From: Terriglobales bacterium | GTDB taxonomy: Bacteria; Acidobacteriota; Terriglobia; Terriglobales; Acidobacteriaceae | DNA length: 64,000 nt | Direction: 5' to 3' | Assembly (NCBI GenBank): GCA_035624455.1 | Contig: DASPRM010000153.1 | Span: forward strand, 1-64,000 | Shown: positions 1-64,000 of the stretch, in pieces | Position numbering within the stretch: the stretch's first letter is position 1 | Layout of the letters: the number at the start of each line of letters is the position of its first letter | The notes under the pieces: generated by a model | Told to the model about the DNA's origin: nothing | Seen by the model: only the letters and a program-made list of their open reading frames with translations | Databases searched by the model: none | Program-made: the position numbers and the translations under genes

Positions 1-637
1 GAGACTGTTTCTCCGCAAAGTGCATTTCGCTTTCCAGCGACGTGAAACGCTGGATGATCTCGTGCACCCTCAGCGACATGTTGTGTATGGTCTCGATCTG
101 TTCGCGAACTTCTCCGGAAAGCGCTCCCGGTTCGAGCAAAATCAGTTCGGAATTTCCCATGATGGAAGTCAGGGCGTTGTTCAGGCTGTGCCGCATGTCG
201 AGCATGTAGCGGCCGAGTGTGGCGTGCTTGTGATTGTCAGTGACCGCCTGCTCCGCGCGTTTAGCGCGTTTCACTGCCTCCACCCGCCGCAAAGCCTCAC
301 CCGCCAACAAAACTAGTGCGTTGACCCAGCCCTCATAGTCATTCAGCACCAGGACCCGCGGATGCGTGCCGCGTACGCTCTGCGCCTGGCCCGACCCATG
401 CGCGACAAAAAGTACGGGACGCTGTTGATAGTTCAGTGCCTTGAGGACTTCAGCGGAATTTTCCTGGCGGACAGTGCCGACGATAGCCAGATCAAAATCG
501 ATGGGGCAGTTTGCCGGCCTCGTCTCCGACGTGATCACCACAAAGGCAGGAACACTTCGTTCCGTCTGCCAGCGCGCCATCACGGAATGCGTGAATTCAG
601 GGTCGTCGGAGAAGATCAAAACGGTTGGTTGGTTCAC
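1..637 (-). CDS. Sensor histidine kinase, N-terminal part (runs off the window)
   Basis: The first 212 residues are visible; the gene continues beyond base 1. The GTG start at 637 has a GGAG seven bases upstream. Residues 1-110 look like a receiver fold that lost its function: the acidic pair D11-D12 is present, but the strand that should carry the phospho-accepting Asp reads DLAIVG, with Gly54 in its place. A helix rich in Arg/Lys/Glu follows, then a HisKA dimerisation segment with DMRHSLNNALTS, His150 being the likely phosphorylation site. The ATPase domain would lie outside the window. It follows the NtrC-type regulator on the same strand after a 318-base gap, so it may have its own promoter. 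Family level is fairly sure; stimulus unknown. Confidence 0.75.
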   Translation of the reverse strand, partial: MNQPTVLIFSDDPEFTHSVMARWQTERSVPAFVVITSETRPANCPIDFDLAIVGTVRQENSAEVLKALNYQQRPVLFVAHGSGQAQSVRGTHPRVLVLNDYEGWVNALVLLAGEALRRVEAVKRAKRAEQAVTDNHKHATLGRYMLDMRHSLNNALTSIMGNSELILLEPGALSGEVREQIETIHNMSLRVHEIIQRFTSLESEMHFAEKQS

Positions 638-955
638 CTTGAGATCTCCGTTACGACGGTGTCCGCTCCCGCTCCGCTGGTTGGCGAAAGCGGGGGGACA
701 CGTCGAACTGGGAGAAAGGGAGTGCAAGATGCCAGCCAAAACGCCATCAAGCCCGAAGTAAGGTAAGTAGCTGATTTCAGGGCGAAAATTAATAGGGCAG
801 CAGGGGAGCGGTAGGCCTGTGTCTCAAGGTGAAATGGTTTCTCGGTCTCACCATATCAGGCGGAGAAGCAGAAATTTGAACTGGGACGAGTTCGGGATCC
901 TCAGGCTCTCTTGTGGGTTTGTTGAGACCTGAGCTGCCAGGAATGAAATTGAGGT
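638..955. other. Intergenic, no gene seen
   Basis: Gap of 318 bases between the NtrC-type gene and the partial kinase. Small plus-strand frames crossing into the kinase gene have no ribosome-binding site or family resemblance. The stretch presumably holds the promoter of the partial kinase, but I cannot point to convincing -35/-10 or -24/-12 boxes. Confidence 0.5.
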
Positions 956-2359
956 CTAGCTCATATTTACCACTTCGGTGACCCCAGCTCCCCGCGGCAG
1001 CTCAATGTTGTAACGCTTCAGCTTGCGATATAGAGTGGCGCGACTGATACCCAGCATTTTCCCAGCCAGCACCTTGTCGCCCTTGGCCTGCTCGAACACG
1101 CGCCGGATGGTCTCGCGCTCCAGATCTTCGAGATTGGAAGACGAGGCGGACACATCGCCTCTTATGACCGGCAGCCCATCCGATGAGGCGCGAATGGCAG
1201 GCGGCAGATCGTGCACATCGATAGTCTGATGATTGCCTAGCGCGATCGCGCGCTCGATGCAATTCTCCAGCTCGCGGACATTTCCCGGCCAATCGTACTG
1301 TAGTAAACAGTTCATGGCGGCCGGAGTGAGCTGAATCTTCGAATTCGTTGCGTAGCGAGCCAGAAACGCCTGCACCAGGGCAGGTACGTCGGAACGGCGC
1401 TCACGTAAAGCTGGCAGATTGATGGTCACCACGTTCAATCGGAAGTAGAGATCCTTGCGAAAGGTTCCGGCGCGGTAGGCAGCTTCCAGATCGCGATTGG
1501 TCGCGGCGACTACGCGCACATCCACTTTGATCCGATCGTTGCTTCCCACGGGACGCACTTCTTTTTCTTGCAGGACACGCAACAGTTTGGCTTGCATCTC
1601 CAGCGGCAATTCGCCGATCTCGTCAAGAAAGATGGTTCCTCCGTCAGCAGCGCGGAAGAGACCCTCTTTGGACTTCAGCGCGCCTGTGAACGCCCCTTTT
1701 TCGTAGCCGAACAACTCGCTCTCGATCAGTGTCGGCACCAGCGAACCGCAGTCCACAGCCACGAACGGCCGCTTTCGCAACGAGCCCCGGAAGTGAATGG
1801 CCCTCGCTACCAATTCCTTGCCGGTTCCGCTTTCACCGCTGATCAGGACTGGCGTGCGCGTGTCTTTCAGCCGAGATACCATTCGCAAAATATCCTGGAT
1901 CTTGGCCGAGGATCCGTCGATGACATTCAACTCCATTTCATTGCTGACCACCTGGCGCAGATATTCGTTCTCCGCCACCAGGCGGACCTTTTCTTTCATC
2001 CGCTGCAGAAGCAGCTTCAATTGCCCGGCGCCAAAAGGCTTGGTAATGTAGTCATAGGCACCCAGCTTCATAGCTTCGACGGCGGATTCTATTGAGCCAT
2101 GGCCGGTGATGATGGCGAACTCAGTGCGAGGAAGTAATTGTTTGCCCTGGCGCAGCAACTCGTCCCCGGTCATGTTGGGCAGCATGCGATCCACGAGCAC
2201 AATGTCGGGAGATTCCGTCTCCAGCAAGGCCAGCGCACCCTCGCCGCTCTCTGCCTCGACACAATCGAAGCCCAGCGAGGCGCCGATGGTCATGCACAGC
2301 TTGCGGATGCTTTGTTCGTCATCCACGATGAGGAAGTGTATGCGGAATTCGTCGGTCAT
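956..2359 (-). CDS. NtrC-family sigma-54-dependent response regulator
   Basis: 467 residues with the full NtrC architecture. The receiver covers 5-120 with Asp57 as phospho-acceptor and Lys107 in YITKPF. The AAA+ sigma-54 interaction domain covers about 145-370, with Walker A GESGTGKE (175-182), the sigma-54 contact loop GAFTGA (222-227) and Walker B GTIFLDE (241-247). A Fis-type helix-turn-helix sits near 420-455. The protein should activate RNA polymerase carrying sigma-54 after phosphorylation, probably by the large kinase encoded just upstream on the same strand. A -24/-12 type promoter lies about 4 kb away in front of the divergent tonB-mcp-che cluster and is a plausible target. No strong Shine-Dalgarno precedes the ATG at 2359. 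Confidence 0.93.
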
Positions 2360-2489
2360 TTAGTATCGTCACTTTTGACAACGCAACCGTAACTGCAGAT
2401 CCGTCGGCCGCTCCGGACGGCCTCCTGGATTGCAAGCACGTCGTGTCGCGACGCTGCGGCTAAGAACCTCGGCTTTTTCAAAACTGGCA

Positions 2490-2891
2490 TTACGGCTCGC
2501 CGACCACTCTCTGTACCACCGACATCAACTGCTGAATGCGAAAAGGTTTTTCCACACAGGGTGCACCGGTACGCGTGAGTGTGGCCGCAGTTTCCTCATT
2601 CACGATGTCGCCGGTAATGAAAATCAGCTTCGAGACCAGTTCCGGGCGGTGGGCTGCCAGCCAGGCGTGAACGTCAGAGCCATCCACCCCACCGGGAGTG
2701 CGCATGTCCGACACCACTCCGAGAAAGGCTCCCGACTCGAGGACCCTCAAGGCCTCGACCCCGGTGGTTACGGCAATCACCTGGTAGCCTCCCCGTTCCA
2801 ATGCTGCACGAACGAACGACATGACCGAAGGCTCATCCTCGATCACCAGAATCGGCGGTTTCCCTGCAGCAATTGGGCGGGCCGGAGTCAC
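2490..2891 (-). CDS. Single-domain response regulator (CheY-like receiver)
   Basis: 133 residues, one receiver domain and no output domain. Acidic pocket E18-D19 within ILVIEDEP, phospho-acceptor Asp62 in VVSDMRTP, Thr93 in FITGD and Lys115 in VEKPF are all present. I place the start at the GTG at 2891 because it overlaps the TGA of the kinase gene by three bases, the usual sign of translational coupling. A longer frame reaching 3038 only adds sequence that overlaps the kinase C-terminus and resembles nothing. It is most likely a phosphotransfer partner of the kinase, either an intermediate or a phosphate sink, sitting between the kinase and the NtrC-type regulator. The partner specificity is inference. 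Confidence 0.88.
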   Translation of the reverse strand: MTPARPIAAGKPPILVIEDEPSVMSFVRAALERGGYQVIAVTTGVEALRVLESGAFLGVVSDMRTPGGVDGSDVHAWLAAHRPELVSKLIFITGDIVNEETAATLTRTGAPCVEKPFRIQQLMSVVQRVVGEP

Positions 2892-5800
2892 TGCATTGCT
2901 CCAGCTTCGGCGCCCGCGGCGGGGGCGGTCTCCTGATCTCCAGGCAACGGCAGGCGGACGATAAAAGTGGCTCCCGGGCTGTCCGCATTGTTGCGGCAGA
3001 AGATTTCGCCCGAGTGTTCGCGAATGATGCCGTAGCAAATGCTCAAGCCCAACCCCGTACCCTTCCCCACTTCCTTGGTGGTGAAGAAGGGATCAAAAAT
3101 GCGCTCCGGATAGAGAACTCCATTGCCATTGTCACGGAAGGAAACTTCTGCGTAGCCGTCCCCGTAACTGGTTGCGATCTCGATTACACCAGGCCGTTTT
3201 GCCTCCAGCACTGCATCGTAGGCATTGTTCACGATGTTCAGAAACACCTGCTGGAGTTGGTGAGAATCGCCGATCACGTCAGGCAGGGGCTCGCTGAACT
3301 TCTCCACAACGCGTACCGCATGATTGGCAAAATCGTAAGATCGCAGGGCTAATGTCTGGCGCAGAATAGAATTCAGCCGCACCGGCTGGCGTTGTGGTGG
3401 CATCTGCCGGGCGAAGCTTAAGAGGTTTTGGACAATCTGCTTGGTGCGCTGGCCCTCCTGCAGAATCACCTGCAGATCCGCTTTGGCAAATTCGGGAATA
3501 TTTGGGTGCTCCAGCAGAAGGTCGGCAAACCCCAGGATCGCCGTCAGGGGATTGTTAACCTCATGAGCGACTCCCGAAACCAACTGGCCCACCGCGGCCA
3601 TTTTCTCGGTGTGCATCAGCTTGGCCTGCAGCATAGCTGCATCCGTGATGTCCGTCATTACCACCACAATGCTGTTGACTGCGCCAGACTCATCTCGCAT
3701 GGGGCTGAGGTTGAGAGCAAACTGCCCCACGCGGCCCCGACCCAACACAATCGGAAGCTCGAGGTTATCGACCTGCTGGCCTCGGGTGGTGGAAGCCAAC
3801 GACTCGGCCAAGCTCTCGCGCCTGCCCGGGGGGACCAGTTCGGTAAGCCTTTGGCCGATCAGATCTTCCTGGCGGTAGCCTCCCGCTTCAAAACAGCGCC
3901 GATTCGCATAGCTGATGCGCCCCCCAGTGTCCACTACCAGAATCATGCTTTGCGTAGCGTTTAGGATCTTGTTGTTGAAATCGCGCTGCCGTTGCAACTC
4001 AGACTGGAAGTTCTTCTGTTCGGTGACGTCCAGAATCAGACCGCGGTATTGCAGGGTTGCTCCCTGCGAATCGCGAACCGCGAAGGCGTTCTGCAAGGTG
4101 TGAATCAAAGAGCCGTCTTTCCGTCGCAAAAGCTCTTCATAGTTGCGTAGGGTGCCGGTCTTCTCTATTTCACGGCGAAAGACCTCACGGTGCGCGGGCG
4201 AAGCATAGAGCTGCGGCGCTATATCGATTTGCAATAACTCGTCGCGGCTGTTGTATCCCAGCATGCGAACCAGGGCGTCGTTAACTTCGATGAACCGCCC
4301 CTCGGGGGTGGAAAAGAACAAGCCTTCCTGGATGGTGTCGAACAACTCGCGATAGCGACGCTCTGCCTCACGGCGATCAGTAATGTCTTTAAGCACGTGA
4401 ATCGTCTGAAAGCCTTCGTTGAGCGCGCCATGAATCCGCGAAGTGGAAACCAGGTAGGTGCGTTCGAGCACGGGATGAATGTATTCATCGGCACCATCCA
4501 GCCCTACCCGGCAGAAAGGACATGGTTGCGTGCTGTGATCAGAGGCCATGGCCACCAGCGCACGCATGCTGATTCCAATCAATTCCGGCGGGCGGACCCC
4601 GATGAAGTCCGCCAGGGTGCGGTTGACGCGTAGTACGGTGTTGTTCTCGTCGTGCACGACGATGAAATCTGTAATGGCGTCAAAGATCTCCACCCAGTGG
4701 CGATTAGCCTGATCCATGCGAGTAAACAGGCGGGCATTTTCCAGCGCCACCGAAGCATGGGCGGCCAGCGCAGTCAGCAGACTCTTTTCCGGCTCGGCGA
4801 GGGCTTCCTGGCGATCAATGAGACACAGCATTCCGATGATGTCGCCATCGCTGCTGCGCAACCGGGCTACCGTCAGTTCCTCCCATCCCAGGGATCCAGC
4901 GAGTGCGGGCCCGATGAGCCCGGCCGCGTTGCCCGAGCTGATCGGCTCCGCGGACCGCGACGCCAACTCGGTTAGAGCGGCATTGAGACGGCGGACTAGG
5001 TTGCGATCGCTAATGCTGGAGTTTTCCGGAAGAACCACCGTTTCGAGGATGGAACGCTGTGCCAGAGCCAACACTCCTGCCCTGGCGTCTAGCATGTCGG
5101 CCGCTCGCTCCGTAAAACTGCGCACAAACTGAGGCAAACGCAGCGAAGAATTTAGCTCGAGCGAGAGCGCCATCAGGTTTTCTGCCCGCTTACGGTTCTG
5201 CTGGGAGGCATCGATGCGCAGCACGGCTTCCAGCAGAGGAGCCACTGCGTTTGCCAGCAGCGTCGCACGGCGCGTATCTTCCGGTCCAATCGCATTCCCA
5301 GCCAACTTGTCGAGCAGCAATACGAAGCCCATGGGGCGGCGATCCTGACCGGCCAGCGGCAGGGCAAAGTACTGCTTCATCTTTAGTTGAGAAGCTACCC
5401 CGAGGTCCGCGAGTGGTTCCCTGGTGACATCCTCAGACGACACCGGCTCTGTGCTGGACAACCACAATTTGGTGAAGAACTCGGGCAGCGCTACGCGAAC
5501 CGGACGGACATTATTCGCTTCAGCTAACCAACTCACCGTCGCCTGGCTGTTGTGCAGCAGCACCATAGCCGATCGCCGGAATCCAAGAAACCCCGCTGCC
5601 CTTACGAGCAATCGCTGATAAAACTCGTCCAACTTCCTGATTGCACTCAGCTCGGCGGTAATGCCCACCAACTGCTGCAACTCTCGCGCTCGCAGCTCGC
5701 CGACTACGGAGTCTCCAAATAGCGCAGCCAGAATCGTGATCTGTTGTATAAGTGCGGGATCTGCTTGTGGAGTGCTCGCGGAACATACGAAAAGAAGCAC

Positions 5801-6211
5801 CCCCTGGGGTTGATCGCCGACCAGCACGGGTGCGGCAATCGAGTGCGGGTTTCCGGGCACTGTCGCCGGGGCCGGTTGGGGAGTTGCACTGGCATCCGAG
5901 ACGACTCGCCGAGAGCGCAGGGCCTGCCAAACGATCGGACGGTGACCAGGGTCGAGATGCCGGTCACGGGTGGCTGCCGCTTCTGGGCCATTCCCTCCTG
6001 CCCCTACCAAAACATCGGAAGAGACAGCCTGCCAGAAATAAATAGCGCCAAGGCCAAGAGCCTCGCGGCTGGACTGACAGAAAAGGTCAATCAAATACCT
6101 AAAGTCGTCATTCTCCGATGCCACCCGCGTTAGCTGCAGCAGCAACCGCTGGAAGGAATCGAGGCGAGCTGACGGGGGAGAAGCGGCATCGTTCTGTTGG
6201 CCGATCATCAT
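2888..6211 (-). CDS. Large GAF/PAS sensor histidine kinase
   Basis: 1107 residues from the ATG at 6211; a TTG at 6316 would add 35 residues without any recognisable domain. There are no membrane segments, so it is cytoplasmic. Order, roughly: three GAF-like domains (35-170, 185-335, 345-495), three PAS domains (505-615, 615-735, 745-860), a HisKA domain with the phospho-accepting His883 in GVAHEVNNP, and a HATPase_c domain (975-1090) with the N box NIVNNAYDAV, the G1 box DNGNGV and the G2 box GTGLGL. The first PAS contains a CPFC pair (about 564-567) that might bind a metal or act in redox sensing, which is inference. It heads an operon with the single receiver and, after 130 bases, the NtrC-type activator, so it is the likely sensor of that system. 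Confidence 0.9.
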   Translation of the reverse strand: MMIGQQNDAASPPSARLDSFQRLLLQLTRVASENDDFRYLIDLFCQSSREALGLGAIYFWQAVSSDVLVGAGGNGPEAAATRDRHLDPGHRPIVWQALRSRRVVSDASATPQPAPATVPGNPHSIAAPVLVGDQPQGVLLFVCSASTPQADPALIQQITILAALFGDSVVGELRARELQQLVGITAELSAIRKLDEFYQRLLVRAAGFLGFRRSAMVLLHNSQATVSWLAEANNVRPVRVALPEFFTKLWLSSTEPVSSEDVTREPLADLGVASQLKMKQYFALPLAGQDRRPMGFVLLLDKLAGNAIGPEDTRRATLLANAVAPLLEAVLRIDASQQNRKRAENLMALSLELNSSLRLPQFVRSFTERAADMLDARAGVLALAQRSILETVVLPENSSISDRNLVRRLNAALTELASRSAEPISSGNAAGLIGPALAGSLGWEELTVARLRSSDGDIIGMLCLIDRQEALAEPEKSLLTALAAHASVALENARLFTRMDQANRHWVEIFDAITDFIVVHDENNTVLRVNRTLADFIGVRPPELIGISMRALVAMASDHSTQPCPFCRVGLDGADEYIHPVLERTYLVSTSRIHGALNEGFQTIHVLKDITDRREAERRYRELFDTIQEGLFFSTPEGRFIEVNDALVRMLGYNSRDELLQIDIAPQLYASPAHREVFRREIEKTGTLRNYEELLRRKDGSLIHTLQNAFAVRDSQGATLQYRGLILDVTEQKNFQSELQRQRDFNNKILNATQSMILVVDTGGRISYANRRCFEAGGYRQEDLIGQRLTELVPPGRRESLAESLASTTRGQQVDNLELPIVLGRGRVGQFALNLSPMRDESGAVNSIVVVMTDITDAAMLQAKLMHTEKMAAVGQLVSGVAHEVNNPLTAILGFADLLLEHPNIPEFAKADLQVILQEGQRTKQIVQNLLSFARQMPPQRQPVRLNSILRQTLALRSYDFANHAVRVVEKFSEPLPDVIGDSHQLQQVFLNIVNNAYDAVLEAKRPGVIEIATSYGDGYAEVSFRDNGNGVLYPERIFDPFFTTKEVGKGTGLGLSICYGIIREHSGEIFCRNNADSPGATFIVRLPLPGDQETAPAAGAEAGAMQ

Positions 6212-6510
6212 GAGAAAACAAATACTTAGCGCACTGATTTCCGAAGAAGCTCTGCTCTGTGGAGGTCTGCAAAAGTACTCTGGAATCTCATTTTGAGTCA
6301 AGGAATTTGGCTGCAAAGTCTACGGATTGGCAACCACTTGCGAACAACTGCGCCTGATCTCAGCCTGAGATGTAACCTCCCTTTCATCAGACCTTTGAGA
6401 CGAACTCTGTTCCAAAGAGCGCCCGTTTCTGCTAGCAAGAGGCTCTGTAAGCAGTTGTCTACCAGTGACTTACTCCTGCGACGCCACCCTTAGGCACCCT
6501 TTTCATAGGC

Positions 6511-6526
6511 TGGCATCAACCGTGCA
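6511..6526 (+). promoter_or_regulatory. Candidate sigma-54 (-24/-12) promoter of the tonB-mcp-che cluster
   Basis: The stretch TGGCATCAACCGTGCA matches the sigma-54 consensus TGGCAC-N5-TTGCW: GG at 6512-6513 and GC at 6524-6525 are separated by exactly ten bases, with a T before GC and an A after it. Transcription would begin near 6537, leaving about a 30-base leader before the GTG at 6567. An NtrC-type activator gene lies nearby on the opposite strand, which supports the reading. The C-to-T change in the -24 box and the missing second T of the -12 box are deviations. Confidence 0.55.
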
Positions 6527-6566
6527 CGCATTCTTCGGCTGGACTCTATTCAGGCGAGGAGGACGA

Positions 6567-6917
6567 GTGTCTGCCAGCAATGTCATTCGCTGCTTGAGCT
6601 GTAGCGCAACAGCGGTCGTTCTCTGCCTGCTGATGGTTGCCGCATCACCGTCGCGGGCTGCCGACGACGAAGAGCTACGGCACCCCAAGAGCAAAGTAGT
6701 GCCGGTTTATCCAGAACTGGCCAAGAAGATGAACATCACTGGCACGGTAAAGCTGCAATTGGTGATTGCGCCCAATGGAGTTGTAAAGACGGCAAAGGTG
6801 ATCGGCGGCCACCCTGTGCTCGTGGAGTCCTGTGTGGATGCAGTGAAGAAGTGGCGTTATGAGCGCGCCGCAGGTGAGACCAGCGCCACGGTGGAATTCC
6901 ATTTTGACGGTCAGTGA
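6567..6917 (+). CDS. Small exported TonB C-terminal domain protein
   Basis: 116 residues. The GTG at 6567 is preceded by GAGGAGG, and from there the protein begins with a clear signal peptide (hydrophobic core about residues 12-25, AxA-like cleavage near ASPSRA). The rest is one TonB C-terminal domain (PF03544 type), with KVVPVYPELAKK, the GTVKLQLVIAPNG strand-turn and the end VKKWRYERA. The N-terminal membrane anchor is replaced by a cleavable signal and the proline-rich spacer is missing, so it cannot act as a classical TonB; such stand-alone domains are common in Acidobacteria and of uncertain role. It is the first gene after the putative sigma-54 promoter, 60 bases before the MCP gene. 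Confidence 0.85.
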   Translation: MSASNVIRCLSCSATAVVLCLLMVAASPSRAADDEELRHPKSKVVPVYPELAKKMNITGTVKLQLVIAPNGVVKTAKVIGGHPVLVESCVDAVKKWRYERAAGETSATVEFHFDGQ

Positions 6918-6977
6918 GGGTGGTTTTCCCTCCACTGGCGCGGGTTGGACTTAGGGTTGGCGGTCGTAGGAGTGGCA

Positions 6978-8999
6978 ATGACGATTAGCAAACGGCTGTA
7001 CAAAAACTTCGGAATACTGCTGGCGATCGTGGTGGTGCTCTGTCTGGTGAACATTGTGGCCGTGCAACGGGAGCACTCGGCGCGTAATGCGGCGGCGCGA
7101 TCCTGGGAACTGGCACACTCGAGCGGCGAGATTCGCAATCAGATGATGGCTAATCGCCAGTTCCTCAACAATTACCTGTTAAGTGGGGATAGCCGCGAGA
7201 TCGGCAATCTGGCTGATGGGACCAGCAAGCTGCACGAATTGATCCGCCAGGCCACCGACAAGGTGGGTTCCGAGCAGCAGCGCTCCACCCTGGGCAAGCT
7301 GAACGATGCCGAGCGCCAATGGGAAGAGGGCTTCGCACGGCCGCTAATGGAGAAGCGCAGACAGGTCGATGCCGGCGATGCGACTGTCAGTGACCTGCAG
7401 ATTCTGTATCTGCAGCTGAATCCCGGCTCGTGGATGCAGTCCTCCACGGTCTATATCGACCAGGTTGACAATCTGACCAACAAAGAACTGGAAGATCAAC
7501 GGCACACAGATTCCATCGCAGGTACTGTAACCCTCTTGCTGGCGATCCTGGGCACACTGGTAGCGCTGGTCCTGGGTGTACTGATTTCCTACCGGACTTC
7601 GCGCTCGATCACAGACCCATTGACCCATCTGATGACCGTGGCCCGCGAGATCGGCGAATCCGGTGATCTGGACCACCAGATCGACATGAACCGCGAAGAT
7701 GAGATTGGCCAATTAGGGCGCACCTTCGCCAATATGGTCTCCTATTTGCGAGAAATGTCATCTGTGTCAGAGGCCATTGCCCGCGGCGATCTCACGGTAG
7801 AGGTCCGGCCGCGCTCCAACCGTGACACCTTGGCGCTGGCATTTATGCGCATGGTCGAAGGCCTGCGCTCGCTGGTCAGCAGCGTACGCGACAGTGCCTC
7901 CCAGGTGGCCAGCGGCTCCAACCAGGTTTCCAGCGCCTCGGAAGAATCTGCCAAGCTGAGCGTGCAGGCTTCGTCTTCCATCGACGAAGTGACCAGCACC
8001 ATGCACGAGATGAGCGTGAACGTGCAGAACATGGTGAAGAACACGCAAATGCAGGCTTCCAGCGTAAGCGAGACGTCCGCTTCCATTGATCAGATGGTGG
8101 CCTCCATCCAGCGTGTGGCCGATACAGCCAGAGTGCTGCTGGAAATCTCGCAGCGCTCGCGTGAGGAAGTGCAGGCCGGCATCGGCACCATGCAGAAAAC
8201 CACTGAGGGATTGAATCGCATCAACGGGTCCATTCACTCATCAGCCGAAATTATCGATGTGCTGGGGCAACGTGCCGACGATATCGGCAAGATCATTGAG
8301 GTCATCGATGACTTGGCCGAGCAGACGAACCTGCTGGCGCTGAATGCCGCCATCGAGGCTGCCCGAGCCGGAGAGCATGGCCTGGGATTTGCCGTGGTGG
8401 CCGACGAGGTCCGAAAGCTTGCGGAAAAATCCGCGCAATCCACCAAAGAAATTTCCGAACTCATCCAGAGCATCCAGAAAGAAGCGCAGCGAGCCGTGGA
8501 GAACATGGAGAAGAGCACTTCGATCGTCAACGAGGGGCTGAACATCGGCAGCGACCTGAGTGGAGCGCTAAAGAAGATCTCCAATGTCGTAACTGAAGTC
8601 TTCAAGTTTGCCCAGGAGATTGGAGCTGCCACTAACGAACAGTCGCATGGCTCCGCACAAATTGCTAAAGCGACCACGCGGCTGAATGAGATCACGCACG
8701 AGATCAACTCCTCAGTGGAAGAGCAAGCCTCGGGAGCCCAGGCGGTAGTGATGGCCATGGAACGCATGCGCGAAATGGTGCAGCGATTTACCTCCGGGTC
8801 TGCTGAACTGGCAGCTTCGTCCGAGCAGATGTCGAAGATGTCACGCATGCTGATGGAAGCCATGGATCGATTCGTGTTGGAAGGCGTGAGTGGAAGCGCA
8901 GCTTTCAAGGGCGAGGCCTTTGCTCATGGCAACGGACGCGGCAGCAACCCGGGATCGGATTTCCGGTCCATTCCCGCGCAGGTGGTCTCGCGCCGCTGA
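6978..8999 (+). CDS. Methyl-accepting chemotaxis protein
   Basis: 673 residues, starting at the ATG at 6978 behind a GGAG; the in-frame start 33 bases earlier lacks a site. An N-terminal membrane helix (about 10-28) and a second near 190-212 enclose a roughly 160-residue helical periplasmic sensor of the four-helix/CHASE3 type. A HAMP domain follows (about 210-265), then a long coiled coil with the conserved hairpin tip around [19 protein letters not shown] and the [13 protein letters not shown] helix. The C-terminus has no CheR/CheB-docking pentapeptide. It should cluster with CheW and CheA and modulate kinase activity in response to an unknown signal. It is followed by cheW after 11 bases and is the only receptor in the cluster. 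Confidence 0.95.
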
Positions 9000-9010
9000 G
9001 AGGGACGTGG

Positions 9011-9487
9011 ATGACGAATGAACATCATATCGTCGGCTTCCGCATCGGAGCAGAAAGCTTTGGCCTCCCAATCTCTCTTGTGCACGAGATCGTGCGCGTT
9101 CCTGAAATCACTGCCGTACCGGAATCGCCGGACTTCGTAGAGGGTGTCATCAATCTGCGTGGCAAGATCATTCCCGTGGTGGATCTGCGAAAGCGGTTTG
9201 GCGAAGTCAAAACTGTTCCCAATAAGAAGAATCGTGTGATTGTGGTAGAGCTGAATGGCAAGCTGGTTGGTCTGGTGGTCGATGCTGCTTCTGAGGTATT
9301 GAAGCTGGCGGCCTCCGCGGTTGAACCTCCTCCCCAGATATTCGAGGAAAACGAACTTAACTACGTCACAGGAGTGGGCAAGCTCGATCAGCGGCTGATC
9401 ATTTTGGTGGACTTGCAAAAAATCCTGCAGCGCGGAGATCTGCACCGCCTAGGCGAATTGGACAAGGCGCCGGGGACCACGGCGTAG
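9011..9487 (+). CDS. cheW: Chemotaxis coupling protein CheW
   Basis: 158 residues, one CheW domain. Typical elements are visible: FRIGAESFGLPISLVHEI at the start of the first barrel, EGVINLRGKIIPVVDLRKRFG in the middle and VGKLDQRLIILVDLQKIL near the end. It links the receptor tip to CheA. It lies 11 bases after the MCP gene and 66 bases before cheR, all on one strand, so it almost certainly belongs to the same transcript. Confidence 0.95.
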   Translation: MTNEHHIVGFRIGAESFGLPISLVHEIVRVPEITAVPESPDFVEGVINLRGKIIPVVDLRKRFGEVKTVPNKKNRVIVVELNGKLVGLVVDAASEVLKLAASAVEPPPQIFEENELNYVTGVGKLDQRLIILVDLQKILQRGDLHRLGELDKAPGTTA

Positions 9488-9553
9488 AGGCAGCACAAAT
9501 GCCAGCATGCGGTTAGGCTGGCACTGGTGGCAAAAAGAGATTGCGAGTAAGGC

Positions 9554-10453
9554 ATGGCAACCGCGTCAATCCAGCTGACCGAACCGGAACTGAAACTTCT
9601 GCAGACACTCGTCTATCAGGAGTGCGGGATGTACTTCGACGAGCGCCGCGCCCATTTTCTTCAGGATCGTCTGCAACGCCGCCTGCGGGCCTGTCGGCTG
9701 GATTCTTTCTACAGCTACTACCGCCTGCTCACAAGCAGAGATGGGAAGGCCGAGTTAGCGGCCTTACTGGAAATTCTCACCGTCAACGAGACCAGTTTCT
9801 TTCGCAATAAACCGCAGCTGGAGCTGTTCCAGAAGGTGGTGCTGGAAGAAATCCTGCATCGCAAGCAGGAGCGCCGCGATTGGACTCTGCGGGTGTGGAG
9901 TGCGGGATGCTCCACCGGCCAGGAGCCGTACACCTTAGCTATGCAGGTTGCCGACGCCCTGGCTTATTACTATTTGCGGAATCCCTTGCCCTTCGATATG
10001 CCCACACCGAAGCCGCTGATTCCTCCGCCCTGGCGGGTGGAGATCGTGGCTTCCGACATCAGCTACGCTGCCCTGCGCACTGCACAACAGGCTGTTTATT
10101 CCGAGGTGCAGATGGAGCCGGTGGACTACATGTTTCGCCTGCGCTACTTCGACAAGCTGGGCGAGCAGTACTCCGTCAAACGGGCGGTGCGTGATGTAGT
10201 TCACTTCGACTTCCATAACCTCAAGACCGAGTACCTTCCCCAAAACAACGACGTGATCTTCTGCCGTAACGTGATGATCTATTTCGACGAGGCAGAACAG
10301 AAGAGGCTGATTGAGAAGTTCTATCGTTGTTTGAACCGCGACGGCTATCTTTTTGTTGGCCACGCTGAAAGCCTCTTTGGCCTCACTGAACGCTTCCGCA
10401 TGCTCCATCAGAACAACGGCACCGCGTACCAGAAAATCGAGGTGGAGATGTGA
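9554..10453 (+). CDS. cheR: Chemotaxis protein methyltransferase CheR
   Basis: 299 residues. The N-terminal helical CheR_N domain (about 10-65) is followed by the SAM-binding methyltransferase domain, with NETSFFRN, the SAM-binding motif VWSAGCSTGQEPY (near 115-130), the ASDIS acidic loop and VIFCRNVMIYFD near the end. It methylates glutamates in the receptor coiled coil, working against CheB. Its TGA overlaps the GTG of cheA by four bases (ATGTGA), indicating translational coupling. The catalytic domain is complete and shows no truncation. Confidence 0.95.
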   Translation: MATASIQLTEPELKLLQTLVYQECGMYFDERRAHFLQDRLQRRLRACRLDSFYSYYRLLTSRDGKAELAALLEILTVNETSFFRNKPQLELFQKVVLEEILHRKQERRDWTLRVWSAGCSTGQEPYTLAMQVADALAYYYLRNPLPFDMPTPKPLIPPPWRVEIVASDISYAALRTAQQAVYSEVQMEPVDYMFRLRYFDKLGEQYSVKRAVRDVVHFDFHNLKTEYLPQNNDVIFCRNVMIYFDEAEQKRLIEKFYRCLNRDGYLFVGHAESLFGLTERFRMLHQNNGTAYQKIEVEM

Positions 10454-12594
10454 GCTTCTTCTCCGATGAACGGGCGGCCGAGTTGCGCGAGCTGTTCTTT
10501 GAAACGGCCCAGGAGCTTCTTCAGGTGTTGAACGAGCAGGGCCTCGAACTGGAGAAACGCCCTGCGGATGAGGAGGTGGTCCGCAACCTGCGAAGGACCG
10601 TCCACACCCTGAAGGGAGACTCCGCCGCCTGCGGCTTTCGTGAGCTCAGTGAGTTGGCACATGAACTGGAAGATGTGCTTACACCTGAAATGGCGGGGCG
10701 GGCAGGCACCGCTTTAGCGCAAGTCGTGCTGAGCGCAGCAGACATGTTTGATGCGCTCGCGGCGGCTTACCGTGGCAAGATGCAGCCCCCGAATGGCGAT
10801 CCCTTGCGCACTATGATTGCGCGGCTCGCCCAAAAGCCTGCCCCTGGCCGGCCAGAGAGTTCCCATCCAGCTTTTTCGTGGAGCGAGTACGAGCAACTGA
10901 CCATACAGAAGACTCTGGATAGCGGATCGCAGGTTTTCAATATTGCGGTCACCATCGACCCAGCTTGCCCTATGCCAGCTGCCGGAGCCCAACTGGTGCT
11001 GAACGTTTTGGGAACCAATGGCACGATCCTGGCGAGGCGTCCAGAGGAAGTAAGCGGCGAAGCTCCAGTCGAGCGTCTGGAAGTGGCTCTGTCCAGCGTT
11101 CACGCGGCAGATTGGCTCGAAGGCAAATGCAAAATCCCGACCGTCGTCGAGCGAGTGTTCGTTCGCCCCTGGACTGCTGATGTCAATGCGCAGCCCCCTC
11201 GTGAGGCACTTGCGCGCGAAGATCTTCTGGAGATCGCTACCCAGAAACCCAGCCATCACCCCAGCACTTTCAGTCTCGATCCTGAGGATTCGATTTTGGC
11301 AATCACTGATCGCGGCGTTGCTGCCGTAGATCTCCAGCCCGCTCCCGTTTCAGAAACTACCTTGCGCGTCGACGCGGAGCGCATCGACGCAGTGATGAAC
11401 CTGGTAGGGGAGCTGATCATTGGCAAATCTATGCTGCACCAGGCGGTAATGGAATTCGGCCGCCGTTTTCCCAAGGATCCCCTGCACACCCGGTTCAGCG
11501 ATGCAATGTCGCACCAGGCGCAAATGCTGAATTCCCTGCAACGCTCCGTAATGAAGATCCGCATGGTCCCAGTCGAGCAGTTGTTCCGCCGGCTACCCCG
11601 GATTATCCGCGACACTGCCAAACGCTGCGGCAAAGAAGTGGAAATGCGTGTCTCGGGCCAGGAAACAGATCTGGACAAGAGCATTCTGGACGCGCTGGCA
11701 GAACCGCTCACCCATTTGGTTCGCAACGCCGTAGACCATGGCATTGAGTTGCCGCAGGAACGCGAAGCCGCCGGGAAAACTCCTCGCGGCACGATTCAGC
11801 TGGACGCATATCATCAGGCAAACCACGTAGTGATCGAAGTTACAGATGATGGCGCCGGCATTGACCCGCAAAGAGTGGTCGCCAAGGCCGTGGAGCGCGG
11901 TGTGATCTCGCCCGAAGACGCCGCGCGGCTCTCTGAACAGCAGAAGCTTGAACTGATTTTTGAATCCGGGTTCAGCACTGCCGAGGAGGTCACAGAGGTC
12001 TCCGGCCGTGGCGTGGGCATGGATATTGTTCGCAGTGTCCTCAGCCGCCTGAAGGGGGAGGTCTCGATTGAGAGCAAGATAGGGCGTGGCACCACTTTCC
12101 GTCTCACCCTGCCGCTCACGCTGGCAATCATCAAGGCTCTGCTGTTTCGGGTCGGAAAGCAGATCTACGCCGTTCCTTTGGGAGCGGTAGTCGAGATCAC
12201 CCGTGCCGGGGAAGAGGACGTCCATCTCGTCGAAAACCAGGAAGTGCTGCGCCTGCGTGAACAACTGGTCACGCTGATCCGCCTGAGTCGCATGCGCGGA
12301 GGGGAAACGTGCCCACAAAAATCGCGCTTCTTTCTGGTCGTGGTGGCCGTAGGCGATCACAAATTCGGGTTAATCGTGGATCAACTCGTGGGCGAGGACG
12401 AGTTGGTGATCAAGGCGCTGGACGATCATCTGGTCGCCACTGAATTGGTCAGCGGGGCTTCCATCCTCGGCGACGGCACCGTGGTCTTAATCCTCAACCT
12501 GCAAGCAGTAGTAGAGAAGCTAGGCCGGACAACCGCTTCACAGATCATGGCTTCACGCGTCGCCAATCCCAAGCGGGTGGAGGCTTCTGCATGA
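10450..12594 (+). CDS. cheA: Chemotaxis histidine kinase CheA
   Basis: 714 residues. The N-terminal Hpt domain carries His52 in TVHTLKGDSAACG. A linker of about 200 residues that could hold a response-regulator docking domain follows, then the dimerisation helices (LRVDAERIDAVMNLVGEL), the ATPase domain with HLVRNAVDHG, DDGAGID and GRGVGMD, and a C-terminal CheW-like domain. The protein autophosphorylates on His52 and passes phosphate to CheB and the downstream CheY-like receiver. The GTG start overlaps the cheR stop and the TGA overlaps the ATG of cheB (ATGA), so cheR-cheA-cheB are translated as a coupled block. Confidence 0.96.
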   Translation: MSFFSDERAAELRELFFETAQELLQVLNEQGLELEKRPADEEVVRNLRRTVHTLKGDSAACGFRELSELAHELEDVLTPEMAGRAGTALAQVVLSAADMFDALAAAYRGKMQPPNGDPLRTMIARLAQKPAPGRPESSHPAFSWSEYEQLTIQKTLDSGSQVFNIAVTIDPACPMPAAGAQLVLNVLGTNGTILARRPEEVSGEAPVERLEVALSSVHAADWLEGKCKIPTVVERVFVRPWTADVNAQPPREALAREDLLEIATQKPSHHPSTFSLDPEDSILAITDRGVAAVDLQPAPVSETTLRVDAERIDAVMNLVGELIIGKSMLHQAVMEFGRRFPKDPLHTRFSDAMSHQAQMLNSLQRSVMKIRMVPVEQLFRRLPRIIRDTAKRCGKEVEMRVSGQETDLDKSILDALAEPLTHLVRNAVDHGIELPQEREAAGKTPRGTIQLDAYHQANHVVIEVTDDGAGIDPQRVVAKAVERGVISPEDAARLSEQQKLELIFESGFSTAEEVTEVSGRGVGMDIVRSVLSRLKGEVSIESKIGRGTTFRLTLPLTLAIIKALLFRVGKQIYAVPLGAVVEITRAGEEDVHLVENQEVLRLREQLVTLIRLSRMRGGETCPQKSRFFLVVVAVGDHKFGLIVDQLVGEDELVIKALDDHLVATELVSGASILGDGTVVLILNLQAVVEKLGRTTASQIMASRVANPKRVEASA

Positions 12595-13685
12595 AGAACA
12601 CGGTGCGAGTGCTGGTCGTCGACGATTCCGCGCTGATGCGCAAGCTTTTGCCGCAAATCATCGAGCGCGATAGCTCGATCCAGGTGGTTGGGACCGCCAT
12701 GGATGGCGCATTTGCCTTGGACAAGATTCCAGAGCTCAAGCCACAAGTGGTCACTTTGGATCTAGACATGCCGCGCATGGATGGCATGGAGGCCTTGCGC
12801 GTCATCGCCCGCAAATATCGTCTGCCGGCGATTGTGGTCAGTGCCCATACCACGGAAGGGGCGGCAGCTACATTTCGCGCCCTCGCCATGGGGGCCTTCG
12901 ACTTCGTGGCCAAACCGAAGAACACGACCACCGACATGGACGCGATCGCCAAGGACCTGATTGCCAAGATCAAGGTGGCGGCCAAGAGCCAGCCGGTTCA
13001 GTTGCCGGAGCCTCGGTTGGTTGCACGCGGACCCAAGGCACAGCGTCTCAATGCAGCCACGCGGGTCATTGCTATCGGCGTTTCGACTGGCGGACCCCAG
13101 GCTCTGCAGTATGTACTGACACAGCTGCCGCCAGATTTCTCTGGGGCAATTCTGATTGTCCAGCACATGCCAGAGGGCTTCACCGGTATGTTTGCGCGAC
13201 GTCTGGACGAACTCTGCGCCATTGAAGTGCGCGAGGCGCGCTCCGGCGACTTGTTGTTAGGGGGTCGGGCGCTCATCTGTCCGGGAAATCGCCATATGCG
13301 TGTGAAACGGATGCCGCTGGGAGATGTGGTGGTGCTCAGCGATGGAGAACGCATGAACGGGCACCGTCCCTCAGTTGATGTGCTGTTTCACTCCCTGGCG
13401 CAGGAATTGCGCGAAATCGGGATTGGAGTGCTCATGACCGGCATGGGAGAGGATGGCGCCGATGGCATGCGGGCGATTAAGTTGGCGGGCGGATTCACGA
13501 TCGCGCAATCCGAAGAATCGTGTGTGGTGTACGGCATGCCACGAATGGCGGTGGAGCGAGGGTACGCGATGCGCGTGGTGAATCTGGAAGGCCTGGTGAG
13601 TACTCTGCAGGCCCAATGCAACAACAATCGAGTGCACATTCATGCCGACCCGGTCGGCGAAAGTGCGGGAGATTCTAGACATTAG
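12591..13685 (+). CDS. cheB: Chemotaxis protein-glutamate methylesterase/deamidase CheB
   Basis: 364 residues. Receiver domain at 1-125 with acidic pocket D11-D12, phospho-acceptor Asp57 and Lys108 in VAKPK. A linker leads to the methylesterase domain (155-350), whose catalytic triad is visible as Ser165 in GVSTGGP, His192 in VQHMPEG and Asp288 in GMGEDGADG. It removes methyl groups from the receptor when phosphorylated by CheA. The ATG overlaps the cheA stop by four bases. Forty bases separate it from the next real start, although a longer frame of the following gene overlaps its end. Confidence 0.96.
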   Translation: MKNTVRVLVVDDSALMRKLLPQIIERDSSIQVVGTAMDGAFALDKIPELKPQVVTLDLDMPRMDGMEALRVIARKYRLPAIVVSAHTTEGAAATFRALAMGAFDFVAKPKNTTTDMDAIAKDLIAKIKVAAKSQPVQLPEPRLVARGPKAQRLNAATRVIAIGVSTGGPQALQYVLTQLPPDFSGAILIVQHMPEGFTGMFARRLDELCAIEVREARSGDLLLGGRALICPGNRHMRVKRMPLGDVVVLSDGERMNGHRPSVDVLFHSLAQELREIGIGVLMTGMGEDGADGMRAIKLAGGFTIAQSEESCVVYGMPRMAVERGYAMRVVNLEGLVSTLQAQCNNNRVHIHADPVGESAGDSRH

Positions 13686-13725
13686 CAGAGGAAGTTCTGG
13701 GACCACTAAGGGGTCGGAGGAAGGT

Positions 13726-14169
13726 ATGGAACAATTTGCCCCACTGATTCGAAGCAAGGACATGCGGCCCATCCGCTACCTTGTCGTCGATGACTCCGTC
13801 TTTGCGCGCAAGAACCTGGCACGCATGATTGAGTCCTTCGGTGGACAACTGGCGGGGGAAGCGGGGGATGGCTGTACCGCCATCGCCGAGTACGGGCGCA
13901 CTCAGCCCGATGTAGTGCTGATGGACATTACGATGCCGCAGATGGAGGGCATCGAGGCGGCCGAACGAATTGTGCGCCAAAGTCCCGAGGCGCGCATCGT
14001 GATGGTTTCCTCGGTGGGCTATCAGGAAAACATTATTGCCGCTCTGCAAAAGGGAGCGCGCCATTTTGTCCAGAAACCGGTGAAGCCCGAAGTGCTCTAC
14101 GAGGTGATCAAATACGTTCTGGGTGATGAAGCCACGGTGGGCGCTGTGCCCGCGGGAGTATCCCAGTGA
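13726..14169 (+). CDS. CheY-like response regulator
   Basis: 147 residues with one receiver domain. I chose the ATG at 13726 because GGAGGAAGG lies directly before it; the longer frame from 13642 overlaps cheB and has no site. The acidic pair D22-D23, phospho-acceptor Asp67 in VLMDITMPQ, the switch Ser in MVSSVGY and Lys near 115 in VQKPVKP are present. It is the natural diffusible output of this cluster. Whether it addresses a flagellar motor, a type IV pilus or another target cannot be told from the window, which holds no motility genes. Its stop overlaps the start of cheX, the likely phosphatase for it. Confidence 0.9.
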   Translation: MEQFAPLIRSKDMRPIRYLVVDDSVFARKNLARMIESFGGQLAGEAGDGCTAIAEYGRTQPDVVLMDITMPQMEGIEAAERIVRQSPEARIVMVSSVGYQENIIAALQKGARHFVQKPVKPEVLYEVIKYVLGDEATVGAVPAGVSQ

Positions 14170-14663
14170 AGATGGATCTAATCCAGCCGTTTATCAATGC
14201 AACCGATGCGGTTTTGGCTGAGACCTTGCAGTGCACCACCAGCATTGGCACAGTCAGCATGGAGCAAGAGGCATATTGTCTGCATGGAGTGGCCGCGCTG
14301 ATCGTTGTTCAGGGTGACATCGAGGGTCGCATCATTTTCGACCTCGAGCCCGAAGCGGCCAAGGCCGTGACCCAACGTCTGGCAGGCGGCAACGATTCCG
14401 CAGCCACGCCGGAGATGGTGCGCGAGGCGATCTGCGAATTAGCTAACCAGGTAATCGGCAATGCAGTCACGGTGCTGAACGACCAGGGCTTCCACTTCAA
14501 AGTTCATCCTCCCGAGATCCACACTGCAAGCCATGGTGGGGCCAGTTCGGAGGATACGGAAGCCCTAGTCATGTGTTTTGATACCAGCAGCGGCATGATC
14601 TTCATGAATATTGCTATGCGGTATAACCACCGCCGAAAACATGACTCCGTGATGGTGGGTTGA
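14166..14663 (+). CDS. cheX: CheX-type CheY-P phosphatase
   Basis: 165 residues of the CheC/CheX/FliY phosphatase fold. The signature helix contains E91-L-A-N94 within EAICELANQVIGNA, the ExxN arrangement that in CheX hydrolyses the aspartyl phosphate of CheY. Only one such helix is present, as in CheX and unlike two-site CheC. The GTG at 14166 overlaps the receiver-gene stop and has GGAG seven bases upstream; an ATG two codons later is the alternative. As last gene of the cluster it would reset the CheY-like receiver. No CheD or CheZ gene is nearby. Confidence 0.88.
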   Translation: MKMDLIQPFINATDAVLAETLQCTTSIGTVSMEQEAYCLHGVAALIVVQGDIEGRIIFDLEPEAAKAVTQRLAGGNDSAATPEMVREAICELANQVIGNAVTVLNDQGFHFKVHPPEIHTASHGGASSEDTEALVMCFDTSSGMIFMNIAMRYNHRRKHDSVMVG

Positions 14664-14695
14664 TCGACCGCAGCTTCAACCTGAAACCATCAACG

Positions 14696-15127
14696 CTAAG
14701 CCACTCGATGCTGCTTAAAATGCAAGCCCTTCCGGTATAGTCCGTCGCTTCCCACATCAAAGACCCGGTTATAACGAGCGCGGAAATTCTCCTGGGCCGC
14801 GCTGGCCGCAAGCTCAATCAGTTCCTCTTCGGAAAAGTGTCGCCGCAACTCAGCAAAAAGCTCATCGCTCACGTTCGACGGAGTATCGGCCATGGCGTCT
14901 GCCATGCGCAACAATGCAGCTTGCGCCGCGGTGAAGCCATCGAGATTCCCGTCGCGAATAGTGGCGATCTCGTCATCGCTCAAGCCATACATTCTGCCAC
15001 CGGCAGAATTGGCATCGATTCAGAACGGACACCCCACACGTAGCCGGTTGCACTGCAGCGAATCCCGTAGGACAACCTCACCCCCAAACACCGCGCCGCC
15101 CGCCAGCATCGACATCGCGGTCCACAT
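14696..15127 (-). CDS. Putative selenoprotein, AhpD/carboxymuconolactone decarboxylase-like
   Basis: Reading from the ATG at 15127 gives 143 residues interrupted only by one in-frame UGA at 15020-15022. Around it the frame reads VGCPF-U-IDANSA: the UGA stands where this redox family has the second Cys of CxxC, making Cys33-P-F-Sec36. Downstream, GLSDDEI, FTAAQAALL, FSEEELIEL and NFRARYNRVFDV fit the AhpD-like/CMD alpha-helical fold (PF02627). A perfect eight-pair stem with a GGU loop begins ten bases after the UGA, matching bacterial SECIS rules. The gene starts five bases after the stop of the upstream beta-propeller gene, so both are probably co-transcribed. It is somewhat shorter than most relatives at the N-terminus. 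The alternative is a nonsense-mutated gene whose 3' part begins at the ATG at 14992. Confidence 0.7.
14991..15009 (-). promoter_or_regulatory. Candidate bacterial SECIS element
   Basis: On the minus strand, ATTCTGCC (15009-15002) pairs perfectly with GGCAGAAT (14998-14991) around the three-base loop GGT. The loop starts 19 bases after the in-frame UGA (15020-15022). Published rules for bacterial SECIS elements ask for a small apical loop with G in its first two positions, a stem of at least four pairs and 16-37 bases between UGA and loop; all three hold. It would bind SelB charged with Sec-tRNA. It lies inside the coding frame, as bacterial SECIS elements do. Confidence 0.68.
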
Positions 15128-15132
15128 TCTTG

Positions 15133-16338
15133 CTACTGCACGACCAGGAAAACTGGGCTCGGCGAAGCAGAGGGAACGGTGGCCGCGACCGTGTCATCGG
15201 TGGTGCGAATGACCGAGATGTTGTTGGAATCGCGGTTGGGCGTGAACACCTTGGTGCTGTCAGGGGAGGAATCGATCCAGTAGGGCGTGGTTCCCACGGG
15301 GATCGTCTTTCGAAACGCCAGGCTGATGGCGTCGAATACGGAAACTGTGCCGGCAATGGAGTTGGCAACGTAGAAGCGAGTGCCATCAGACAGGGCTGTC
15401 ACAGCACGCGGACCTGCATCGGTATTCAAGGTAGTAATCAGGGTGGGAATTGTAGTTCCCGCATTAAAGACGCTCACAGTATTGGAAGCAAAATTAGCTA
15501 CATAGAGGCGGGTTAAGCGCGGATCGTAAATCACCTCGGTTGCTCCGCTGCCAACATTGAGTGTGCCAATCACAGTATCTACGTTGGGATCGATCACCGA
15601 AACGGTCCCGCTTCCCTGGTTCAGTACGAACAACAGCGGGGTCGGAGACATGACAGCCCAAACTGGCGAAGAACCTACCGTGATCGTCGTTTGTATGGAG
15701 TTGTCAGAGGTATTTATGACAGTAACTGTGCCGCTATCCTTGTTGAGGCAGTAAACTTTCTTACCATCAGGCGTGATGGCTAGCGCCACCGGATTATTTC
15801 CCACAGGAACCACCGCGGTGGCCGCTTGAGTGAGCCCGAGTGAACTGAGAGCTGCCACTGTGTTGTTGCCCGCGTTGGCCACGTAGGCGCCAGTTCCGGC
15901 AGTCAACACAAACACCGGTCCCGAACCTGTCGCCAGTGCCACCGTTGAAGGATCAGTGGTTATTAAGCGCGGAGAATAGGTTGTAACCGTATCGTCCACA
16001 TTATTGACTACAAACGCTAAGGATTGATCCGAACGCAGGGCAGCGTGTACAGGATTCCTTCCTACCTGACGGTTCAACACGTTGCTATCGCCTGAGACAT
16101 CCAGATTGTTCGTAGTCCCAGATGCGCCTGCATTGTTGTTTACCACCACTACCGTATGAGTTTCCGCTGGGTTAGGAGTTGGCGTCAGGATTGGCAGCGC
16201 AACTGGGCGGAAAGTATCCCCACACCCGGTTAAGAGACACACCAGCAATAACAGAATCACCACCACCGCCGCCGAATTCGGCCGGTTAAGTCTGCAGGTG
16301 CAAGAAAGCAAGGAGGCCACTTCTTTGACTTTGTCCAT
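15133..16338 (-). CDS. Exported YVTN-repeat beta-propeller lipoprotein
   Basis: 401 residues. The N-terminus has a long hydrophobic stretch (about 22-38) ending in a lipobox LLTGC, so the mature protein is probably a lipoprotein. The rest consists of about seven repeats of the YVTN/YncE type, such as VYCLNKDSGTVTVINTSDN and LYVANFASNTVSVFN, with recurring NxxSNTVSV turns, folding as a seven-bladed beta-propeller. Ligand unknown. It is directly upstream of the UGA-containing AhpD-like gene on the same strand, with a five-base gap, and follows a second propeller gene. The functional connection is open. Confidence 0.88.
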   Translation of the reverse strand: MDKVKEVASLLSCTCRLNRPNSAAVVVILLLLVCLLTGCGDTFRPVALPILTPTPNPAETHTVVVVNNNAGASGTTNNLDVSGDSNVLNRQVGRNPVHAALRSDQSLAFVVNNVDDTVTTYSPRLITTDPSTVALATGSGPVFVLTAGTGAYVANAGNNTVAALSSLGLTQAATAVVPVGNNPVALAITPDGKKVYCLNKDSGTVTVINTSDNSIQTTITVGSSPVWAVMSPTPLLFVLNQGSGTVSVIDPNVDTVIGTLNVGSGATEVIYDPRLTRLYVANFASNTVSVFNAGTTIPTLITTLNTDAGPRAVTALSDGTRFYVANSIAGTVSVFDAISLAFRKTIPVGTTPYWIDSSPDSTKVFTPNRDSNNISVIRTTDDTVAATVPSASPSPVFLVVQ

Positions 16339-16425
16339 GAACCCGAGATTGAGACTTGAATTCTTTATTCTAGTGGCTAGAGCGTTCTGGACGCAAAGAC
16401 GAGACTGTTTCGCTCAAGCCTGCAC

Positions 16426-17547
16426 TCATCTTCTTCCTACCACCAGAAGCGTGAACGAATCCGGCATAATGCTCGCACGCGGACGGGGCTGCTCAGCGCT
16501 AGGCGCGGATGTGGGTCCGAACTGCGCCGTAACCAGATAAATGTTATGTGTCTGGGGATCAAAGGCTGAGGTGCGGGCTCCGCGCGCGGTTTCAACGTTC
16601 TCCAGCACACTATATCTATCGGGAGAATCCTGATGAATCAGAGTCAGAGTGCCATCGCCATTAGAGCTGAATGCGATCTGGTTGCCGGGATCGAATCCGG
16701 TGGCATCGACGCCGGCACCGATGGGCAGGGTGCTGATCAACTTGCCGGACTCTGCATCGACGATCGCCATGAGTTTGTTGCTGCAACCGGAAAATAGCCG
16801 ATGAGTCTTCACGTCGATCGCCAGGCCCGTAGGCTCCTCACAGGGTTTCAGCGGCCAGCGATTTAGCACCGTCAGCTTGCGCGCGTCCAGAACTGCAATT
16901 TCGCTCGTGCTTTCAATGTTCACATATACACGACCAGTACCATCGGCCACCGCGAATTCGGGTTTGCCACCGAGGCTGATGGTCCCGACGGGATTGCCGG
17001 AGTTGGCATCAATGGCGGTTGCATCCTGGCTGCGTCCGTTGAAGGCGAATATACGACCGGACGCTGGATCATAAGTAATGGCGTCGGGACCATCCCCGGT
17101 CTTGGCGTGAGCTGTGGTGGCAAGCGTTTTCATATCGAAGATGGCGACATTATTGGCGCGACCGCAGGAGATGAACCCTTTTCCTCTGCGATCAACCACA
17201 TCAGAAAACCGCTCCCTCAGTTCTGGAACCAAAGCGATTCCATGCACTCCGGGTGTGTCCGCAATTTCGCCCAACAGCTTCCCACTGTCGGGATCGACGA
17301 CCATCACTCGAGTCGCACGCGCGATGTAGAGTCTGCGGGCGCCAGCATCCAAGGTCAGATAATCCCAGCCGCCGTCGCCGCCGAGAACATATTTGTGAAT
17401 TACCTGATATTTTCCAGCTGATGTGCCCTGCGCTTGACTTCTCGGCACGAAAATTCCGATGAGAGCGATCGCGCAGAAGAGCTGCAAAAATCCATAATTG
17501 ACCCTTTTGGGCCATCTTGCCGCAAAGTATGAGCCCGAAGAGTGCAT
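16426..17547 (-). CDS. Exported YncE-like beta-propeller protein
   Basis: 373 residues from the ATG at 17547, which has GGAG five bases upstream and directly precedes a signal peptide (hydrophobic core about 20-36, ending SQAQG); the frame open to 17631 adds no signal. The mature part shows repeated blades such as RLYIARATRVMVVDPDSGKL, IFAFNGRSQDATAIDANSG and HRLFSGCSNKLMAIVDAESG, typical of the YncE/40-residue YVTN family. These periplasmic propellers are abundant in Acidobacteria; the substrate is unknown. It is followed by the lipoprotein propeller gene 87 bases downstream. Confidence 0.86.
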   Translation of the reverse strand: MHSSGSYFAARWPKRVNYGFLQLFCAIALIGIFVPRSQAQGTSAGKYQVIHKYVLGGDGGWDYLTLDAGARRLYIARATRVMVVDPDSGKLLGEIADTPGVHGIALVPELRERFSDVVDRRGKGFISCGRANNVAIFDMKTLATTAHAKTGDGPDAITYDPASGRIFAFNGRSQDATAIDANSGNPVGTISLGGKPEFAVADGTGRVYVNIESTSEIAVLDARKLTVLNRWPLKPCEEPTGLAIDVKTHRLFSGCSNKLMAIVDAESGKLISTLPIGAGVDATGFDPGNQIAFSSNGDGTLTLIHQDSPDRYSVLENVETARGARTSAFDPQTHNIYLVTAQFGPTSAPSAEQPRPRASIMPDSFTLLVVGRR

Positions 17548-17594
17548 AATCACTCCGCTGAATCGAGAATACAAATGTCGTTTCGAAGGTCGCC

Positions 17595-17999
17595 CTAGGA
17601 GAACCGGCGACGATGCTCCTTGAGAATGCAATGGTCCATCACTACTAAAATGCCAGCCTGGCGAGCTTTTTCGGCGGCTGCCTCGTGGACAACGCCTTCC
17701 TGCATCCAGATCGCCGGGATCTTCAACTGAATGGCGTGTTCTACAACCTCGGGCACGAACTGAGAGCGCCGAAAGACGTTTACAATATCGATCTTCTCCG
17801 GCACCTGCAGCAATGAGGAGTAGGATCTTTCCCCCAGAACATGATCGACGTTGGGATTCACAGGAATAATGCGATAACCCTGCGTCTGCATGTAGGCGGC
17901 CACGCCGTGGCTCTCGCGAAGCGGGCTATTGGAGAGCCCAACCACGGCAATGATTTTGGCACGCCTCAGCAGCTCAGCAATGGGATCGGACCCGGGCAC
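17595..17999 (-). CDS. CoA-binding domain protein (YccU type)
   Basis: 134 residues forming a single CoA-binding Rossmann domain: IIAVVGLSNSPLRESHGVAAYM near the N-terminus, YRIIPVNPN, GERSYSSLLQVPEKIDIVNVFR and IWMQEGVVHEAA. I start it at the GTG at 17999, preceded by GGAGGT at four to five bases, which gives the usual family length. The longer frame up to 18377 overlaps the divergent VOC gene and is unrelated in sequence. Members of this family bind CoA or acyl-CoA; the physiological role is unknown. Confidence 0.88.
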   Translation of the reverse strand: MPGSDPIAELLRRAKIIAVVGLSNSPLRESHGVAAYMQTQGYRIIPVNPNVDHVLGERSYSSLLQVPEKIDIVNVFRRSQFVPEVVEHAIQLKIPAIWMQEGVVHEAAAEKARQAGILVVMDHCILKEHRRRFS

Positions 18000-18089
18000 T
18001 CGGGACCTCCAGAACTGCCTTATTGTACAGAGGCAAAGTGGATGGAGCCAAAAAGGGCACATCACCAGCGCAGTGTAAGGAGAGACTCT

Positions 18090-18464
18090 ATGTTGAATGC
18101 GATGAAGATTATGACTTTCGTTCCCACCCGCAACCCTGAGGCCGCACGCTCCTTCTACGAAAAGACACTGGGCCTTCGTTTCCTCAGTGATGACAAATTT
18201 GCTCTGATCTTTGATGCCAACGGGATCATACTGCGGTTGAGCCGGGTGCCGGAATTCAAGCCGGATCCCTTCACGATCCTGGGATGGGAGGTTCTCGACA
18301 TTCAGACCGCGGTCGCCGAGCTGCAGACGAAGGGGGTCCAATTTGAAAAATACGGGTTTCCGGGCCAGGATGAGCACGGAATCTGGACGGCGCCCGGCGG
18401 TACCAGGGTTGCGTGGTTCAAGGATCCCGATGGCAATGTATTGTCATTGACACAATTCGTTTAA
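18090..18464 (+). CDS. VOC (glyoxalase/bleomycin-resistance fold) family protein
   Basis: 124 residues, one VOC domain with the paired beta-alpha-beta-beta-beta modules: TFVPTRNPEAARSFYEKTLG at the start and ARVAWFKDPDGNVLSLTQ-like ending (TRVAWFKDPDGN). The ATG at 18090 follows TAAGGAGAG at a proper distance; frames reaching back to 17841 run over the divergent gene. Substrate cannot be assigned: enzymes of this fold include lyases, dioxygenases and resistance proteins. It is divergent from the CoA-binding gene, sharing a 90-base intergenic region that must hold both promoters. Confidence 0.87.
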   Translation: MLNAMKIMTFVPTRNPEAARSFYEKTLGLRFLSDDKFALIFDANGIILRLSRVPEFKPDPFTILGWEVLDIQTAVAELQTKGVQFEKYGFPGQDEHGIWTAPGGTRVAWFKDPDGNVLSLTQFV

Positions 18465-18475
18465 CGGGCTCCAGT

Positions 18476-19618
18476 CTATTCTCGTTTCTTTACAGTGTTC
18501 TTTTCGCGGAACAGCTTGAGCGCCACTTTGCGCAATGTGTCTGCGACATTCTTATTGGCAGAGAGGTCCTTCAGATCCCGGACAATCAGGCTTTTAACCA
18601 GCGTAAGCGACAGGTCGAGGGGACAACGCGGGTTCGAACACAGGGCCTTCATCACCGGATAGAGCTTTATGAATTTCCGTTTTCCGGCTATACCACGAAG
18701 AACGTTCTCAGTAACATTCTTCATGGTGGCGAATTGCTCTGCTTCGGAGTCCGTTAGCTTGGGCGACTCGAGGACTGCTGAGGAAACAATCTTTGCTCCG
18801 TCGCGAATCAGGATGAAGCGATCCTCGCGGTTGCCTTTCATTGCCAATTGAACCCGCTCTCCCACAGTCAATCGCGCAATCCTCTGCAAGTTGGACAAGC
18901 GCTGGGGTTCCACCTGCGATTTGGCCTGCGTATGCCTGGCCGCAACCGATTGCTGGATCTCTCGCGTCTCGTCGTCCGTTAAATCGGTCAACTCAAACGG
19001 CTTCGCCTCTGCCTCTGCGATCTCCGCCGCATGTTCGGCATGAAAACGCGCGATCTCGCTTTCGATCTGGAGAATATCGGTTTCGCTGTCATCAATGCTT
19101 GGAATGGACAAGGGAGCAGTTTGGATTTCGAGGGGAGAACTGGGTTTGTCGAATTGTGCGAGCATCTGCTCAACCTGCTCACTTTCAGCGGGCAGCAGGT
19201 GATGATTAAGACTCAACGTTCTCAGCACCTTCTCAAGGCCGAGGGCACGCTGGCTGGCAAGAAGGAGGCTGAGCGTCTCGCGGGACTTGCTCTCCGCCAG
19301 TTCTACGAGACGGGCTTCGGGTACTGCGGGATTTGCCAACAAGGAGGGCAGCAGCTTGGGACGAATATTGGACGGTGAACTCAAGTATTCCAGGACTTCG
19401 GCGGGAGTGGCAGGATCCTGGCTGGCGCGGATCAGCGAATTCTCGTCCCATCCGGCAAGCGTAAATTGCGCCTGCTCGCCAAAAATGGGATGCTGTGCCA
19501 GGCACACCAGAATTTCCAGCGTTTCCGATTCTGGGATTGCGAGGGCTCCAAGCGCCGCGGAACGCATCATGTTGGCAGGGACAGCCGAGCGCCTGATCAG
19601 TTCAATCAACCGCGACAA
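18476..19618 (-). CDS. Conserved protein of unknown function, helical repeats
   Basis: 380 residues, cytoplasmic, no known catalytic motif recognised. The N-terminal 130 residues are helical and suggest degenerate HEAT-like repeats (for example DPATPAEVLEYLSSPSNIRP and LLPSLLANPAVPEARLVELAE, with the recurring NPAVP-type turn). A glutamate- and alanine-rich linker (about 165-230) leads to a C-terminal helical domain containing RLTVGERVQLAMKGNREDR and LCSNPRCPLDLSLTLV. Its start overlaps the end of the HD-domain gene by 13 bases, so the two are translationally coupled. The pair closes the long envelope operon. Similar proteins occur in Acidobacteria, but I know no assigned function. Confidence 0.75.
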   Translation of the reverse strand: MSRLIELIRRSAVPANMMRSAALGALAIPESETLEILVCLAQHPIFGEQAQFTLAGWDENSLIRASQDPATPAEVLEYLSSPSNIRPKLLPSLLANPAVPEARLVELAESKSRETLSLLLASQRALGLEKVLRTLSLNHHLLPAESEQVEQMLAQFDKPSSPLEIQTAPLSIPSIDDSETDILQIESEIARFHAEHAAEIAEAEAKPFELTDLTDDETREIQQSVAARHTQAKSQVEPQRLSNLQRIARLTVGERVQLAMKGNREDRFILIRDGAKIVSSAVLESPKLTDSEAEQFATMKNVTENVLRGIAGKRKFIKLYPVMKALCSNPRCPLDLSLTLVKSLIVRDLKDLSANKNVADTLRKVALKLFREKNTVKKRE

Positions 19619-20274
19619 GCCAATTCTCCCAGCGTGCCAGAAAGCTGCTCCAGCTTTGCGACTACGCCTTCCAGTTCGTCAAGGATGCGGCCATATCCCG
19701 CTTCCAATCGGTGATTTGAACCTTTACGGCTCTGCGCTTCGCGAAATGCCTCCACGATCGTCCGATAGTACCAGAGTGTGCCTTTCTTCTTGCCGCTGAA
19801 GCGTTCCCAGACGCTGTCGCCCAGGCGGCGGAAGTCGGACAATATCGTGCGCGCATTATGCAACTTGTCAGCGGCGGAAACAAAGCAGACGTCGCTGTCC
19901 GCCAGCTTGCGGACGTGCTCGATGTATTGGCGCTTGCGCTCCAACCAGGGCGGTTTAGGTGACTGATCGCTATCCGTGCAGCCGTCCACGATGTGGGCCA
20001 CCCGCGCACCGAACTTCTGTCGGATCTCCTCCAGTCTGGGCTTTCCGCCTTGATCCTCTACCGCGTCGTGAAGCAGGGCGGCAATGGCCATATCCTCGTC
20101 GCCGCCTGCCTCTATAACCAGCGACGCCACCCCCAGCAGGTGCCCCACGTAAGGAATGTTGGCGTTGCCCTTACGCTTCTGGTTGCGATGCAGCTCGGCA
20201 GCATAGGAAAGCGCGTCTTCGAAACGTCGGGTAAATGTTGGATTCGATGATGCTGCCACTAATTCATTGCTCAT
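19606..20274 (-). CDS. HD-domain phosphohydrolase (small (p)ppGpp hydrolase-like)
   Basis: 222 residues from the ATG at 20274. The HD metal-binding residues are visible: His near position 45 (PYVGHLLGVA), the HD pair in AIAALLHDAVED and a distal Asp in VSAADKLHNAR. This pattern belongs to the SpoT/RelA hydrolase and MESH1-like HD_4 group, including VSAADKLHNA, so hydrolysis of (p)ppGpp or a related nucleotide is a reasonable guess. There are no synthetase, TGS or ACT domains. It lies 61 bases downstream of prfB and overlaps the following unknown gene. The longer frame up to 20370 overlaps prfB and is not used. Confidence 0.85.
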   Translation of the reverse strand: MSNELVAASSNPTFTRRFEDALSYAAELHRNQKRKGNANIPYVGHLLGVASLVIEAGGDEDMAIAALLHDAVEDQGGKPRLEEIRQKFGARVAHIVDGCTDSDQSPKPPWLERKRQYIEHVRKLADSDVCFVSAADKLHNARTILSDFRRLGDSVWERFSGKKKGTLWYYRTIVEAFREAQSRKGSNHRLEAGYGRILDELEGVVAKLEQLSGTLGELACRG

Positions 20275-20335
20275 TATTGCCAACTCGACTCTACCTCGGG
20301 AACTGGTGCGCATTCGCCCAGCTTTCTCCTTCCCT

Positions 20336-21458
20336 CTAGGCAGGGGCTGACACCCCGGCCTGACCCTCACCCCGCCGCATCAGGAGATAAGCACGAATGA
20401 ATGGCTGCAAGTCGCCGTCCAGCACGCGATCCACGTCACCTATCTCCACCTTGGTGCGATGATCCTTCACCAGCCGGTAGGGAGCAAGGACATAGGAGCG
20501 AATCTGGGAACCAAAGTCTATGTCTAGTTTGGACTCCTCGATCTTCTTGCTTTCCGCCCGCTTCTTCTCCATCTCATATTCATAGAGTTTCGAGCGCAAG
20601 ATGCTCATCGCGCGATCGCGATTTTTGTGTTGTGAGCGCTCGTTCTGGCAACTTACCACTATGCCCGTGGGCAGATGGGTGATGCGCACAGCGGAATCCG
20701 TGGTGTTTACGTGCTGTCCGCCGCGGCCTCCCGAACGATAAGTATCTACCCGCAAATCCTCCGGCTTAATCACAACTTCCACGCTTTCGTCGATTTCAGG
20801 GGAGACGAACACGCTGGCAAATGAAGTGTGGCGCCGCTTGGCCTGATCGAATGGCGAAATTCGCACTAGGCGATGCACGCCAATCTCGCTGCTCAGAAGC
20901 CCGTAGGCATACTCGCCCGAGATGGTGAAGGTGGCTGATTTAAGCCCCGCCTCTTCGCCGGGCTGATAATCATTCACGACCGCTTCGAATCCCTGTCGCT
21001 CAGCCCAGCGCAGATACATGCGCAGCAGCATGTCGGCCCAGTCCTGCGACTCTGTGCCGCCGGCCCCTGGGTGAATGGTCACGATTGCGTTCAGAGCGTC
21101 GTTAGGACCGGAAAGCAGCGTTTCGGTCTCCAGCCGATCCACTAGCGTTCGCAGGGCGTCGATCTCTCGCTTGAGATCTTCGTCAACCTGCTCGCCTTCG
21201 TGCGCGAGCTCAAAATATGTGCTGATTTCTCCATCGCGGCGCGCTAATTCTGCCTCAGTCGAGACAATGTCTGTGAGGCGCTTCCGTTCGCGCATCAGAC
21301 TCTGCGATTTCTGGGGATTGGACCAGATCGCCGGATCGGCAATCTGTTTTTCGAGTTCGCTTAGCTGGCGGTGGGCTTGGGTCGGGTCAAAGATACTCCC
21401 GCAGATCGCGCACTTTCTCCCGAAGGAGGGTATATTCCTGTTCCAGTTCCTCTACCAT
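20336..21458 (-). CDS. prfB: Peptide chain release factor 2, with programmed +1 frameshift
   Basis: The gene starts at the ATG at 21458 and reads 23 codons, MVEELEQEY to LREYL, before an in-frame UGA at 21387-21389. A +1 shift at CTT-TGA-C continues as LDPTQAHRQL and gives 373 residues, the normal RF2 length. The RF2-specific SPF tripeptide (RISPFDQAK) for UGA/UAA recognition and the GGQ motif (SGGRGGQHVNT) that triggers peptide release are present. Without the frameshift the frame would appear to start at 21295. The ATG overlaps the last base of the lnt stop codon (TGATG), so prfB is coupled to the lipoprotein acyltransferase gene. Confidence 0.96.
21386..21400 (-). promoter_or_regulatory. 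prfB: prfB programmed +1 frameshift site
   Basis: Minus strand: a Shine-Dalgarno-like GGGAG (21400-21396), then TAT, the slippery CTT, the UGA stop (21389-21387) and a following C. This is the classic autoregulatory signal: when RF2 is scarce the ribosome pauses at UGA-C and slips forward one base. The spacing between the internal Shine-Dalgarno and CTT agrees with the known element. Confidence 0.95.
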
Positions 21459-23098
21459 CAATTCACCACTTTTCTACGGAATGCGGGGCGCAAAAAAAGC
21501 ATCCCCAAAGAAATTATCGCACACAGGTACGGGAACCAATCGCCATAGCGAGTGTAGAGCGTGGTGCCGGTTTCAACACCGTAGGGGACATCAATTGCGA
21601 GCCGTGAATCGCGTCGTGCCTGCGCTACCACACGACCATAAGGGTCAATGGACGCCGTAATTCCTGTATTCGTGGAACGCAGCAGCCAGCGGTGATTCTC
21701 AACCGAACGCATACGCGCCTGACGCAGGTGCTGTTCGGGTGCCGCCGTGTGCCCAAACCAGCCATCGTTGGAAATATTCACGAGCAGATTGGCGCCATTG
21801 TCGGCGAATTGCCGGATCTCGTTCGGATACACCGACTCATAACAGATAAAAATGCCCAGCTTATAGCTATGCACAGGCAAGGCCATACGCTCGGTTCCAG
21901 GCACGAAATCCCCAACTTCTTTGGTCAACTTGTGAGCAAAGCCGAAGACAAACTTAAACGGTACATATTCGCCAAAAGGCACCAGCCGGACTTTGCTGTA
22001 GCGAGCCACCCAGTCGCCATTCGGAGCTACCAGGGATGCTGAGTTGGATACGCGCTCCGTGTTCTGCTCGCCTCTCAGGACTCCCAAAGTACCGGCGATG
22101 ACATAGCCATGTGCGTCGCGAGCGACCTGGGACAGAACTCCGCGAAAACGCGGATCATTATCGAAGAACGGCGAAGGCGTCTCCGGCCAGATGATGAGGT
22201 CGGGCTGAGGATCTCCTGCCATGCCTTCGCCAGGATGAGGCACGCTCAGCCTCGTCAGGTCAGCCAGCGTATTCTGGAAATATTCATAACTCCAGCCTGT
22301 GTCTTTGATAGGAATGTCAGCTTGCACAAGCCGTGCCGTGCCACTGGCCGCTGACTTTGCAGGTTGGAAGTAAGCCCCAGTTTCCAGCAGGCCGCAAAGC
22401 AAGATGGTGCCGGCCAGCACGGGAATTCGACGATCCCGCCTTCCCAGAAATGCCGCGGCAAACACCGTGTTTACCAGCAGTATCTCAAACGAGAGTCCCC
22501 AAACGCCCGTGACGGTGGCGATCCGCGAGAGGGGAATGTTATCCACCAGCACCGTACCGATCGGGTTCCACAGAAACCCAAATGCATATTGGCGCGACAA
22601 TTCCAGCGGCACCCAGAAAAGTGGCGCCAGCAGAAGTGCGCGCGTGCCCAGCCCTCTCCAGCCGGCAGCTAACGCGACCAGCAGTCCGAAGGCAGCATGT
22701 GAGAGCGCTAGAACCATGCACATCAACACCATCACTCCCATGGCGAGGGGTGTGCTCAGTTTGCCGTAGTTCTTCATCACATTGGCCACCCAGTAACAAG
22801 TGCCAATGTGAAAGATCAGCCCATTGGGATAGGCAAGTGCAGCAGCCTGCCAAGCAGTAGCTGGCATCAAGCCTTGCGGTCCACGCCGGGCCGAGAGTAC
22901 GGCGATCAGAAGGGGCGCAACCGCGATCCAACAAAGGAATGTCCAATTGGGGAGCGGGAAGATCACCACCTGCAGCACACCCGAGATCAACGAGAGCAGC
23001 CAGGCGGTGGGCCGGATTGCCTGCAGCGACTGAGGGCGGCGTGGTTCCGGCCTGCGGGAGCCCACTGGCTTCAGTGTTTTCGCGACAACAGCGGACAT
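21458..23098 (-). CDS. lnt: Apolipoprotein N-acyltransferase
   Basis: 546 residues. The N-terminal half holds six to seven membrane segments (starting near 30-60), the C-terminal half a nitrilase-fold domain facing the periplasm. The catalytic triad elements are visible: Glu in IIWPETPSPF, Lys in YSKVRLVPFGEYVPF and Cys in IFICYESVYP. The enzyme N-acylates the lipidated cysteine of apolipoproteins in the inner membrane, which fits a diderm with outer-membrane lipoproteins, several of which are encoded in this window. It is preceded by the RibD-C reductase gene (15-base gap) and overlaps prfB by one base. Confidence 0.95.
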   Translation of the reverse strand: MSAVVAKTLKPVGSRRPEPRRPQSLQAIRPTAWLLSLISGVLQVVIFPLPNWTFLCWIAVAPLLIAVLSARRGPQGLMPATAWQAAALAYPNGLIFHIGTCYWVANVMKNYGKLSTPLAMGVMVLMCMVLALSHAAFGLLVALAAGWRGLGTRALLLAPLFWVPLELSRQYAFGFLWNPIGTVLVDNIPLSRIATVTGVWGLSFEILLVNTVFAAAFLGRRDRRIPVLAGTILLCGLLETGAYFQPAKSAASGTARLVQADIPIKDTGWSYEYFQNTLADLTRLSVPHPGEGMAGDPQPDLIIWPETPSPFFDNDPRFRGVLSQVARDAHGYVIAGTLGVLRGEQNTERVSNSASLVAPNGDWVARYSKVRLVPFGEYVPFKFVFGFAHKLTKEVGDFVPGTERMALPVHSYKLGIFICYESVYPNEIRQFADNGANLLVNISNDGWFGHTAAPEQHLRQARMRSVENHRWLLRSTNTGITASIDPYGRVVAQARRDSRLAIDVPYGVETGTTLYTRYGDWFPYLCAIISLGMLFLRPAFRRKVVN

Positions 23099-23113
23099 GA
23101 GGACCTGTAAGGA

Positions 23114-23998
23114 TCAGCTCTCAGCTGAGACTGCCAGCCGACGGTACCGATTGAACTCATGATCTCCTATTTTGCGGCAACTGAGCCATTTCCAACGTGC
23201 TGCGTTTTGCTTGGTAAATCCGGGCGCCTCGAAGGTTGTGGGACGACGGCATAGGCGTGTCGCGTCCTCCCACGTTGCGCGCGGCTGCTCTGGCGGAACA
23301 ATCGCTCCCACCTCCACTGGCGAAACCGTGAGGAACTTCTCGTCGATGAGGCCCGCCCGTGACATGTATCCGTATACAGTGGGCCCGCCTTCGCAGAGCA
23401 GATAACGAACGTCATGATCCCGCCGCAAAATGCGCACCATTTCCTGCAGATCAACAAGTGTACCTTCCCCCGTGGCAATCACCGTCACCTGCTTGTAGCC
23501 CTGAGCTGTTAGCCTGGAAGCGCCGCTGGTGCTAGTCACGATTATTGGCTGCACCAGGTTCCCATCGAAGACCCGGTATTTTCCAAATTCCAGCGACGCC
23601 GAGCCTGTCACGAATATGTTCTTCTCGCGGCCGCGCCCGAGGCGTGTTCGCAAGGCGCGCAATTTGTCGTTCATGATGCGAAAGACTGGACCCCGGCTTT
23701 CTGTTCCGCCGAGACGCGTTTCTTCACGCAAGGTGCCCATTCCCAGGAGGACGGCATCGGCGTTGGCACGCAGCAGGTCCATCAGCCAACGATCCTCGGC
23801 GGATTGGGAAATTGCCATGCCCGACGCATCCAAGCCCAGGAATGAAACGATCCCGTCCAGCGATTGCACAAAATTGGAATAGATCCAGGGACGATCAGAC
23901 GGCGGTTCAGGAAAGCCAAGACCTCCGTAGGGGGCATAGGCGGCGTCGCTGATCGGCCCAGGCTCACCGTAATCGAACAGAATTTCAAAGTCGCGCAT
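23114..23998 (-). CDS. RibD C-terminal domain (dihydrofolate reductase-like) reductase
   Basis: 294 residues from the ATG at 23998 (an earlier in-frame start at 24016 adds six residues). The fold of the RibD C-terminal/DHFR type is indicated by PWIYSNFVQSLDGIVS, RANADAVLLGMGTLREE, KNIFVTGSASLEF and VRYLLCEGGPTVYGYM, including the GGP loop that binds NADPH. The deaminase half of RibD is missing, so it may be a stand-alone pyrimidine reductase of riboflavin synthesis or a paralogue with another substrate. It sits between the P-loop NTPase gene and lnt, an odd place for riboflavin synthesis. Confidence 0.85.
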   Translation of the reverse strand: MRDFEILFDYGEPGPISDAAYAPYGGLGFPEPPSDRPWIYSNFVQSLDGIVSFLGLDASGMAISQSAEDRWLMDLLRANADAVLLGMGTLREETRLGGTESRGPVFRIMNDKLRALRTRLGRGREKNIFVTGSASLEFGKYRVFDGNLVQPIIVTSTSGASRLTAQGYKQVTVIATGEGTLVDLQEMVRILRRDHDVRYLLCEGGPTVYGYMSRAGLIDEKFLTVSPVEVGAIVPPEQPRATWEDATRLCRRPTTFEAPGFTKQNAARWKWLSCRKIGDHEFNRYRRLAVSAES

Positions 23999-24073
23999 GA
24001 GATGCGGGCTAAACACAGGCTATCAGATATTCAGAGAACGACTGCCAGCATCCGCTGAAAACCTACGAGAGCA

Positions 24074-24697
24074 CTATCGAACCGGGGTGTGCACCGCCTC
24101 CAGCTTCCCCCGCACGAATTCCACGATCTCGGGAGTGACGTATGTCGGCGGCTCGATCCGGAACATCGGCTTGCCCGCGACTGGCTTCAGCGAGACGCCA
24201 GTCCATTGCACGGTATGCCCCTGAGGCTCATGCAGGATGATCGCGTTGGCACGATCTAGAAACTCGCGTGCAGATGCTTTGAAATCTGGGTTCGCGTAGT
24301 CCAGGATGGCCAGGTAAAGATCCGGCCGAACGAATTTCATCAGGCTGTTCGATTCGAAAATCACATTCTCGGCTTGCGCAATGATGGTTCGCAGCTTTGG
24401 CATGGCTTCTGCCAGGTAGCCTTGACGAGTTCGCGCCCAAAATACTTTCGCCGCCCCCGCAGCCAGAAACCGTGATGTGTCGGAGTCTCCCTTTGGATCC
24501 CGTTCCTCAGTAACTGCCCAGGTGTGGTCATCGGATGCACAGTCGCAGTCTTTGCCGTCAGCCGAGCAGATGCCGTGGCCATATTGTGTGAGTTTGATCG
24601 CAGTCCACCGTCTATCCCGCAACGCCGCGATCAGGCTCGCAACTACGCTAGTCTTGCCCACGCTGCGCGAATGTCCACCCACCACCACGATCGCCAT
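24074..24697 (-). CDS. P-loop NTPase of unknown function, MobB-like
   Basis: 207 residues. Residues 7-17, GGHSRSVGKTS, form a Walker A loop in the MobB/SIMIBI style, and a hydrophobic strand ending ENVIFESNS resembles Walker B. Three cysteines (Cys44, Cys51, Cys53) lie in GICSADGKDCDCASDDH, a spacing that could bind a metal or Fe-S centre. The end of the protein (PPTYVTPEIVEFVRGKL) has no known domain. It begins five bases after the stop of lpxD and is followed by the RibD-like gene, within a lipid A/lipoprotein operon. Molybdopterin-guanine dinucleotide synthesis is one possibility from the fold, but no molybdenum cofactor gene is nearby, so I assign no function. Confidence 0.8.
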   Translation of the reverse strand: MAIVVVGGHSRSVGKTSVVASLIAALRDRRWTAIKLTQYGHGICSADGKDCDCASDDHTWAVTEERDPKGDSDTSRFLAAGAAKVFWARTRQGYLAEAMPKLRTIIAQAENVIFESNSLMKFVRPDLYLAILDYANPDFKASAREFLDRANAIILHEPQGHTVQWTGVSLKPVAGKPMFRIEPPTYVTPEIVEFVRGKLEAVHTPVR

Positions 24698-24702
24698 GGC
24701 TA

Positions 24703-25692
24703 CTATTTCTTCCTTGCCAGACGAGCCAAGACCGCCAGTTCTTTCAGATACTCGCGGATCGGCCGTGCTGGCGTCCCCCAGAACAGAATTCCCTTCCCCC
24801 GAATAATTTTGTTGCTGGGGACACCGGATTGGGCGCCCAGGATGACTCCTTCCTCTATGCGCACATGATCGGCGATCCCCACTTGGCCCGCCACGACCAC
24901 ATTATCTTCGATGACCGAACTACCGGATACCCCGGTTTGCGCAGCGATGACGACATTCTTTCCGACGCTGACGTTGTGGCCTATGTGCACGAGGTTGTCG
25001 ATCTTTACGCCGCTGGCGATAACGGTTGCGTCCAGCGCCCCGCGGTCAATGGTGCTGTTGGCGCCAATCTCGACATCATCTCCGATTTCTAATCTTCCGA
25101 TCTGGGGAAATTTCTGGTACTTTCCAGTGCCTTCGTCGCGAACATACCCGAATCCATCGCTACCCAGAACCGCTCCCGCATGCACGATTACGCGATTGCC
25201 CAAGCACGTTCCTGGATATATGGTGACGTTGGGTCGAATATCGCATCCCTCTCCCAGTTGCACGCCTTCTCCAATAACGACTCCTGAATCAATGCGAGTG
25301 CCCTCGCCAAGCACAGCTCCGGGCCCGATCACCGAATACATTCCGATCGACACGCCTGGCCCGAGGCCGGATTGGTCGCAAACCACAGCCGTGGGATGGA
25401 TTCCACCAACCGTGTCCCGGGGTGGCTCCAAGAGGGCGGCAGCCTTGGCGAAGAGCAATCGCGGTTGTTGACCGATGAGCAGAGGCTTACGGCCGTCACT
25501 CTGCCGGCCAAAATCACCAGCGATGATGGCGGACGCGGGCGAATCGAAAGCCAGGCTAAGCGTTTTCTCGCTTTCAACAAAGACCAGCGAACCAGCCGTT
25601 GCAGATTTGATACTCGCCACCCGCACAATCTCGACTGAGGCCGGGCCGATCAGCTTGGCTCCCAGGGAGGCGGCGATTTTCTCCAGTTTCAT
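24703..25692 (-). CDS. lpxD: UDP-3-O-acylglucosamine N-acyltransferase LpxD
   Basis: 329 residues from the ATG at 25692. The N-terminal uridine-binding domain (about 1-100) is followed by a left-handed beta-helix of hexapeptide repeats such as [21 protein letters not shown] and [15 protein letters not shown]. The catalytic His lies in [12 protein letters not shown]. It adds the N-linked 3-hydroxyacyl chain in lipid A synthesis. Together with the acyltransferase gene 66 bases upstream it shows that the host makes LPS. The longer frame from 25725 starts without a ribosome-binding site. Confidence 0.95.
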
Positions 25693-25758
25693 GCTGGATC
25701 CCGCGTGACGAAGTTCTTTACACACGCCCGGCGTCTACGTAATTGATGCTAGCTAGAC

Positions 25759-26664
25759 TCAGTATAACGGCGACGCGCCCGTAGGACGCGTCTTCCAACG
25801 CCGATGCACCCAGAGCCACTGATCCGGATATCTTCGGATGTAGTCCTCGATCACACGAGTGAAGGCTGCGGTGTTGGCCACCACATCTCGCTCATCGTCC
25901 CCAGTCTTCACCAACGGGATCGCAGGGTTGAAGTACACACGGTACTTGCGCAGCCGGTCGTCCCAAATCGTGAATGCTGGAACGACCGCAGCATCGGTGC
26001 GCAATGCAACCCGCGCGACCCCGCTGGCAGTGCACGCGGGAATCCCAAAGAAGTCGACAAAGACTCCCTGGGGCGGCGTCATGTTCTGATCCATTAACAC
26101 GCCTACCGTTTCTCCGGCCTTCATAGCCGACAGCAGACCGCGAGCGAAGTCTTGCTTCTCAAACGTTGAGTTACCGTGCATCGTTCGGTAGCGATCAACT
26201 AACTGGTTCACGTAAGGGTTGTCGAGCGGGCGCACCACAATCTGCAGAGGATGTCCGTATAGCGCATGCGCAAAGGAACCGATCTCCCAGCCACCCATGT
26301 GTGCTGTCAGGAACAACACACCTTTGCCGCGCTTATTAGCAGCATCGAAGGCCTCAAAGCCTTCGTAAGCCGCCAAGGTCGAGATATTTTCGCGGTCGTA
26401 TCGGGGAAAGCGGCAGAATTCGGAAAGCTGCCGCCCCATTGAGGTGAAAACGCCTCTGAGGATTTTCTTGCGCTGCGCCAGGGTCTTCTCGGGAAATGCC
26501 AGCTCCAGATTGCGCTTGCCCACATGGCGTAGCCGACCGTGTATGACATACACGAGCCATGCCAGCGAAATCGCCAAAGCGTGCGAGAAGGACCGTGGCA
26601 GCCAGCCAAGGAGCTTTACCAATAGCCATACCAGGGCAAATTCGAGCTTGTGGCGCATGGCCAA
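25759..26664 (-). CDS. Lipid A late acyltransferase (LpxL/HtrB family)
   Basis: 301 residues. A short N-terminal membrane anchor (about 12-40) precedes the LPLAT domain. The catalytic HxxxxE appears as LTAHMGGWE near position 120, followed by VVRPLDNPYVNQLVDRYR and VLMDQNMTPPQGVFVDFFG, which are characteristic of LpxL/LpxM. It transfers a secondary acyl chain to Kdo-lipid A precursor at the inner membrane. Which position it acylates cannot be told. It is located between the SYLF gene and lpxD on the same strand. Confidence 0.92.
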   Translation of the reverse strand: MAMRHKLEFALVWLLVKLLGWLPRSFSHALAISLAWLVYVIHGRLRHVGKRNLELAFPEKTLAQRKKILRGVFTSMGRQLSEFCRFPRYDRENISTLAAYEGFEAFDAANKRGKGVLFLTAHMGGWEIGSFAHALYGHPLQIVVRPLDNPYVNQLVDRYRTMHGNSTFEKQDFARGLLSAMKAGETVGVLMDQNMTPPQGVFVDFFGIPACTASGVARVALRTDAAVVPAFTIWDDRLRKYRVYFNPAIPLVKTGDDERDVVANTAAFTRVIEDYIRRYPDQWLWVHRRWKTRPTGASPLY

Positions 26665-26721
26665 CGCGGGGACGGTACCATCGGCAGATTTTCAGTGTCA
26701 AACCGGATTCCGGCGGGCTCT

Positions 26722-27405
26722 CTATTTTCCGCCCGAGCCGCCAGCTTGCTTGTTCAGTTGCTCCAAGAAGGGCTGCGAGTCGGCGGTAGGCGTGGCCTCG
26801 CCGGTCAGTAGTGTCCGGAAGCGAATCATTCGACCGTAGAACGCCCGCGTGTCGTCCTTATCCTGGGTAAGCACAGCGCCTTTCAGACTGATCCCGGCAA
26901 AGACTCCCCGAGCCCGGCTGTAGGTAAGAACCTGAGCGCGCATTTTCCAGTCGGTATCGCCTTCCACATGCCGGCCAACAGGTCCGGCTGCACCGGAGGC
27001 GTCTGCACCCAATTCGAATTTGCTGGAAAGCAGGTGCTGCATACCCTGGTCATTCATGATCACCATGATCAAGTCCACCGCTTGCCCGCCGACTTGAAAC
27101 CCAAAGCTGCCCCCCTTGAGATTGAAGAATGCGGGAGCGCTCCATCCGTGATCGGTACGGCAGCTGGCCACACCTTTTCCATAGTTTCCGCCGAACAAGA
27201 AGGCAGCGTTCAGCATCGAGGGAACTACCGCAATGCATTTCGATGATGTGAGGATCTCCTCCGGAATTCCAGCATCGGGAGCATCCATGATTTCTTTGAG
27301 CACCGCCGCGGCGGAGTCGATGCGCTCTACAGGCTTATCGCGAGTAACGTCTCCCCATAGCAAGCCTGGAATCAGGAACAAGACCGCGAGCAATGAGCGT
27401 TTCAT
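26722..27405 (-). CDS. Exported SYLF-domain lipid-binding protein
   Basis: 227 residues from the ATG at 27405, which follows AAGAGG and opens directly into a signal peptide (LLAVLFLIPGLLWG). The SYLF domain (formerly DUF500, Ysc84 type) covers most of the mature protein: GIPEEILTSSKCIAVVPSM, FLFGGNYGKGVASCR and FQVGGQAVDLIMVIMNDQGM. Eukaryotic members bind phosphoinositides; bacterial ones are thought to bind lipids at the envelope. It is the first gene of the minus-strand run with lpxL, lpxD and lnt, which agrees with an envelope role. The C-terminal tail is glycine-rich. Confidence 0.88.
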   Translation of the reverse strand: MKRSLLAVLFLIPGLLWGDVTRDKPVERIDSAAAVLKEIMDAPDAGIPEEILTSSKCIAVVPSMLNAAFLFGGNYGKGVASCRTDHGWSAPAFFNLKGGSFGFQVGGQAVDLIMVIMNDQGMQHLLSSKFELGADASGAAGPVGRHVEGDTDWKMRAQVLTYSRARGVFAGISLKGAVLTQDKDDTRAFYGRMIRFRTLLTGEATPTADSQPFLEQLNKQAGGSGGK

Positions 27406-27570
27406 GCCAGCAGAACCTCTTGGTTGGAGTGAACGGACGAAAGGCACAGCTGAATACTAAGGCTAACGGAGACCGCACAACATTGGCTGAGTTGGTTACC
27501 CGCACGAAGCGCGCACGACTTTCCGCCAGGGATGAAAGCCTGGATTGCGGAGGCGTTCACTGTGGACGGG

Positions 27571-27619
27571 AAAAAATGAGGGGTTGAAACCAGTGACCCT
27601 CGTTACCGGCTCCAACCCC
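27571..27619 (-). terminator. Strong intrinsic terminator in the 411-base gap before the SYLF gene
   Basis: On the minus strand the RNA can form an 18-position stem with 17 pairs (including three G-U pairs and one A-C mismatch): the left arm runs 27619-27602, the loop GAGG 27601-27598 and the right arm 27597-27580. It is followed by UCA and then six U (27576-27571). The plus-strand RNA pairs less well, so the direction is minus. It lies about 200 bases after the NarL-type gene and 166 bases before the SYLF start; apart from it the gap 27406-27816 holds no gene I can support. Confidence 0.72.
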
Positions 27620-27816
27620 CGTCTCCCAGGTTCTGTGGTAGGTGCACCGAGTATGCGACAGCCCCGCGAAGTCCTCAAGTTACGCTAGATTAGAAGGAGG
27701 TGCGAATTCGGCCAATGTCCGAAGGTAATTTAGTAAGTAACTGTTGGCGGAAACCAGCCGCGGGCCGATATGCCAGCTAATAGGCGGCAGAACCTAAACG
27801 CCTTTGTTTGAGAAGA

Positions 27817-28476
27817 TTACTTGCTGGTAACCAGCGAGTGCGTGATGGCATGGACAGAGAGCGCAATACGGTTTTGTACGCCCACTTTGCGCATCAACTT
27901 GGCTACGTGCGCCTTGACCGTACGCTCTTCGATGCCCAATACGCTACCGATCTCCTTGTTAGACCTGCCGGCTACCAATAACTCCAGCACCTGCTTTTCG
28001 CGATCGGTAAACGTCACACGTCCAGCAGGGAAAATCCTCCCCGGTGAAGATGTGACTCGCTCGATGAACATGGAAAGAACGCGGCGTGGCGCCCAGACCG
28101 AACCTTGATGAACGATGCGGATAGCCTGGATGAATTCTTCGGGACTGGCAGCTTCGTCTACGTAGCCCTTGGCCCCACCCGCGAGAGCCTTCAGGATGGC
28201 TTCATCATCGGCTCCCGTCCCGGTAACGATGATGCGCAGGTCCGGCCGAGCGGCCTTCAGGCCAGCCATCACATCGAACAGATTCTGCCCGGCCTGGTTG
28301 CCTAGGAGGACGATATCGACGTTCGGCAAGGTGGCGATCTGGGCGAGTGCGGCAGAAGACAATTCGAAGTCCGATTCGGAATCAAAGAGCGCGCGAAGAC
28401 CAATCAGCCGCAGAGGGTCTGTCTCTACGACCGCAATGTGAATCTTGGGTTTCCGTGAGTTGGATGATTTCGTCAT
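27817..28476 (-). CDS. NarL/LuxR-type regulator with degenerate receiver
   Basis: 219 residues. The C-terminal LuxR-type helix-turn-helix (about 155-215) is intact: VTFTDREKQVLELLVAGRSN, then EIGSVLGIEERTVKAHVAKL. The N-terminal domain has the receiver fold but not its chemistry: the phospho-acceptor strand reads DIVLLGNQ with Gly59 where Asp is expected, and the acidic pocket is reduced to VETD. It therefore probably works without phosphorylation, responding to a ligand, a partner or its own level. No kinase gene adjoins it. A strong terminator lies downstream. The target promoters are unknown. Confidence 0.9.
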   Translation of the reverse strand: MTKSSNSRKPKIHIAVVETDPLRLIGLRALFDSESDFELSSAALAQIATLPNVDIVLLGNQAGQNLFDVMAGLKAARPDLRIIVTGTGADDEAILKALAGGAKGYVDEAASPEEFIQAIRIVHQGSVWAPRRVLSMFIERVTSSPGRIFPAGRVTFTDREKQVLELLVAGRSNKEIGSVLGIEERTVKAHVAKLMRKVGVQNRIALSVHAITHSLVTSK

Positions 28477-28603
28477 GGGTGGGGTCCCCTATCAACTTCG
28501 CACAAAGCATAGCTGCATTTGACCGGAGCGGGAATAGGGGAATCGCTTCGTACAATGCCCGAAGGGACACTGGACGCCTGGACAATGGCCAATGGCCGTC
28601 CGC

Positions 28604-29332
28604 TTACCGTCCTCCGGATTGCTCGCTGGCGGCAACTTCTGCTTCTTTTGCGGGTGGAGAATCACGTTCAGATGAAGGCGGGCGCTGGTTGGTGTAGCCA
28701 TCGCCGTAGCCGATCTGGTAACCCCGGCGGAACGCTTCGCAATATTCAGGGCCGGCACCGGCGTGCCGTGCGTCGAGGATGGAACTGCAGTTCCCAGCCA
28801 CAGAGCGATAACTGCTTGCCTCGCGACCATCCTGCAGACCCTGCGTGCGGCCGGTGAGGTACCCGGCCATCACCGCTTCATCAAAGCTATGCGAGGGATG
28901 AAAATTCATCTGCTGGTGATCCAGCAGATCGCCGGCAGCTCTGCGGACTCCCTCTACTGCACGAAAGCGGCGTCCCGCATAACCATCGAAATAACCGACC
29001 CGGAACCCCTCGTGGTATCCGCTGTCAAACATGTGGCGCTCACCATACTCGGGGCGATAGCCTATGCACTTGCGGAATTTTTCCATCGACTTCACTTCGC
29101 GGAAATCCCGGTACATCTGGAGATCGGAATCGGCCACGTGGAAGCCTTCTTCGTATCCGTGCATGTAGCCGTGTGCAAACGCGGACTTCTGCAAAAATGC
29201 GCTGGCGCGATCAAGCGTGACATGCGCGTCACCTTGCAATTGGCCAAACGCCATTGCCGCGGAAACGAAGGCGAAAGTGAGAAGCAAAAGGAAGGAACGC
29301 TGCCCCACAGCACACCCCGTTGCGCCAATCAT
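28604..29332 (-). CDS. Exported protein with Gly-Tyr repeats, unknown function
   Basis: 242 residues from the ATG at 29332, which opens into a signal peptide (FLLLLTFAFVSAAMAFG). The mature protein carries four patches with a four-residue Gly period: HGYMHGYEEGF (about 55-64), SGYHEGFRVGYFDGY (104-118), AGYLTGRTQGLQDG (157-169) and RGYQIGYGDGY (203-213). Three cysteines (near 89, 182 and 198) could form a disulfide. The C-terminal 30 residues are charged and disordered. The frame continues upstream to 29482 but that part lacks a signal and overlaps the next gene. I do not recognise the family; the repeats suggest a small helical periplasmic or surface protein. Confidence 0.7.
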   Translation of the reverse strand: MIGATGCAVGQRSFLLLLTFAFVSAAMAFGQLQGDAHVTLDRASAFLQKSAFAHGYMHGYEEGFHVADSDLQMYRDFREVKSMEKFRKCIGYRPEYGERHMFDSGYHEGFRVGYFDGYAGRRFRAVEGVRRAAGDLLDHQQMNFHPSHSFDEAVMAGYLTGRTQGLQDGREASSYRSVAGNCSSILDARHAGAGPEYCEAFRRGYQIGYGDGYTNQRPPSSERDSPPAKEAEVAASEQSGGR

Positions 29333-29478
29333 GCGCTCAATCGAGAAGAAGTCAACTGGAAAGCAAAATTGTTTACATTTCTCAGAATTTTGCAGCGTTT
29401 TATGTGCAACGAATTGCAGATAGCTTAGAGAACTGGGCCCAATTCTGTGCCGACGCTGCAAGTACAGCCTGCCACAAC

Positions 29479-29766
29479 TCAATCTGTGTAGTCGGGGCTG
29501 TATTGCAGGGGATAGCCAGCGCCGACATCATCCCGCCGGCGGAATTGATCGGCAATCTGTGTAACGGTTGAGTAGATCCTGGCGGCACGTGAGAAGTAGC
29601 CGGGTATGAAAACGCTGACCACAGCAAACCCTTTTGGATATTCAGCGGCAAGCACGGCAACGCCAACCGTGGTCAACGCCAGTCCCGCTGTTCGCTTCCC
29701 TTTGCAAAGCAGTAATGCCCCAACAGAAAAAGAGCCGATTACCACCGCCTTCTTAAGCGAGGTCAT
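29479..29766 (-). CDS. Small membrane protein, unknown function
   Basis: 95 residues. Two hydrophobic segments (about 5-22 and 28-45, with SFSVGALLLC and AGLALTTVGVAVLA) separated by the basic KGKRT loop suggest two membrane helices with short loops, followed by an amphipathic stretch and a polar tail. There is a further weakly hydrophobic part (GFAVVSVFIPGYF). It is on the same strand as, and 146 bases before, the Gly-Tyr repeat gene. No family recognised; the coding call rests on length, the membrane pattern and the absence of a competing frame. Confidence 0.6.
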   Translation of the reverse strand: MTSLKKAVVIGSFSVGALLLCKGKRTAGLALTTVGVAVLAAEYPKGFAVVSVFIPGYFSRAARIYSTVTQIADQFRRRDDVGAGYPLQYSPDYTD

Positions 29767-29936
29767 GCTGACGTTCCTCCGCCCTGAATCTCGGAGATAT
29801 TACACGCAAGTAACGCAGATGCCTATCGCTTGACCTGATATTCAGGGCGTGCCGCGCCAACCGTAGATGCAGTCCTGCTCTCCAGTTACGCCAGACTGCG
29901 GAAGGTCGCTGGCCACGAGTTCTCGGCTCGTGTCCT

Positions 29937-30602
29937 TTAACTCGTTCGTTGCGGAGGTGCGCCGAGCGCTTGCGTGCGGCGGCGCGAACGCATGTATTCC
30001 TGCAGGTAGAATCCAACCACTGCTGAACCCAGAGTCCAAAGCAAACTGAGAAACACCGAGATCAAATATTTCGGCAGGGTGGATGCCGCGGCCTTCGATG
30101 ATGCTGGGGTCGTGCCATATTCCTGACTAAGTTCTGGAAGGTTTTCCCAATTCAGGGCCATCCCCCCATGGGAGCCACAAACAACCTGCAGGTGCGCCTG
30201 GGGTTCACGCGCAAATTCCGCATAATTTTCGCGGGTCTGGTTAAAGCTGCCGTTTGGCTCCCAAATATGCACACGCACGCGATGCTGACCGGCAGCAATG
30301 CGAATGGTGCGAGAAAAAGCCCCCTGGGCGTGACCGAAGATTCCGAGCCGTTTTTTGGTAATGGAGAGATCGCTGGCCAAAACCAGTCTTTCGTCGACGA
30401 AGAGGTTGAGTTTGGCACTACGAAAATTATGTTGCACGCTGAACTGAAGAGTCGCTGACTCAGCGCGTAGCACGAAATACGAGCACAATGTGAACATTAC
30501 GAAAAGAGTTGCAACCACGCTCAAACGAGTCGCCGAAGACCAACTTCTCCATCTCCGCAGAAGCGCTTCCCTTACCCGGCCTAGGTAGTCTCTTAAATGC
30601 AT
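29937..30602 (-). CDS. Bitopic/two-helix membrane protein, unknown function
   Basis: 221 residues. A basic N-terminus (REALLRRWRSWS) precedes the first membrane helix (about 27-46); the central 110 residues look like a beta-rich extracytoplasmic domain (ATLQFSVQHNFRSAKLNLFVD, TIRIAAGQHRVRVHIWEPNG), and a second helix lies near 178-200, followed by a basic tail (RSRRR). The central region resembles domains that describe small chaperone-like or PEGA-type beta sandwiches, but this is only an impression. It is preceded by a 464-base non-coding stretch. No operon partner is obvious. Confidence 0.68.
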   Translation of the reverse strand: MHLRDYLGRVREALLRRWRSWSSATRLSVVATLFVMFTLCSYFVLRAESATLQFSVQHNFRSAKLNLFVDERLVLASDLSITKKRLGIFGHAQGAFSRTIRIAAGQHRVRVHIWEPNGSFNQTRENYAEFAREPQAHLQVVCGSHGGMALNWENLPELSQEYGTTPASSKAAASTLPKYLISVFLSLLWTLGSAVVGFYLQEYMRSRRRTQALGAPPQRTS

Positions 30603-30678
30603 TCCAGGGGTATCCGTACGATTTATAACAGAGCAAACCTCAGCCCTCTGCCAAGTCTCGAAAGTACAGAGGTTGATC

Positions 30679-30820
30679 AGTAGAGTTCCATGGGAAGACG
30701 CCGGGGCACGGCTCGAATGACCTGGCTGCTTGTGGGCCGAGCGCCAAGTCCGTGCCCCAGCGGGTTCGTAGTGCCTGCCGATAGAAAATTCGTGTCAGCA
30801 GGGGGAGTGCCCACTCTACT
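30679..30820. other. Candidate structured RNA (three-way junction) in a 464-base gap
   Basis: Three nested helices can form: a closing stem AGTAGAGT (30679-30686) with ACTCTACT (30813-30820); a nine-pair stem GGGGCACGG (30703-30711) with CCGTGCCCC (30750-30758) that holds an inner CTCG/CGAG helix; and a stem CCTGCCGA (30774-30781) with TCAGCAGG (30795-30802) with one mismatch. The gap 30603-31066 has no believable gene. Strand is undecided because Watson-Crick pairs serve both. It does not match RNase P, tmRNA, SRP or a riboswitch that I can recognise by eye. Confidence 0.35.
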
Positions 30821-30965
30821 TGAGTTGTCCTTTAGTAACTGCACGTTGATTACCAGCTTTTCCCGACGTAAGTTGTTGGGGAATATGTGAGGGTTGGCAG
30901 CCCTCCCGTCATCGGCTGAAACCATTTGCAGTTTATAGGAAGGAAACGGGAACCCGGGATAAGGA

Positions 30966-30990
30966 GAGAGCCGCAGAAGCTGCGGCTTTC
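30966..30990. terminator. Terminator-like hairpin downstream of RNase G/E gene
   Basis: GAGAGCCGCAG pairs with CTGCGGCTTTC around the loop AAG (core 30969-30976 with 30980-30987). It lies 77 bases after the RNase G/E stop codon on the minus strand. The U-tract is short on either strand (TTTC on plus, CTCTCC on minus), so it may act as a transcript-end stabiliser more than as a strong terminator. Confidence 0.45.
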
Positions 30991-31066
30991 GCGCTTGCTG
31001 AAATCATCAAGTAAAGAGTTCCAGCGTAGGCCTTGGATCGGATTGATTTCTGCGTTCCCCAGGAAC

Positions 31067-34054
31067 TCACATGTCGAACTGCTCCTGGTGGAGCGTGGCG
31101 TCAGGCTTGACAATAAGGTTGCGCCCGGTAAGTTCCTCCATGTCATTCAACCAACGCCCATTGTCTGCTTTCAGTTCCTTGGCGACTTCCGGGTTCACGC
31201 GAAGGATGATAGTGTCCTTCTCCAGGCGCGAAGCCATCTTTCGCAGCTCGGTATAAATCTCATTACATACCGTCTGGGGCGACTTGATGAACCCGCTTCC
31301 GGTGCAATATGTACAGGTGACTCCCAGGGTGCGCTCGAGCGACTGCTTTACCCGTTTGCGGGTGATTGCAACCAGTCCAAAATCGTTGAACTGGAGAACC
31401 TTAGAGGGCGCGCGATCATTTTTGAGTTCCTCCTCCAGAGCCTGCATCACGCGCTGGCGGTTACGGCGCTCATCCATATCAATGAAATCGATCACGATAA
31501 TACCGCCCAGATCACGCAGCCGGACCTGGCGCACTATCTCCTTACAGGCATCTACGTTAGTCTTGAAGATGGTGTCTTCCAGGCGCAATGTTTTGCCTAC
31601 ATATTTTCCGGTGTTGATATCGATGGCGACCAAGGCCTCGGTTTGGTTGATGACAATGTAGCCACCGCTCTTCAACCAGACTTTGGGTTTGAGCGCTTTG
31701 TTAATCTCCTCCTCGATGCCGAATTGTTCAAACAGCGGCGTCTCCTTGGTGTAGAGCTTGACACGCTTCACCAGTGATGGCTGGAAGCGGTTCACGAAAC
31801 GAAGAACGCGCTCGTATTCGGCTTCGCTGTCCACCCAGATGGCGGAAAAGTCCGAGGTCACGAGATCGCGCAGGGTGCGCTCCACCAGGTTCAGGTCGTG
31901 GTAAATCAGCGCCGGGGCTTTGGAATTGTCCGCGCGCGTACGAATATCGTTCCACAGGCTCTTGAGGAAGCGGATATCGGCACGCAACTCCTGCTCGCTG
32001 ACATTCGCAGCCGCCGTGCGCACGATGAATCCGCCGTGGCCATTCTCACGTTCGCTGGACACAATCCTCTTCAGCCGCTGCCGCTCCTCGTCAGAGGAAA
32101 TCTTGCGTGAGACTCCCACATGATTCACGGTCGGCATGTACACAAGGAATCGCCCGGGAAGTGCAATATGGCTGGTAATGCGCGCACCCTTCTTGCCAAT
32201 TGGCTCCTTGGCGATCTGGATCAGGACCTCCTGGCCCTCCTTGAGGATGTCGCTGATCAACACGGGCTGTCGCTGATTTTCGCGGCGAGCACGGAACCTG
32301 CGCCCACCGCGTCGATTGCGTTGGTAACGATCGAATTCAGGGCGTGCGGCAGCGCGCTGCTGGAACGCAGCCGTACCGGCAGGACCGCGAAGTTCTGCCC
32401 GCGAAATTTCGTTCTCTTCCCCTACCGTCCCATTCGCAGTGGGATAAACGTCCTGCTCAATCTCCTCGAGCTCGCTCAAGTCGTTTTCGCCCTCGGCACT
32501 GTAGCCTCCCAAGATCTCACGCTCCTTGGCTACCTCCTGTACGGCATCTGCAAGTTCGCTGGCCGCTCGAGCCGCACCCGGCTCGAAGGTCTCCTCCTCC
32601 AATTCGATGAAATCTTCGCCCTCATCCAGCGACTCCGCGGGATGCGGCAAGTCAGCCTCATCCTCTTCGATCTCCTGTTCTTCAAATGCGCCAGCGGGTG
32701 CATTTTCGTAGCTGGGTGCGGGGGCTATCGGCTCTCCCAGCGCTTCGTCATGGGAAGAAATCTGCCGCGCTTCCCACTGCAAAGACGGCTCCTCAGCTGA
32801 AGTCCCATAGATCTCAGAGCTATCGCTATCAGCGGCAAGCTCGGGTCCTGGAAACTTCTCTTCGGACTCCTCTGAACGTTGCCCCTCTGCAAGAGTGGGC
32901 GGCTGCAATTGCCACTCGGTTGAGGGTTCCGGCGTAATGTCCTCTCCTGCATGAGTGGTCGCCTCCAGCGTGTGGTACTGGGGTTCCTCCGCTCGGCTCC
33001 ATTCGGATACCGGCGGCTCCGGATGCTGTGCCTCTGCGGTCGCCTCCTTCCGGGCAGCCGCCTCAGCATGGCTGCTTACGGATTCCTGTGAGGGCTCTGC
33101 GTGATGAGTTTCAGTTGCAGCTTCCACCCGGTGACCGCGCAATCGCTCGTACTTGGAGATGGACTCGCCAGGAAGAATGATCGGTTCGAACGGGCGATAC
33201 GACTGTGGACCTCGTGACTCTTGACGTCGTGACTCTTGCCGGCCTTGCTTAGGAATTTCAGAGGAGCTAGATGTTGTCTCGTTTTTGCGGTTGAACTTGG
33301 CGAAGGATTCGCCGGGGAGAATGACGGGTTGCTTCTGATGGCGTGAGGACGGCGGCTCTTCGTTACGAATTGCCGGCCGCACGTCTTCCCTGCTCTCCTC
33401 GTGGGCTTCCCTCGCCGCTGGGGCTTCAACTTCGCTTTCGGTTTCCTGCGCTGCTTCCGTTTCTTCTTCAGACCGTCGAAATCTTGCCAATGACTCGCCC
33501 GGCAAGATCGGAGGCTCGGTTGCTGGCCCACTTCCGGATTCCTGGGCTTCTGGTGCGGTTGGGTGGGCAAACTTGGATTCGGAAAATCCGCGGCTGCGGT
33601 TGCGCCGTCCGCGACGCCGGCCGCGCCAGCGTCGCCCTCCTTCGCTCTCGTCGCTGCCATTTTCAGAGCGGGAGGTGTCCTCGACGTCCCTGGCCTCGGC
33701 TGAGCTGTCTTCTGCCTCCCCGCGAGCTTCGTTGCGAAGCTCATCGGGCACGGAGGCTCGGGGTTCCGGCTTTACCTCATACGGGCGGGCAACCGGCACT
33801 GCTTCACCAGTCTCCTCTTCGTCTTCCACCTCGTAAAAATCGGAGACGTAAAGGAAGGCGTCGCGTTCGAGCCCAATATCCACGAACGCCGATTGCATTC
33901 CGGGTAGCACCCGCGTAACTCGGCCCTTGTAGATGGAGCCCGCCAGGGTGTATTCGTTCTCGTGTTCAAAGTAGACCTCTGCGAGTTGATCGTCTTCGAC
34001 AAGCGCAATCTTGGTCTGATGCGGCGTTGAAGAAACGTATAGTTCTTTTGTCAT
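31067..34054 (-). CDS. Ribonuclease G/E family protein with large S1-domain insertion
   Basis: 995 residues, about double a bacterial RNase G. Residues 1-75 start the S1 fold (IYKGRVTRVLPGMQSAFVDIG), residues 76-597 are an acidic, proline- and glutamate-rich insertion, and from 598 the normal enzyme resumes (ISDILKEGQEVLIQIAKEPIG). The DNase I-like catalytic region shows LVAIDINTGKYVG and GGIIVIDFIDMD with the metal-binding aspartates, and the Zn-link cysteines appear in CTYCTGSG. The insertion sits where E. coli RNase E has a short loop in S1. It carries Arg-rich tracts (141-155, 580-592) and three ILPGES repeats. Being the last gene of the mre-PBP2-rodA block agrees with the frequent rng-mre linkage. 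Confidence 0.93.
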   Translation of the reverse strand: MTKELYVSSTPHQTKIALVEDDQLAEVYFEHENEYTLAGSIYKGRVTRVLPGMQSAFVDIGLERDAFLYVSDFYEVEDEEETGEAVPVARPYEVKPEPRASVPDELRNEARGEAEDSSAEARDVEDTSRSENGSDESEGGRRWRGRRRGRRNRSRGFSESKFAHPTAPEAQESGSGPATEPPILPGESLARFRRSEEETEAAQETESEVEAPAAREAHEESREDVRPAIRNEEPPSSRHQKQPVILPGESFAKFNRKNETTSSSSEIPKQGRQESRRQESRGPQSYRPFEPIILPGESISKYERLRGHRVEAATETHHAEPSQESVSSHAEAAARKEATAEAQHPEPPVSEWSRAEEPQYHTLEATTHAGEDITPEPSTEWQLQPPTLAEGQRSEESEEKFPGPELAADSDSSEIYGTSAEEPSLQWEARQISSHDEALGEPIAPAPSYENAPAGAFEEQEIEEDEADLPHPAESLDEGEDFIELEEETFEPGAARAASELADAVQEVAKEREILGGYSAEGENDLSELEEIEQDVYPTANGTVGEENEISRAELRGPAGTAAFQQRAAARPEFDRYQRNRRGGRRFRARRENQRQPVLISDILKEGQEVLIQIAKEPIGKKGARITSHIALPGRFLVYMPTVNHVGVSRKISSDEERQRLKRIVSSERENGHGGFIVRTAAANVSEQELRADIRFLKSLWNDIRTRADNSKAPALIYHDLNLVERTLRDLVTSDFSAIWVDSEAEYERVLRFVNRFQPSLVKRVKLYTKETPLFEQFGIEEEINKALKPKVWLKSGGYIVINQTEALVAIDINTGKYVGKTLRLEDTIFKTNVDACKEIVRQVRLRDLGGIIVIDFIDMDERRNRQRVMQALEEELKNDRAPSKVLQFNDFGLVAITRKRVKQSLERTLGVTCTYCTGSGFIKSPQTVCNEIYTELRKMASRLEKDTIILRVNPEVAKELKADNGRWLNDMEELTGRNLIVKPDATLHQEQFDM

Positions 34055-34573
34055 TGAGACTCCGGGCGCTAGCTCTTCTCCCAGAGCCGCGCTTCCGGCC
34101 GAGTGCCCTCCGGATCAGAAACCGAAGGTCAAGCAGAAAGGCTTGCAGGAAGGACGTGCCAAAAGATGCGGGCCATGCCGAAGTTGCTCATTCCCATGCA
34201 GGCGGTCTATGCCTGCAGCGAGAGACCTCTTCGCGTGGCCGTGCCCACGAACTATGTCGGTGGGCTGGATTCGTTGGCTGAGCTTTAGAATCTTACGCAC
34301 CTGTTACATGCGCCAACATGGTTTGTGACCGCTCTCTGCGCCTTCGTCTGGAACGTTACCGCGATCCCTATCGCGAAACTCCTTCCGAGCGGCGAGGGGG
34401 CCGTTACCCGCCCTGTCGCGCTGTCCGCATCCCTCACGGCTGCGCCGCTTGGGATAACTGCAATCCTGTCCGGCACTTTCAGCCGGGTACTCTCGTTACG
34501 TGAGAGTGATCGTGATCTCGAAACCGATATTGCACAAACTTCTTTGGAGCAGATCCCGCTTGCTCCATTCGAC
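34055..34573. other. 519-base gap between rodA and the RNase G/E gene, no gene seen
   Basis: Small frames on both strands lack ribosome-binding sites and family resemblance. The stretch is likely the long 5' leader of the RNase G/E transcript. A small hairpin GCAGGC/GCCTGC (34198-34203 with 34211-34216) and other short pairings exist; RNase E genes are known to control their own mRNA through the leader in enterobacteria, but I see no conserved element here. Confidence 0.45.
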
Positions 34574-35665
34574 TCAGTTCACGAACCGGCGCATACGAAT
34601 GTTCATAACAATGCCCAGTGCCAGGAACGTGAACAAAACCGATGACCCGCCATAACTCATTAATGGCAAGGGTATTCCGGTAACCGGCATAAATCCGACT
34701 ACCATGCCGACGTTCACCAGGATGTGGAAAGCCAATACCGCCACCACTCCCATTACCACGAACGCCCCTGCCCGGTCGGGAGCCGTCTGGGCATTGTGGA
34801 TTAACCGCATCAGCACCATAAAGTATAGCAGGAGAACACCTAAGGCTCCCACAAAACCATGTTCCTCCGCGAAAGCAGCGAAGATGAAGTCGGTATGCGG
34901 GACCGGAAGGAATAACCCCTGTGTTTGTGAGCCCTGCGTCGTTCCTTTGCCCCACAATCCGCCAGCTCCAACGGCAATCAGGGATTGAATAACCTGATAC
35001 CCCTTCCCCTGGGAGTCGGCCTCGGGGCGCATAAAGCTCGTGAGTCGATCCCTCTGGTAGGGTTTCAGCCCGTGCCACGCCAATGGCATCGCCAGAGCCG
35101 CTACCAGGACGATGATCACGCTGTACTTGAAGCGCAATCCCCCCAGAAACAGTCCCATGATCGCGATCGGCATATAAGTTAACGCCGTGCCAAGATCCGG
35201 CTGTACCAGCACCAGCAACATGGGAATACCGACCACCGAACCTGCCTTCACCACTTCCCCCAAGGTCTGTTCCGGTTGGCGGTTGTCAGCAAAATACTTG
35301 GCCATCGCAAGAATGAGCACCAGCTTTACCCATTCCGATGGCTGGAAGTGAACCCCGCTGCCGATTTTGATCCAGCGCCGCGCTCCCAGATACTTCTGGC
35401 CGAAGATCAGCACCGCCAACAGCGAGGCCACCGAGATCACATACATCCACGGCACGTTCTCCAGCAATGTCTGATAGTTAATCCGGCTGACAATCAGCAT
35501 TACCAGAATGCCGCCGAGGACCCAGTAGACCTGGCGGATATGCGATCCAACAAACTTGGTGTGCAGGGTGGCGCTGTAGATTTCAACCACGCCCACCGTG
35601 CAGATGGCCAGCACGAAGGCCAGCAGAACCCAATCGAAATCGCGCAATGAGACGTAACGTTGCAT
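34574..35665 (-). CDS. rodA: Peptidoglycan glycosyltransferase RodA (SEDS)
   Basis: 363 residues with about ten membrane segments. The SEDS signatures are visible: a long loop with the catalytic Asp region after QPEQTLGEVVKAGSVVGIPM and LVLVQPDLGTALTYMP, and the C-terminal FMPVTGIPLPLMSYGGSS. RodA polymerises glycan strands from lipid II during side-wall elongation together with PBP2, encoded 45 bases upstream. The order mreB-mreC-mreD-PBP2-rodA is the standard elongasome cluster. The ATG at 35665 gives the normal RodA length. Confidence 0.96.
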   Translation of the reverse strand: MQRYVSLRDFDWVLLAFVLAICTVGVVEIYSATLHTKFVGSHIRQVYWVLGGILVMLIVSRINYQTLLENVPWMYVISVASLLAVLIFGQKYLGARRWIKIGSGVHFQPSEWVKLVLILAMAKYFADNRQPEQTLGEVVKAGSVVGIPMLLVLVQPDLGTALTYMPIAIMGLFLGGLRFKYSVIIVLVAALAMPLAWHGLKPYQRDRLTSFMRPEADSQGKGYQVIQSLIAVGAGGLWGKGTTQGSQTQGLFLPVPHTDFIFAAFAEEHGFVGALGVLLLYFMVLMRLIHNAQTAPDRAGAFVVMGVVAVLAFHILVNVGMVVGFMPVTGIPLPLMSYGGSSVLFTFLALGIVMNIRMRRFVN

Positions 35666-35710
35666 GTGTTGACCCGGCGGGCTCAGGCCCGCATTTACTA
35701 TTCGTAATCG

Positions 35711-37960
35711 CTACCGCGAATCTGGAATGCCCGGAGCGGCTACCATGGCCGCCGCCGGAGTGCCAGCGGCTACCTGGAATTTTCCCGCGCCAATAGCATC
35801 ATTTCCGTCCTCGCTGGCAGCGTTCCACACTCCGCTGATCTCCACTGGAGGGCTCAGAGAAGCGGTCGGTGAACCGGGAGCCTGGTTGTTCTCCGGACTA
35901 CGCGAAGGCTGCGGTTTAGGAGCAGGCGCAGCGGGCAGTCTCTTCGGAGCAGTCTTTAATTCCGGCGCCGTTGCCGATCCCACCGATCGCTCCGCTGCCG
36001 GCTTAACCTGCGTCGCGGCAACAGTAGCTCTAGTTGATACCTCGGCTGCAGGAGAACCCAGAGCTCCGGTTTCCGATGATTTAGGCTTCGCCGGAGGCAC
36101 GTATCCCGGCGGCGCGGCATACGCCACATTGTTGAGCACGCGCCGTTGCTTCTCGACAAAGGCTTTGATCACCTGCGAAGCTGTGCGTGCCGCCAGGTAG
36201 CCGTGCTCGCCTCCCTCCATCAAGACCGCGACAACAATATCCGGATTGCGTCGTGGTGCTACACCCACGAACCATCCATTGTCTTTGAATTTCGATTTCC
36301 CACCTGCGATCTTTGCCTTTGCCTGGTTGCTGATGGTCTGGGCACTGCCGGTCTTGCCCGCAAAATCGATCCCCTGCAGGTGGGCGCTGGGCGCAGTGCC
36401 GATCGGATTCACCACCTCCGACATAGCGTCCGTGACGATTTCCCAGTTGCTGGGATCGATAGGAACCCGTGTCTCATCCTCGTATTTAGCGGCAATTTCC
36501 TTATAGTGCGGTCGCAGATCCTGGGGAATTCCACCCAGCGCTACCACATGTGGGCGGAACAATTCTCCCCCCATGCTGATACCAGAAATAGCACGCATGA
36601 GCTGAATCGGGGTGGCAGCTACTGCTCCCTGGCCAATGCCTACAGAAATGGTTTCTCCTGCGTACCACTTCTGTTTGAAGTTCTTGATCTTCCACTCTTC
36701 CGAGGGCATCACCCCCGTCGCTTCCTGCGGAAGATCTACGTGCGTGCGCTGCCCCATACCTAACAAGGTCGCCCATTTGGCGATGCGTCCTATCCCCAGG
36801 CGTTCGGCCAGGGTGTAGAAGAAGACGTCGCAGGACTGATAAATTGCCTTCCGGATATCGACCGCGCCGTGCACACGATGCTCGGCGGTGACCCAGCATT
36901 TGAAGTAACGCCCGTAGAAGGTCGCGCCACCTCCACAGTTAACGTGCAGGTTCTGGGCAATCCCTTCCTGCAGGCCCGCAGTCGCCATGATGATCTTGAA
37001 AGTCGAGCCGGGCGCAAGCTGAGCCTGAATGGCTTTGTTGAGCAGGGGCTTGCCCTCGTCATTGACCAGCTTCGACCATTCATCTTTGGATATGCGGACA
37101 GCAAAAGAGTTCGGGTCGAATGTCGGACGGCTTACCATGGCGAGGATTTCGCCATTCTTGGGATTCATGGCCACGATGGCGCCGCTCTTCCCTTCCAGCG
37201 CCTGCTCCGCTGCCTTCTGGATGTCGAGGTCAATGGTCAGACGCAGAGGCCGCCCGGGCACAGCCGGAATTTCGTCCAACGGCCGCATCACTTTGCCGCG
37301 GCTGTTCACAACTTCACGCCGTGAGCCGTCCTTACCCATCAGGATGTCGTTGTAGTACTGCTCCACCCCCGATTTCCCCACGATATCGCCGGGATGGTAG
37401 AACTCCCATTGCGCCTGGTTGAGCATGTCCTCGCTCACCTCACCCACATATCCGACGACATGCGCCATGAAGCCGTTCTTGGGATAAAGGCGGCGATGGG
37501 CCATGATCGTGTCGAGCTCAGGCATCTCGTTGCGATGCGACTCGATGAAGGCCAGTTCGTCGGGAGTGATGTCGTCCTTGAGGAAAATGGGTTGGTATTG
37601 CGGCATGGAGGCAAAGCGACGAATACGCTCGGCTACGTCCTGGGGATCCATGTGCAGACCGGCTGCAATCTTCTCTACGTCGCCCGTAATATCGCGGCTC
37701 TGGTCGCGCAGCAGAAGTGCCGAAAAAGACGGGTAGTTGTCAACGATTATGCGACCTTCACGGTCGAGAATTTTGCCGCGTGGAGCGAGAATAGGCACGG
37801 TTCGTACGCGATTTTTCTCGGCGAGGGACGCGTAGTAGTCCGACCCGGCGACCTGCAGCCGCCACAGCCCAAATGCGAGTACCAGAAAAATCAGAAGAAT
37901 TGTGTACTGCACCGCGGAAATGCGGATGGGAGAGACTTTGTCTTCGCGGCCAAACACCAT
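35711..37960 (-). CDS. mrdA: Penicillin-binding protein 2 (elongation transpeptidase)
   Basis: 749 residues, longer than the usual 600-650. One N-terminal membrane helix (about 16-36), a PBP dimerisation domain (55-230), and the transpeptidase domain with S319-T-F-K322, S376-C-D378 and K536-T-G. From about residue 611 a tail of some 139 residues rich in Ala, Pro and Ser follows (AAPPGYVPPAKPK onward), without known domain. The enzyme cross-links peptidoglycan on the periplasmic side during elongation. The tail is extracytoplasmic and could reach the cell wall or other elongasome members. It lies between mreD and rodA. Confidence 0.95.
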   Translation of the reverse strand: MVFGREDKVSPIRISAVQYTILLIFLVLAFGLWRLQVAGSDYYASLAEKNRVRTVPILAPRGKILDREGRIIVDNYPSFSALLLRDQSRDITGDVEKIAAGLHMDPQDVAERIRRFASMPQYQPIFLKDDITPDELAFIESHRNEMPELDTIMAHRRLYPKNGFMAHVVGYVGEVSEDMLNQAQWEFYHPGDIVGKSGVEQYYNDILMGKDGSRREVVNSRGKVMRPLDEIPAVPGRPLRLTIDLDIQKAAEQALEGKSGAIVAMNPKNGEILAMVSRPTFDPNSFAVRISKDEWSKLVNDEGKPLLNKAIQAQLAPGSTFKIIMATAGLQEGIAQNLHVNCGGGATFYGRYFKCWVTAEHRVHGAVDIRKAIYQSCDVFFYTLAERLGIGRIAKWATLLGMGQRTHVDLPQEATGVMPSEEWKIKNFKQKWYAGETISVGIGQGAVAATPIQLMRAISGISMGGELFRPHVVALGGIPQDLRPHYKEIAAKYEDETRVPIDPSNWEIVTDAMSEVVNPIGTAPSAHLQGIDFAGKTGSAQTISNQAKAKIAGGKSKFKDNGWFVGVAPRRNPDIVVAVLMEGGEHGYLAARTASQVIKAFVEKQRRVLNNVAYAAPPGYVPPAKPKSSETGALGSPAAEVSTRATVAATQVKPAAERSVGSATAPELKTAPKRLPAAPAPKPQPSRSPENNQAPGSPTASLSPPVEISGVWNAASEDGNDAIGAGKFQVAAGTPAAAMVAAPGIPDSR

Positions 37961-38108
37961 GATCTTGGGCCAACTGTGGGAAGGGACCTGCCCGCAGGTT
38001 CACCAAGAGTGTAGCAGGTTCAGAAGGTCAGCGTGCGGATTTGCCTGCCTTGGACACGCCGTAAGGACGTGTACGGCTGGAAAGAATCACCGGTGTAGTC
38101 CGGCCTGC

Positions 38109-38624
38109 CTATTGGTGTTTGAACCGATCCAGCAGATAAAACAGCACCACCGCCACGATGCTGTTGGCGATGGCGCCACGCACCTCGTGCATCCATATCC
38201 AACGCAGATCGGCTCCCACCAGCCCGCGCGCGACGGCAAAAAAAATCAACTGATGCAGGATATAGAAGCAGAAGGTTAGCAGCAGCCGCGATCCTGGATT
38301 CTCCACATCGATCTTGGCGCCCACTGACGAAGCCGCATATCCAACTATCGATTTTGAAATTCCATACACTCCCAACGGCTGATGCGTTAGCGAGTCCTGC
38401 AGCAGGCCAATAATCGCGCCCGTCATCAGCCCGCTGATCTGGCTGCGCCGTGCCACCGCGAAGAAAATCGTTACCAGCAACGGCAGGTCGAAGATGCTGA
38501 AAAAGTGCAGCCGGATCGGCAGAAAGGCTTGCAACACCAGCGCGAACAGAGGCACCAGCACGGTCACCCAAATACTGAAGTGGTAAACCTCGATGCGCTC
38601 TTCTCTGCCGTAGGTGATCTGCAC
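38109..38624 (-). CDS. mreD: Rod shape-determining protein MreD
   Basis: 171 residues, about five membrane segments, matching MreD: FDLPLLVTIFFAVARRSQISG, MTGAIIGLLQDSLTHQPLG with the conserved GLLQD turn, and a C-terminal hydrophobic stretch ending LLDRFKHQ. The start is the GTG at 38624, whose first base is the last base of the mreC stop codon, so translation is coupled. MreD links MreC to the elongation complex. After it, 148 bases with short inverted repeats separate it from the PBP2 gene. Confidence 0.93.
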   Translation of the reverse strand: MQITYGREERIEVYHFSIWVTVLVPLFALVLQAFLPIRLHFFSIFDLPLLVTIFFAVARRSQISGLMTGAIIGLLQDSLTHQPLGVYGISKSIVGYAASSVGAKIDVENPGSRLLLTFCFYILHQLIFFAVARGLVGADLRWIWMHEVRGAIANSIVAVVLFYLLDRFKHQ

Positions 38625-39847
38625 TAGCGGGGATTGTCCTTGGCAGTGGAATCACTTGTCGGAGTTTGCTCGGCTACAGCCTTTGAGGGAGTGCCAGAGG
38701 GATTGCGGTCATGGGAAGCACTAGCATCCGTATTGGGCGAGATAACCTGTGCCGCCGGTTTCGAGCCGTCAGTGGGAGTGCTTCGCGTCTGCCCTGCACC
38801 AGAGGCTGGATTGTTCGGTCCCGTAGTTGGTTTGGATTTCGGCGTAGTACCTGTGCCGGAGGCGGTGGCAGTACCGGGAGCGGACTTGGGTTTCTCTTCC
38901 GCGGCACTGGCGTCTTTGGCGGGCGGAGTCACCGTAGGAAGTCGCTCAGCAAGGACATCGACTGCACGCACCGGCTGGCCGTTGTCCGCCAGCTGCGGCG
39001 AGCGATCCTCCACTTTTGTGATCACCAGCACTTCCTCGGCCCGGCTCAGTTGTGCAGCCGCCTTCACCCGGATTTTGAGGAAGGTGCGGTCGGTGGCGGG
39101 CGCCACTTCGGCTACGACACCAACTGGCAAACCCTTGGGAAAAATGCGATCCCCACCGCTGGTGAATACCCGCTCTCCAACCTCAACATGTTCATCACTC
39201 ATGATGTAGTGGATTTGAAGTTCGCCGGTCCCGGTAGAGTCTCCTTTGAGAATACCTTGCAGACGCGACTTTTCGAGAATCACACCAATGCCGCTGCTGG
39301 GATCATTGATCTCCAGCACCAGTGAGGTAGTGGGATATATGCGCAGGATTTTTCCCAGGATTCCTTCGGGCGTAATCACCGGCATGTCCACCTTCACCCC
39401 GTCGTGAGACCCCTTGTCGATATAGATGCCGCGGGAAAATTCCGAGCCAGTGGTGCTGATGACTTGCGCGGGCAGCGTCTGGGAAATGTACGTTTCTTTG
39501 AATCCCAGCAATAGCTGTAAGCGCCGCGCCTGGTTGGCGTCCTCCATGAGACGGACTTGTTCCACACGCATGAGGGCCAACTCGTCACGCAAGCTGCGGT
39601 TCTCGTTGCGTACCCGTCGCAGATCGAAATAGCCATGCCAGGTGTCGGTAAACCATTGCTGGCTGTGGACCACCCCCTTCATGAACGGCGTCATGGCGGA
39701 GACACTCCACACCTGGATCAGGCGGGCGGAACCGGCATCGGTGGGACGCTTCACTTGGATGGCCAAGCCGAGAACCTGCAGGAAAATTACGAGCAGCAAC
39801 ACCACTAGGTTGGCGAGGTTCTTATGCCGGCCGATAACGTTTTCCAT
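38624..39847 (-). CDS. mreC: Rod shape-determining protein MreC
   Basis: 407 residues. One N-terminal membrane helix (about 10-28), a coiled coil (70-110, with VRNENRSLRDELALMRVEQ) and the periplasmic beta-domain with GILGKILRIYPTTSLVLEIND, GILKGDSTGTGELQIHY and GDRIFPKGLPVG. From about residue 290 a tail of some 115 residues rich in Pro, Ala, Thr and Ser has no known domain, much as in the PBP2 of the same cluster. MreC connects MreB filaments with PBP2 and activates it. mreB lies 96 bases upstream; mreD overlaps its stop. Confidence 0.94.
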   Translation of the reverse strand: MENVIGRHKNLANLVVLLLVIFLQVLGLAIQVKRPTDAGSARLIQVWSVSAMTPFMKGVVHSQQWFTDTWHGYFDLRRVRNENRSLRDELALMRVEQVRLMEDANQARRLQLLLGFKETYISQTLPAQVISTTGSEFSRGIYIDKGSHDGVKVDMPVITPEGILGKILRIYPTTSLVLEINDPSSGIGVILEKSRLQGILKGDSTGTGELQIHYIMSDEHVEVGERVFTSGGDRIFPKGLPVGVVAEVAPATDRTFLKIRVKAAAQLSRAEEVLVITKVEDRSPQLADNGQPVRAVDVLAERLPTVTPPAKDASAAEEKPKSAPGTATASGTGTTPKSKPTTGPNNPASGAGQTRSTPTDGSKPAAQVISPNTDASASHDRNPSGTPSKAVAEQTPTSDSTAKDNPR

Positions 39848-39943
39848 AACAGCACTCGCCAGTACTTAGTCGCTTGGTCGCAGGAAGGCTTCTCGCCGGG
39901 ACATGCTCTCCATCTCACAGCATCCCACGGCAGCGAAACCAAT

Positions 39944-41002
39944 CTATTCAATCGAGATCTTGCGCAGCAGCTTGAAGTCGCTGAGCATTTTTCCGGTGCC
40001 CAGCACCACGCTGGCCAGAGGATCATCAGCGATCGAGACCGGCAATCCGGTTTCCTCGCGAATGCGCTTGTCGAGGTTCTTTAACAGAGCGCCGCCCCCA
40101 GTCAGCACGATGCCGCGGTCGCTGATATCGGCCGATAGCTCGGGCGGGGTGCGCTCCAGGGCCACCCTTATCGCATTCATGATGGTGGCCACACACTCGC
40201 TGAGGGCTTCCCGGATCTCGCTATCATCAATGGTAATGCTTTTCGGCACTCCTTCGATCAGGTTGCGCCCCTTAATTTCCATGGTCAGCGGCTTGTCTAA
40301 CGCGTAGGCAGAACCGATTTCGATCTTGATCTGCTCGGCCGTTCGCTCGCCGATCAACAGGTTGTACTTGCGCTTGAGGTAATTCATGATGGCTTCATCC
40401 ATCTGATTACCCGCCATTCGCACGGACCTGGAATACACGATGCCGCTCAGCGAGATCACCGCAATATCTGTTGTGCCGCCGCCGATGTCCACCACCATAT
40501 TGCCGCTGGGTTCAGTAATAGGCAGGCCGGCCCCGATCGCCGCCACCATCGCCTGCTCCACCAGATGAACTTCACTGGCTTTAGCGCGATACGCGGAATC
40601 CATCACCGCACGCTTCTCTACCTGCGTGATCTCTGAAGGCACCCCGATAACAATCCGCGGATGTACCAGCATCTTGCGATTGTGCGCCTTCTGAATGAAG
40701 TAGTTCAGCATCTTCTCGGTGACTTTAAAGTCGGCGATCACGCCATCTTTCATGGGTTTGATGGCTACGATGTTCCCGGGAGTGCGCCCCAGCATCTCCT
40801 TGGCTTCCTTGCCTACCGCTTCGACTTCGCCCGAGTTCTTGTTGATAGCGACGATCGAAGGTTCGTTTACGACGATGCCCTTGCCGCGCGCATACACCAG
40901 AGTGTTAGCGGTACCTAGATCAATGGCCAGATCACTGGAAAACACGCTGAACAGGGAGCGCAGATTATGAAAGCGCGAATTCGAGAAGCCGTTCGATGTC
41001 AT
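39944..41002 (-). CDS. mreB: Rod shape-determining protein MreB (actin homologue)
   Basis: 352 residues. The actin-like ATPase motifs are present: phosphate 1 in [19 protein letters not shown], connect 1 and phosphate 2 in [17 protein letters not shown], and the adenosine loop in [15 protein letters not shown]. MreB polymerises under the inner membrane and directs side-wall synthesis. It is the first gene of the shape cluster on this strand, 216 bases after the FecR-like gene; the gap should contain its promoter, although I see no convincing boxes. About 20 extra residues precede the usual N-terminus. Confidence 0.97.
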
Positions 41003-41218
41003 ACGGATAATTCTTTATTCTTTCACATCAGGGAGTTCCGGCTTGCGCGAAGCAAGACAGCAGCAACTCTCATTGTATTCGATGTTGATATTTGCAACCG
41101 TCACCGAAGTGTCTGCCCCTCGGTCACGGCTGCACGCAACCACCTTCGGCCCGAAACTGGACAGTTCCTAAACCTGCTCATCATGCCAGAAAAAAACCCG
41201 GCTTGAACTTAGTGGTCC

Positions 41219-42508
41219 CTACTGAATTACTACCTTCTTCTGCATCGTCCTGACGCCGCCCTTGGCGTTTTGCGCGGTGATGGTGATGGTGTTCTCGCCG
41301 TTGGGCAGGGGCGGGGTAAAAAACTGGAATGAGCCGTCAGATTGAATCACCGGTACTTCTTGCCCATTGACCATAATGCGAGCGTGGGGCTCGGTCTTGC
41401 CTCGCAATTCCAGCACATGGCCATGCTGCACGAAGGGAGCGATCTCCAAAGCCAGCGAGACATTTTCCGGCCCCTTGCGGATGATTGTGAAACGGTTCTT
41501 TTCGCTGTCGACTGATTCCTTCCCCGCAGCGTCCACGGCCTGCACCGTCCAGTAATACGCTCCTTCTCCCGGGTTAGGCAGGGTAACCTTGGGCTCATTC
41601 ACCCGCCGGTCAAACAGGGTCGAGGAAAAAAACGGATTGCGTGAAACGCGAATGTGATACTCCGCCGTGTTCACCACGGGCGACCAGTAAAACTGGATGG
41701 AATCCTGTTGGTCCGAAAGGAAGATGGGCATCATATTCGCGGGAGCGATAAGCGTGGGTGGGGCGATTTCCTTCTGCTTTTCAAGCTTGGGAGACTCGCT
41801 CTTGAACGATACGCTTTCGTAGCCAGCAAGTTTCACGCTCTCGACGCCGCGTGTGACCTCGCCCGAACCGCGCTTCACCAGGATCTGATGCTGATCGCTA
41901 TGAGGATCATTTCGCACTAGAGCCGAGCTATCTTGAGCAAACGAAGCCGTAGCGCCGCCGACAATCACTTGCGACTTGGACCCCTGGGTATACGTGCCCG
42001 TTGTTAGATCCACGGTTCCGGTGTTCAGCTGTACCGCTACCTGGGTCTGCTGTTCTTCGTTCGAGGAGTTCTCCTGAACCACCATCAGCGAATCCTGCTT
42101 GAGGCTGTAGTTCGTCCCGTCGGGAAATACCACTTTGGCGATACCTTCTGAGCCGGTCTGAACCACATCTCCTTTCTCCAGCGGTAGGGTGTAGTCGGCG
42201 TTAACCCAGGAATTGCTGTTCGCCTTCTTTACGCGCACTGTGCCTTCCAGCATGGTGAAGCTAGCTTGCTGCTGCCCGGCAGGTGGCTTGCTGCTTGTCT
42301 TGCCTGGTGCGAGCCGATCCGTCAACTGGAGCAGGTAATTAAGCGAATTGTTCACCGCCCTCTTGGTGGGTTCTGGAAAGGTAAAGTAGGAGGCCCCGGT
42401 AGCGATCGCGGCGACGAGCAAGATCGCGCCCAGGACACTCCGGTACGTAACCGTCGTCCATGAAATGTAGAACTTCGGAATGTCGTTCTTCGGGGCCACT
42501 TCCCGCAA
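41219..42508 (-). CDS. FecR-domain protein with fibronectin/Ig-like C-terminus
   Basis: 429 residues. A membrane helix near 25-45 (SVLGAILLVAAIATGASYF) makes it a bitopic or exported protein. Residues 85-220 form a FecR domain (GTVRVKKANSN, PLEKGDVVQTGSEGIAKVVF, GTVDLTTGTYTQG). A fibronectin-like segment follows (IQFYWSPVVNTAEYHIRVSRNP, then YYWTVQAVDAAGKES) and an Ig/PEGA-type domain closes it (LELRGKTEPHARIMVNGQEVP). Unlike FecR itself there is no sigma-factor gene beside it, so a role as anti-sigma factor is unlikely; a structural envelope role near the mre cluster is a guess. Confidence 0.84.
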   Translation of the reverse strand: MREVAPKNDIPKFYISWTTVTYRSVLGAILLVAAIATGASYFTFPEPTKRAVNNSLNYLLQLTDRLAPGKTSSKPPAGQQQASFTMLEGTVRVKKANSNSWVNADYTLPLEKGDVVQTGSEGIAKVVFPDGTNYSLKQDSLMVVQENSSNEEQQTQVAVQLNTGTVDLTTGTYTQGSKSQVIVGGATASFAQDSSALVRNDPHSDQHQILVKRGSGEVTRGVESVKLAGYESVSFKSESPKLEKQKEIAPPTLIAPANMMPIFLSDQQDSIQFYWSPVVNTAEYHIRVSRNPFFSSTLFDRRVNEPKVTLPNPGEGAYYWTVQAVDAAGKESVDSEKNRFTIIRKGPENVSLALEIAPFVQHGHVLELRGKTEPHARIMVNGQEVPVIQSDGSFQFFTPPLPNGENTITITAQNAKGGVRTMQKKVVIQ

Positions 42509-42794
42509 GAAACCTGAAACTGCAAAATCTAGGGTTCGGGCCTGAGGTTAGCACAAAGTAAGCAGTGCGCAATAGGCTGATACCTTTTCTCTCAATGGCT
42601 TGCAATCGAAGGTGCTACGACTGCAACAATGGCAATCGATGTCTGGCCGAAAAGGGCGGCCCAGAGCGCGCCCCGTGAATTTCTTTCCGAAATTGCACGT
42701 TCCCGGATGTGGAAACCTATACTCCCGCAGACTTGCCTGCGGCCAGAGCGCGCGTCTAGGATGAACCTTGTTATTTTGGGAATGGAGGAGTGCC

Positions 42795-44306
42795 ATGGCG
42801 ACCGAGGCAGTGCGTGTAACCACGATTTTCAAGAACCTGATCGATGGTGAGTGGGTCGAAGCCAGCACAGGTGAGACGTTTGAAGACATCAATCCTGCCG
42901 ATACGCGCGAAATCGTCGGGGTTTTTCAGAAGTCTGGCAAGGCCGACGTGGACGCTGCGGTCGATGCCGCCAAACGCGCGTTTTCCAAGTGGCGCCTGGT
43001 GCCTGCTCCTCGGCGTGCCGAGATTGTTTACCGCGCCGCGGAGATCCTCCTCGAACGTAAAGAAGACTACGCTCGCGACATGACCCGCGAGATGGGGAAG
43101 ATCCTGAATGAGACTCGGGGCGATGTGCAGGAGGCGATCGATACTGCGTACTACATGGCGGGTGAGGGTCGTCGCATGTTCGGCGTCACCGTGCCCTCAG
43201 AGCTTCCTGACAAGTACGCTATGGCGGTCCGCCAACCCCTGGGAGTATGTGCCATGATCACTCCCTGGAATTTTCCCATGGCCATTCCTTCCTGGAAGTT
43301 GCTGCCGGCGATCGTCGCGGGGAACACCTGCATCATCAAGCCGGCGCAGGATACACCGCTTTCCGTGTTCAACCTGGTTCAGGCGTTGTTGGATGCCGGT
43401 CTGCCTCGCGGCGTGGTGAACATTGTTACCGGGTTTGGCTCGCGGATCGGTGGTCCGTTGACTGAAAATCCCGAAATCCGCGCGGTATCGCTAACCGGCT
43501 CGACCGACGTTGGCCGCGTCGTGGGCGAAGCTGCCGCTCGCACTTTCAAGCGCTGCTCTCTGGAACTCGGCGGCAAGAATCCCATGATCGTCCTTGATGA
43601 TGCCAACCTTGAGCTCGCGCTCGATGGCGCGCTATGGGGAGCTTTCGGCACCACCGGCCAGCGCTGCACGGCTACCAGCCGCATCATCGTGCAGAAAGGT
43701 GTCTACGGCGATTTTGTAAGTCGTCTGGTCGATCGCGCCAAGAGGTTGAAGGTCGGCAATGGCCTTGACGAGTCGGTAGAAATGGGTCCTGCCATCAACA
43801 AGGCGCAACTGGAAACCGACTTGAGTTACGTCGAGATCGGAAAGTCAGAGGGAGCGAAGCTGCTGTGCGGCGGCAACCGGCTCGACAGCGGTGTTCACAA
43901 ACATGGGTGGTTTTTGGAGCCTACTGTGTTTGGCGATGTCGATCCCAAAATGCGCATCGCGCAAGAAGAAGTCTTTGGTCCAGTCGTGTCGGTTATTGCA
44001 TGCCGCGATCTTGCGCACGCCATCGAGATTGCTAACGACATCAAGTACGGCCTCTCCTCGGCGCTCTATACCAAGGACGTGAACCGCGCATTCAGCGCCA
44101 TTCGTGACCTTGACGCGGGGATTACCTATATCAACGCTCCAACCATTGGAGCGGAAGTCCACCTGCCATTCGGGGGAGTCAAGGAAACCGGCAACGGGCA
44201 CCGTGAAGGCGGCTTGGGCGCGATCGACTTCTATACCGAGTGGAAGTCGGTATACGTGGATTTTTCCGACAAGCTGCAGAAAGCGCAGATCGACCGGCCG
44301 GAGTAG
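42795..44306 (+). CDS. NAD(P)-dependent aldehyde dehydrogenase
   Basis: 503 residues from the ATG at 42795, behind GGAGG at six bases. Typical ALDH family features: [20 protein letters not shown] and [10 protein letters not shown]-like cofactor region ([14 protein letters not shown]), [17 protein letters not shown], the general base Glu in [15 protein letters not shown] and the nucleophile Cys in [12 protein letters not shown]; the end [20 protein letters not shown] is close to the aldehyde dehydrogenase group that includes alpha-ketoglutaric semialdehyde and succinate semialdehyde enzymes. The substrate cannot be fixed. The gene stands alone between the divergent FecR-like gene and the toxin-antitoxin pair. 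Confidence 0.93.
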
Positions 44307-44375
44307 AGGGTCGGAAAATCCCAACTGCGGCCTTGCGCACTCTCCGACCGGAAGGGCAGTTTAACTCGTTTGTGT

Positions 44376-44381
44376 TACAAT
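44376..44381 (+). promoter_or_regulatory. -10 box of the toxin-antitoxin pair
   Basis: TACAAT sits eight bases before the antitoxin ATG (44390). No -35 box is evident 16-18 bases upstream. The close spacing would place the first transcribed base at or next to the ATG, suggesting a leaderless mRNA; no Shine-Dalgarno precedes the ATG, which agrees. Confidence 0.4.
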
Positions 44382-44389
44382 TTTGTGAG

Positions 44390-44605
44390 ATGAGTCAGAC
44401 AATCACCATCCGTCTTACGAAAGATCTTGCTGCTTGGCTGGAGAGAGTCTCTCGAACCACCGGACTTCCCGTCGGCAGGATCATCCGTGAGCACCTGGAA
44501 AAGGCTCGATCCGCGGGCGAGAAAGCTCGGCTGGTGCAGTTTGCCGGCAAGCTGAAGGGGCGGCCTCCCGACCTCTCCCAGCGCAAGGGATTTTCCAGCC
44601 GATGA
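44390..44605 (+). CDS. Ribbon-helix-helix antitoxin
   Basis: 71 residues. The first 45 form a ribbon-helix-helix DNA-binding unit: the beta strand SQTITIRLTKDLAAWLERVS, then a turn and second helix TGLPVGRIIREHLEKA. The basic C-terminal tail should bind the toxin. The stop overlaps the ATG of the PIN-domain gene by four bases, the usual layout of VapB-VapC type II systems. The antitoxin probably represses its own promoter. Longer frames reaching back to 44240 overlap the aldehyde dehydrogenase gene. Confidence 0.85.
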   Translation: MSQTITIRLTKDLAAWLERVSRTTGLPVGRIIREHLEKARSAGEKARLVQFAGKLKGRPPDLSQRKGFSSR

Positions 44606-45024
44606 AGGTCATTGCCGATACTGGCTTTATTGTTGCCCTGGGAAGCGACAACGACGTTCATCATCGCTGGGCCACCGAAGTAGCAAAGCAGGTAACAGAG
44701 CCGGCACTGTCATGTGAAGCCGTCCTCGCGGAAACTGCCTTCCAGTTGAAATCGGTTGGCTATGTGCTGGCACTACTTGACCGCGGGGTCCTGCAGGTCG
44801 CATTCGACTTTCCTGCTAATCTCAAACAATTGAGGGGTCTGGCGGAGAAGTACGAGGATCGCAATCCTGACCTGGCCGATCTCTGCCTGATCCGCATGAG
44901 CGAGTTGTATCCCAGCCACACTGTCCTCACGGTGGACGAGAGCAATTTCCGTGTCTATCGGCGCAACAAACGCGAAGTCATTCCTATTCTGTCTCCTCGC
45001 GGTGCTTCTGGCATTCGTGACTGA
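44602..45024 (+). CDS. PIN-domain toxin (VapC-like ribonuclease)
   Basis: 140 residues, one PIN domain. The acidic metal ligands are visible: Asp6 in IADTGFIVALG, Glu44 in VLAETAFQL, Asp93 in DLADLCLIRM and Asp112 in TVDESNF. Such proteins cut RNA, often tRNA or rRNA, when released from the antitoxin. The ATG overlaps the antitoxin stop. The pair lies alone between an aldehyde dehydrogenase and an aminotransferase gene, without signs of a mobile element. Confidence 0.88.
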   Translation: MKVIADTGFIVALGSDNDVHHRWATEVAKQVTEPALSCEAVLAETAFQLKSVGYVLALLDRGVLQVAFDFPANLKQLRGLAEKYEDRNPDLADLCLIRMSELYPSHTVLTVDESNFRVYRRNKREVIPILSPRGASGIRD

Positions 45025-45075
45025 CACGCCTCACTCCGGCATGCCACAATAATTGCGAATATCGAGGCGCTCGAC

Positions 45076-46293
45076 ATGCCAACTCCTGCCGTCACCGCCA
45101 CTCGCGAGATCACCCCGGCTTCTTGCCTGGTGAACGTGCGCTACGCCATCCGCGACCTTGCGGTTCTCGCCGATGAGGTTGCGAAAACCGGGAAGAAGAT
45201 CCTGCCGCTGAACATTGGCGATCCGCTGAAGTTCGACTTTCAGACCCCGCCGCACTTGATTCAAGCCGTGCACAAAGCCATGCACGATGGGATGAATGGC
45301 TACGCACCTTCCTCGGGAGTCACCGAAGCCCTCGAGGCGATTCGTGGGGAGGCAGACCGCAAGGGCATCCGCAATGTGCTCGACGTATTCATCACTACAG
45401 GCGTCAGTGAAGCTGTCGATATCTGCCTAAGCGCACTGCTCAACCCGGGTGAGTCTGTGCTGACGCCGAGTCCTGAATACCCGCTCTACTCAGCCGTGCT
45501 GGCCAAACTGGAGATGCCGCTCTGCCCTTATGATCTAGATGAAGACCATAACTGGCAGCCAGACTTCGAGCAAATCGAGCGCCAGATCACAGCGCGAACC
45601 CGCGGTATCGTTGTTATCAATCCCAACAATCCCACCGGCGCACTTTATTCCAGAGATGCGCTTCTGCGAGTCATCGAACTCGCACGCCGGCACAATCTGG
45701 TGATCTTTGCGGACGAGATCTACGACAAGTTGGTATTCGATGCCAAGCCACACGTCCCACTGGCCTCACTCGCCAGGGATGTGACGATCGTGACCTTCGG
45801 TGGCTTGTCCAAATCCTACCTAGCCCCGGGATGGCGGGTTGGTTGGGGTATCGTCAGCGGAGACAGCGCCGCCAGCAAACAATATGTTGAAGGCATTAAC
45901 AAACTGCTGCGGGCGCGCCTTTGCGCCAGCCATCCGATGCAGTACGCGATTAGACCCGCATTGGAAGGACCGCAGGATCATCTTCCCGAAGTCAATCGCA
46001 AGCTCCGCTCGCGGCGCGATCTGACCATGAAGTGGTGCCGGGAGACGCCCGGGGTCAGCTGCATTCCGCCAGAAGGTGCCTTCTATGCTTTTCCGCGACT
46101 AGAGATTCCGGACGACGATCTCGAATTCGTGAGGAAAGTACTCGTCGAAAAGCATGTGTTGCTGGTACATGGCAGCGGCTTCGGTCAGAAACCCGGCAGC
46201 AAGCATGTCCGCATTGTTTTCCTGCCCGACGAAGCCACCCTCAGCCGGGCCTATGCTGCTCTGGGCGATTTCATGAGGGAACACTACCGCTAG
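45076..46293 (+). CDS. Class I/II PLP-dependent aminotransferase (alanine/aspartate type)
   Basis: 405 residues of fold-type I. Key features: NIGDPLKFDF near the N-terminus, GVSEAVDICLSALLNPGE, the NPNNPTGALYSRD substrate loop, DEIYDKLVF, the PLP-binding Lys in GGLSKSYLAPGWRVGWG, and the carboxylate-binding Arg in KHVRIVFLP. The GWRVGW and N-terminal pattern resembles the AlaA/AlaT group of glutamate-pyruvate aminotransferases, but aspartate or another substrate is possible. GAGG lies 8 bases before the ATG. Confidence 0.9.
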   Translation: MPTPAVTATREITPASCLVNVRYAIRDLAVLADEVAKTGKKILPLNIGDPLKFDFQTPPHLIQAVHKAMHDGMNGYAPSSGVTEALEAIRGEADRKGIRNVLDVFITTGVSEAVDICLSALLNPGESVLTPSPEYPLYSAVLAKLEMPLCPYDLDEDHNWQPDFEQIERQITARTRGIVVINPNNPTGALYSRDALLRVIELARRHNLVIFADEIYDKLVFDAKPHVPLASLARDVTIVTFGGLSKSYLAPGWRVGWGIVSGDSAASKQYVEGINKLLRARLCASHPMQYAIRPALEGPQDHLPEVNRKLRSRRDLTMKWCRETPGVSCIPPEGAFYAFPRLEIPDDDLEFVRKVLVEKHVLLVHGSGFGQKPGSKHVRIVFLPDEATLSRAYAALGDFMREHYR

Positions 46294-46369
46294 ATGTGCC
46301 GTTGTCGCCTGCACCTTCTGTTTATCTGACGGCGCTCTCACTCCTGCAGGCGTGTGATTTAATGCGAAT

Positions 46370-47092
46370 ATGGTAGACATTCACTGTCACCTGCTTCCGG
46401 GTGTAGACGACGGCGCCACATCCTGGGATGTCTCCGTGGCGATGTGCCGAATGGCAGAACAGGATGGCATTCGACACATCGTTGCCACTCCTCACGCGAA
46501 TGACGAGTTCTCCTACGATCGGAATACGAATCTCCGGCTGCTCCAGGAGTTGCGGGAAAGAGTGGCCGGCTCGGTGCGCCTCTCCCTGGGATGCGATTTC
46601 CATCTCTCCTACGAGAACATCCAGGACGCGATGGCCAATCCCGAACGTTACACCATTGAAGACACGCCCTACCTGTTGGTGGAACTGAGCGAATTCGCGA
46701 TGCCTCCGGGAATTTCCGATAGCTTGCGCCGCTTTCTCTCGATTGGAATTTCGCCCATCATCACGCATCCCGAGCGCAACCTGATCCTGCAACGCACCCC
46801 GGAAAGAATCTTGAAGTGGGTGGATTTGGGCTGTGTGGTTCAGGTTACCGCCTCAGCTTTCATCGGCCGTTGGGGGAAAAGAGCACGCGAGGTAGCGGAG
46901 ATGCTGCTCAAGCGGCGCGCCATTCATGTGCTCGCCAGCGATGCTCATGGTGTTGACGATCGCCTGCCGATACTTTCGAAAGCACGTGATATGGTCGCTC
47001 GCCTGAGCAGTGAAGAAACCGCCAACATGCTGGTGGAACAAAATCCGCAGGCCATTGTTGACGGTGAAGACCTGGCCTGGGGACAAAGATAG
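46370..47092 (+). CDS. CpsB/CapC/YwqE-type PHP phosphatase
   Basis: 240 residues. It has the PHP-fold metal motifs of the manganese-dependent tyrosine phosphatase family: VDIHCHLLPGVDDGA at the start, VATPHANDEFS, PIITHPERN and a closing SDAHGVDDR. Relatives dephosphorylate bacterial tyrosine kinases that control capsule or exopolysaccharide export, but no such kinase or polysaccharide gene is in the window, so the substrate is open. It is transcribed on its own strand, 76 bases after the aminotransferase gene; a TTTAAT near the ATG may be its -10 region. Confidence 0.88.
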   Translation: MVDIHCHLLPGVDDGATSWDVSVAMCRMAEQDGIRHIVATPHANDEFSYDRNTNLRLLQELRERVAGSVRLSLGCDFHLSYENIQDAMANPERYTIEDTPYLLVELSEFAMPPGISDSLRRFLSIGISPIITHPERNLILQRTPERILKWVDLGCVVQVTASAFIGRWGKRAREVAEMLLKRRAIHVLASDAHGVDDRLPILSKARDMVARLSSEETANMLVEQNPQAIVDGEDLAWGQR

Positions 47093-47143
47093 AGGTACGC
47101 GAAGACGCATTCCGCACAGATTTCCGCGCTGCTCGAATCCGAT

Positions 47144-47734
47144 CTACTGGGAAACAGGTTTAGTCTGCTGAGGGGACTTTGCCGTATCGCTATTGGGATT
47201 GCCGCTGCGTTCTCCACCCCCGGGTTGGTAGGGACTGGTTGCCGCAGTCTCGGGATTCAACACCCCAGAGTGATCGGGACCGAGGCCTAACTTAATCAGA
47301 GCGCGAGAGTCCGGCAGAACCTTGGTCTGCCACCCGTTATCCCCCTGGAAACGTCGCATCGCGTCTTGCGTACGCACGTCCCAAACTCCGTCGGCCTCCC
47401 CACTCAGGTAATGCTGCTTGATGAGTGCCTCCTGGATCTCATGTGTGCGGTCTGACTGAATCCCGTGCTGTCCGTGCTTCTTCCAGGATTTTGCCGACTT
47501 TTTCGACTTGCGTGACTTGGAATGGCTGGTGTTGGCGTGATGCGTGGTGCTGGAGTGATGATTTGATGTGGAGGACTTGCTGCTTCCCGATTTAGTGGAC
47601 TTACTCTGCGGCTTTGACGCGGTCTGAGGATTTTTTGTGCTGGTCTCAGTGCCGGCCGCAGCGCACACCAAGGCAACGAGCACCGAGCCCACCATGAAGA
47701 AACGCCTCGATCTCCGGCCTTCGATTTGCAGCAA
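47144..47734 (-). CDS. Exported peptidoglycan-binding protein with Ser/Lys-rich linker
   Basis: 196 residues. A signal peptide (FFMVGSVLVALVCAAAG) precedes a Ser/Thr/His/Lys-rich low-complexity segment (about 30-90) and a PG_binding_1 domain (95-150) with EIQEALIKQHYLSGEADGV and TQDAMRRFQGDNGW. A proline- and asparagine-rich tail of about 45 residues follows. The linker is very basic (SKSRKSKKSAKSWKKHG), unusual for an exported protein and likely to contact anionic cell-wall polymers. It is convergent with the PHP phosphatase gene. Confidence 0.85.
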   Translation of the reverse strand: MLQIEGRRSRRFFMVGSVLVALVCAAAGTETSTKNPQTASKPQSKSTKSGSSKSSTSNHHSSTTHHANTSHSKSRKSKKSAKSWKKHGQHGIQSDRTHEIQEALIKQHYLSGEADGVWDVRTQDAMRRFQGDNGWQTKVLPDSRALIKLGLGPDHSGVLNPETAATSPYQPGGGERSGNPNSDTAKSPQQTKPVSQ

Positions 47735-47899
47735 GCTAATATCCTGGCAGGCCCCGATCTTGCAACCTGCCCTGAATCAGTCATCTACAGTCACTGAAGG
47801 TCACATATCCTACAGTAACTGTTACTAGGATGCCAGAAGCATCTTCCCCAGTGCCAGTTCTCGGAAGTACAGCCCGCGGTTACCCCACCTTGGTGATTC

Positions 47900-49483
47900 T
47901 TACTGAAGGGTCCCTCCCAGAAACGCGGTTGCAGCATTGCGTCCACCCCGCGCCGGACGCACCAGAAACACCACGTCATCCCCCTTCTTCAGTTGCTGCT
48001 GAATGCGACTGAAGTCGTTGGCGTCATTCACCGCCTGTTTGTTGATCTCTAAAATCACATCGCCGCGCGATAAGCCAACATCATCGGCAAAGCCACCGGG
48101 ACGTACTTCCGTCACTACCACCCCTTTGGTGGAAGGCAGGTCGAAGCGATCAGCCAGTTCCTTGGTCACGTTTTCTACGCTCAAACCCAGCTTACTCTGC
48201 TGAGGCTGAGCCTCTTCGCCTTGTTCCTCTTCAAGACCCAACTGGCCGGCGAAAAGCTTGCTGCGATTGCCTACGGTAACCGTGGTCTCCTGCTTTTTGC
48301 CCGCGCGCACGTATCCAACCACAACTTTGGTGCCGGGTTTGCGGCCGGCAATCTCATCCACCAGGTCGTCGCCGGACTTTACGGGCTTGCCGTCTACAGA
48401 GATGATGGCGTCACCAACCTTCAAGCCTGCGGCCGCAGCCGGACTGTTGGCCACGACGTCAGAAAGCACAACTCCTTCGCCTCCGCCATAGATGCGGGTA
48501 ACCGCTGGGTTAGGAACCGCCTGGAACTGCACGCCGATGGATCCGCGGGATACCCTGTGGTCGGGTCCGATCAGGTCGTTATAAACCCTCGCCACCAGAT
48601 TCGAAGGCAACGCGAATCCCACACCCTCATAGCCCTGGCCTTCGGTCAGAATTGCGGTGTTGATCCCTATGACTTCGCCCGCCATATCGACCAGTGGGCC
48701 ACCGGAGTTTCCCGGATTGATCGCCGCATCGGTCTGAATGAAATTTTGAAATTGCCGATTGGGAACCACATTGCTGCGGCCTTTCGCGGAGATGATACCC
48801 GCCGTCACCGTGTTCTCCAGCGCGAAGGGACTGCCGATGGCAAGCACCCAATCGCCTACTTCTGCACCATCGGAGTTTCCTAATTTGGCAATGGGCAGAG
48901 GGCGGCTCACATCGATCTTGACTACGGCTAAATCCGTCTCTTCGTCCGTGCCGATCACCTTGGCCTCATGCGGTTGGGCTCCAGGCGGATCATCTTTCAA
49001 TTTCACCTGGATGCGGTCCGCTTTGTTCACAACGTGGCGGTTGGTGAGGATGTACCCCTTCGCGTCTACGATTACACCGGAACCTAAGGAACGCTGCCTG
49101 ATCCCCTGGCCGTCCGGGCCCTGTCCTCCGAAGAAGCGGTCAAAGAAGTCCTGGAAGGGGTTGTCCTCGTCCGGCCCCCCCGGGGAGGGAGAGCGGCGTC
49201 GCCGATGCGGGTTCTTGATCGTCGCCTCGGTATTGATGTTGACTACCGCCGGCTCCAATTGCTTGGCAATTTGCGAAAACGCAGTTGATAGCTGCTTCGG
49301 AGACGGGATCTGCAGTGGGGTCGCGTCACTCGAGTTCGCGACCTTTTTTTCTTGGCCCTTTACACTGTATGAAATGACGGTGCCAATCAGGATTCCCAGC
49401 GCCAGGGTCGCCAAAACCATCAGAACTGAGCCAAAACGATGGGATCTTAGCTTTGCCCAGAAAGCGCTTGCGCGCGGGTTCAT
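47900..49483 (-). CDS. DegP/HtrA-family serine protease
   Basis: 527 residues. One membrane helix (about 19-40) anchors or exports it. The trypsin-like domain has the triad His150 in TNRHVV, Asp184 in TDLAVVKI and Ser260 in GNSGGP. Two PDZ domains follow: about 330-410 (GVVLSDVVANSPAAAAGL) and 430-515 (GVVVTEVRPGGFADDVGL). A His/Arg-rich insert (NPHRRRRSPSPGG) stands before the catalytic domain. It would degrade or refold misfolded periplasmic proteins. SD GGAGG and a TATAAT precede the ATG. The name degP versus degQ cannot be chosen. Confidence 0.94.
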   Translation of the reverse strand: MNPRASAFWAKLRSHRFGSVLMVLATLALGILIGTVISYSVKGQEKKVANSSDATPLQIPSPKQLSTAFSQIAKQLEPAVVNINTEATIKNPHRRRRSPSPGGPDEDNPFQDFFDRFFGGQGPDGQGIRQRSLGSGVIVDAKGYILTNRHVVNKADRIQVKLKDDPPGAQPHEAKVIGTDEETDLAVVKIDVSRPLPIAKLGNSDGAEVGDWVLAIGSPFALENTVTAGIISAKGRSNVVPNRQFQNFIQTDAAINPGNSGGPLVDMAGEVIGINTAILTEGQGYEGVGFALPSNLVARVYNDLIGPDHRVSRGSIGVQFQAVPNPAVTRIYGGGEGVVLSDVVANSPAAAAGLKVGDAIISVDGKPVKSGDDLVDEIAGRKPGTKVVVGYVRAGKKQETTVTVGNRSKLFAGQLGLEEEQGEEAQPQQSKLGLSVENVTKELADRFDLPSTKGVVVTEVRPGGFADDVGLSRGDVILEINKQAVNDANDFSRIQQQLKKGDDVVFLVRPARGGRNAATAFLGGTLQ

Positions 49484-49518
49484 AACGTCTTTCCTCCACT
49501 TACTCTAAGAACTTTGGA

Positions 49519-49524
49519 ATTATA
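49519..49524 (-). promoter_or_regulatory. -10 box of the DegP-type protease gene
   Basis: Minus strand TATAAT, 35 bases upstream of the ATG at 49483, with GGAGG between. No recognisable -35 hexamer at 16-18 bases and no sigma-E-like GGAACTT pattern on this strand. The perfect -10 makes it the likely housekeeping promoter, with an unidentified upstream contact. Confidence 0.4.
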
Positions 49525-49580
49525 GCTGGCAGGAATGCTGCCGAGGCTTGGAATCGGAAGATACACTGATCCTCACCCTG

Positions 49581-50558
49581 TTACTTTAGACGCGATTCGG
49601 CGGTAATACGTTTTGCGCTTCCTCCATTTTGTTCTTCAACTATCGAGGTGGAGGGCTCAATCTCACGCTCTGATTCCTCGCAAGGGCTTCTGAGTTCCGA
49701 AAGCAGAATCCCAGCCAGGATTAGCGCTGCGCCCAGCGTCGCTCTCAGTCCAAGGCGTTCCCCCAGAACCACATAAGACGTCAGCCCGGCAAACACCGGT
49801 TCCAGAACGAAAATGAGGGCGGTTTGAGCCGGCGATGTATATTGCTGCGCCCAGGCCTGCAGCGTAAAGGCCAACACCGTGCAGAGAACGGCGGTAACCG
49901 CAATTGCTCCGACTACCCGCGCCGACCAGGTTACATAAGTTTGCCTGGAGAGTGGGACGAGCGCAAACATTAAGATAGCGCAAGCCACGATTTGCAGCAC
50001 CGAGATCTGCTCGAAGGAAAAGCGCTGCATGGCGCGACCCAAAAAAATAATGTGCAGCGCGAATGACGCCGCACATGCCAGTGTCAGCAGATCGCCGCCA
50101 TTCACCCTTGACAGATCAAAGCTCCAGGTTCCTCCGCTACCGGCGGGGATGGTCATCAGATACAGGCCAGCCAAGCAAGCCATCACCCCCAATAGCGTCC
50201 AGCGGTTGGGAATCCTGCGCCAGCCAATCGCCAGGAAGATGGGCACCAGGATCACGTAGAGACCGGTAATGAACGCTGATTTGGAAGGCGTCGTTATACG
50301 CAATCCAGTCGTCTGAAATGTGTAGCCCAGACCGAGAAAGAAACCTACGAGCGAACCGGCACGAAGGGCATCCCAGGAAAGGCTTTTCAAGTGGCGTGCG
50401 AAGATCGCCACCAGCAGGCCGGCAGCCAGCACCATCCTCGCGGCATTGAAGAGGAGCGGCGAGATCGAGCCCAGCACACTCTTAACGATCACAAACGTCG
50501 CACCCCAGAGAAATGTTATGAACACCAGAAGAAGCTGGGCTTTGGCGGAACGCGACAC
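49581..50558 (-). CDS. EamA/DMT-family membrane transporter
   Basis: 325 residues with ten hydrophobic segments in two EamA repeats. Family features: LLLVFITFLWGATFVIVK at the start, GLGYTFQTTGLRITTPSKSAF in the first repeat and AWAQQYTSPAQTALIFVLEPVFAGL in the second. Such proteins export metabolites or amino acids, or import nucleosides; substrate unknown. The C-terminal 30 residues are charged and cytoplasmic. It is divergent from the GNAT gene across 195 bases, so the two share a regulatory region. Confidence 0.9.
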   Translation of the reverse strand: MSRSAKAQLLLVFITFLWGATFVIVKSVLGSISPLLFNAARMVLAAGLLVAIFARHLKSLSWDALRAGSLVGFFLGLGYTFQTTGLRITTPSKSAFITGLYVILVPIFLAIGWRRIPNRWTLLGVMACLAGLYLMTIPAGSGGTWSFDLSRVNGGDLLTLACAASFALHIIFLGRAMQRFSFEQISVLQIVACAILMFALVPLSRQTYVTWSARVVGAIAVTAVLCTVLAFTLQAWAQQYTSPAQTALIFVLEPVFAGLTSYVVLGERLGLRATLGAALILAGILLSELRSPCEESEREIEPSTSIVEEQNGGSAKRITAESRLK

Positions 50559-50753
50559 TGCCTAGACTACCAGAGTGTGATGGAGTGAAGTGCATACTGC
50601 ACCAAGAACTCACCACCGCTCGTGATGCTGGTCACTGCATGCTCCACGATGTCAGCAGGATGCTGTTGGCGCGTTGAACCTCTACTCCTAGGCCCCCGAT
50701 CGCGGCCAATATTTGGGCCATCAATTCTCAATTCCAAATCAGGAGGAACATCA

Positions 50754-51440
50754 ATGGTCGACAAGGTGGAAGCAGCACTCCGTCCGCCTGAGTCAGCAAT
50801 GGTTCCCTATCCCGCAAAGGTCATCGACTTAAAGAGCGGCGAGCGCATGGTTGTACACGAGGTCGAACGGGAGGCGGTGCCTCATCTGCTCGAAGCTGTC
50901 AAGCCCCTCATAAGCGTGAACGACGATTACTACGACATCGTTGCCGCCCGCACCTATGCAGAGCTGCTGGGCTGGTACCGCTTTCGCGTAAAAGACGAGT
51001 TCTGTCTTGTCGGCACGGTCAATGGCGAGCTTGTCGGCCTCGTGAACAGCCGCAAGCTGACCGATAGGATCGGAATGTCATACCACACTCTCGCATTCCG
51101 TCGCGGTGACCGCATTGGCGCTCATCTCTTTGCCGCGAAGATGGAGCACCATCTCGATTTCCTCAAGCAGGAGGAGGTCTGGATAGTTGCCGAGAGTCCC
51201 AACGGTCTTCGGCGCTGGATGGAAGAGTATGGACTGATCTTTCGTCCAGAACAGTGGCACGAACTTGGCGGCGGCCCCACCTACGTTCTGACGCGGGAGT
51301 TATGGGAGAAGAGGAGAGCCGAGAAATGCAAAGGAACTCGTCCCGTGCCGCGGGAGCTTTTGCAAGCGGCACAGAAGATGTTTCTTCCGCAAACCTATGT
51401 GCAGATCCCGAATTTTCGCCGAGTAGCTGCTGCAGCGTAG
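50754..51440 (+). CDS. GNAT-like N-acetyltransferase domain protein
   Basis: 228 residues from the ATG at 50754, preceded by a perfect AGGAGG. The central part looks like an acetyltransferase fold: EFCLVGTVNGELVGLVNSRK as the paired strands, TLAFRRGDRIGAHLFAAKM as the acetyl-CoA loop (RRGDRIG in place of the usual Q/RxxGxG/A) and NGLRRWMEEYGLIFRPE as the final helix-strand. It is first in a four-gene run with DUF485, SSS transporter and nitrilase genes. GNAT proteins are also known beside nitrilases in the conserved Nit1C cluster, so a link with nitrile metabolism is plausible, but no substrate is known. Confidence 0.78.
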   Translation: MVDKVEAALRPPESAMVPYPAKVIDLKSGERMVVHEVEREAVPHLLEAVKPLISVNDDYYDIVAARTYAELLGWYRFRVKDEFCLVGTVNGELVGLVNSRKLTDRIGMSYHTLAFRRGDRIGAHLFAAKMEHHLDFLKQEEVWIVAESPNGLRRWMEEYGLIFRPEQWHELGGGPTYVLTRELWEKRRAEKCKGTRPVPRELLQAAQKMFLPQTYVQIPNFRRVAAAA

Positions 51441-51552
51441 CGAACTTACCTGCACCCCTGCTCCCCATCGTCGATGCGAATTTTCGTTCAGCCGGCAATG
51501 GGTCCGGTAAGGGGTGTCAGGAGCACCGATTCCGAGAAGTGAGGAGCAATCT

Positions 51553-51915
51553 ATGAGCACTGCCGTCCCTAAACTCAAACCCAAACCGGATCTGCGTGTC
51601 GTCCCCGACAAATGGGCTGAGGCCTATGAGTCAGCCACCTTCAAGGAGATTTCACGCAAGCGGTTCAGTTTCGTCATTCCAGCGCTGCTATCGTTCAGCG
51701 CTGTATTCCTTGTGCTTTGGATCATTCAAAGCATGTTTCCTGCAGTGGCCCGCTATCGCGTTTATGGATATGTGAATGTGAACTTCATTTACACCATGGC
51801 GATTTTCCCGTTTGTTTGGATTCTCGGTTTTCTTTTTGTGCGTTACATCCGCAGCAAGGTGTATCCGCTGGAGCGTGAGCTTAACCGTCAATTTGAAAGG
51901 GGGCCGAAACAATGA
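51553..51915 (+). CDS. DUF485-family small membrane protein
   Basis: 120 residues from the ATG at 51553, which has GAGGAG before it. A cytoplasmic N-terminus precedes two membrane helices (about 38-60, FVIPALLSFSAVFLVLWII, and 78-98, YTMAIFPFVWILGFLFV) and a charged C-terminus. This is the DUF485 pattern (YjcH), which normally accompanies ActP-like SSS transporters. Its stop overlaps the ATG of the transporter gene (ATGA). It probably is an accessory subunit of that transporter. Confidence 0.85.
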   Translation: MSTAVPKLKPKPDLRVVPDKWAEAYESATFKEISRKRFSFVIPALLSFSAVFLVLWIIQSMFPAVARYRVYGYVNVNFIYTMAIFPFVWILGFLFVRYIRSKVYPLERELNRQFERGPKQ

Positions 51916-53450
51916 ATCATCTGGCTATCGCCCTTTTTCTGGTCTTGATTGCAATCACCCTCTACATAACTTACTGGTCAGCCAAGCGGGTAAAGACCAC
52001 CACCGACTTTTACGCGGCCGGACGGCAAATCAAAGGTTGGCAGAACGGCCTTGCGATTATTGGCGAATTCCTGACCGCTGCCGCCTTCCTGGGGATCGGA
52101 GGCCTGATCTCCTTCTGGGGCGTGGATGGGCAGATCTACTCGATCACCTGGTTCGCCTCATATCTCGTCGTGTTGTTGCTGGTGGCTGAACCGATTCGTA
52201 ACTCCGGTAAATACACTTTTGCTGACATCGTTTCTTACCGTCTGGACGAGAGGGTCATTCGGCCCTTGGCGGCAGTCAATGCGTTTCTAATCAGTCTGAT
52301 GTATCTCATCCCGCAGATGGTCGCGGCTGGAGCACTCAGCAAATTGCTATTTGGCGTGCCGGCTTCCACAGGGCTGGTTGTTGTAGGCGTGTTGATGATC
52401 ATCTACATCACCTTTGGAGGCATGGTGGCAGCCACGTGGATACAGGTGCTCAAGGCCATGATTCTGCTGTGTGGCGCCTATATTCTGGCTTTCCTGGTAA
52501 TGCGGCAGTTCCACTTCAGTATTAATGCCTTGTTCGCCGCCGTAGCCAATTCCAAGGACCTGGGAACCGCGTGGTTGGAACCTGGACGCTGGCCGATGGT
52601 GAAGACACCCATCGAGAGACTGTCGTTGGGCTTCACCCTGCTGTTCGGCACGGCCGCTCTGCCTCATGTGCTGATGCGCTTCTATACCGTACCGACAAAA
52701 CAGCACGCTCAGGGTAGTGCGATGTGGAGCCTGACCTTCATGATGATGTTCCACATCCTGACCTTCATCTTCGGCTTAGGTGCTGCGGTACTGGTGGGCA
52801 ACAAAGTCATCAAGGCCCTCGATGCGGGTGGCAACATTGCCGTGCCTCTGCTGGCCAGAACTGTGGCCGGCGGTCCGGGCACATTAAGCGGTGAGCTGTT
52901 CATGGCATTCTTGGTAGCGGTCGCGTTCATTACAATCATTGCGGCTACCTCCGGACTCTGCATTGCCGCCTCCAGCGCCTTCTCCTACGACTTCTGGTTC
53001 CGCGTGATTAAGCGTGGCCAGCAGGAGCATGCGGGACAGGTTCGCACGGCGCGTCTGGCGGCATTCGCCATTGGCGTCCTTGCCATTCTAGGCGGCTTGG
53101 CAGTGCAACATGTGAACGTCGCGTACCTCGCAGGCATGGCATTTGCCATCGCTGCGACGGCAAATTTGCCAACCCTGATCTTCTCTTTGTACTGGAAAGG
53201 TCTAACCACGAAGGGCGCCTTCCTGGGCATGTTAGGCGGAGCCCTGGTGGCCGTGCTCTGCGTGGTAACTGGACCGGCAATCATGGGCAAGAATGCCCTC
53301 TTCCCACTCAATAACCCAGGTATTGTTTCCGTGCCCATCGGCTTCTTGCTCACGTATCTAGGTTCTGTTTTCACTCAGGACAAAGCATCTGCCGTTAAGT
53401 TCCGGGAACTTGCCGTCCGGTCGCGCAGCGGCCTGGGCGCCGAGTCCTGA
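51912..53450 (+). CDS. Sodium:solute symporter, ActP-like
   Basis: 512 residues with about 13 membrane helices. SSS signatures: TTDFYAAGRQIKGWQNGLAI at the start, FLTAAAFLGIGGLISFWG, ADIVSYRLDERVIRPLAAVN and GTAALPHVLMRFYTV. The ActP/YjcG branch imports acetate and similar short carboxylates with sodium or protons. In this cassette, between DUF485 and nitrilase, the cargo may instead be a nitrile, amide or the carboxylate produced from it; that is inference. It is followed by the nitrilase gene after 95 bases. Confidence 0.93.
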   Translation: MNHLAIALFLVLIAITLYITYWSAKRVKTTTDFYAAGRQIKGWQNGLAIIGEFLTAAAFLGIGGLISFWGVDGQIYSITWFASYLVVLLLVAEPIRNSGKYTFADIVSYRLDERVIRPLAAVNAFLISLMYLIPQMVAAGALSKLLFGVPASTGLVVVGVLMIIYITFGGMVAATWIQVLKAMILLCGAYILAFLVMRQFHFSINALFAAVANSKDLGTAWLEPGRWPMVKTPIERLSLGFTLLFGTAALPHVLMRFYTVPTKQHAQGSAMWSLTFMMMFHILTFIFGLGAAVLVGNKVIKALDAGGNIAVPLLARTVAGGPGTLSGELFMAFLVAVAFITIIAATSGLCIAASSAFSYDFWFRVIKRGQQEHAGQVRTARLAAFAIGVLAILGGLAVQHVNVAYLAGMAFAIAATANLPTLIFSLYWKGLTTKGAFLGMLGGALVAVLCVVTGPAIMGKNALFPLNNPGIVSVPIGFLLTYLGSVFTQDKASAVKFRELAVRSRSGLGAES

Positions 53451-53545
53451 AGACCAAATCGGAGGCCTCAGTAACGCCACTGTTCGCGAGTCTGACAAAT
53501 TCCGGCTCCGTACCAGCATCATTAGCACGTCGAAGGAGGACTTTG

Positions 53546-54649
53546 ATGCCAGGCGACAAGTACCCTGTATTTAAAGCTGCCGCTGCGCAGGCGGCACCAG
53601 TATTCCTTGACCGGGACGCTACCATTGACAAGATCGCCCAGTTGGTCCCAAAGGCAAAAGAGAAGGGCGCAGATCTGGTGGTCTTCCCGGAATCCTTCAT
53701 TCCTACCTTTCCCGTGTGGACGATCCTGCACGCACCGATTGATCAGCACGATTACTACAAGCGGCTCTTCGAGAATGCCGTGCTGGTGCCCAGCGCTCGT
53801 ACTCGAAAATTGGGAGAAATCGCGTGGGCCAACGAGATTTTCCTGTCCGTGGGCTGCACCGAGAAGAGCGACTACAGCATGGGTGCCATGTGGTGTACGC
53901 AGCTCTTGTTTGACAGAAAGGGCAAACTCATTAACCGCCATCGGAAGCTGATGCCGACTTGGGCGGAAATGCTCGCCTGGACTCCCGGCGATGCTTCCGA
54001 TCTGCGTCCCGTGATGACCGAGATTGGCAAGATTGGCACTCTGATTTGCGGTGAGAACACCAATACTCTCGCTCGTTTTTCTTTGCTTGCACAGGGCGAG
54101 CAGATCCACATCGCTACTTATCCGCCGGCTTGGCCCTTCCGCCGCAGTGTCGCGGCAGGTGGGTCCTATGACACGAAAGAAATCATCCGCCTACGCTCGG
54201 CCGCACATGCCTTTGAAGGCAAGGTGTTTGTGATTGCCTCATCCTCTTCGCTCGACGATGACGCCATCGAGCAGATCTCAGGTGGAGTTCCCGATAACCG
54301 GACGCTACTTGAGAATGCCACCAAATCGGCCTCGATGATCGTGGGACCCAATGGACAGGTCATTGGAGAGCCCATCGTCGGCGGCGAGGGCTTTGCCATT
54401 GCCGATATCGATGTCAGCGAATCAATCGTCCTGAAAGAAGCGCACGACATCATCGGCCGGTACAACCGGTTCGACGTCTTCCAGCTCCGTGTGAACCAGA
54501 CTCGAATTAAACCGGTCCGCCTGTACGAGACCGCCAGCACCTTTGAAGACTACGTGCCTTCCCCGTGCGATTACGAAGAACTGACAGACGATGAGGAAGC
54601 AGCCGCTGCAAAGAAGGTGAGGGTCCGAGCCGGCTTGGCTGAGAGATAA
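53546..54649 (+). CDS. Nitrilase
   Basis: 367 residues from the ATG at 53546 (AGGAGG six bases upstream; a TTG directly before it is not needed). The catalytic triad is Glu49 in VVFPESFIP, Lys134 in NRHRKLMPTWAE and Cys168 in GTLICGENTN. Length and the RHRKLMPTWAE and CGENTN signatures fit true nitrilases (branch 1) that turn nitriles into carboxylic acid and ammonia, instead of amidases of the wider superfamily. The C-terminal extension past 310 is longer than in amidases and often takes part in spiral assembly. It ends the GNAT-DUF485-SSS run; a strong terminator follows 29 bases later. Confidence 0.93.
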   Translation: MPGDKYPVFKAAAAQAAPVFLDRDATIDKIAQLVPKAKEKGADLVVFPESFIPTFPVWTILHAPIDQHDYYKRLFENAVLVPSARTRKLGEIAWANEIFLSVGCTEKSDYSMGAMWCTQLLFDRKGKLINRHRKLMPTWAEMLAWTPGDASDLRPVMTEIGKIGTLICGENTNTLARFSLLAQGEQIHIATYPPAWPFRRSVAAGGSYDTKEIIRLRSAAHAFEGKVFVIASSSSLDDDAIEQISGGVPDNRTLLENATKSASMIVGPNGQVIGEPIVGGEGFAIADIDVSESIVLKEAHDIIGRYNRFDVFQLRVNQTRIKPVRLYETASTFEDYVPSPCDYEELTDDEEAAAAKKVRVRAGLAER

Positions 54650-54677
54650 CAGTCTACTCTTGGAATTCGCAACTAAC

Positions 54678-54703
54678 GGGCCGTCGATACGGCGGCCCTT
54701 TTT
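54678..54703 (+). terminator. Intrinsic terminator after the nitrilase gene
   Basis: GGGCCGTCG (54678-54686) pairs with CGGCGGCCC (54690-54698) over a three-base loop ATA, nine pairs with one G-U, followed immediately by five T. It marks the end of the GNAT/DUF485/SSS/nitrilase transcript. Confidence 0.9.
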
Positions 54704-54767
54704 CTCGTCCCTACGCTGGGAAAGCAGACAGAGCCTTCAAGATTGCGCCCCCTCAGGGCAACCTCGC

Positions 54768-55145
54768 TTAACTCTGCTTCAACGCCGATCGCGCCGCGAA
54801 CAAGATCAGCACGCTCACAGCAATCAGGATGAGCATGATGCGGTGGTAGAGATCGTTACTGGCGGTCCGCGGTCCCCTGCCTGCAGCCAGAGCTATCATC
54901 CCCAAAAAGACACCACACATTGCGATTAGATTGGTAATCAAAGACGTTCCCCAGGAATTCGACCAGCGCCTAACAAGCGCAGTCGCGCCCAGGAAAAGCG
55001 AAAGCGCACATATCGATTCCACAATTGCGGCGGGAATAATATGCGGCTCGTGAAATGGCCCAATCGTAAAGCCTACGTGCTGCACCGCTCCGAACACGAA
55101 GAGCGCAGCATTGGCGATCATGATTGCAGTAAGCAGATATTTCAT
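54768..55145 (-). CDS. Four-helix membrane protein, unknown function
   Basis: 125 residues with four hydrophobic segments: about 3-24 (LLTAIMIANAALFVFGAV), 38-58 (IIPAAIVESICALSLFLGAT), 68-90 (SLITNLIAMCGVFLGMIALA) and 102-120 (IMLILIAVSVLILFAAR). His residues at QHVGFTIGPFHEPHIIP lie in the first outside loop. Similar small proteins are common in soil bacteria and sometimes annotated DoxX-like, which I cannot confirm. It is convergent with the nitrilase gene. Confidence 0.68.
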   Translation of the reverse strand: MKYLLTAIMIANAALFVFGAVQHVGFTIGPFHEPHIIPAAIVESICALSLFLGATALVRRWSNSWGTSLITNLIAMCGVFLGMIALAAGRGPRTASNDLYHRIMLILIAVSVLILFAARSALKQS

Positions 55146-55350
55146 AGTCGAAACCCCGGTCAGAACTTCTCATGCGTGCTTGGTACACAGTGCGCACTAA
55201 CTCCATCGATGTAGCGCCGGCTTTTTCTGTCGCAAGAATGTCGTCACCCCCCCTCAAAAAAAGGATCAATACATTCAATCGCCTCAATGAAGACCATTAG
55301 GCGTTTGTGGTATCATAGGCGAATAAAAAGCGAAAGTGGGGCTTTGACCT

Positions 55351-56379
55351 ATGGCTACACTTCCCCTCGTCCTTAAACCCTCAATGAAAGAATCGCAACC
55401 GCAAGGTCTGGTGGGAATTGCGCGTCTGGCGGCACAGGGTGAGTCGATTCGTGAGGGGCATGATGTCGAATACTTCACCATCGATACGCGGTCTATCCTG
55501 AATCGCTGCAGCGCACCCTACATGCCGTTCAAGTGGACCATCAACCCCTACCGCGGGTGCGAATTTGCCTGCAAGTACTGCTATGCGCGCTACACGCATG
55601 AGTTCATGGAGATGCGTAACGGCGAAGACTTCGAACGCAAAATCTATGTTAAGCAGAACGTGGCGGCACAGCTTCGGCGCGACCTGAAGAAGACCAAGCC
55701 CGGCGAGATGATCGCCATCGGCACGGCCACTGATCCCTACCAGCCCGCGGAGCGCCGGTATCAGGTGACGCGGGCGATCCTGGAAGAATTCGCTCATCAT
55801 CTGGGGCTGGAGATCGGTATTGTGACCAAATCAAACCTGGTTCTGCGCGATGTGGATGTGCTGCGGCGAATCGCGGAACATAACCAGATATCCGTAAACA
55901 TCACCATCACCACGCTTGACACGCAGCTGGCGCGAATTTTGGAACCACGCGCTCCGCGTCCCGACCTGCGGCTGGAGGCGGTGAGGACGCTCAGCCGCTA
56001 CGGCCTCGAGACCGGAATCAGTTGTGCGCCGGTCATTCCGGGGATCACGGACAGCATGCGCAATCTCGCTCCGCTGGTAGCCGCAGCCAAAGAAGCCGGT
56101 GCCAGGCACATCTTCGCTAATCCGCTGTTTCTGAAGCCGTGCTCGGCGGCAGTCTTCCTGCCGTTCCTGGAGAGAGAATTCCCGCAGCTAGTGGAAAGCT
56201 ATCGCAAGCGATATCAGGAGCGGGCATTCGTTCCCACGGCCTATCGCAAGCGAATATCGCAGATGATGTCGGCACTGAAGAAGAAACATGGGATGCTCTT
56301 ACGAAGCGAACGCCTTGCGGAGCTAGAAGCGGAAACATCTTTGCCGGCATTGCCGGAGCAGATAGGCCTGTTCGGGTGA
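55351..56379 (+). CDS. Radical SAM protein, spore photoproduct lyase-like (Rv2578c type)
   Basis: 342 residues. The radical SAM 4Fe-4S cysteines are Cys70, Cys74 and Cys77 in RGCEFACKYCYAR; the lead-in WTINPYRGC is typical of the Rv2578c/SPL-like group (SPL_Rad_SAM). Further support: GTATDPYQPAERRYQVTR and IVTKSNLVLRDVDVL. Members contain a domain related to spore photoproduct lyase, but their substrate is unknown and they lack the conserved SPL cysteine in a recognisable setting. It is a single gene, preceded by a GTATCATAGG sequence that may be part of the promoter. Confidence 0.88.
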   Translation: MATLPLVLKPSMKESQPQGLVGIARLAAQGESIREGHDVEYFTIDTRSILNRCSAPYMPFKWTINPYRGCEFACKYCYARYTHEFMEMRNGEDFERKIYVKQNVAAQLRRDLKKTKPGEMIAIGTATDPYQPAERRYQVTRAILEEFAHHLGLEIGIVTKSNLVLRDVDVLRRIAEHNQISVNITITTLDTQLARILEPRAPRPDLRLEAVRTLSRYGLETGISCAPVIPGITDSMRNLAPLVAAAKEAGARHIFANPLFLKPCSAAVFLPFLEREFPQLVESYRKRYQERAFVPTAYRKRISQMMSALKKKHGMLLRSERLAELEAETSLPALPEQIGLFG

Positions 56380-56455
56380 GGAGAGTAGTCAGCACTCTGC
56401 ATCAGTCAGAAGTCAGACTTGTTTAGAAAGGACAAGGTCATGAACCGTTCGGCGA

Positions 56456-57433
56456 CTATTCCCAGCGCCAGAGTTCGAGAGTGTTGTCCTTTGCAGTGGC
56501 AACCCAGATCTGATCCTTCGCAACGCCGCAACCAATCACTCCTTTGCCGTCGGAGATGACTTGAGACTTTTCCGTCGCAATGTCCCAATAAAGGATCGGC
56601 ATCGGCTTAGTCAGACCGGTGGCATCGAAATAGGTCACGATGAGATGCTTTCCATCCGGCGCAGCCGTAATCGAGTCAACTACGCCGGGATGAGAGCCGA
56701 GTTTTCGTTTCGTTTTTCCTGTAGCTGGATCGAAGAACAGGATCGCCGGGTCTGCGCCTCCGACGACGGCGTAGTGGCCATCAGGGATGAAGGCCGTGCC
56801 AAACGATTCGAGCAGCAGATCCCGATTGCTCGCCAATTTCTTTCCCGAGTTCACGTCATAGAGGCGCACGACGGTATCGCCGTCCGCAGTCAGGAGGAGG
56901 TGCGCGTCGGAACTGAAAGCCGCCGACGTCAGCCCGCCGAATTCAGGATGAGTGGTAAGGCGCAGGGCCGGTTCACTTGCGGTATCCCAGACTCGACCGG
57001 GAAGATCACCGGCCCCGACCGCGAGTTTGCTTCCGTCAGCGGAGAGCACTAGGGTATCGATTCCCTTTTCCGCAGCTGTCCACTTCTTCGCCACTGAGCC
57101 ACTCCTGCTGTCTATTAAGCTGACGGCTCCAGCGCGATCTCCGACCGCCAGCCAGCGGCCATCTCCGGAATAGGCAAAGGCGGTGATGCGGCGCTTATCC
57201 TGCGCATCGACAGCAAGCAGAACTTGCCCGGAAGGCAGATTGATGAGCCGAAGCTTGTCGTCTCCGGCAAGCACGGCGACCTGCTGCCCGCTTGGCGAGA
57301 ACTGCACACTGCGCGGAGTGGCAGGCAGGGTAACTCGGGTTGCGCGACGAAGATTTTGCGCCCCGGCGGTCATCGCGAGAGCGACAGCAAATATCAGCAG
57401 GATATTTCGCATGCGAAAGCTGTCAGTCATCAC
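56456..57433 (-). CDS. Exported WD40-type beta-propeller protein
   Basis: 325 residues. A signal peptide lies at about 10-25 (ILLIFAVALAMTAGAQ). The remainder folds into WD40-like blades: QFSPSGQQVAVLAGDDKLRL, FAYSGDGRWLAVGDRAGAVS, DTLVLSADGSKLAVGAGD, FSSDAHLLLTADGDTVVRLYD and LTKPMPILYWDIATEK. GTG at 57433 or the ATG right after it is the start; the GGAGAAGG at the end of the previous gene can serve it. Its gene begins two bases after the stop of the intradiol dioxygenase gene, so both are in one transcript. Confidence 0.85.
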   Translation of the reverse strand: MMTDSFRMRNILLIFAVALAMTAGAQNLRRATRVTLPATPRSVQFSPSGQQVAVLAGDDKLRLINLPSGQVLLAVDAQDKRRITAFAYSGDGRWLAVGDRAGAVSLIDSRSGSVAKKWTAAEKGIDTLVLSADGSKLAVGAGDLPGRVWDTASEPALRLTTHPEFGGLTSAAFSSDAHLLLTADGDTVVRLYDVNSGKKLASNRDLLLESFGTAFIPDGHYAVVGGADPAILFFDPATGKTKRKLGSHPGVVDSITAAPDGKHLIVTYFDATGLTKPMPILYWDIATEKSQVISDGKGVIGCGVAKDQIWVATAKDNTLELWRWE

Positions 57434-57435
57434 TG

Positions 57436-58074
57436 CTATGCCTTCTCCAGAACTAGTTCGAAATGCACCGAGGCATGCACATCCTTGGGATCGCCCACGA
57501 GCATCACTGGACGGACCAATTCGCGGCTGCTGATCAGAGGATCGCGGTTGTAGTTCTTCGCCGGATCACCTTCGAACACGGGATCGGTTGCGAAGTAGAG
57601 CTGAGTGATGAGCGGCTTGTGTCCGGGAGCCGTGATCAGGTAATGGACGTGCTGGCAAACGCGGTCGGGATAATGTCCGGGAATGACCGACTCGGCCGCG
57701 TAAGCTCCTTTGGAATCGGAGTGCAGAACCGCGCGGTAGCGGTAGCCTTCCAGATCGTAGTGACCAAGATGATCGGTTTGCCAAAGTTCCAGAGTCGCAT
57801 CGGGCAGGACCTCGCCGCGCATGTTGTACACCACCCCGGAAATTGAGAGCGGCATGCCGGGGTCTCCGGGATGCCGCATTTCGCCCGTATTGGGCGCCAG
57901 TCGCTTATAAAACGGACCCAATTCGCAGGCTGGCGTTGGAGACAGATTTCGTTCGTGTTGTTCCCACGCGGCTGCTGCGAGCGACGGCGTCAGCGAACCA
58001 GCCAGAGTCACGGCTCCAAAGGCAATGCAGCGTTCCAGCACTTCACGCCGGCTGAGCGAGAATTTGCCGATCAT
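57436..58074 (-). CDS. Intradiol ring-cleavage dioxygenase-like protein, Tat-exported
   Basis: 212 residues. The N-terminus has a twin-arginine motif LSRREVLERCIAFGA followed by a hydrophobic stretch ending SLAAAAW, so export in folded form is likely. The core matches the protocatechuate/catechol dioxygenase fold: ISGVVYNMRGEVLPDATLEL, the iron-ligand Tyr region in GHYDLEGYRYR, SVIPGHYPDR and the His ligands in CQHVHYLI. Arene ring cleavage outside the cytoplasm is unusual, and the real substrate may be a phenolic polymer or something else. It is followed by the WD40 protein gene. Confidence 0.87.
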   Translation of the reverse strand: MIGKFSLSRREVLERCIAFGAVTLAGSLTPSLAAAAWEQHERNLSPTPACELGPFYKRLAPNTGEMRHPGDPGMPLSISGVVYNMRGEVLPDATLELWQTDHLGHYDLEGYRYRAVLHSDSKGAYAAESVIPGHYPDRVCQHVHYLITAPGHKPLITQLYFATDPVFEGDPAKNYNRDPLISSRELVRPVMLVGDPKDVHASVHFELVLEKA

Positions 58075-58136
58075 TCTTCACCCCACTAAGCGGGGGGATT
58101 GTAGATGATCTGGTCCGTGGTATCCAGCGCTAAGCA

Positions 58137-58499
58137 CTAGCGCGAACGACGTCTTCTGCCAACCATGCTTCCCAGGAAAACGCCAACGGCTGCCGCCAAC
58201 GCCAGTTTCCTGCGACTTTGGATAGGGATAAACCGAGTGCCCTGGTTTGAGACTTCGATAACCCCAACGGGCACAGCTACAATGCCGCCCCCACCTCCGC
58301 CCCCCTCACGGCTGGCGTCTTGGTTGTTCGATTGACCATTGGGTGCCTGCCCGAATCCACCGCCGAAACCGTAACGTATGCGAGCGACCGGAACAATGGT
58401 GCGGCCCTCGGCACTGATCGGTTCGCCATAGACGGTCTTGACGTGCGCTGAAGTGCGCAGAGTTTCCTGCAAAGACTGAAAATAGGACTGGATTTCCAT
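58137..58499 (-). CDS. GerW (YtfJ)-family protein
   Basis: 120 residues; AGGAG six bases before the ATG at 58499. The GerW family pattern is visible: SAHVKTVYGEPISAEGRTIVPVARIRYGFGGGFG, a glycine stretch in the middle (GGGGGGG) and IVAVPVGVIEVSNQGTRFIP near the end. In place of a plain end there is a hydrophobic helix (LALAAAVGVFLGSMVG) and a basic tail, suggesting membrane attachment. In Bacilli the protein is needed for spore germination; in this non-sporulating lineage the role is unknown. It is next to the EcsC gene, same strand. Confidence 0.85.
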   Translation of the reverse strand: MEIQSYFQSLQETLRTSAHVKTVYGEPISAEGRTIVPVARIRYGFGGGFGQAPNGQSNNQDASREGGGGGGGIVAVPVGVIEVSNQGTRFIPIQSRRKLALAAAVGVFLGSMVGRRRRSR

Positions 58500-58547
58500 G
58501 ACGGACTCCTGAAAACAAAAGTCAGGAGTATGAAGAGGGAATAGCCT

Positions 58548-59243
58548 TTACGGTTGCAAGGTGAGCGGAGAATTCACACCTTCTAGTTCAACAGCGCGCA
58601 TGCGCTCGCGCATCGCGAGATGCTTCTGGCGGAAGTGACGCATGGCACGTTCTCCCCAGACACGAACGAAGTAGTAGTTGAGGCCTGCACCGATAATGGA
58701 GCTGGCAAATGGAATTAGACGCGCAGACCACTTTTCAACGAATTCCGTGCTGGCGCGGGCAGCGATTCGTTGGATCACTTTGGGCACAAAACGATTGACC
58801 ACCTCCTTTTCCAGCAACTCACGGCTGATGTCCACACCGGCGGCGCTGGCAGCGGCGATCCAGAGCTCCGCCACTTCTTCATCGGTATTGAACTGGAAGC
58901 CGTAGGTCAGGCTGAGCTTCTCGATCATGCGCAGAGTGATGACCGCGAGGATGCCAAGATCGGGCACCAGGGTCAGAATTCCACCCAATCCAAAACCCGC
59001 GCCTTCAGCAGCCGCGATTTTCATGCTGGCGCGAATGGTTCCTGCCGAGATATTGTCGAGCTGATCCAGGGGAACAGAAAAGAGTCCCTGAAAAGTGGTG
59101 ACTGGCACGCCATGAGCGGCCTGCAAGTGCCAGAGATAATGCTGAGGGTCGACTTTGACGGTCTCGTAAGCTTGCTGAAATCCACGTTTGAGCACAGCTT
59201 CGATACGCGAGGTCAGCCAGGGATGCTTCAGTGGTTCGGCCAT
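58548..59243 (-). CDS. EcsC-family protein
   Basis: 231 residues. EcsC-like features: AAAEGAGFGLGGILTLVPDLG and LAVITLRMIEKLSLTYGF, which form two hydrophobic helices (about 80-115), and EVVNRFVPKVIQRIAARAST. A third hydrophobic patch lies near 175-190. Bacillus EcsC is encoded beside an ABC transporter and its role is unknown; no transporter gene accompanies this one. The N-terminal 70 residues (HPWLTSRIEAVLKRGFQQA) are helical and amphipathic. Confidence 0.8.
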   Translation of the reverse strand: MAEPLKHPWLTSRIEAVLKRGFQQAYETVKVDPQHYLWHLQAAHGVPVTTFQGLFSVPLDQLDNISAGTIRASMKIAAAEGAGFGLGGILTLVPDLGILAVITLRMIEKLSLTYGFQFNTDEEVAELWIAAASAAGVDISRELLEKEVVNRFVPKVIQRIAARASTEFVEKWSARLIPFASSIIGAGLNYYFVRVWGERAMRHFRQKHLAMRERMRAVELEGVNSPLTLQP

Positions 59244-59307
59244 GAGACGACTCCAGTTTAACTCACACCGGCAGCCTAGCCGTTTGAGAAATAGCGGGTT
59301 CGCTCAC

Positions 59308-60786
59308 CTATAGGGTACGGAGAATTTTTGACAAGCGACGTACGCCCTCCTGAATCTCATTCGGACCACAGGCTGCGTAGCCCAGAATCAAACCAGGACG
59401 CGGCGCGGGCCGCAGGTAACAGATCGAGAGGGGCATTACCGAAAGTCTTTCCCGCGCCGCCGCCTCAGAAACGGCCACGTCCTGAAATCGTCTCGGAAGC
59501 AAACCTACAAGGTGCATGCCTGCGTCGGCTTTGAGGATTTCCAGCAGACCGTCGAGTTCCTTGCCCAGGGCATCAACCAGTGCATTGCGCCGCTGCAGGT
59601 AAAGCATCCGCATTTTGCGGAGGTGCCGTGCAAAATGACCTTGTGTGATGAATTCCGCAAGAACGGCCTGGTAAACAGTGGAGGTAAACAGGTCGCTGGC
59701 CTCGCGCGCGGCAATGAATGCGGGCACGACGTCTTTGGGAATAACAAGATACCCCAGGCGGAGAGCAGGAAACAGTACCTTGCTAAAAGTTCCGATGTAG
59801 ATGACTCGCTGACTGAAATCCATTCCCTGTAGAGCGGCAATAGGGCGGCTGGAGAAACGAAACTCGCTGTCATAGTCATCCTCAAGAATCCAGGAGCCGC
59901 TACGAGTTGCCCAGTTCAAGAGTTCCAGCCGGCGGGCTGCGCTCATCGTCATCCCCAGGGGATATTGATGTGAAGGAGTCACGTAAACGGCCCGCGGATT
60001 CCTGCAACCCCGTATGCCGGCGGCGACATTCAAGCCTTCTTCATCGACCGGAACCGGAACAAGGCGAGCACCTGCGCTTGCCAGCGCCAGCCGGGCCCCG
60101 CGGTAGCCGGGCTCTTCCATCCACACGGAAACGCCAGCGTTGAGGAGAACGCGAGATGCGAGTTGCAGACCCTGCTGCGATCCGGTTACCACCATAATCT
60201 GGCTCGGATCACAACGCACAGACCGTGAGGTCGCCAGGTACTCGGCAATCGCTTTGCGGAATGGAAGGTAGCCCAGCGGATTGCTGTAATCGAAGAGACT
60301 CAGGGAAATTTTTCGCGCGTGCCGCGCAACCAGGCGACCCCAGTCTTCGAACGGAAATTGATGCCACTCGGGCAAACTGACCCGAAATGCGCCACGAATG
60401 GGTGCCCATGGTTGTGCTCCTGCCGAAAGCAGAGTTTTGGCGTAGCTGGAAATTTTGCGTGCCGACCGCCTGGCAGAAATTGGCGAATGCACGCGCTGAG
60501 GGCGCGACAGATCATCGGGAAGGGAGCACGCGACGAAGGTCCCTGCGCCCACACGGCTATCGATGTAGCCTTCGGCAAGCAACTGCTCAAAAGCATTAAG
60601 GATCGGGATCCGCGAGACGTTCAGTTCCGCGGCCAGGGCCCGAGTAGAAGGGAGCCGTGTTCCCGGACGCAGCTGCCGATTGAGGATCGCCTCACGATAC
60701 CACTCGTAAAGCTGACGATGGAGGGGCGCAGGCGAATTAGGGTCCAGCGCGGTCGGGGCGAACAGCAGCAAAGGTGCGCGCTTCAT
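59308..60786 (-). CDS. MocR/PdxR-type GntR regulator with aminotransferase domain
   Basis: 492 residues. An N-terminal GntR winged helix (about 18-85: PLHRQLYEWYREAIL, then PGTRLPSTRALAAELNVSRI) is joined to a fold-type I aminotransferase domain, whose PLP-binding Lys is in YIGTFSKVLFPALRLGYLV and whose other conserved motif is ILEDDYDSEFRF. Such proteins sense PLP or an amino acid and regulate vitamin B6, GABA or taurine genes, and often themselves. No B6 or GABA gene is adjacent. A TGGTAATACCA repeat lies directly in front of the start. Confidence 0.92.
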   Translation of the reverse strand: MKRAPLLLFAPTALDPNSPAPLHRQLYEWYREAILNRQLRPGTRLPSTRALAAELNVSRIPILNAFEQLLAEGYIDSRVGAGTFVACSLPDDLSRPQRVHSPISARRSARKISSYAKTLLSAGAQPWAPIRGAFRVSLPEWHQFPFEDWGRLVARHARKISLSLFDYSNPLGYLPFRKAIAEYLATSRSVRCDPSQIMVVTGSQQGLQLASRVLLNAGVSVWMEEPGYRGARLALASAGARLVPVPVDEEGLNVAAGIRGCRNPRAVYVTPSHQYPLGMTMSAARRLELLNWATRSGSWILEDDYDSEFRFSSRPIAALQGMDFSQRVIYIGTFSKVLFPALRLGYLVIPKDVVPAFIAAREASDLFTSTVYQAVLAEFITQGHFARHLRKMRMLYLQRRNALVDALGKELDGLLEILKADAGMHLVGLLPRRFQDVAVSEAAARERLSVMPLSICYLRPAPRPGLILGYAACGPNEIQEGVRRLSKILRTL

Positions 60787-61247
60787 GGGGGGTGAGCATA
60801 ATGGTAATACCAGAGTTCGTCAAAATGGCTATTGATCAAGTCCATTATGGGCGGTATCTCTAGGCTTGGTGATGGTTAGCCATGCTTCCAGCCAACCTTC
60901 GCAATTGGGAGCGACAGAAGTGACGGGACTCAAGTGGGTCTGCGTGGGGTTTGTTTTCTTGTTTCTCATGGCTCTTGCCGATGCCACCGGCATGGTGCCA
61001 CGTGAAATGAACCGGCTCAGGCGACCCTCGCTTCGAAATGTCAAGGACTCCAAAGCTGTTGGGGCGCCGCTTTCTTCCGATCGTGAATTGATGTTTTCTG
61101 GTTTGCTTCGCGTACGGCTCTAACCAATCTAATACGTGCAACTTCAACGCTGCCTCTGTTGCCGGAGAAGGCTTTCCAACATCCCCGAAACGCGAGCCCG
61201 CAATAGCAATCCGCACCGTTCAGTGAACTAATGTAAATTGGGCGGGT
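60787..61247. other. 461-base gap, regulatory region and no supported gene
   Basis: Region between the MocR gene (minus) and proS (plus). A small plus frame 60866-61123 has a hydrophobic stretch but no ribosome-binding site, and I do not call it. Besides the inverted repeat at 60802-60812 there are TGTAAATT just before proS (near 61235), possibly a -10 box, and nothing else I can name. Confidence 0.5.
60802..60812. promoter_or_regulatory. Possible MocR operator (inverted repeat)
   Basis: TGGT-AAT-ACCA is a perfect short inverted repeat 16 bases upstream of the MocR-type gene start (60786). MocR regulators often bind near their own promoter, so autoregulation is conceivable. The repeat is short, and a chance match is not excluded. 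Confidence 0.35.
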
Positions 61248-62690
61248 ATGGCACAAACCCCAATTACTGGCCGCAGCGAGGATTTTGCCGCGTGGTATCA
61301 GGATGTAGTTCTCGCCGGAGACATGGCCGAACCGGCCGAGATCGTCAAAGGCTGCATGGTGATCAAGGCCAACGGCTACGCCGTGTGGGAGGCGTTGCAG
61401 CGAGAACTGGATCAGCGCTTCAAGGCTGCCGGACACGAGAATCTCTATTTTCCGCTGCTCATTCCGCAGAGCTTCCTGAAGAAAGAAGCCGAGCACGTCG
61501 AGGGCTTCGCGCCCGAGCTTGCTGTGGTGACGATCGCCGGCGGCAAGGAACTGGAAGAGCCCTACGTGATCCGGCCGACCTCGGAGACGATCATTGGCCA
61601 TTTCTTTGCCAAATGGATTCGCAGCTGGCGCGACCTGCCCCTGCTGATCAATCAGTGGGCCAATGTGATGCGCTGGGAATTGCGAACCCGCATGTTTCTG
61701 CGCACAACCGAATTTCTCTGGCAGGAAGGGCACACTGCCCACTCGACGCACGAGGAAGCGCTCGAAGAGGTATTGCGAATCCTGGATATTTACGCAGAAG
61801 TCGCCGAACAGGTGGCGGCGATGCCGGTAATCAAGGGCATCAAGACCTCGGCCGAAAAATTCGCAGGGGCGCTGCGCAGCTACTCCATCGAAGCCATGAT
61901 GCAGAACGGGCTGGCGCTGCAGGCGGGCACCAGCCACGACCTGGGGCAGAATTTCGGGAAAGCTTTCAACGTGCAGTTTCAAAACAAGGACGGCCAGCTG
62001 GATTACGTCTGGCAAACCAGTTGGGGCGTCAGCACGCGCATGGTGGGCGGGCTGATCATGACCCACTCCGACGACAAGGGGCTGGTTCTTCCGCCGAGAG
62101 TTGCGCCGGTCAAAACCATCGTGGTGCCCATCTATCGCAAAGATGAAGAACGGGCACGCGTGCTGGAGACAGCGCACAAATTGGCTATCGATCTCGGCGC
62201 CAAGGTGGATGGGCGCGAGGAGCACTCTCCGGGAGCGAAATTCTTTCATTGGGAGCGACGAGGCGTCCCGCTGGTGATGGAGCTGGGGCCACGCGACCTG
62301 GCCTCGGGCAATGTGGTGCTGAAGCGGCGGGATACGGGAGAGAAGGAGACAGTTTCGCAGACTGGGGTCAAGGAGCGGGTTTCGGTGGCGTTGGAGGCGA
62401 TGCAGAAGGCGCTCTACGATCGCGCGCGAGAGCGGATGAAGCAGAACACGGTGCTGGCCAACTCGATTGAGGAAGTGGAGGAGATTCTGAACCCAGTGAC
62501 AGCGGAGAAGGGGGGCGGGAAGTTCGTGATGGCTCACCTGAAGGACGACCCGGCCTGTGATGCGCGGTTGAAGGAATTCAAGGCGACGGTGCGGAACATT
62601 CCTTTGGTCGATGAGTACGATGGCGCGGGCAAGTGCATAGTCACAGGTGAGAGGGTGGAGCGGCGAGTGGTGATCGCGAAGGCGTACTAG
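61248..62690 (+). CDS. proS: Prolyl-tRNA synthetase
   Basis: 480 residues, the short (archaeal/eukaryotic-like, type 3) ProRS, without the editing domain insertion of the long bacterial form. Class II motifs: [55 protein letters not shown] in which the motif 2 loop is visible, and [17 protein letters not shown] as motif 3. An anticodon-binding domain (about 285-390) with RYRKDEE-like [12 protein letters not shown] and a C-terminal zinc-binding-like domain close it. It attaches proline to tRNA. A 498-residue frame on the opposite strand is only its shadow. Confidence 0.96.
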
Positions 62691-62696
62691 TAAGTA

Positions 62697-62727
62697 AGAA
62701 GTCAGAAGTACGAAGTGAGAAGTAAGA
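62697..62727. repeat. Short tandem AGAAGTN repeat after proS
   Basis: After the proS stop the unit AGAAGT, followed by one or two variable bases, recurs four to five times with slight changes. Such AGAAGT tracts are seen between genes of acidobacterial genomes. No function can be read; a similar CAGAAGTCAGA occurs at about 56405-56415 after the SPL-like gene. Confidence 0.55.
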
Positions 62728-62830
62728 CAGTGATTTGATCCCGGCTTCGCTACCGCTCAGGAACACGCCCAGTGTCGGTTGCAAGGAGGCTCTCTTGTGC
62801 GGTCAATCTGGATTCAACGGCTGCACGCAC

Positions 62831-63940
62831 TCAAGACCCTTCTTCGGCCGCATTACCCGGTTCGCGGTAGGGTGAAACGATCTGCACTAGCTTGTCTGGA
62901 CGCACAGTAGCTGCGGCCAGGTTGCGCTCCCAGCGGAGCGCCTCGCGAACGCCGGGTCGGAAGTTTGCGGCGAATTTGCCCACACGGACCGACCCGCGTA
63001 CCAGGTGGCCGACGGTGAGTGGCCCGGCCACTTTGCGGTGGCCGATCCAGTGGAGTGCGGAACTGATGGCGCATCCGCACCTGCTGCAGTCCGGATCGCC
63101 GCCAAAGATACACGGCTCCACGCGCGTCCGCAGATCGGCGGTGTAGTTCACCGACATCTTGGAAAAGATGCAGTCATCAGGGTCGCGAGGCGGAGCCAGC
63201 AAGGTGCGCGCGATCCCCTCATTGAAAAGGAACTTCGGGTAGCGACGGCGTAGTTCCGGCACCACACCGATGAGCCGATGGTAATGTTCGGGCCTCAGCA
63301 TCTCTGCCGTATCCTCGCCCCTCTGAGGCGAATACGTGCTGACCCAGATGAAGTTCACCTCCGGACGTTCGCTCCAAAACCGTATGTACTCTTCCACGTA
63401 ACCGTCGCGCTCCATCATGGGCCGCGTGATGGTCCAGTGCACATTGACGTCGCAGCCCGCGATATTGCGCAGGATGCGCTCATAGGTTGCGGGCTTGCGG
63501 CGGACGTCGTGATGCTCGGGCAACCCGTCGACGGAGATAGTGACGCGGAAGTCTTTGAACTTCATCCAGCGCTTTGGAATAGGGATGACAGCGCTCGTCA
63601 CCAGCATCACGAAAGTCCCCAATGCGGTGATGCGCGGGATCATCGTCTCCAGTTCCCGGTGCCGCATCATGGGCTCTCCGCCGACGAGCGAGACATGCAG
63701 TGGCCGGTAGCGGCGGATCAAGTCCACAACCCGGTCCACTAGTTCGTCGCCCTTGAAGTCGCTAAGGTCGCGCAAGTTCGATTCCCCACCGATGTGATTA
63801 TCTCCGTAGGCGTAGCAACCGGGGCAGCTCAGGGGGCACTCGCGGGTGATCTCGATGGACATCAGCGGCGAGCGGCCCGTCAAAATTCCACCCCAACCTT
63901 TCAACAGGTGTATGGCTCTAAGGCTGCTTTTCTTTTCCAT
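62831..63940 (-). CDS. Radical SAM protein with C-terminal cysteine cluster
   Basis: 369 residues from the ATG at 63940 (a TTG nine bases upstream is possible). The AdoMet 4Fe-4S motif is Cys35-x3-Cys39-x2-Cys42 in TRECPLSCPGCYAYG. Then come VSLVGGEPMMRHRELETMI, typical of the MoaA/PqqE-like clan, TISVDGLPEHHDVRRKPATY and NVHWTITRPMMERDGYVEEY. Near residue 290 the cluster CIFGGDPDCSRCGC could hold an extra Fe-S cluster as in SPASM/twitch proteins. It might be an HpnH-related or peptide-modifying enzyme, but no substrate gene is near. GGAG lies 11 bases from the ATG. Confidence 0.88.
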   Translation of the reverse strand: MEKKSSLRAIHLLKGWGGILTGRSPLMSIEITRECPLSCPGCYAYGDNHIGGESNLRDLSDFKGDELVDRVVDLIRRYRPLHVSLVGGEPMMRHRELETMIPRITALGTFVMLVTSAVIPIPKRWMKFKDFRVTISVDGLPEHHDVRRKPATYERILRNIAGCDVNVHWTITRPMMERDGYVEEYIRFWSERPEVNFIWVSTYSPQRGEDTAEMLRPEHYHRLIGVVPELRRRYPKFLFNEGIARTLLAPPRDPDDCIFSKMSVNYTADLRTRVEPCIFGGDPDCSRCGCAISSALHWIGHRKVAGPLTVGHLVRGSVRVGKFAANFRPGVREALRWERNLAAATVRPDKLVQIVSPYREPGNAAEEGS

Positions 63941-64000
63941 GGGCAGCAATGCTCCTTGACCCGAGACTACTACTTTTTGACCTCAAGAACGGAAGACATT

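Follow-up and report, generated by a model that had tools for sequence, protein, structure and literature searches.

A 5'-truncated AhpD-like selenoprotein gene, with its UGA codon and downstream hairpin, between cheX and beta-propeller genes of a Terriglobales genome

A gene fragment in a convergent intergenic gap

The window (the whole 64,000-nt stretch of DNA that was analysed) carries on its plus strand, at 9011-14663, a compact chemotaxis cluster of CheW-, CheR-, CheA-, CheB-, CheY- and CheX-like genes. The last of these converges with a minus-strand beta-propeller gene, and the 469-bp gap between the two holds the fragment of interest. The features at the locus are:

14166-14663, plus strand: cheX-like gene, last in the chemotaxis cluster, convergent neighbour of the fragment
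14696-15046, minus strand: 3' part of a COG2128/YciW-type AhpD-like CxxU selenoprotein gene, about 116 codons with the stop, delimited by homology to orthologues
14991-15009, minus strand: predicted bSECIS hairpin ATTCTGCC-GGT-GGCAGAAT, perfect 8 bp with a GGU loop
15020-15022, minus strand: in-frame UGA where the CxxC redox motif has its second Cys (C-P-F-UGA-I-D-A-N), a UGA in all close homologues
15040-15049, minus strand: breakpoint, at which the alignment with intact orthologues loses homology in DNA and protein alike
15047-15132, minus strand: 86 nt without homology to the missing 5' half, giving 27 chance codons from an ATG at 15127
15133-16338, minus strand: YNCE/lactonase-like beta-propeller gene, with its stop codon 5 nt ahead of the fragment's ATG

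The minus-strand frame 15127-14696 translates into 143 residues with a single TGA and a TAG stop, and a first-pass annotation had read it as one complete AhpD/CMD-like protein. Comparison with eight intact orthologues (181-190 aa, 71-84% amino acid identity to the window over the shared part, CxxU near residues 78-81) contradicts that reading: homology stops at about 15046, and about 74 N-terminal residues with four helices, the front two fifths of the gene, are absent from the window copy. The protein match to nearly all relatives begins at window residue 28-30, and the nucleotide match to orthologues begins at 15040-15055. When aligned with the orthologues, the 90 nt downstream of the breakpoint give z values of 10.6 to 15.6 and the 90 nt upstream give −1.6 to 1.3, like shuffled sequence; among the orthologues themselves this upstream stretch is 60-82% identical. 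A search of the host's own genome with an intact orthologue recovered residues 75-187 at the window locus, the only other match being a distant paralogue on contig C103, and the missing N-terminal part was found on no contig of this 97.7% complete genome. An N-terminus hidden by a frameshift or by distant homology was rejected because the upstream DNA aligns no better than shuffled sequence, and one in another upstream frame was rejected because that frame is the propeller gene. The 86-nt stretch has no further copy in the genome that would point to a repeat or IS origin, and it is probably the remainder of the former cheX/propeller intergenic region.

The truncation is also evident at the level of predicted structure. 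The AlphaFold model of an intact orthologue has a pLDDT of 91.3, with helices at 14-27, 32-37, 41-55 and 62-76 ahead of CxxU at 78-81. The model of the window ORF, built on an alignment with no real homology in the N-terminal part, has a pLDDT of 61.7, and residues 1-40 including the CxxU lie below 50. Pfam CMD matches the window frame over profile positions 37-83 of 84 only, with the CxxU present, and the window copy falls short of a full-length fold of about 170-200 aa with helices ahead of the motif.

The UGA codon, its hairpin and the selenium machinery of the host

The hairpin begins ten bases past the UGA, with a UGA-to-loop spacing of 18 nt and a loop that opens with two Gs, and the folding energy of the 45 nt from the UGA is −18.2 kcal/mol. 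The published bSECIS model has a loop of 3-9 nt, a stem of 4-16 bp, a spacing of 16-37 nt, a G in the first two loop positions and an MFE of −7.5 kcal/mol or lower, and the window hairpin agrees with it (PMC13188914). Counting both strands, the window has 1970 TGA triplets, of which only 3 are accompanied by a perfect stem of at least 8 bp with such geometry.

We surveyed homologues in 398 genomes belonging to the same taxonomic family as the host. An internal TGA is present in the closest homologues, which number roughly 45 and are about 36-81% identical to the window sequence; those of Cys type were seen only at the low-identity end of the match list. The TGA stands at the same codon in 29/29 homologues inspected base by base, more than 20 homologues from related Acidobacteriota show both the UGA at the C-P-F-U codon and the same hairpin, and the window UGA aligns to the catalytic Cys of homologues. 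Codon usage in the stem was compared over 30 UGA sites, the window included. The Ser codon of the 5' arm is TCT in 28/29 sites, as against 7% of Ser codons elsewhere in the same genes, and the Arg codon of the 3' arm is AGA in 27/28, as against 2% of Arg codons elsewhere. Five of the eight stem pairs are invariant, and covariation is uninformative because the stem is nearly invariant; as read from these alignments, the conservation of the hairpin is supported by codon freezing and not by covariation. In two orthologues (L066 and L067) the usual TCTGCC/GGCAGA stem is gone and an alternative hairpin with a shifted 3' arm could form just past the UGA, possibly a case of bSECIS turnover.

The host genome encodes selA (a 500-aa frame) and selB (659 aa), and its tRNA-Sec is detected both by the Rfam model and by ARAGORN. 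Its selD (G000:C95:34543-35478, L078) has a single in-frame TGA, which suggests that the host selenophosphate synthetase is probably a selenoprotein itself. Contig C103 carries a second, intact-looking AhpD-like selenoprotein gene of another subfamily (G000:C103:24179-24661; about 1504-2031 of L077), with the motif N-R-C-H-Y-UGA-L-Q-H-H and a hairpin-like stretch past the UGA.

Stop-free Cys-type homologues abound in this family of genomes, and on a rival reading the UGA would be an accidental nonsense mutation of a Cys-type CMD gene, unrelated to selenium. This is scarcely credible, however, as the TGA is shared by the closest homologues, with the codon and the hairpin in place in those inspected, rare codons are frozen in the stem, the Sec machinery is complete, and the conserved UGA of the orthologues already contradicts it. 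Judged from sequence, the UGA and hairpin are a genuine selenocysteine signal of a known redox-protein family. The first-pass proposals that the UGA specifies Sec where CxxC has its second Cys and that the hairpin is a bSECIS are both upheld, the former by the homologues' UGAs at the same codon and the latter by the fit to the model and its retention in homologues. The sel genes and tRNA-Sec that this annotation had pointed to are all present, and the nearest relatives, which it had suggested comparing, have the UGA and the stem, not Cys.

Relationship to known AhpD-like selenoproteins

The assignment to an AhpD-like family holds, but the description of the selenoprotein as new does not: AhpD-like COG2128 selenoproteins were described in 2005 from Sargasso Sea data (PMC1088965) and in 2006 from bacterial genomes (PMC1794560), and AhpD-like CxxU entries appear in recent selenoprotein tables (PMC9312934; PMC13188914). 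The window copy shares with this COG2128 (YciW) CxxU family a Sec codon at the second CxxC position, a bSECIS directly downstream and, for the second half of the CMD profile, the CMD/AhpD fold of COG2128 type; it differs in lacking the N-terminal ~74 residues, and the intact orthologues make up an Acidobacteriota clade of their own.

The best curated match of the window sequence is NCBIfam NF053654 (GroundWater_YciW, "YciW-related (seleno)protein"; E = 2e-18), a model that covers relatives, and relatives have a UGA at the same place. The window scores 66.8 bits, under the curated cut-off of 310, over positions 76-179 of the 179-position profile. Because the highest-scoring relatives themselves stop at about 132 bits, with 0 of the 398 genomes above the cut-off, the Acidobacteriota clade is related to this equivalog and is not part of it, and on these profile scores the Acidobacteriota clades are not covered by the equivalog model. 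The AhpD-like/peroxidase-related structures 3c1l, 2prr and 2oyo and the debrominase Bmp8 (6ohi) have a fold like that of an intact orthologue (TM 0.78-0.88), but they carry Cys instead of Sec and are only about 17-21% identical; unlike them, the window ORF is unable to form the whole fold. By analogy with the Cys-x-x-Cys of AhpD-type proteins, the Cys-x-x-Sec of the intact orthologues is presumably a peroxide- or disulfide-reducing site.

UGA-type and Cys-type full-length AhpD/YciW homologues widely coexist among the 398 genomes of the family. The intact orthologues of the window copy occur patchily across genera, which suggests horizontal movement. Their neighbourhoods are unrelated to the cheX/propeller pair and, with the exception of the pair G268/G215, mostly unlike one another. 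What is added to the known family is a patchy, apparently horizontally moving Acidobacteriota clade of CxxU AhpD-like selenoproteins.

Origin and coding state of the fragment

The cheX and propeller genes are convergent neighbours in many relatives, with gaps of 28-138 bp in the nine that were measured, and no AhpD gene lies beside the pair in the relative loci fetched. Without the ~350-nt fragment the window gap would be about 118 bp, inside the relatives' range. The joined flanks are too diverged from the relatives' gaps for a base-by-base empty site, so that the empty site is defined by gene order and spacing. Of terminal repeats, the insertion shows one 9-nt inverted repeat (14705-14713/15104-15112), which is about chance level in 541 nt; no relative was found among viral contigs, and plasmid records give only matches below 60% identity.

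It is very probable that the fragment is a 5'-truncated, recently captured selenoprotein pseudogene whose recoding signal still looks functional. A truncated copy of about 350 nt, from the codons R-V-G-C-P-F-U to the stop, would have entered the short gap between the convergent cheX and beta-propeller genes by illegitimate recombination, leaving behind its start codon, its ribosome-binding site and the four helices ahead of the redox motif, and keeping its UGA and bSECIS intact. With both retained, SelB and Sec-tRNA could still read the UGA as Sec in any translation of this region, such as might follow from readthrough out of the propeller mRNA that reaches the chance ATG at 15127. Half of the CMD domain would be missing from the resulting 143-residue chimera, which is most likely non-functional.

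The host assembly has 166 contigs and is probably metagenome-derived, and another piece of this gene is abnormally placed in a different metagenome assembly; both facts are in keeping with an artefact in which the gene is intact elsewhere in the true genome and the fragment was misjoined here. We nevertheless regard this as very unlikely. The contig around the fragment is 101 kb long, and the genes on either side are convergently paired in many relatives; since the flanking genes are this ancestral pair, an artefact would need two false joins that preserve the ancestral synteny. Moreover, no other contig carries the missing 5' half. The second fragment (L118:2996-3180, 'Acidobacteria bacterium isolate gp22 AA3') is shorter, spanning residues 69-128 (60 codons), is 88% identical and without the UGA, and adjoins an FAD-oxidoreductase-like ORF; it may be either a remnant or an assembly artefact.

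The remaining frame of the window copy shows no sign of decay, with no frameshift and no further stop, and its pN/pS against orthologues is 0.11-0.20, compared with a mean of 0.19 for the intact genes among themselves. The undecayed frame indicates either that the truncation happened recently or that selection still acts on the fragment, and we consider a chimera still in use less likely than a recent truncation. The former would be a functional shortened selenoprotein, in which translation of the 143-aa ORF is coupled to that of the propeller gene, Sec is inserted at the UGA and a new 27-residue N-terminus replaces the helices. The intact bSECIS, the host Sec machinery and the conserved coding pattern of the fragment speak for it, and the ATG 5 nt past the upstream stop makes translational coupling possible. 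It is unlikely all the same, as four helices are lost, including one that packs before the redox motif, the predicted structure is disordered across the active site, the new N-terminus has neither homology to the orthologues' N-terminus nor a second genomic copy, and no promoter-like site or obvious ribosome-binding site was found for the 143-aa ORF. A newborn chimeric mini-selenoprotein, in which a fragment captured together with its Sec codon and bSECIS gained a start beside the upstream stop and is translated by coupling, is in our view quite improbable. Through coupled translation, the ORF might yield the 143-residue product when the UGA is decoded and a 35-residue peptide when it is not.

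If the fragment is a captured pseudogene, as we favor, it shows how genome scans can be misled: finding a perfect UGA and bSECIS is no proof of a working gene, because a fragment carries the recoding signal along, and predictors based on UGA and SECIS could count such fragments as selenoproteins. To our knowledge, bacterial selenoprotein remnants have seldom been described. Elsewhere in the window, prfB (release factor 2; 20336 to about 21458, minus strand) has the classic programmed +1 frameshift, with the site R-E-Y-L CTT TGA C at 21392 and the frame continuing as F-D-P-T-Q; simple gene callers would give only its 319-aa 3' part.
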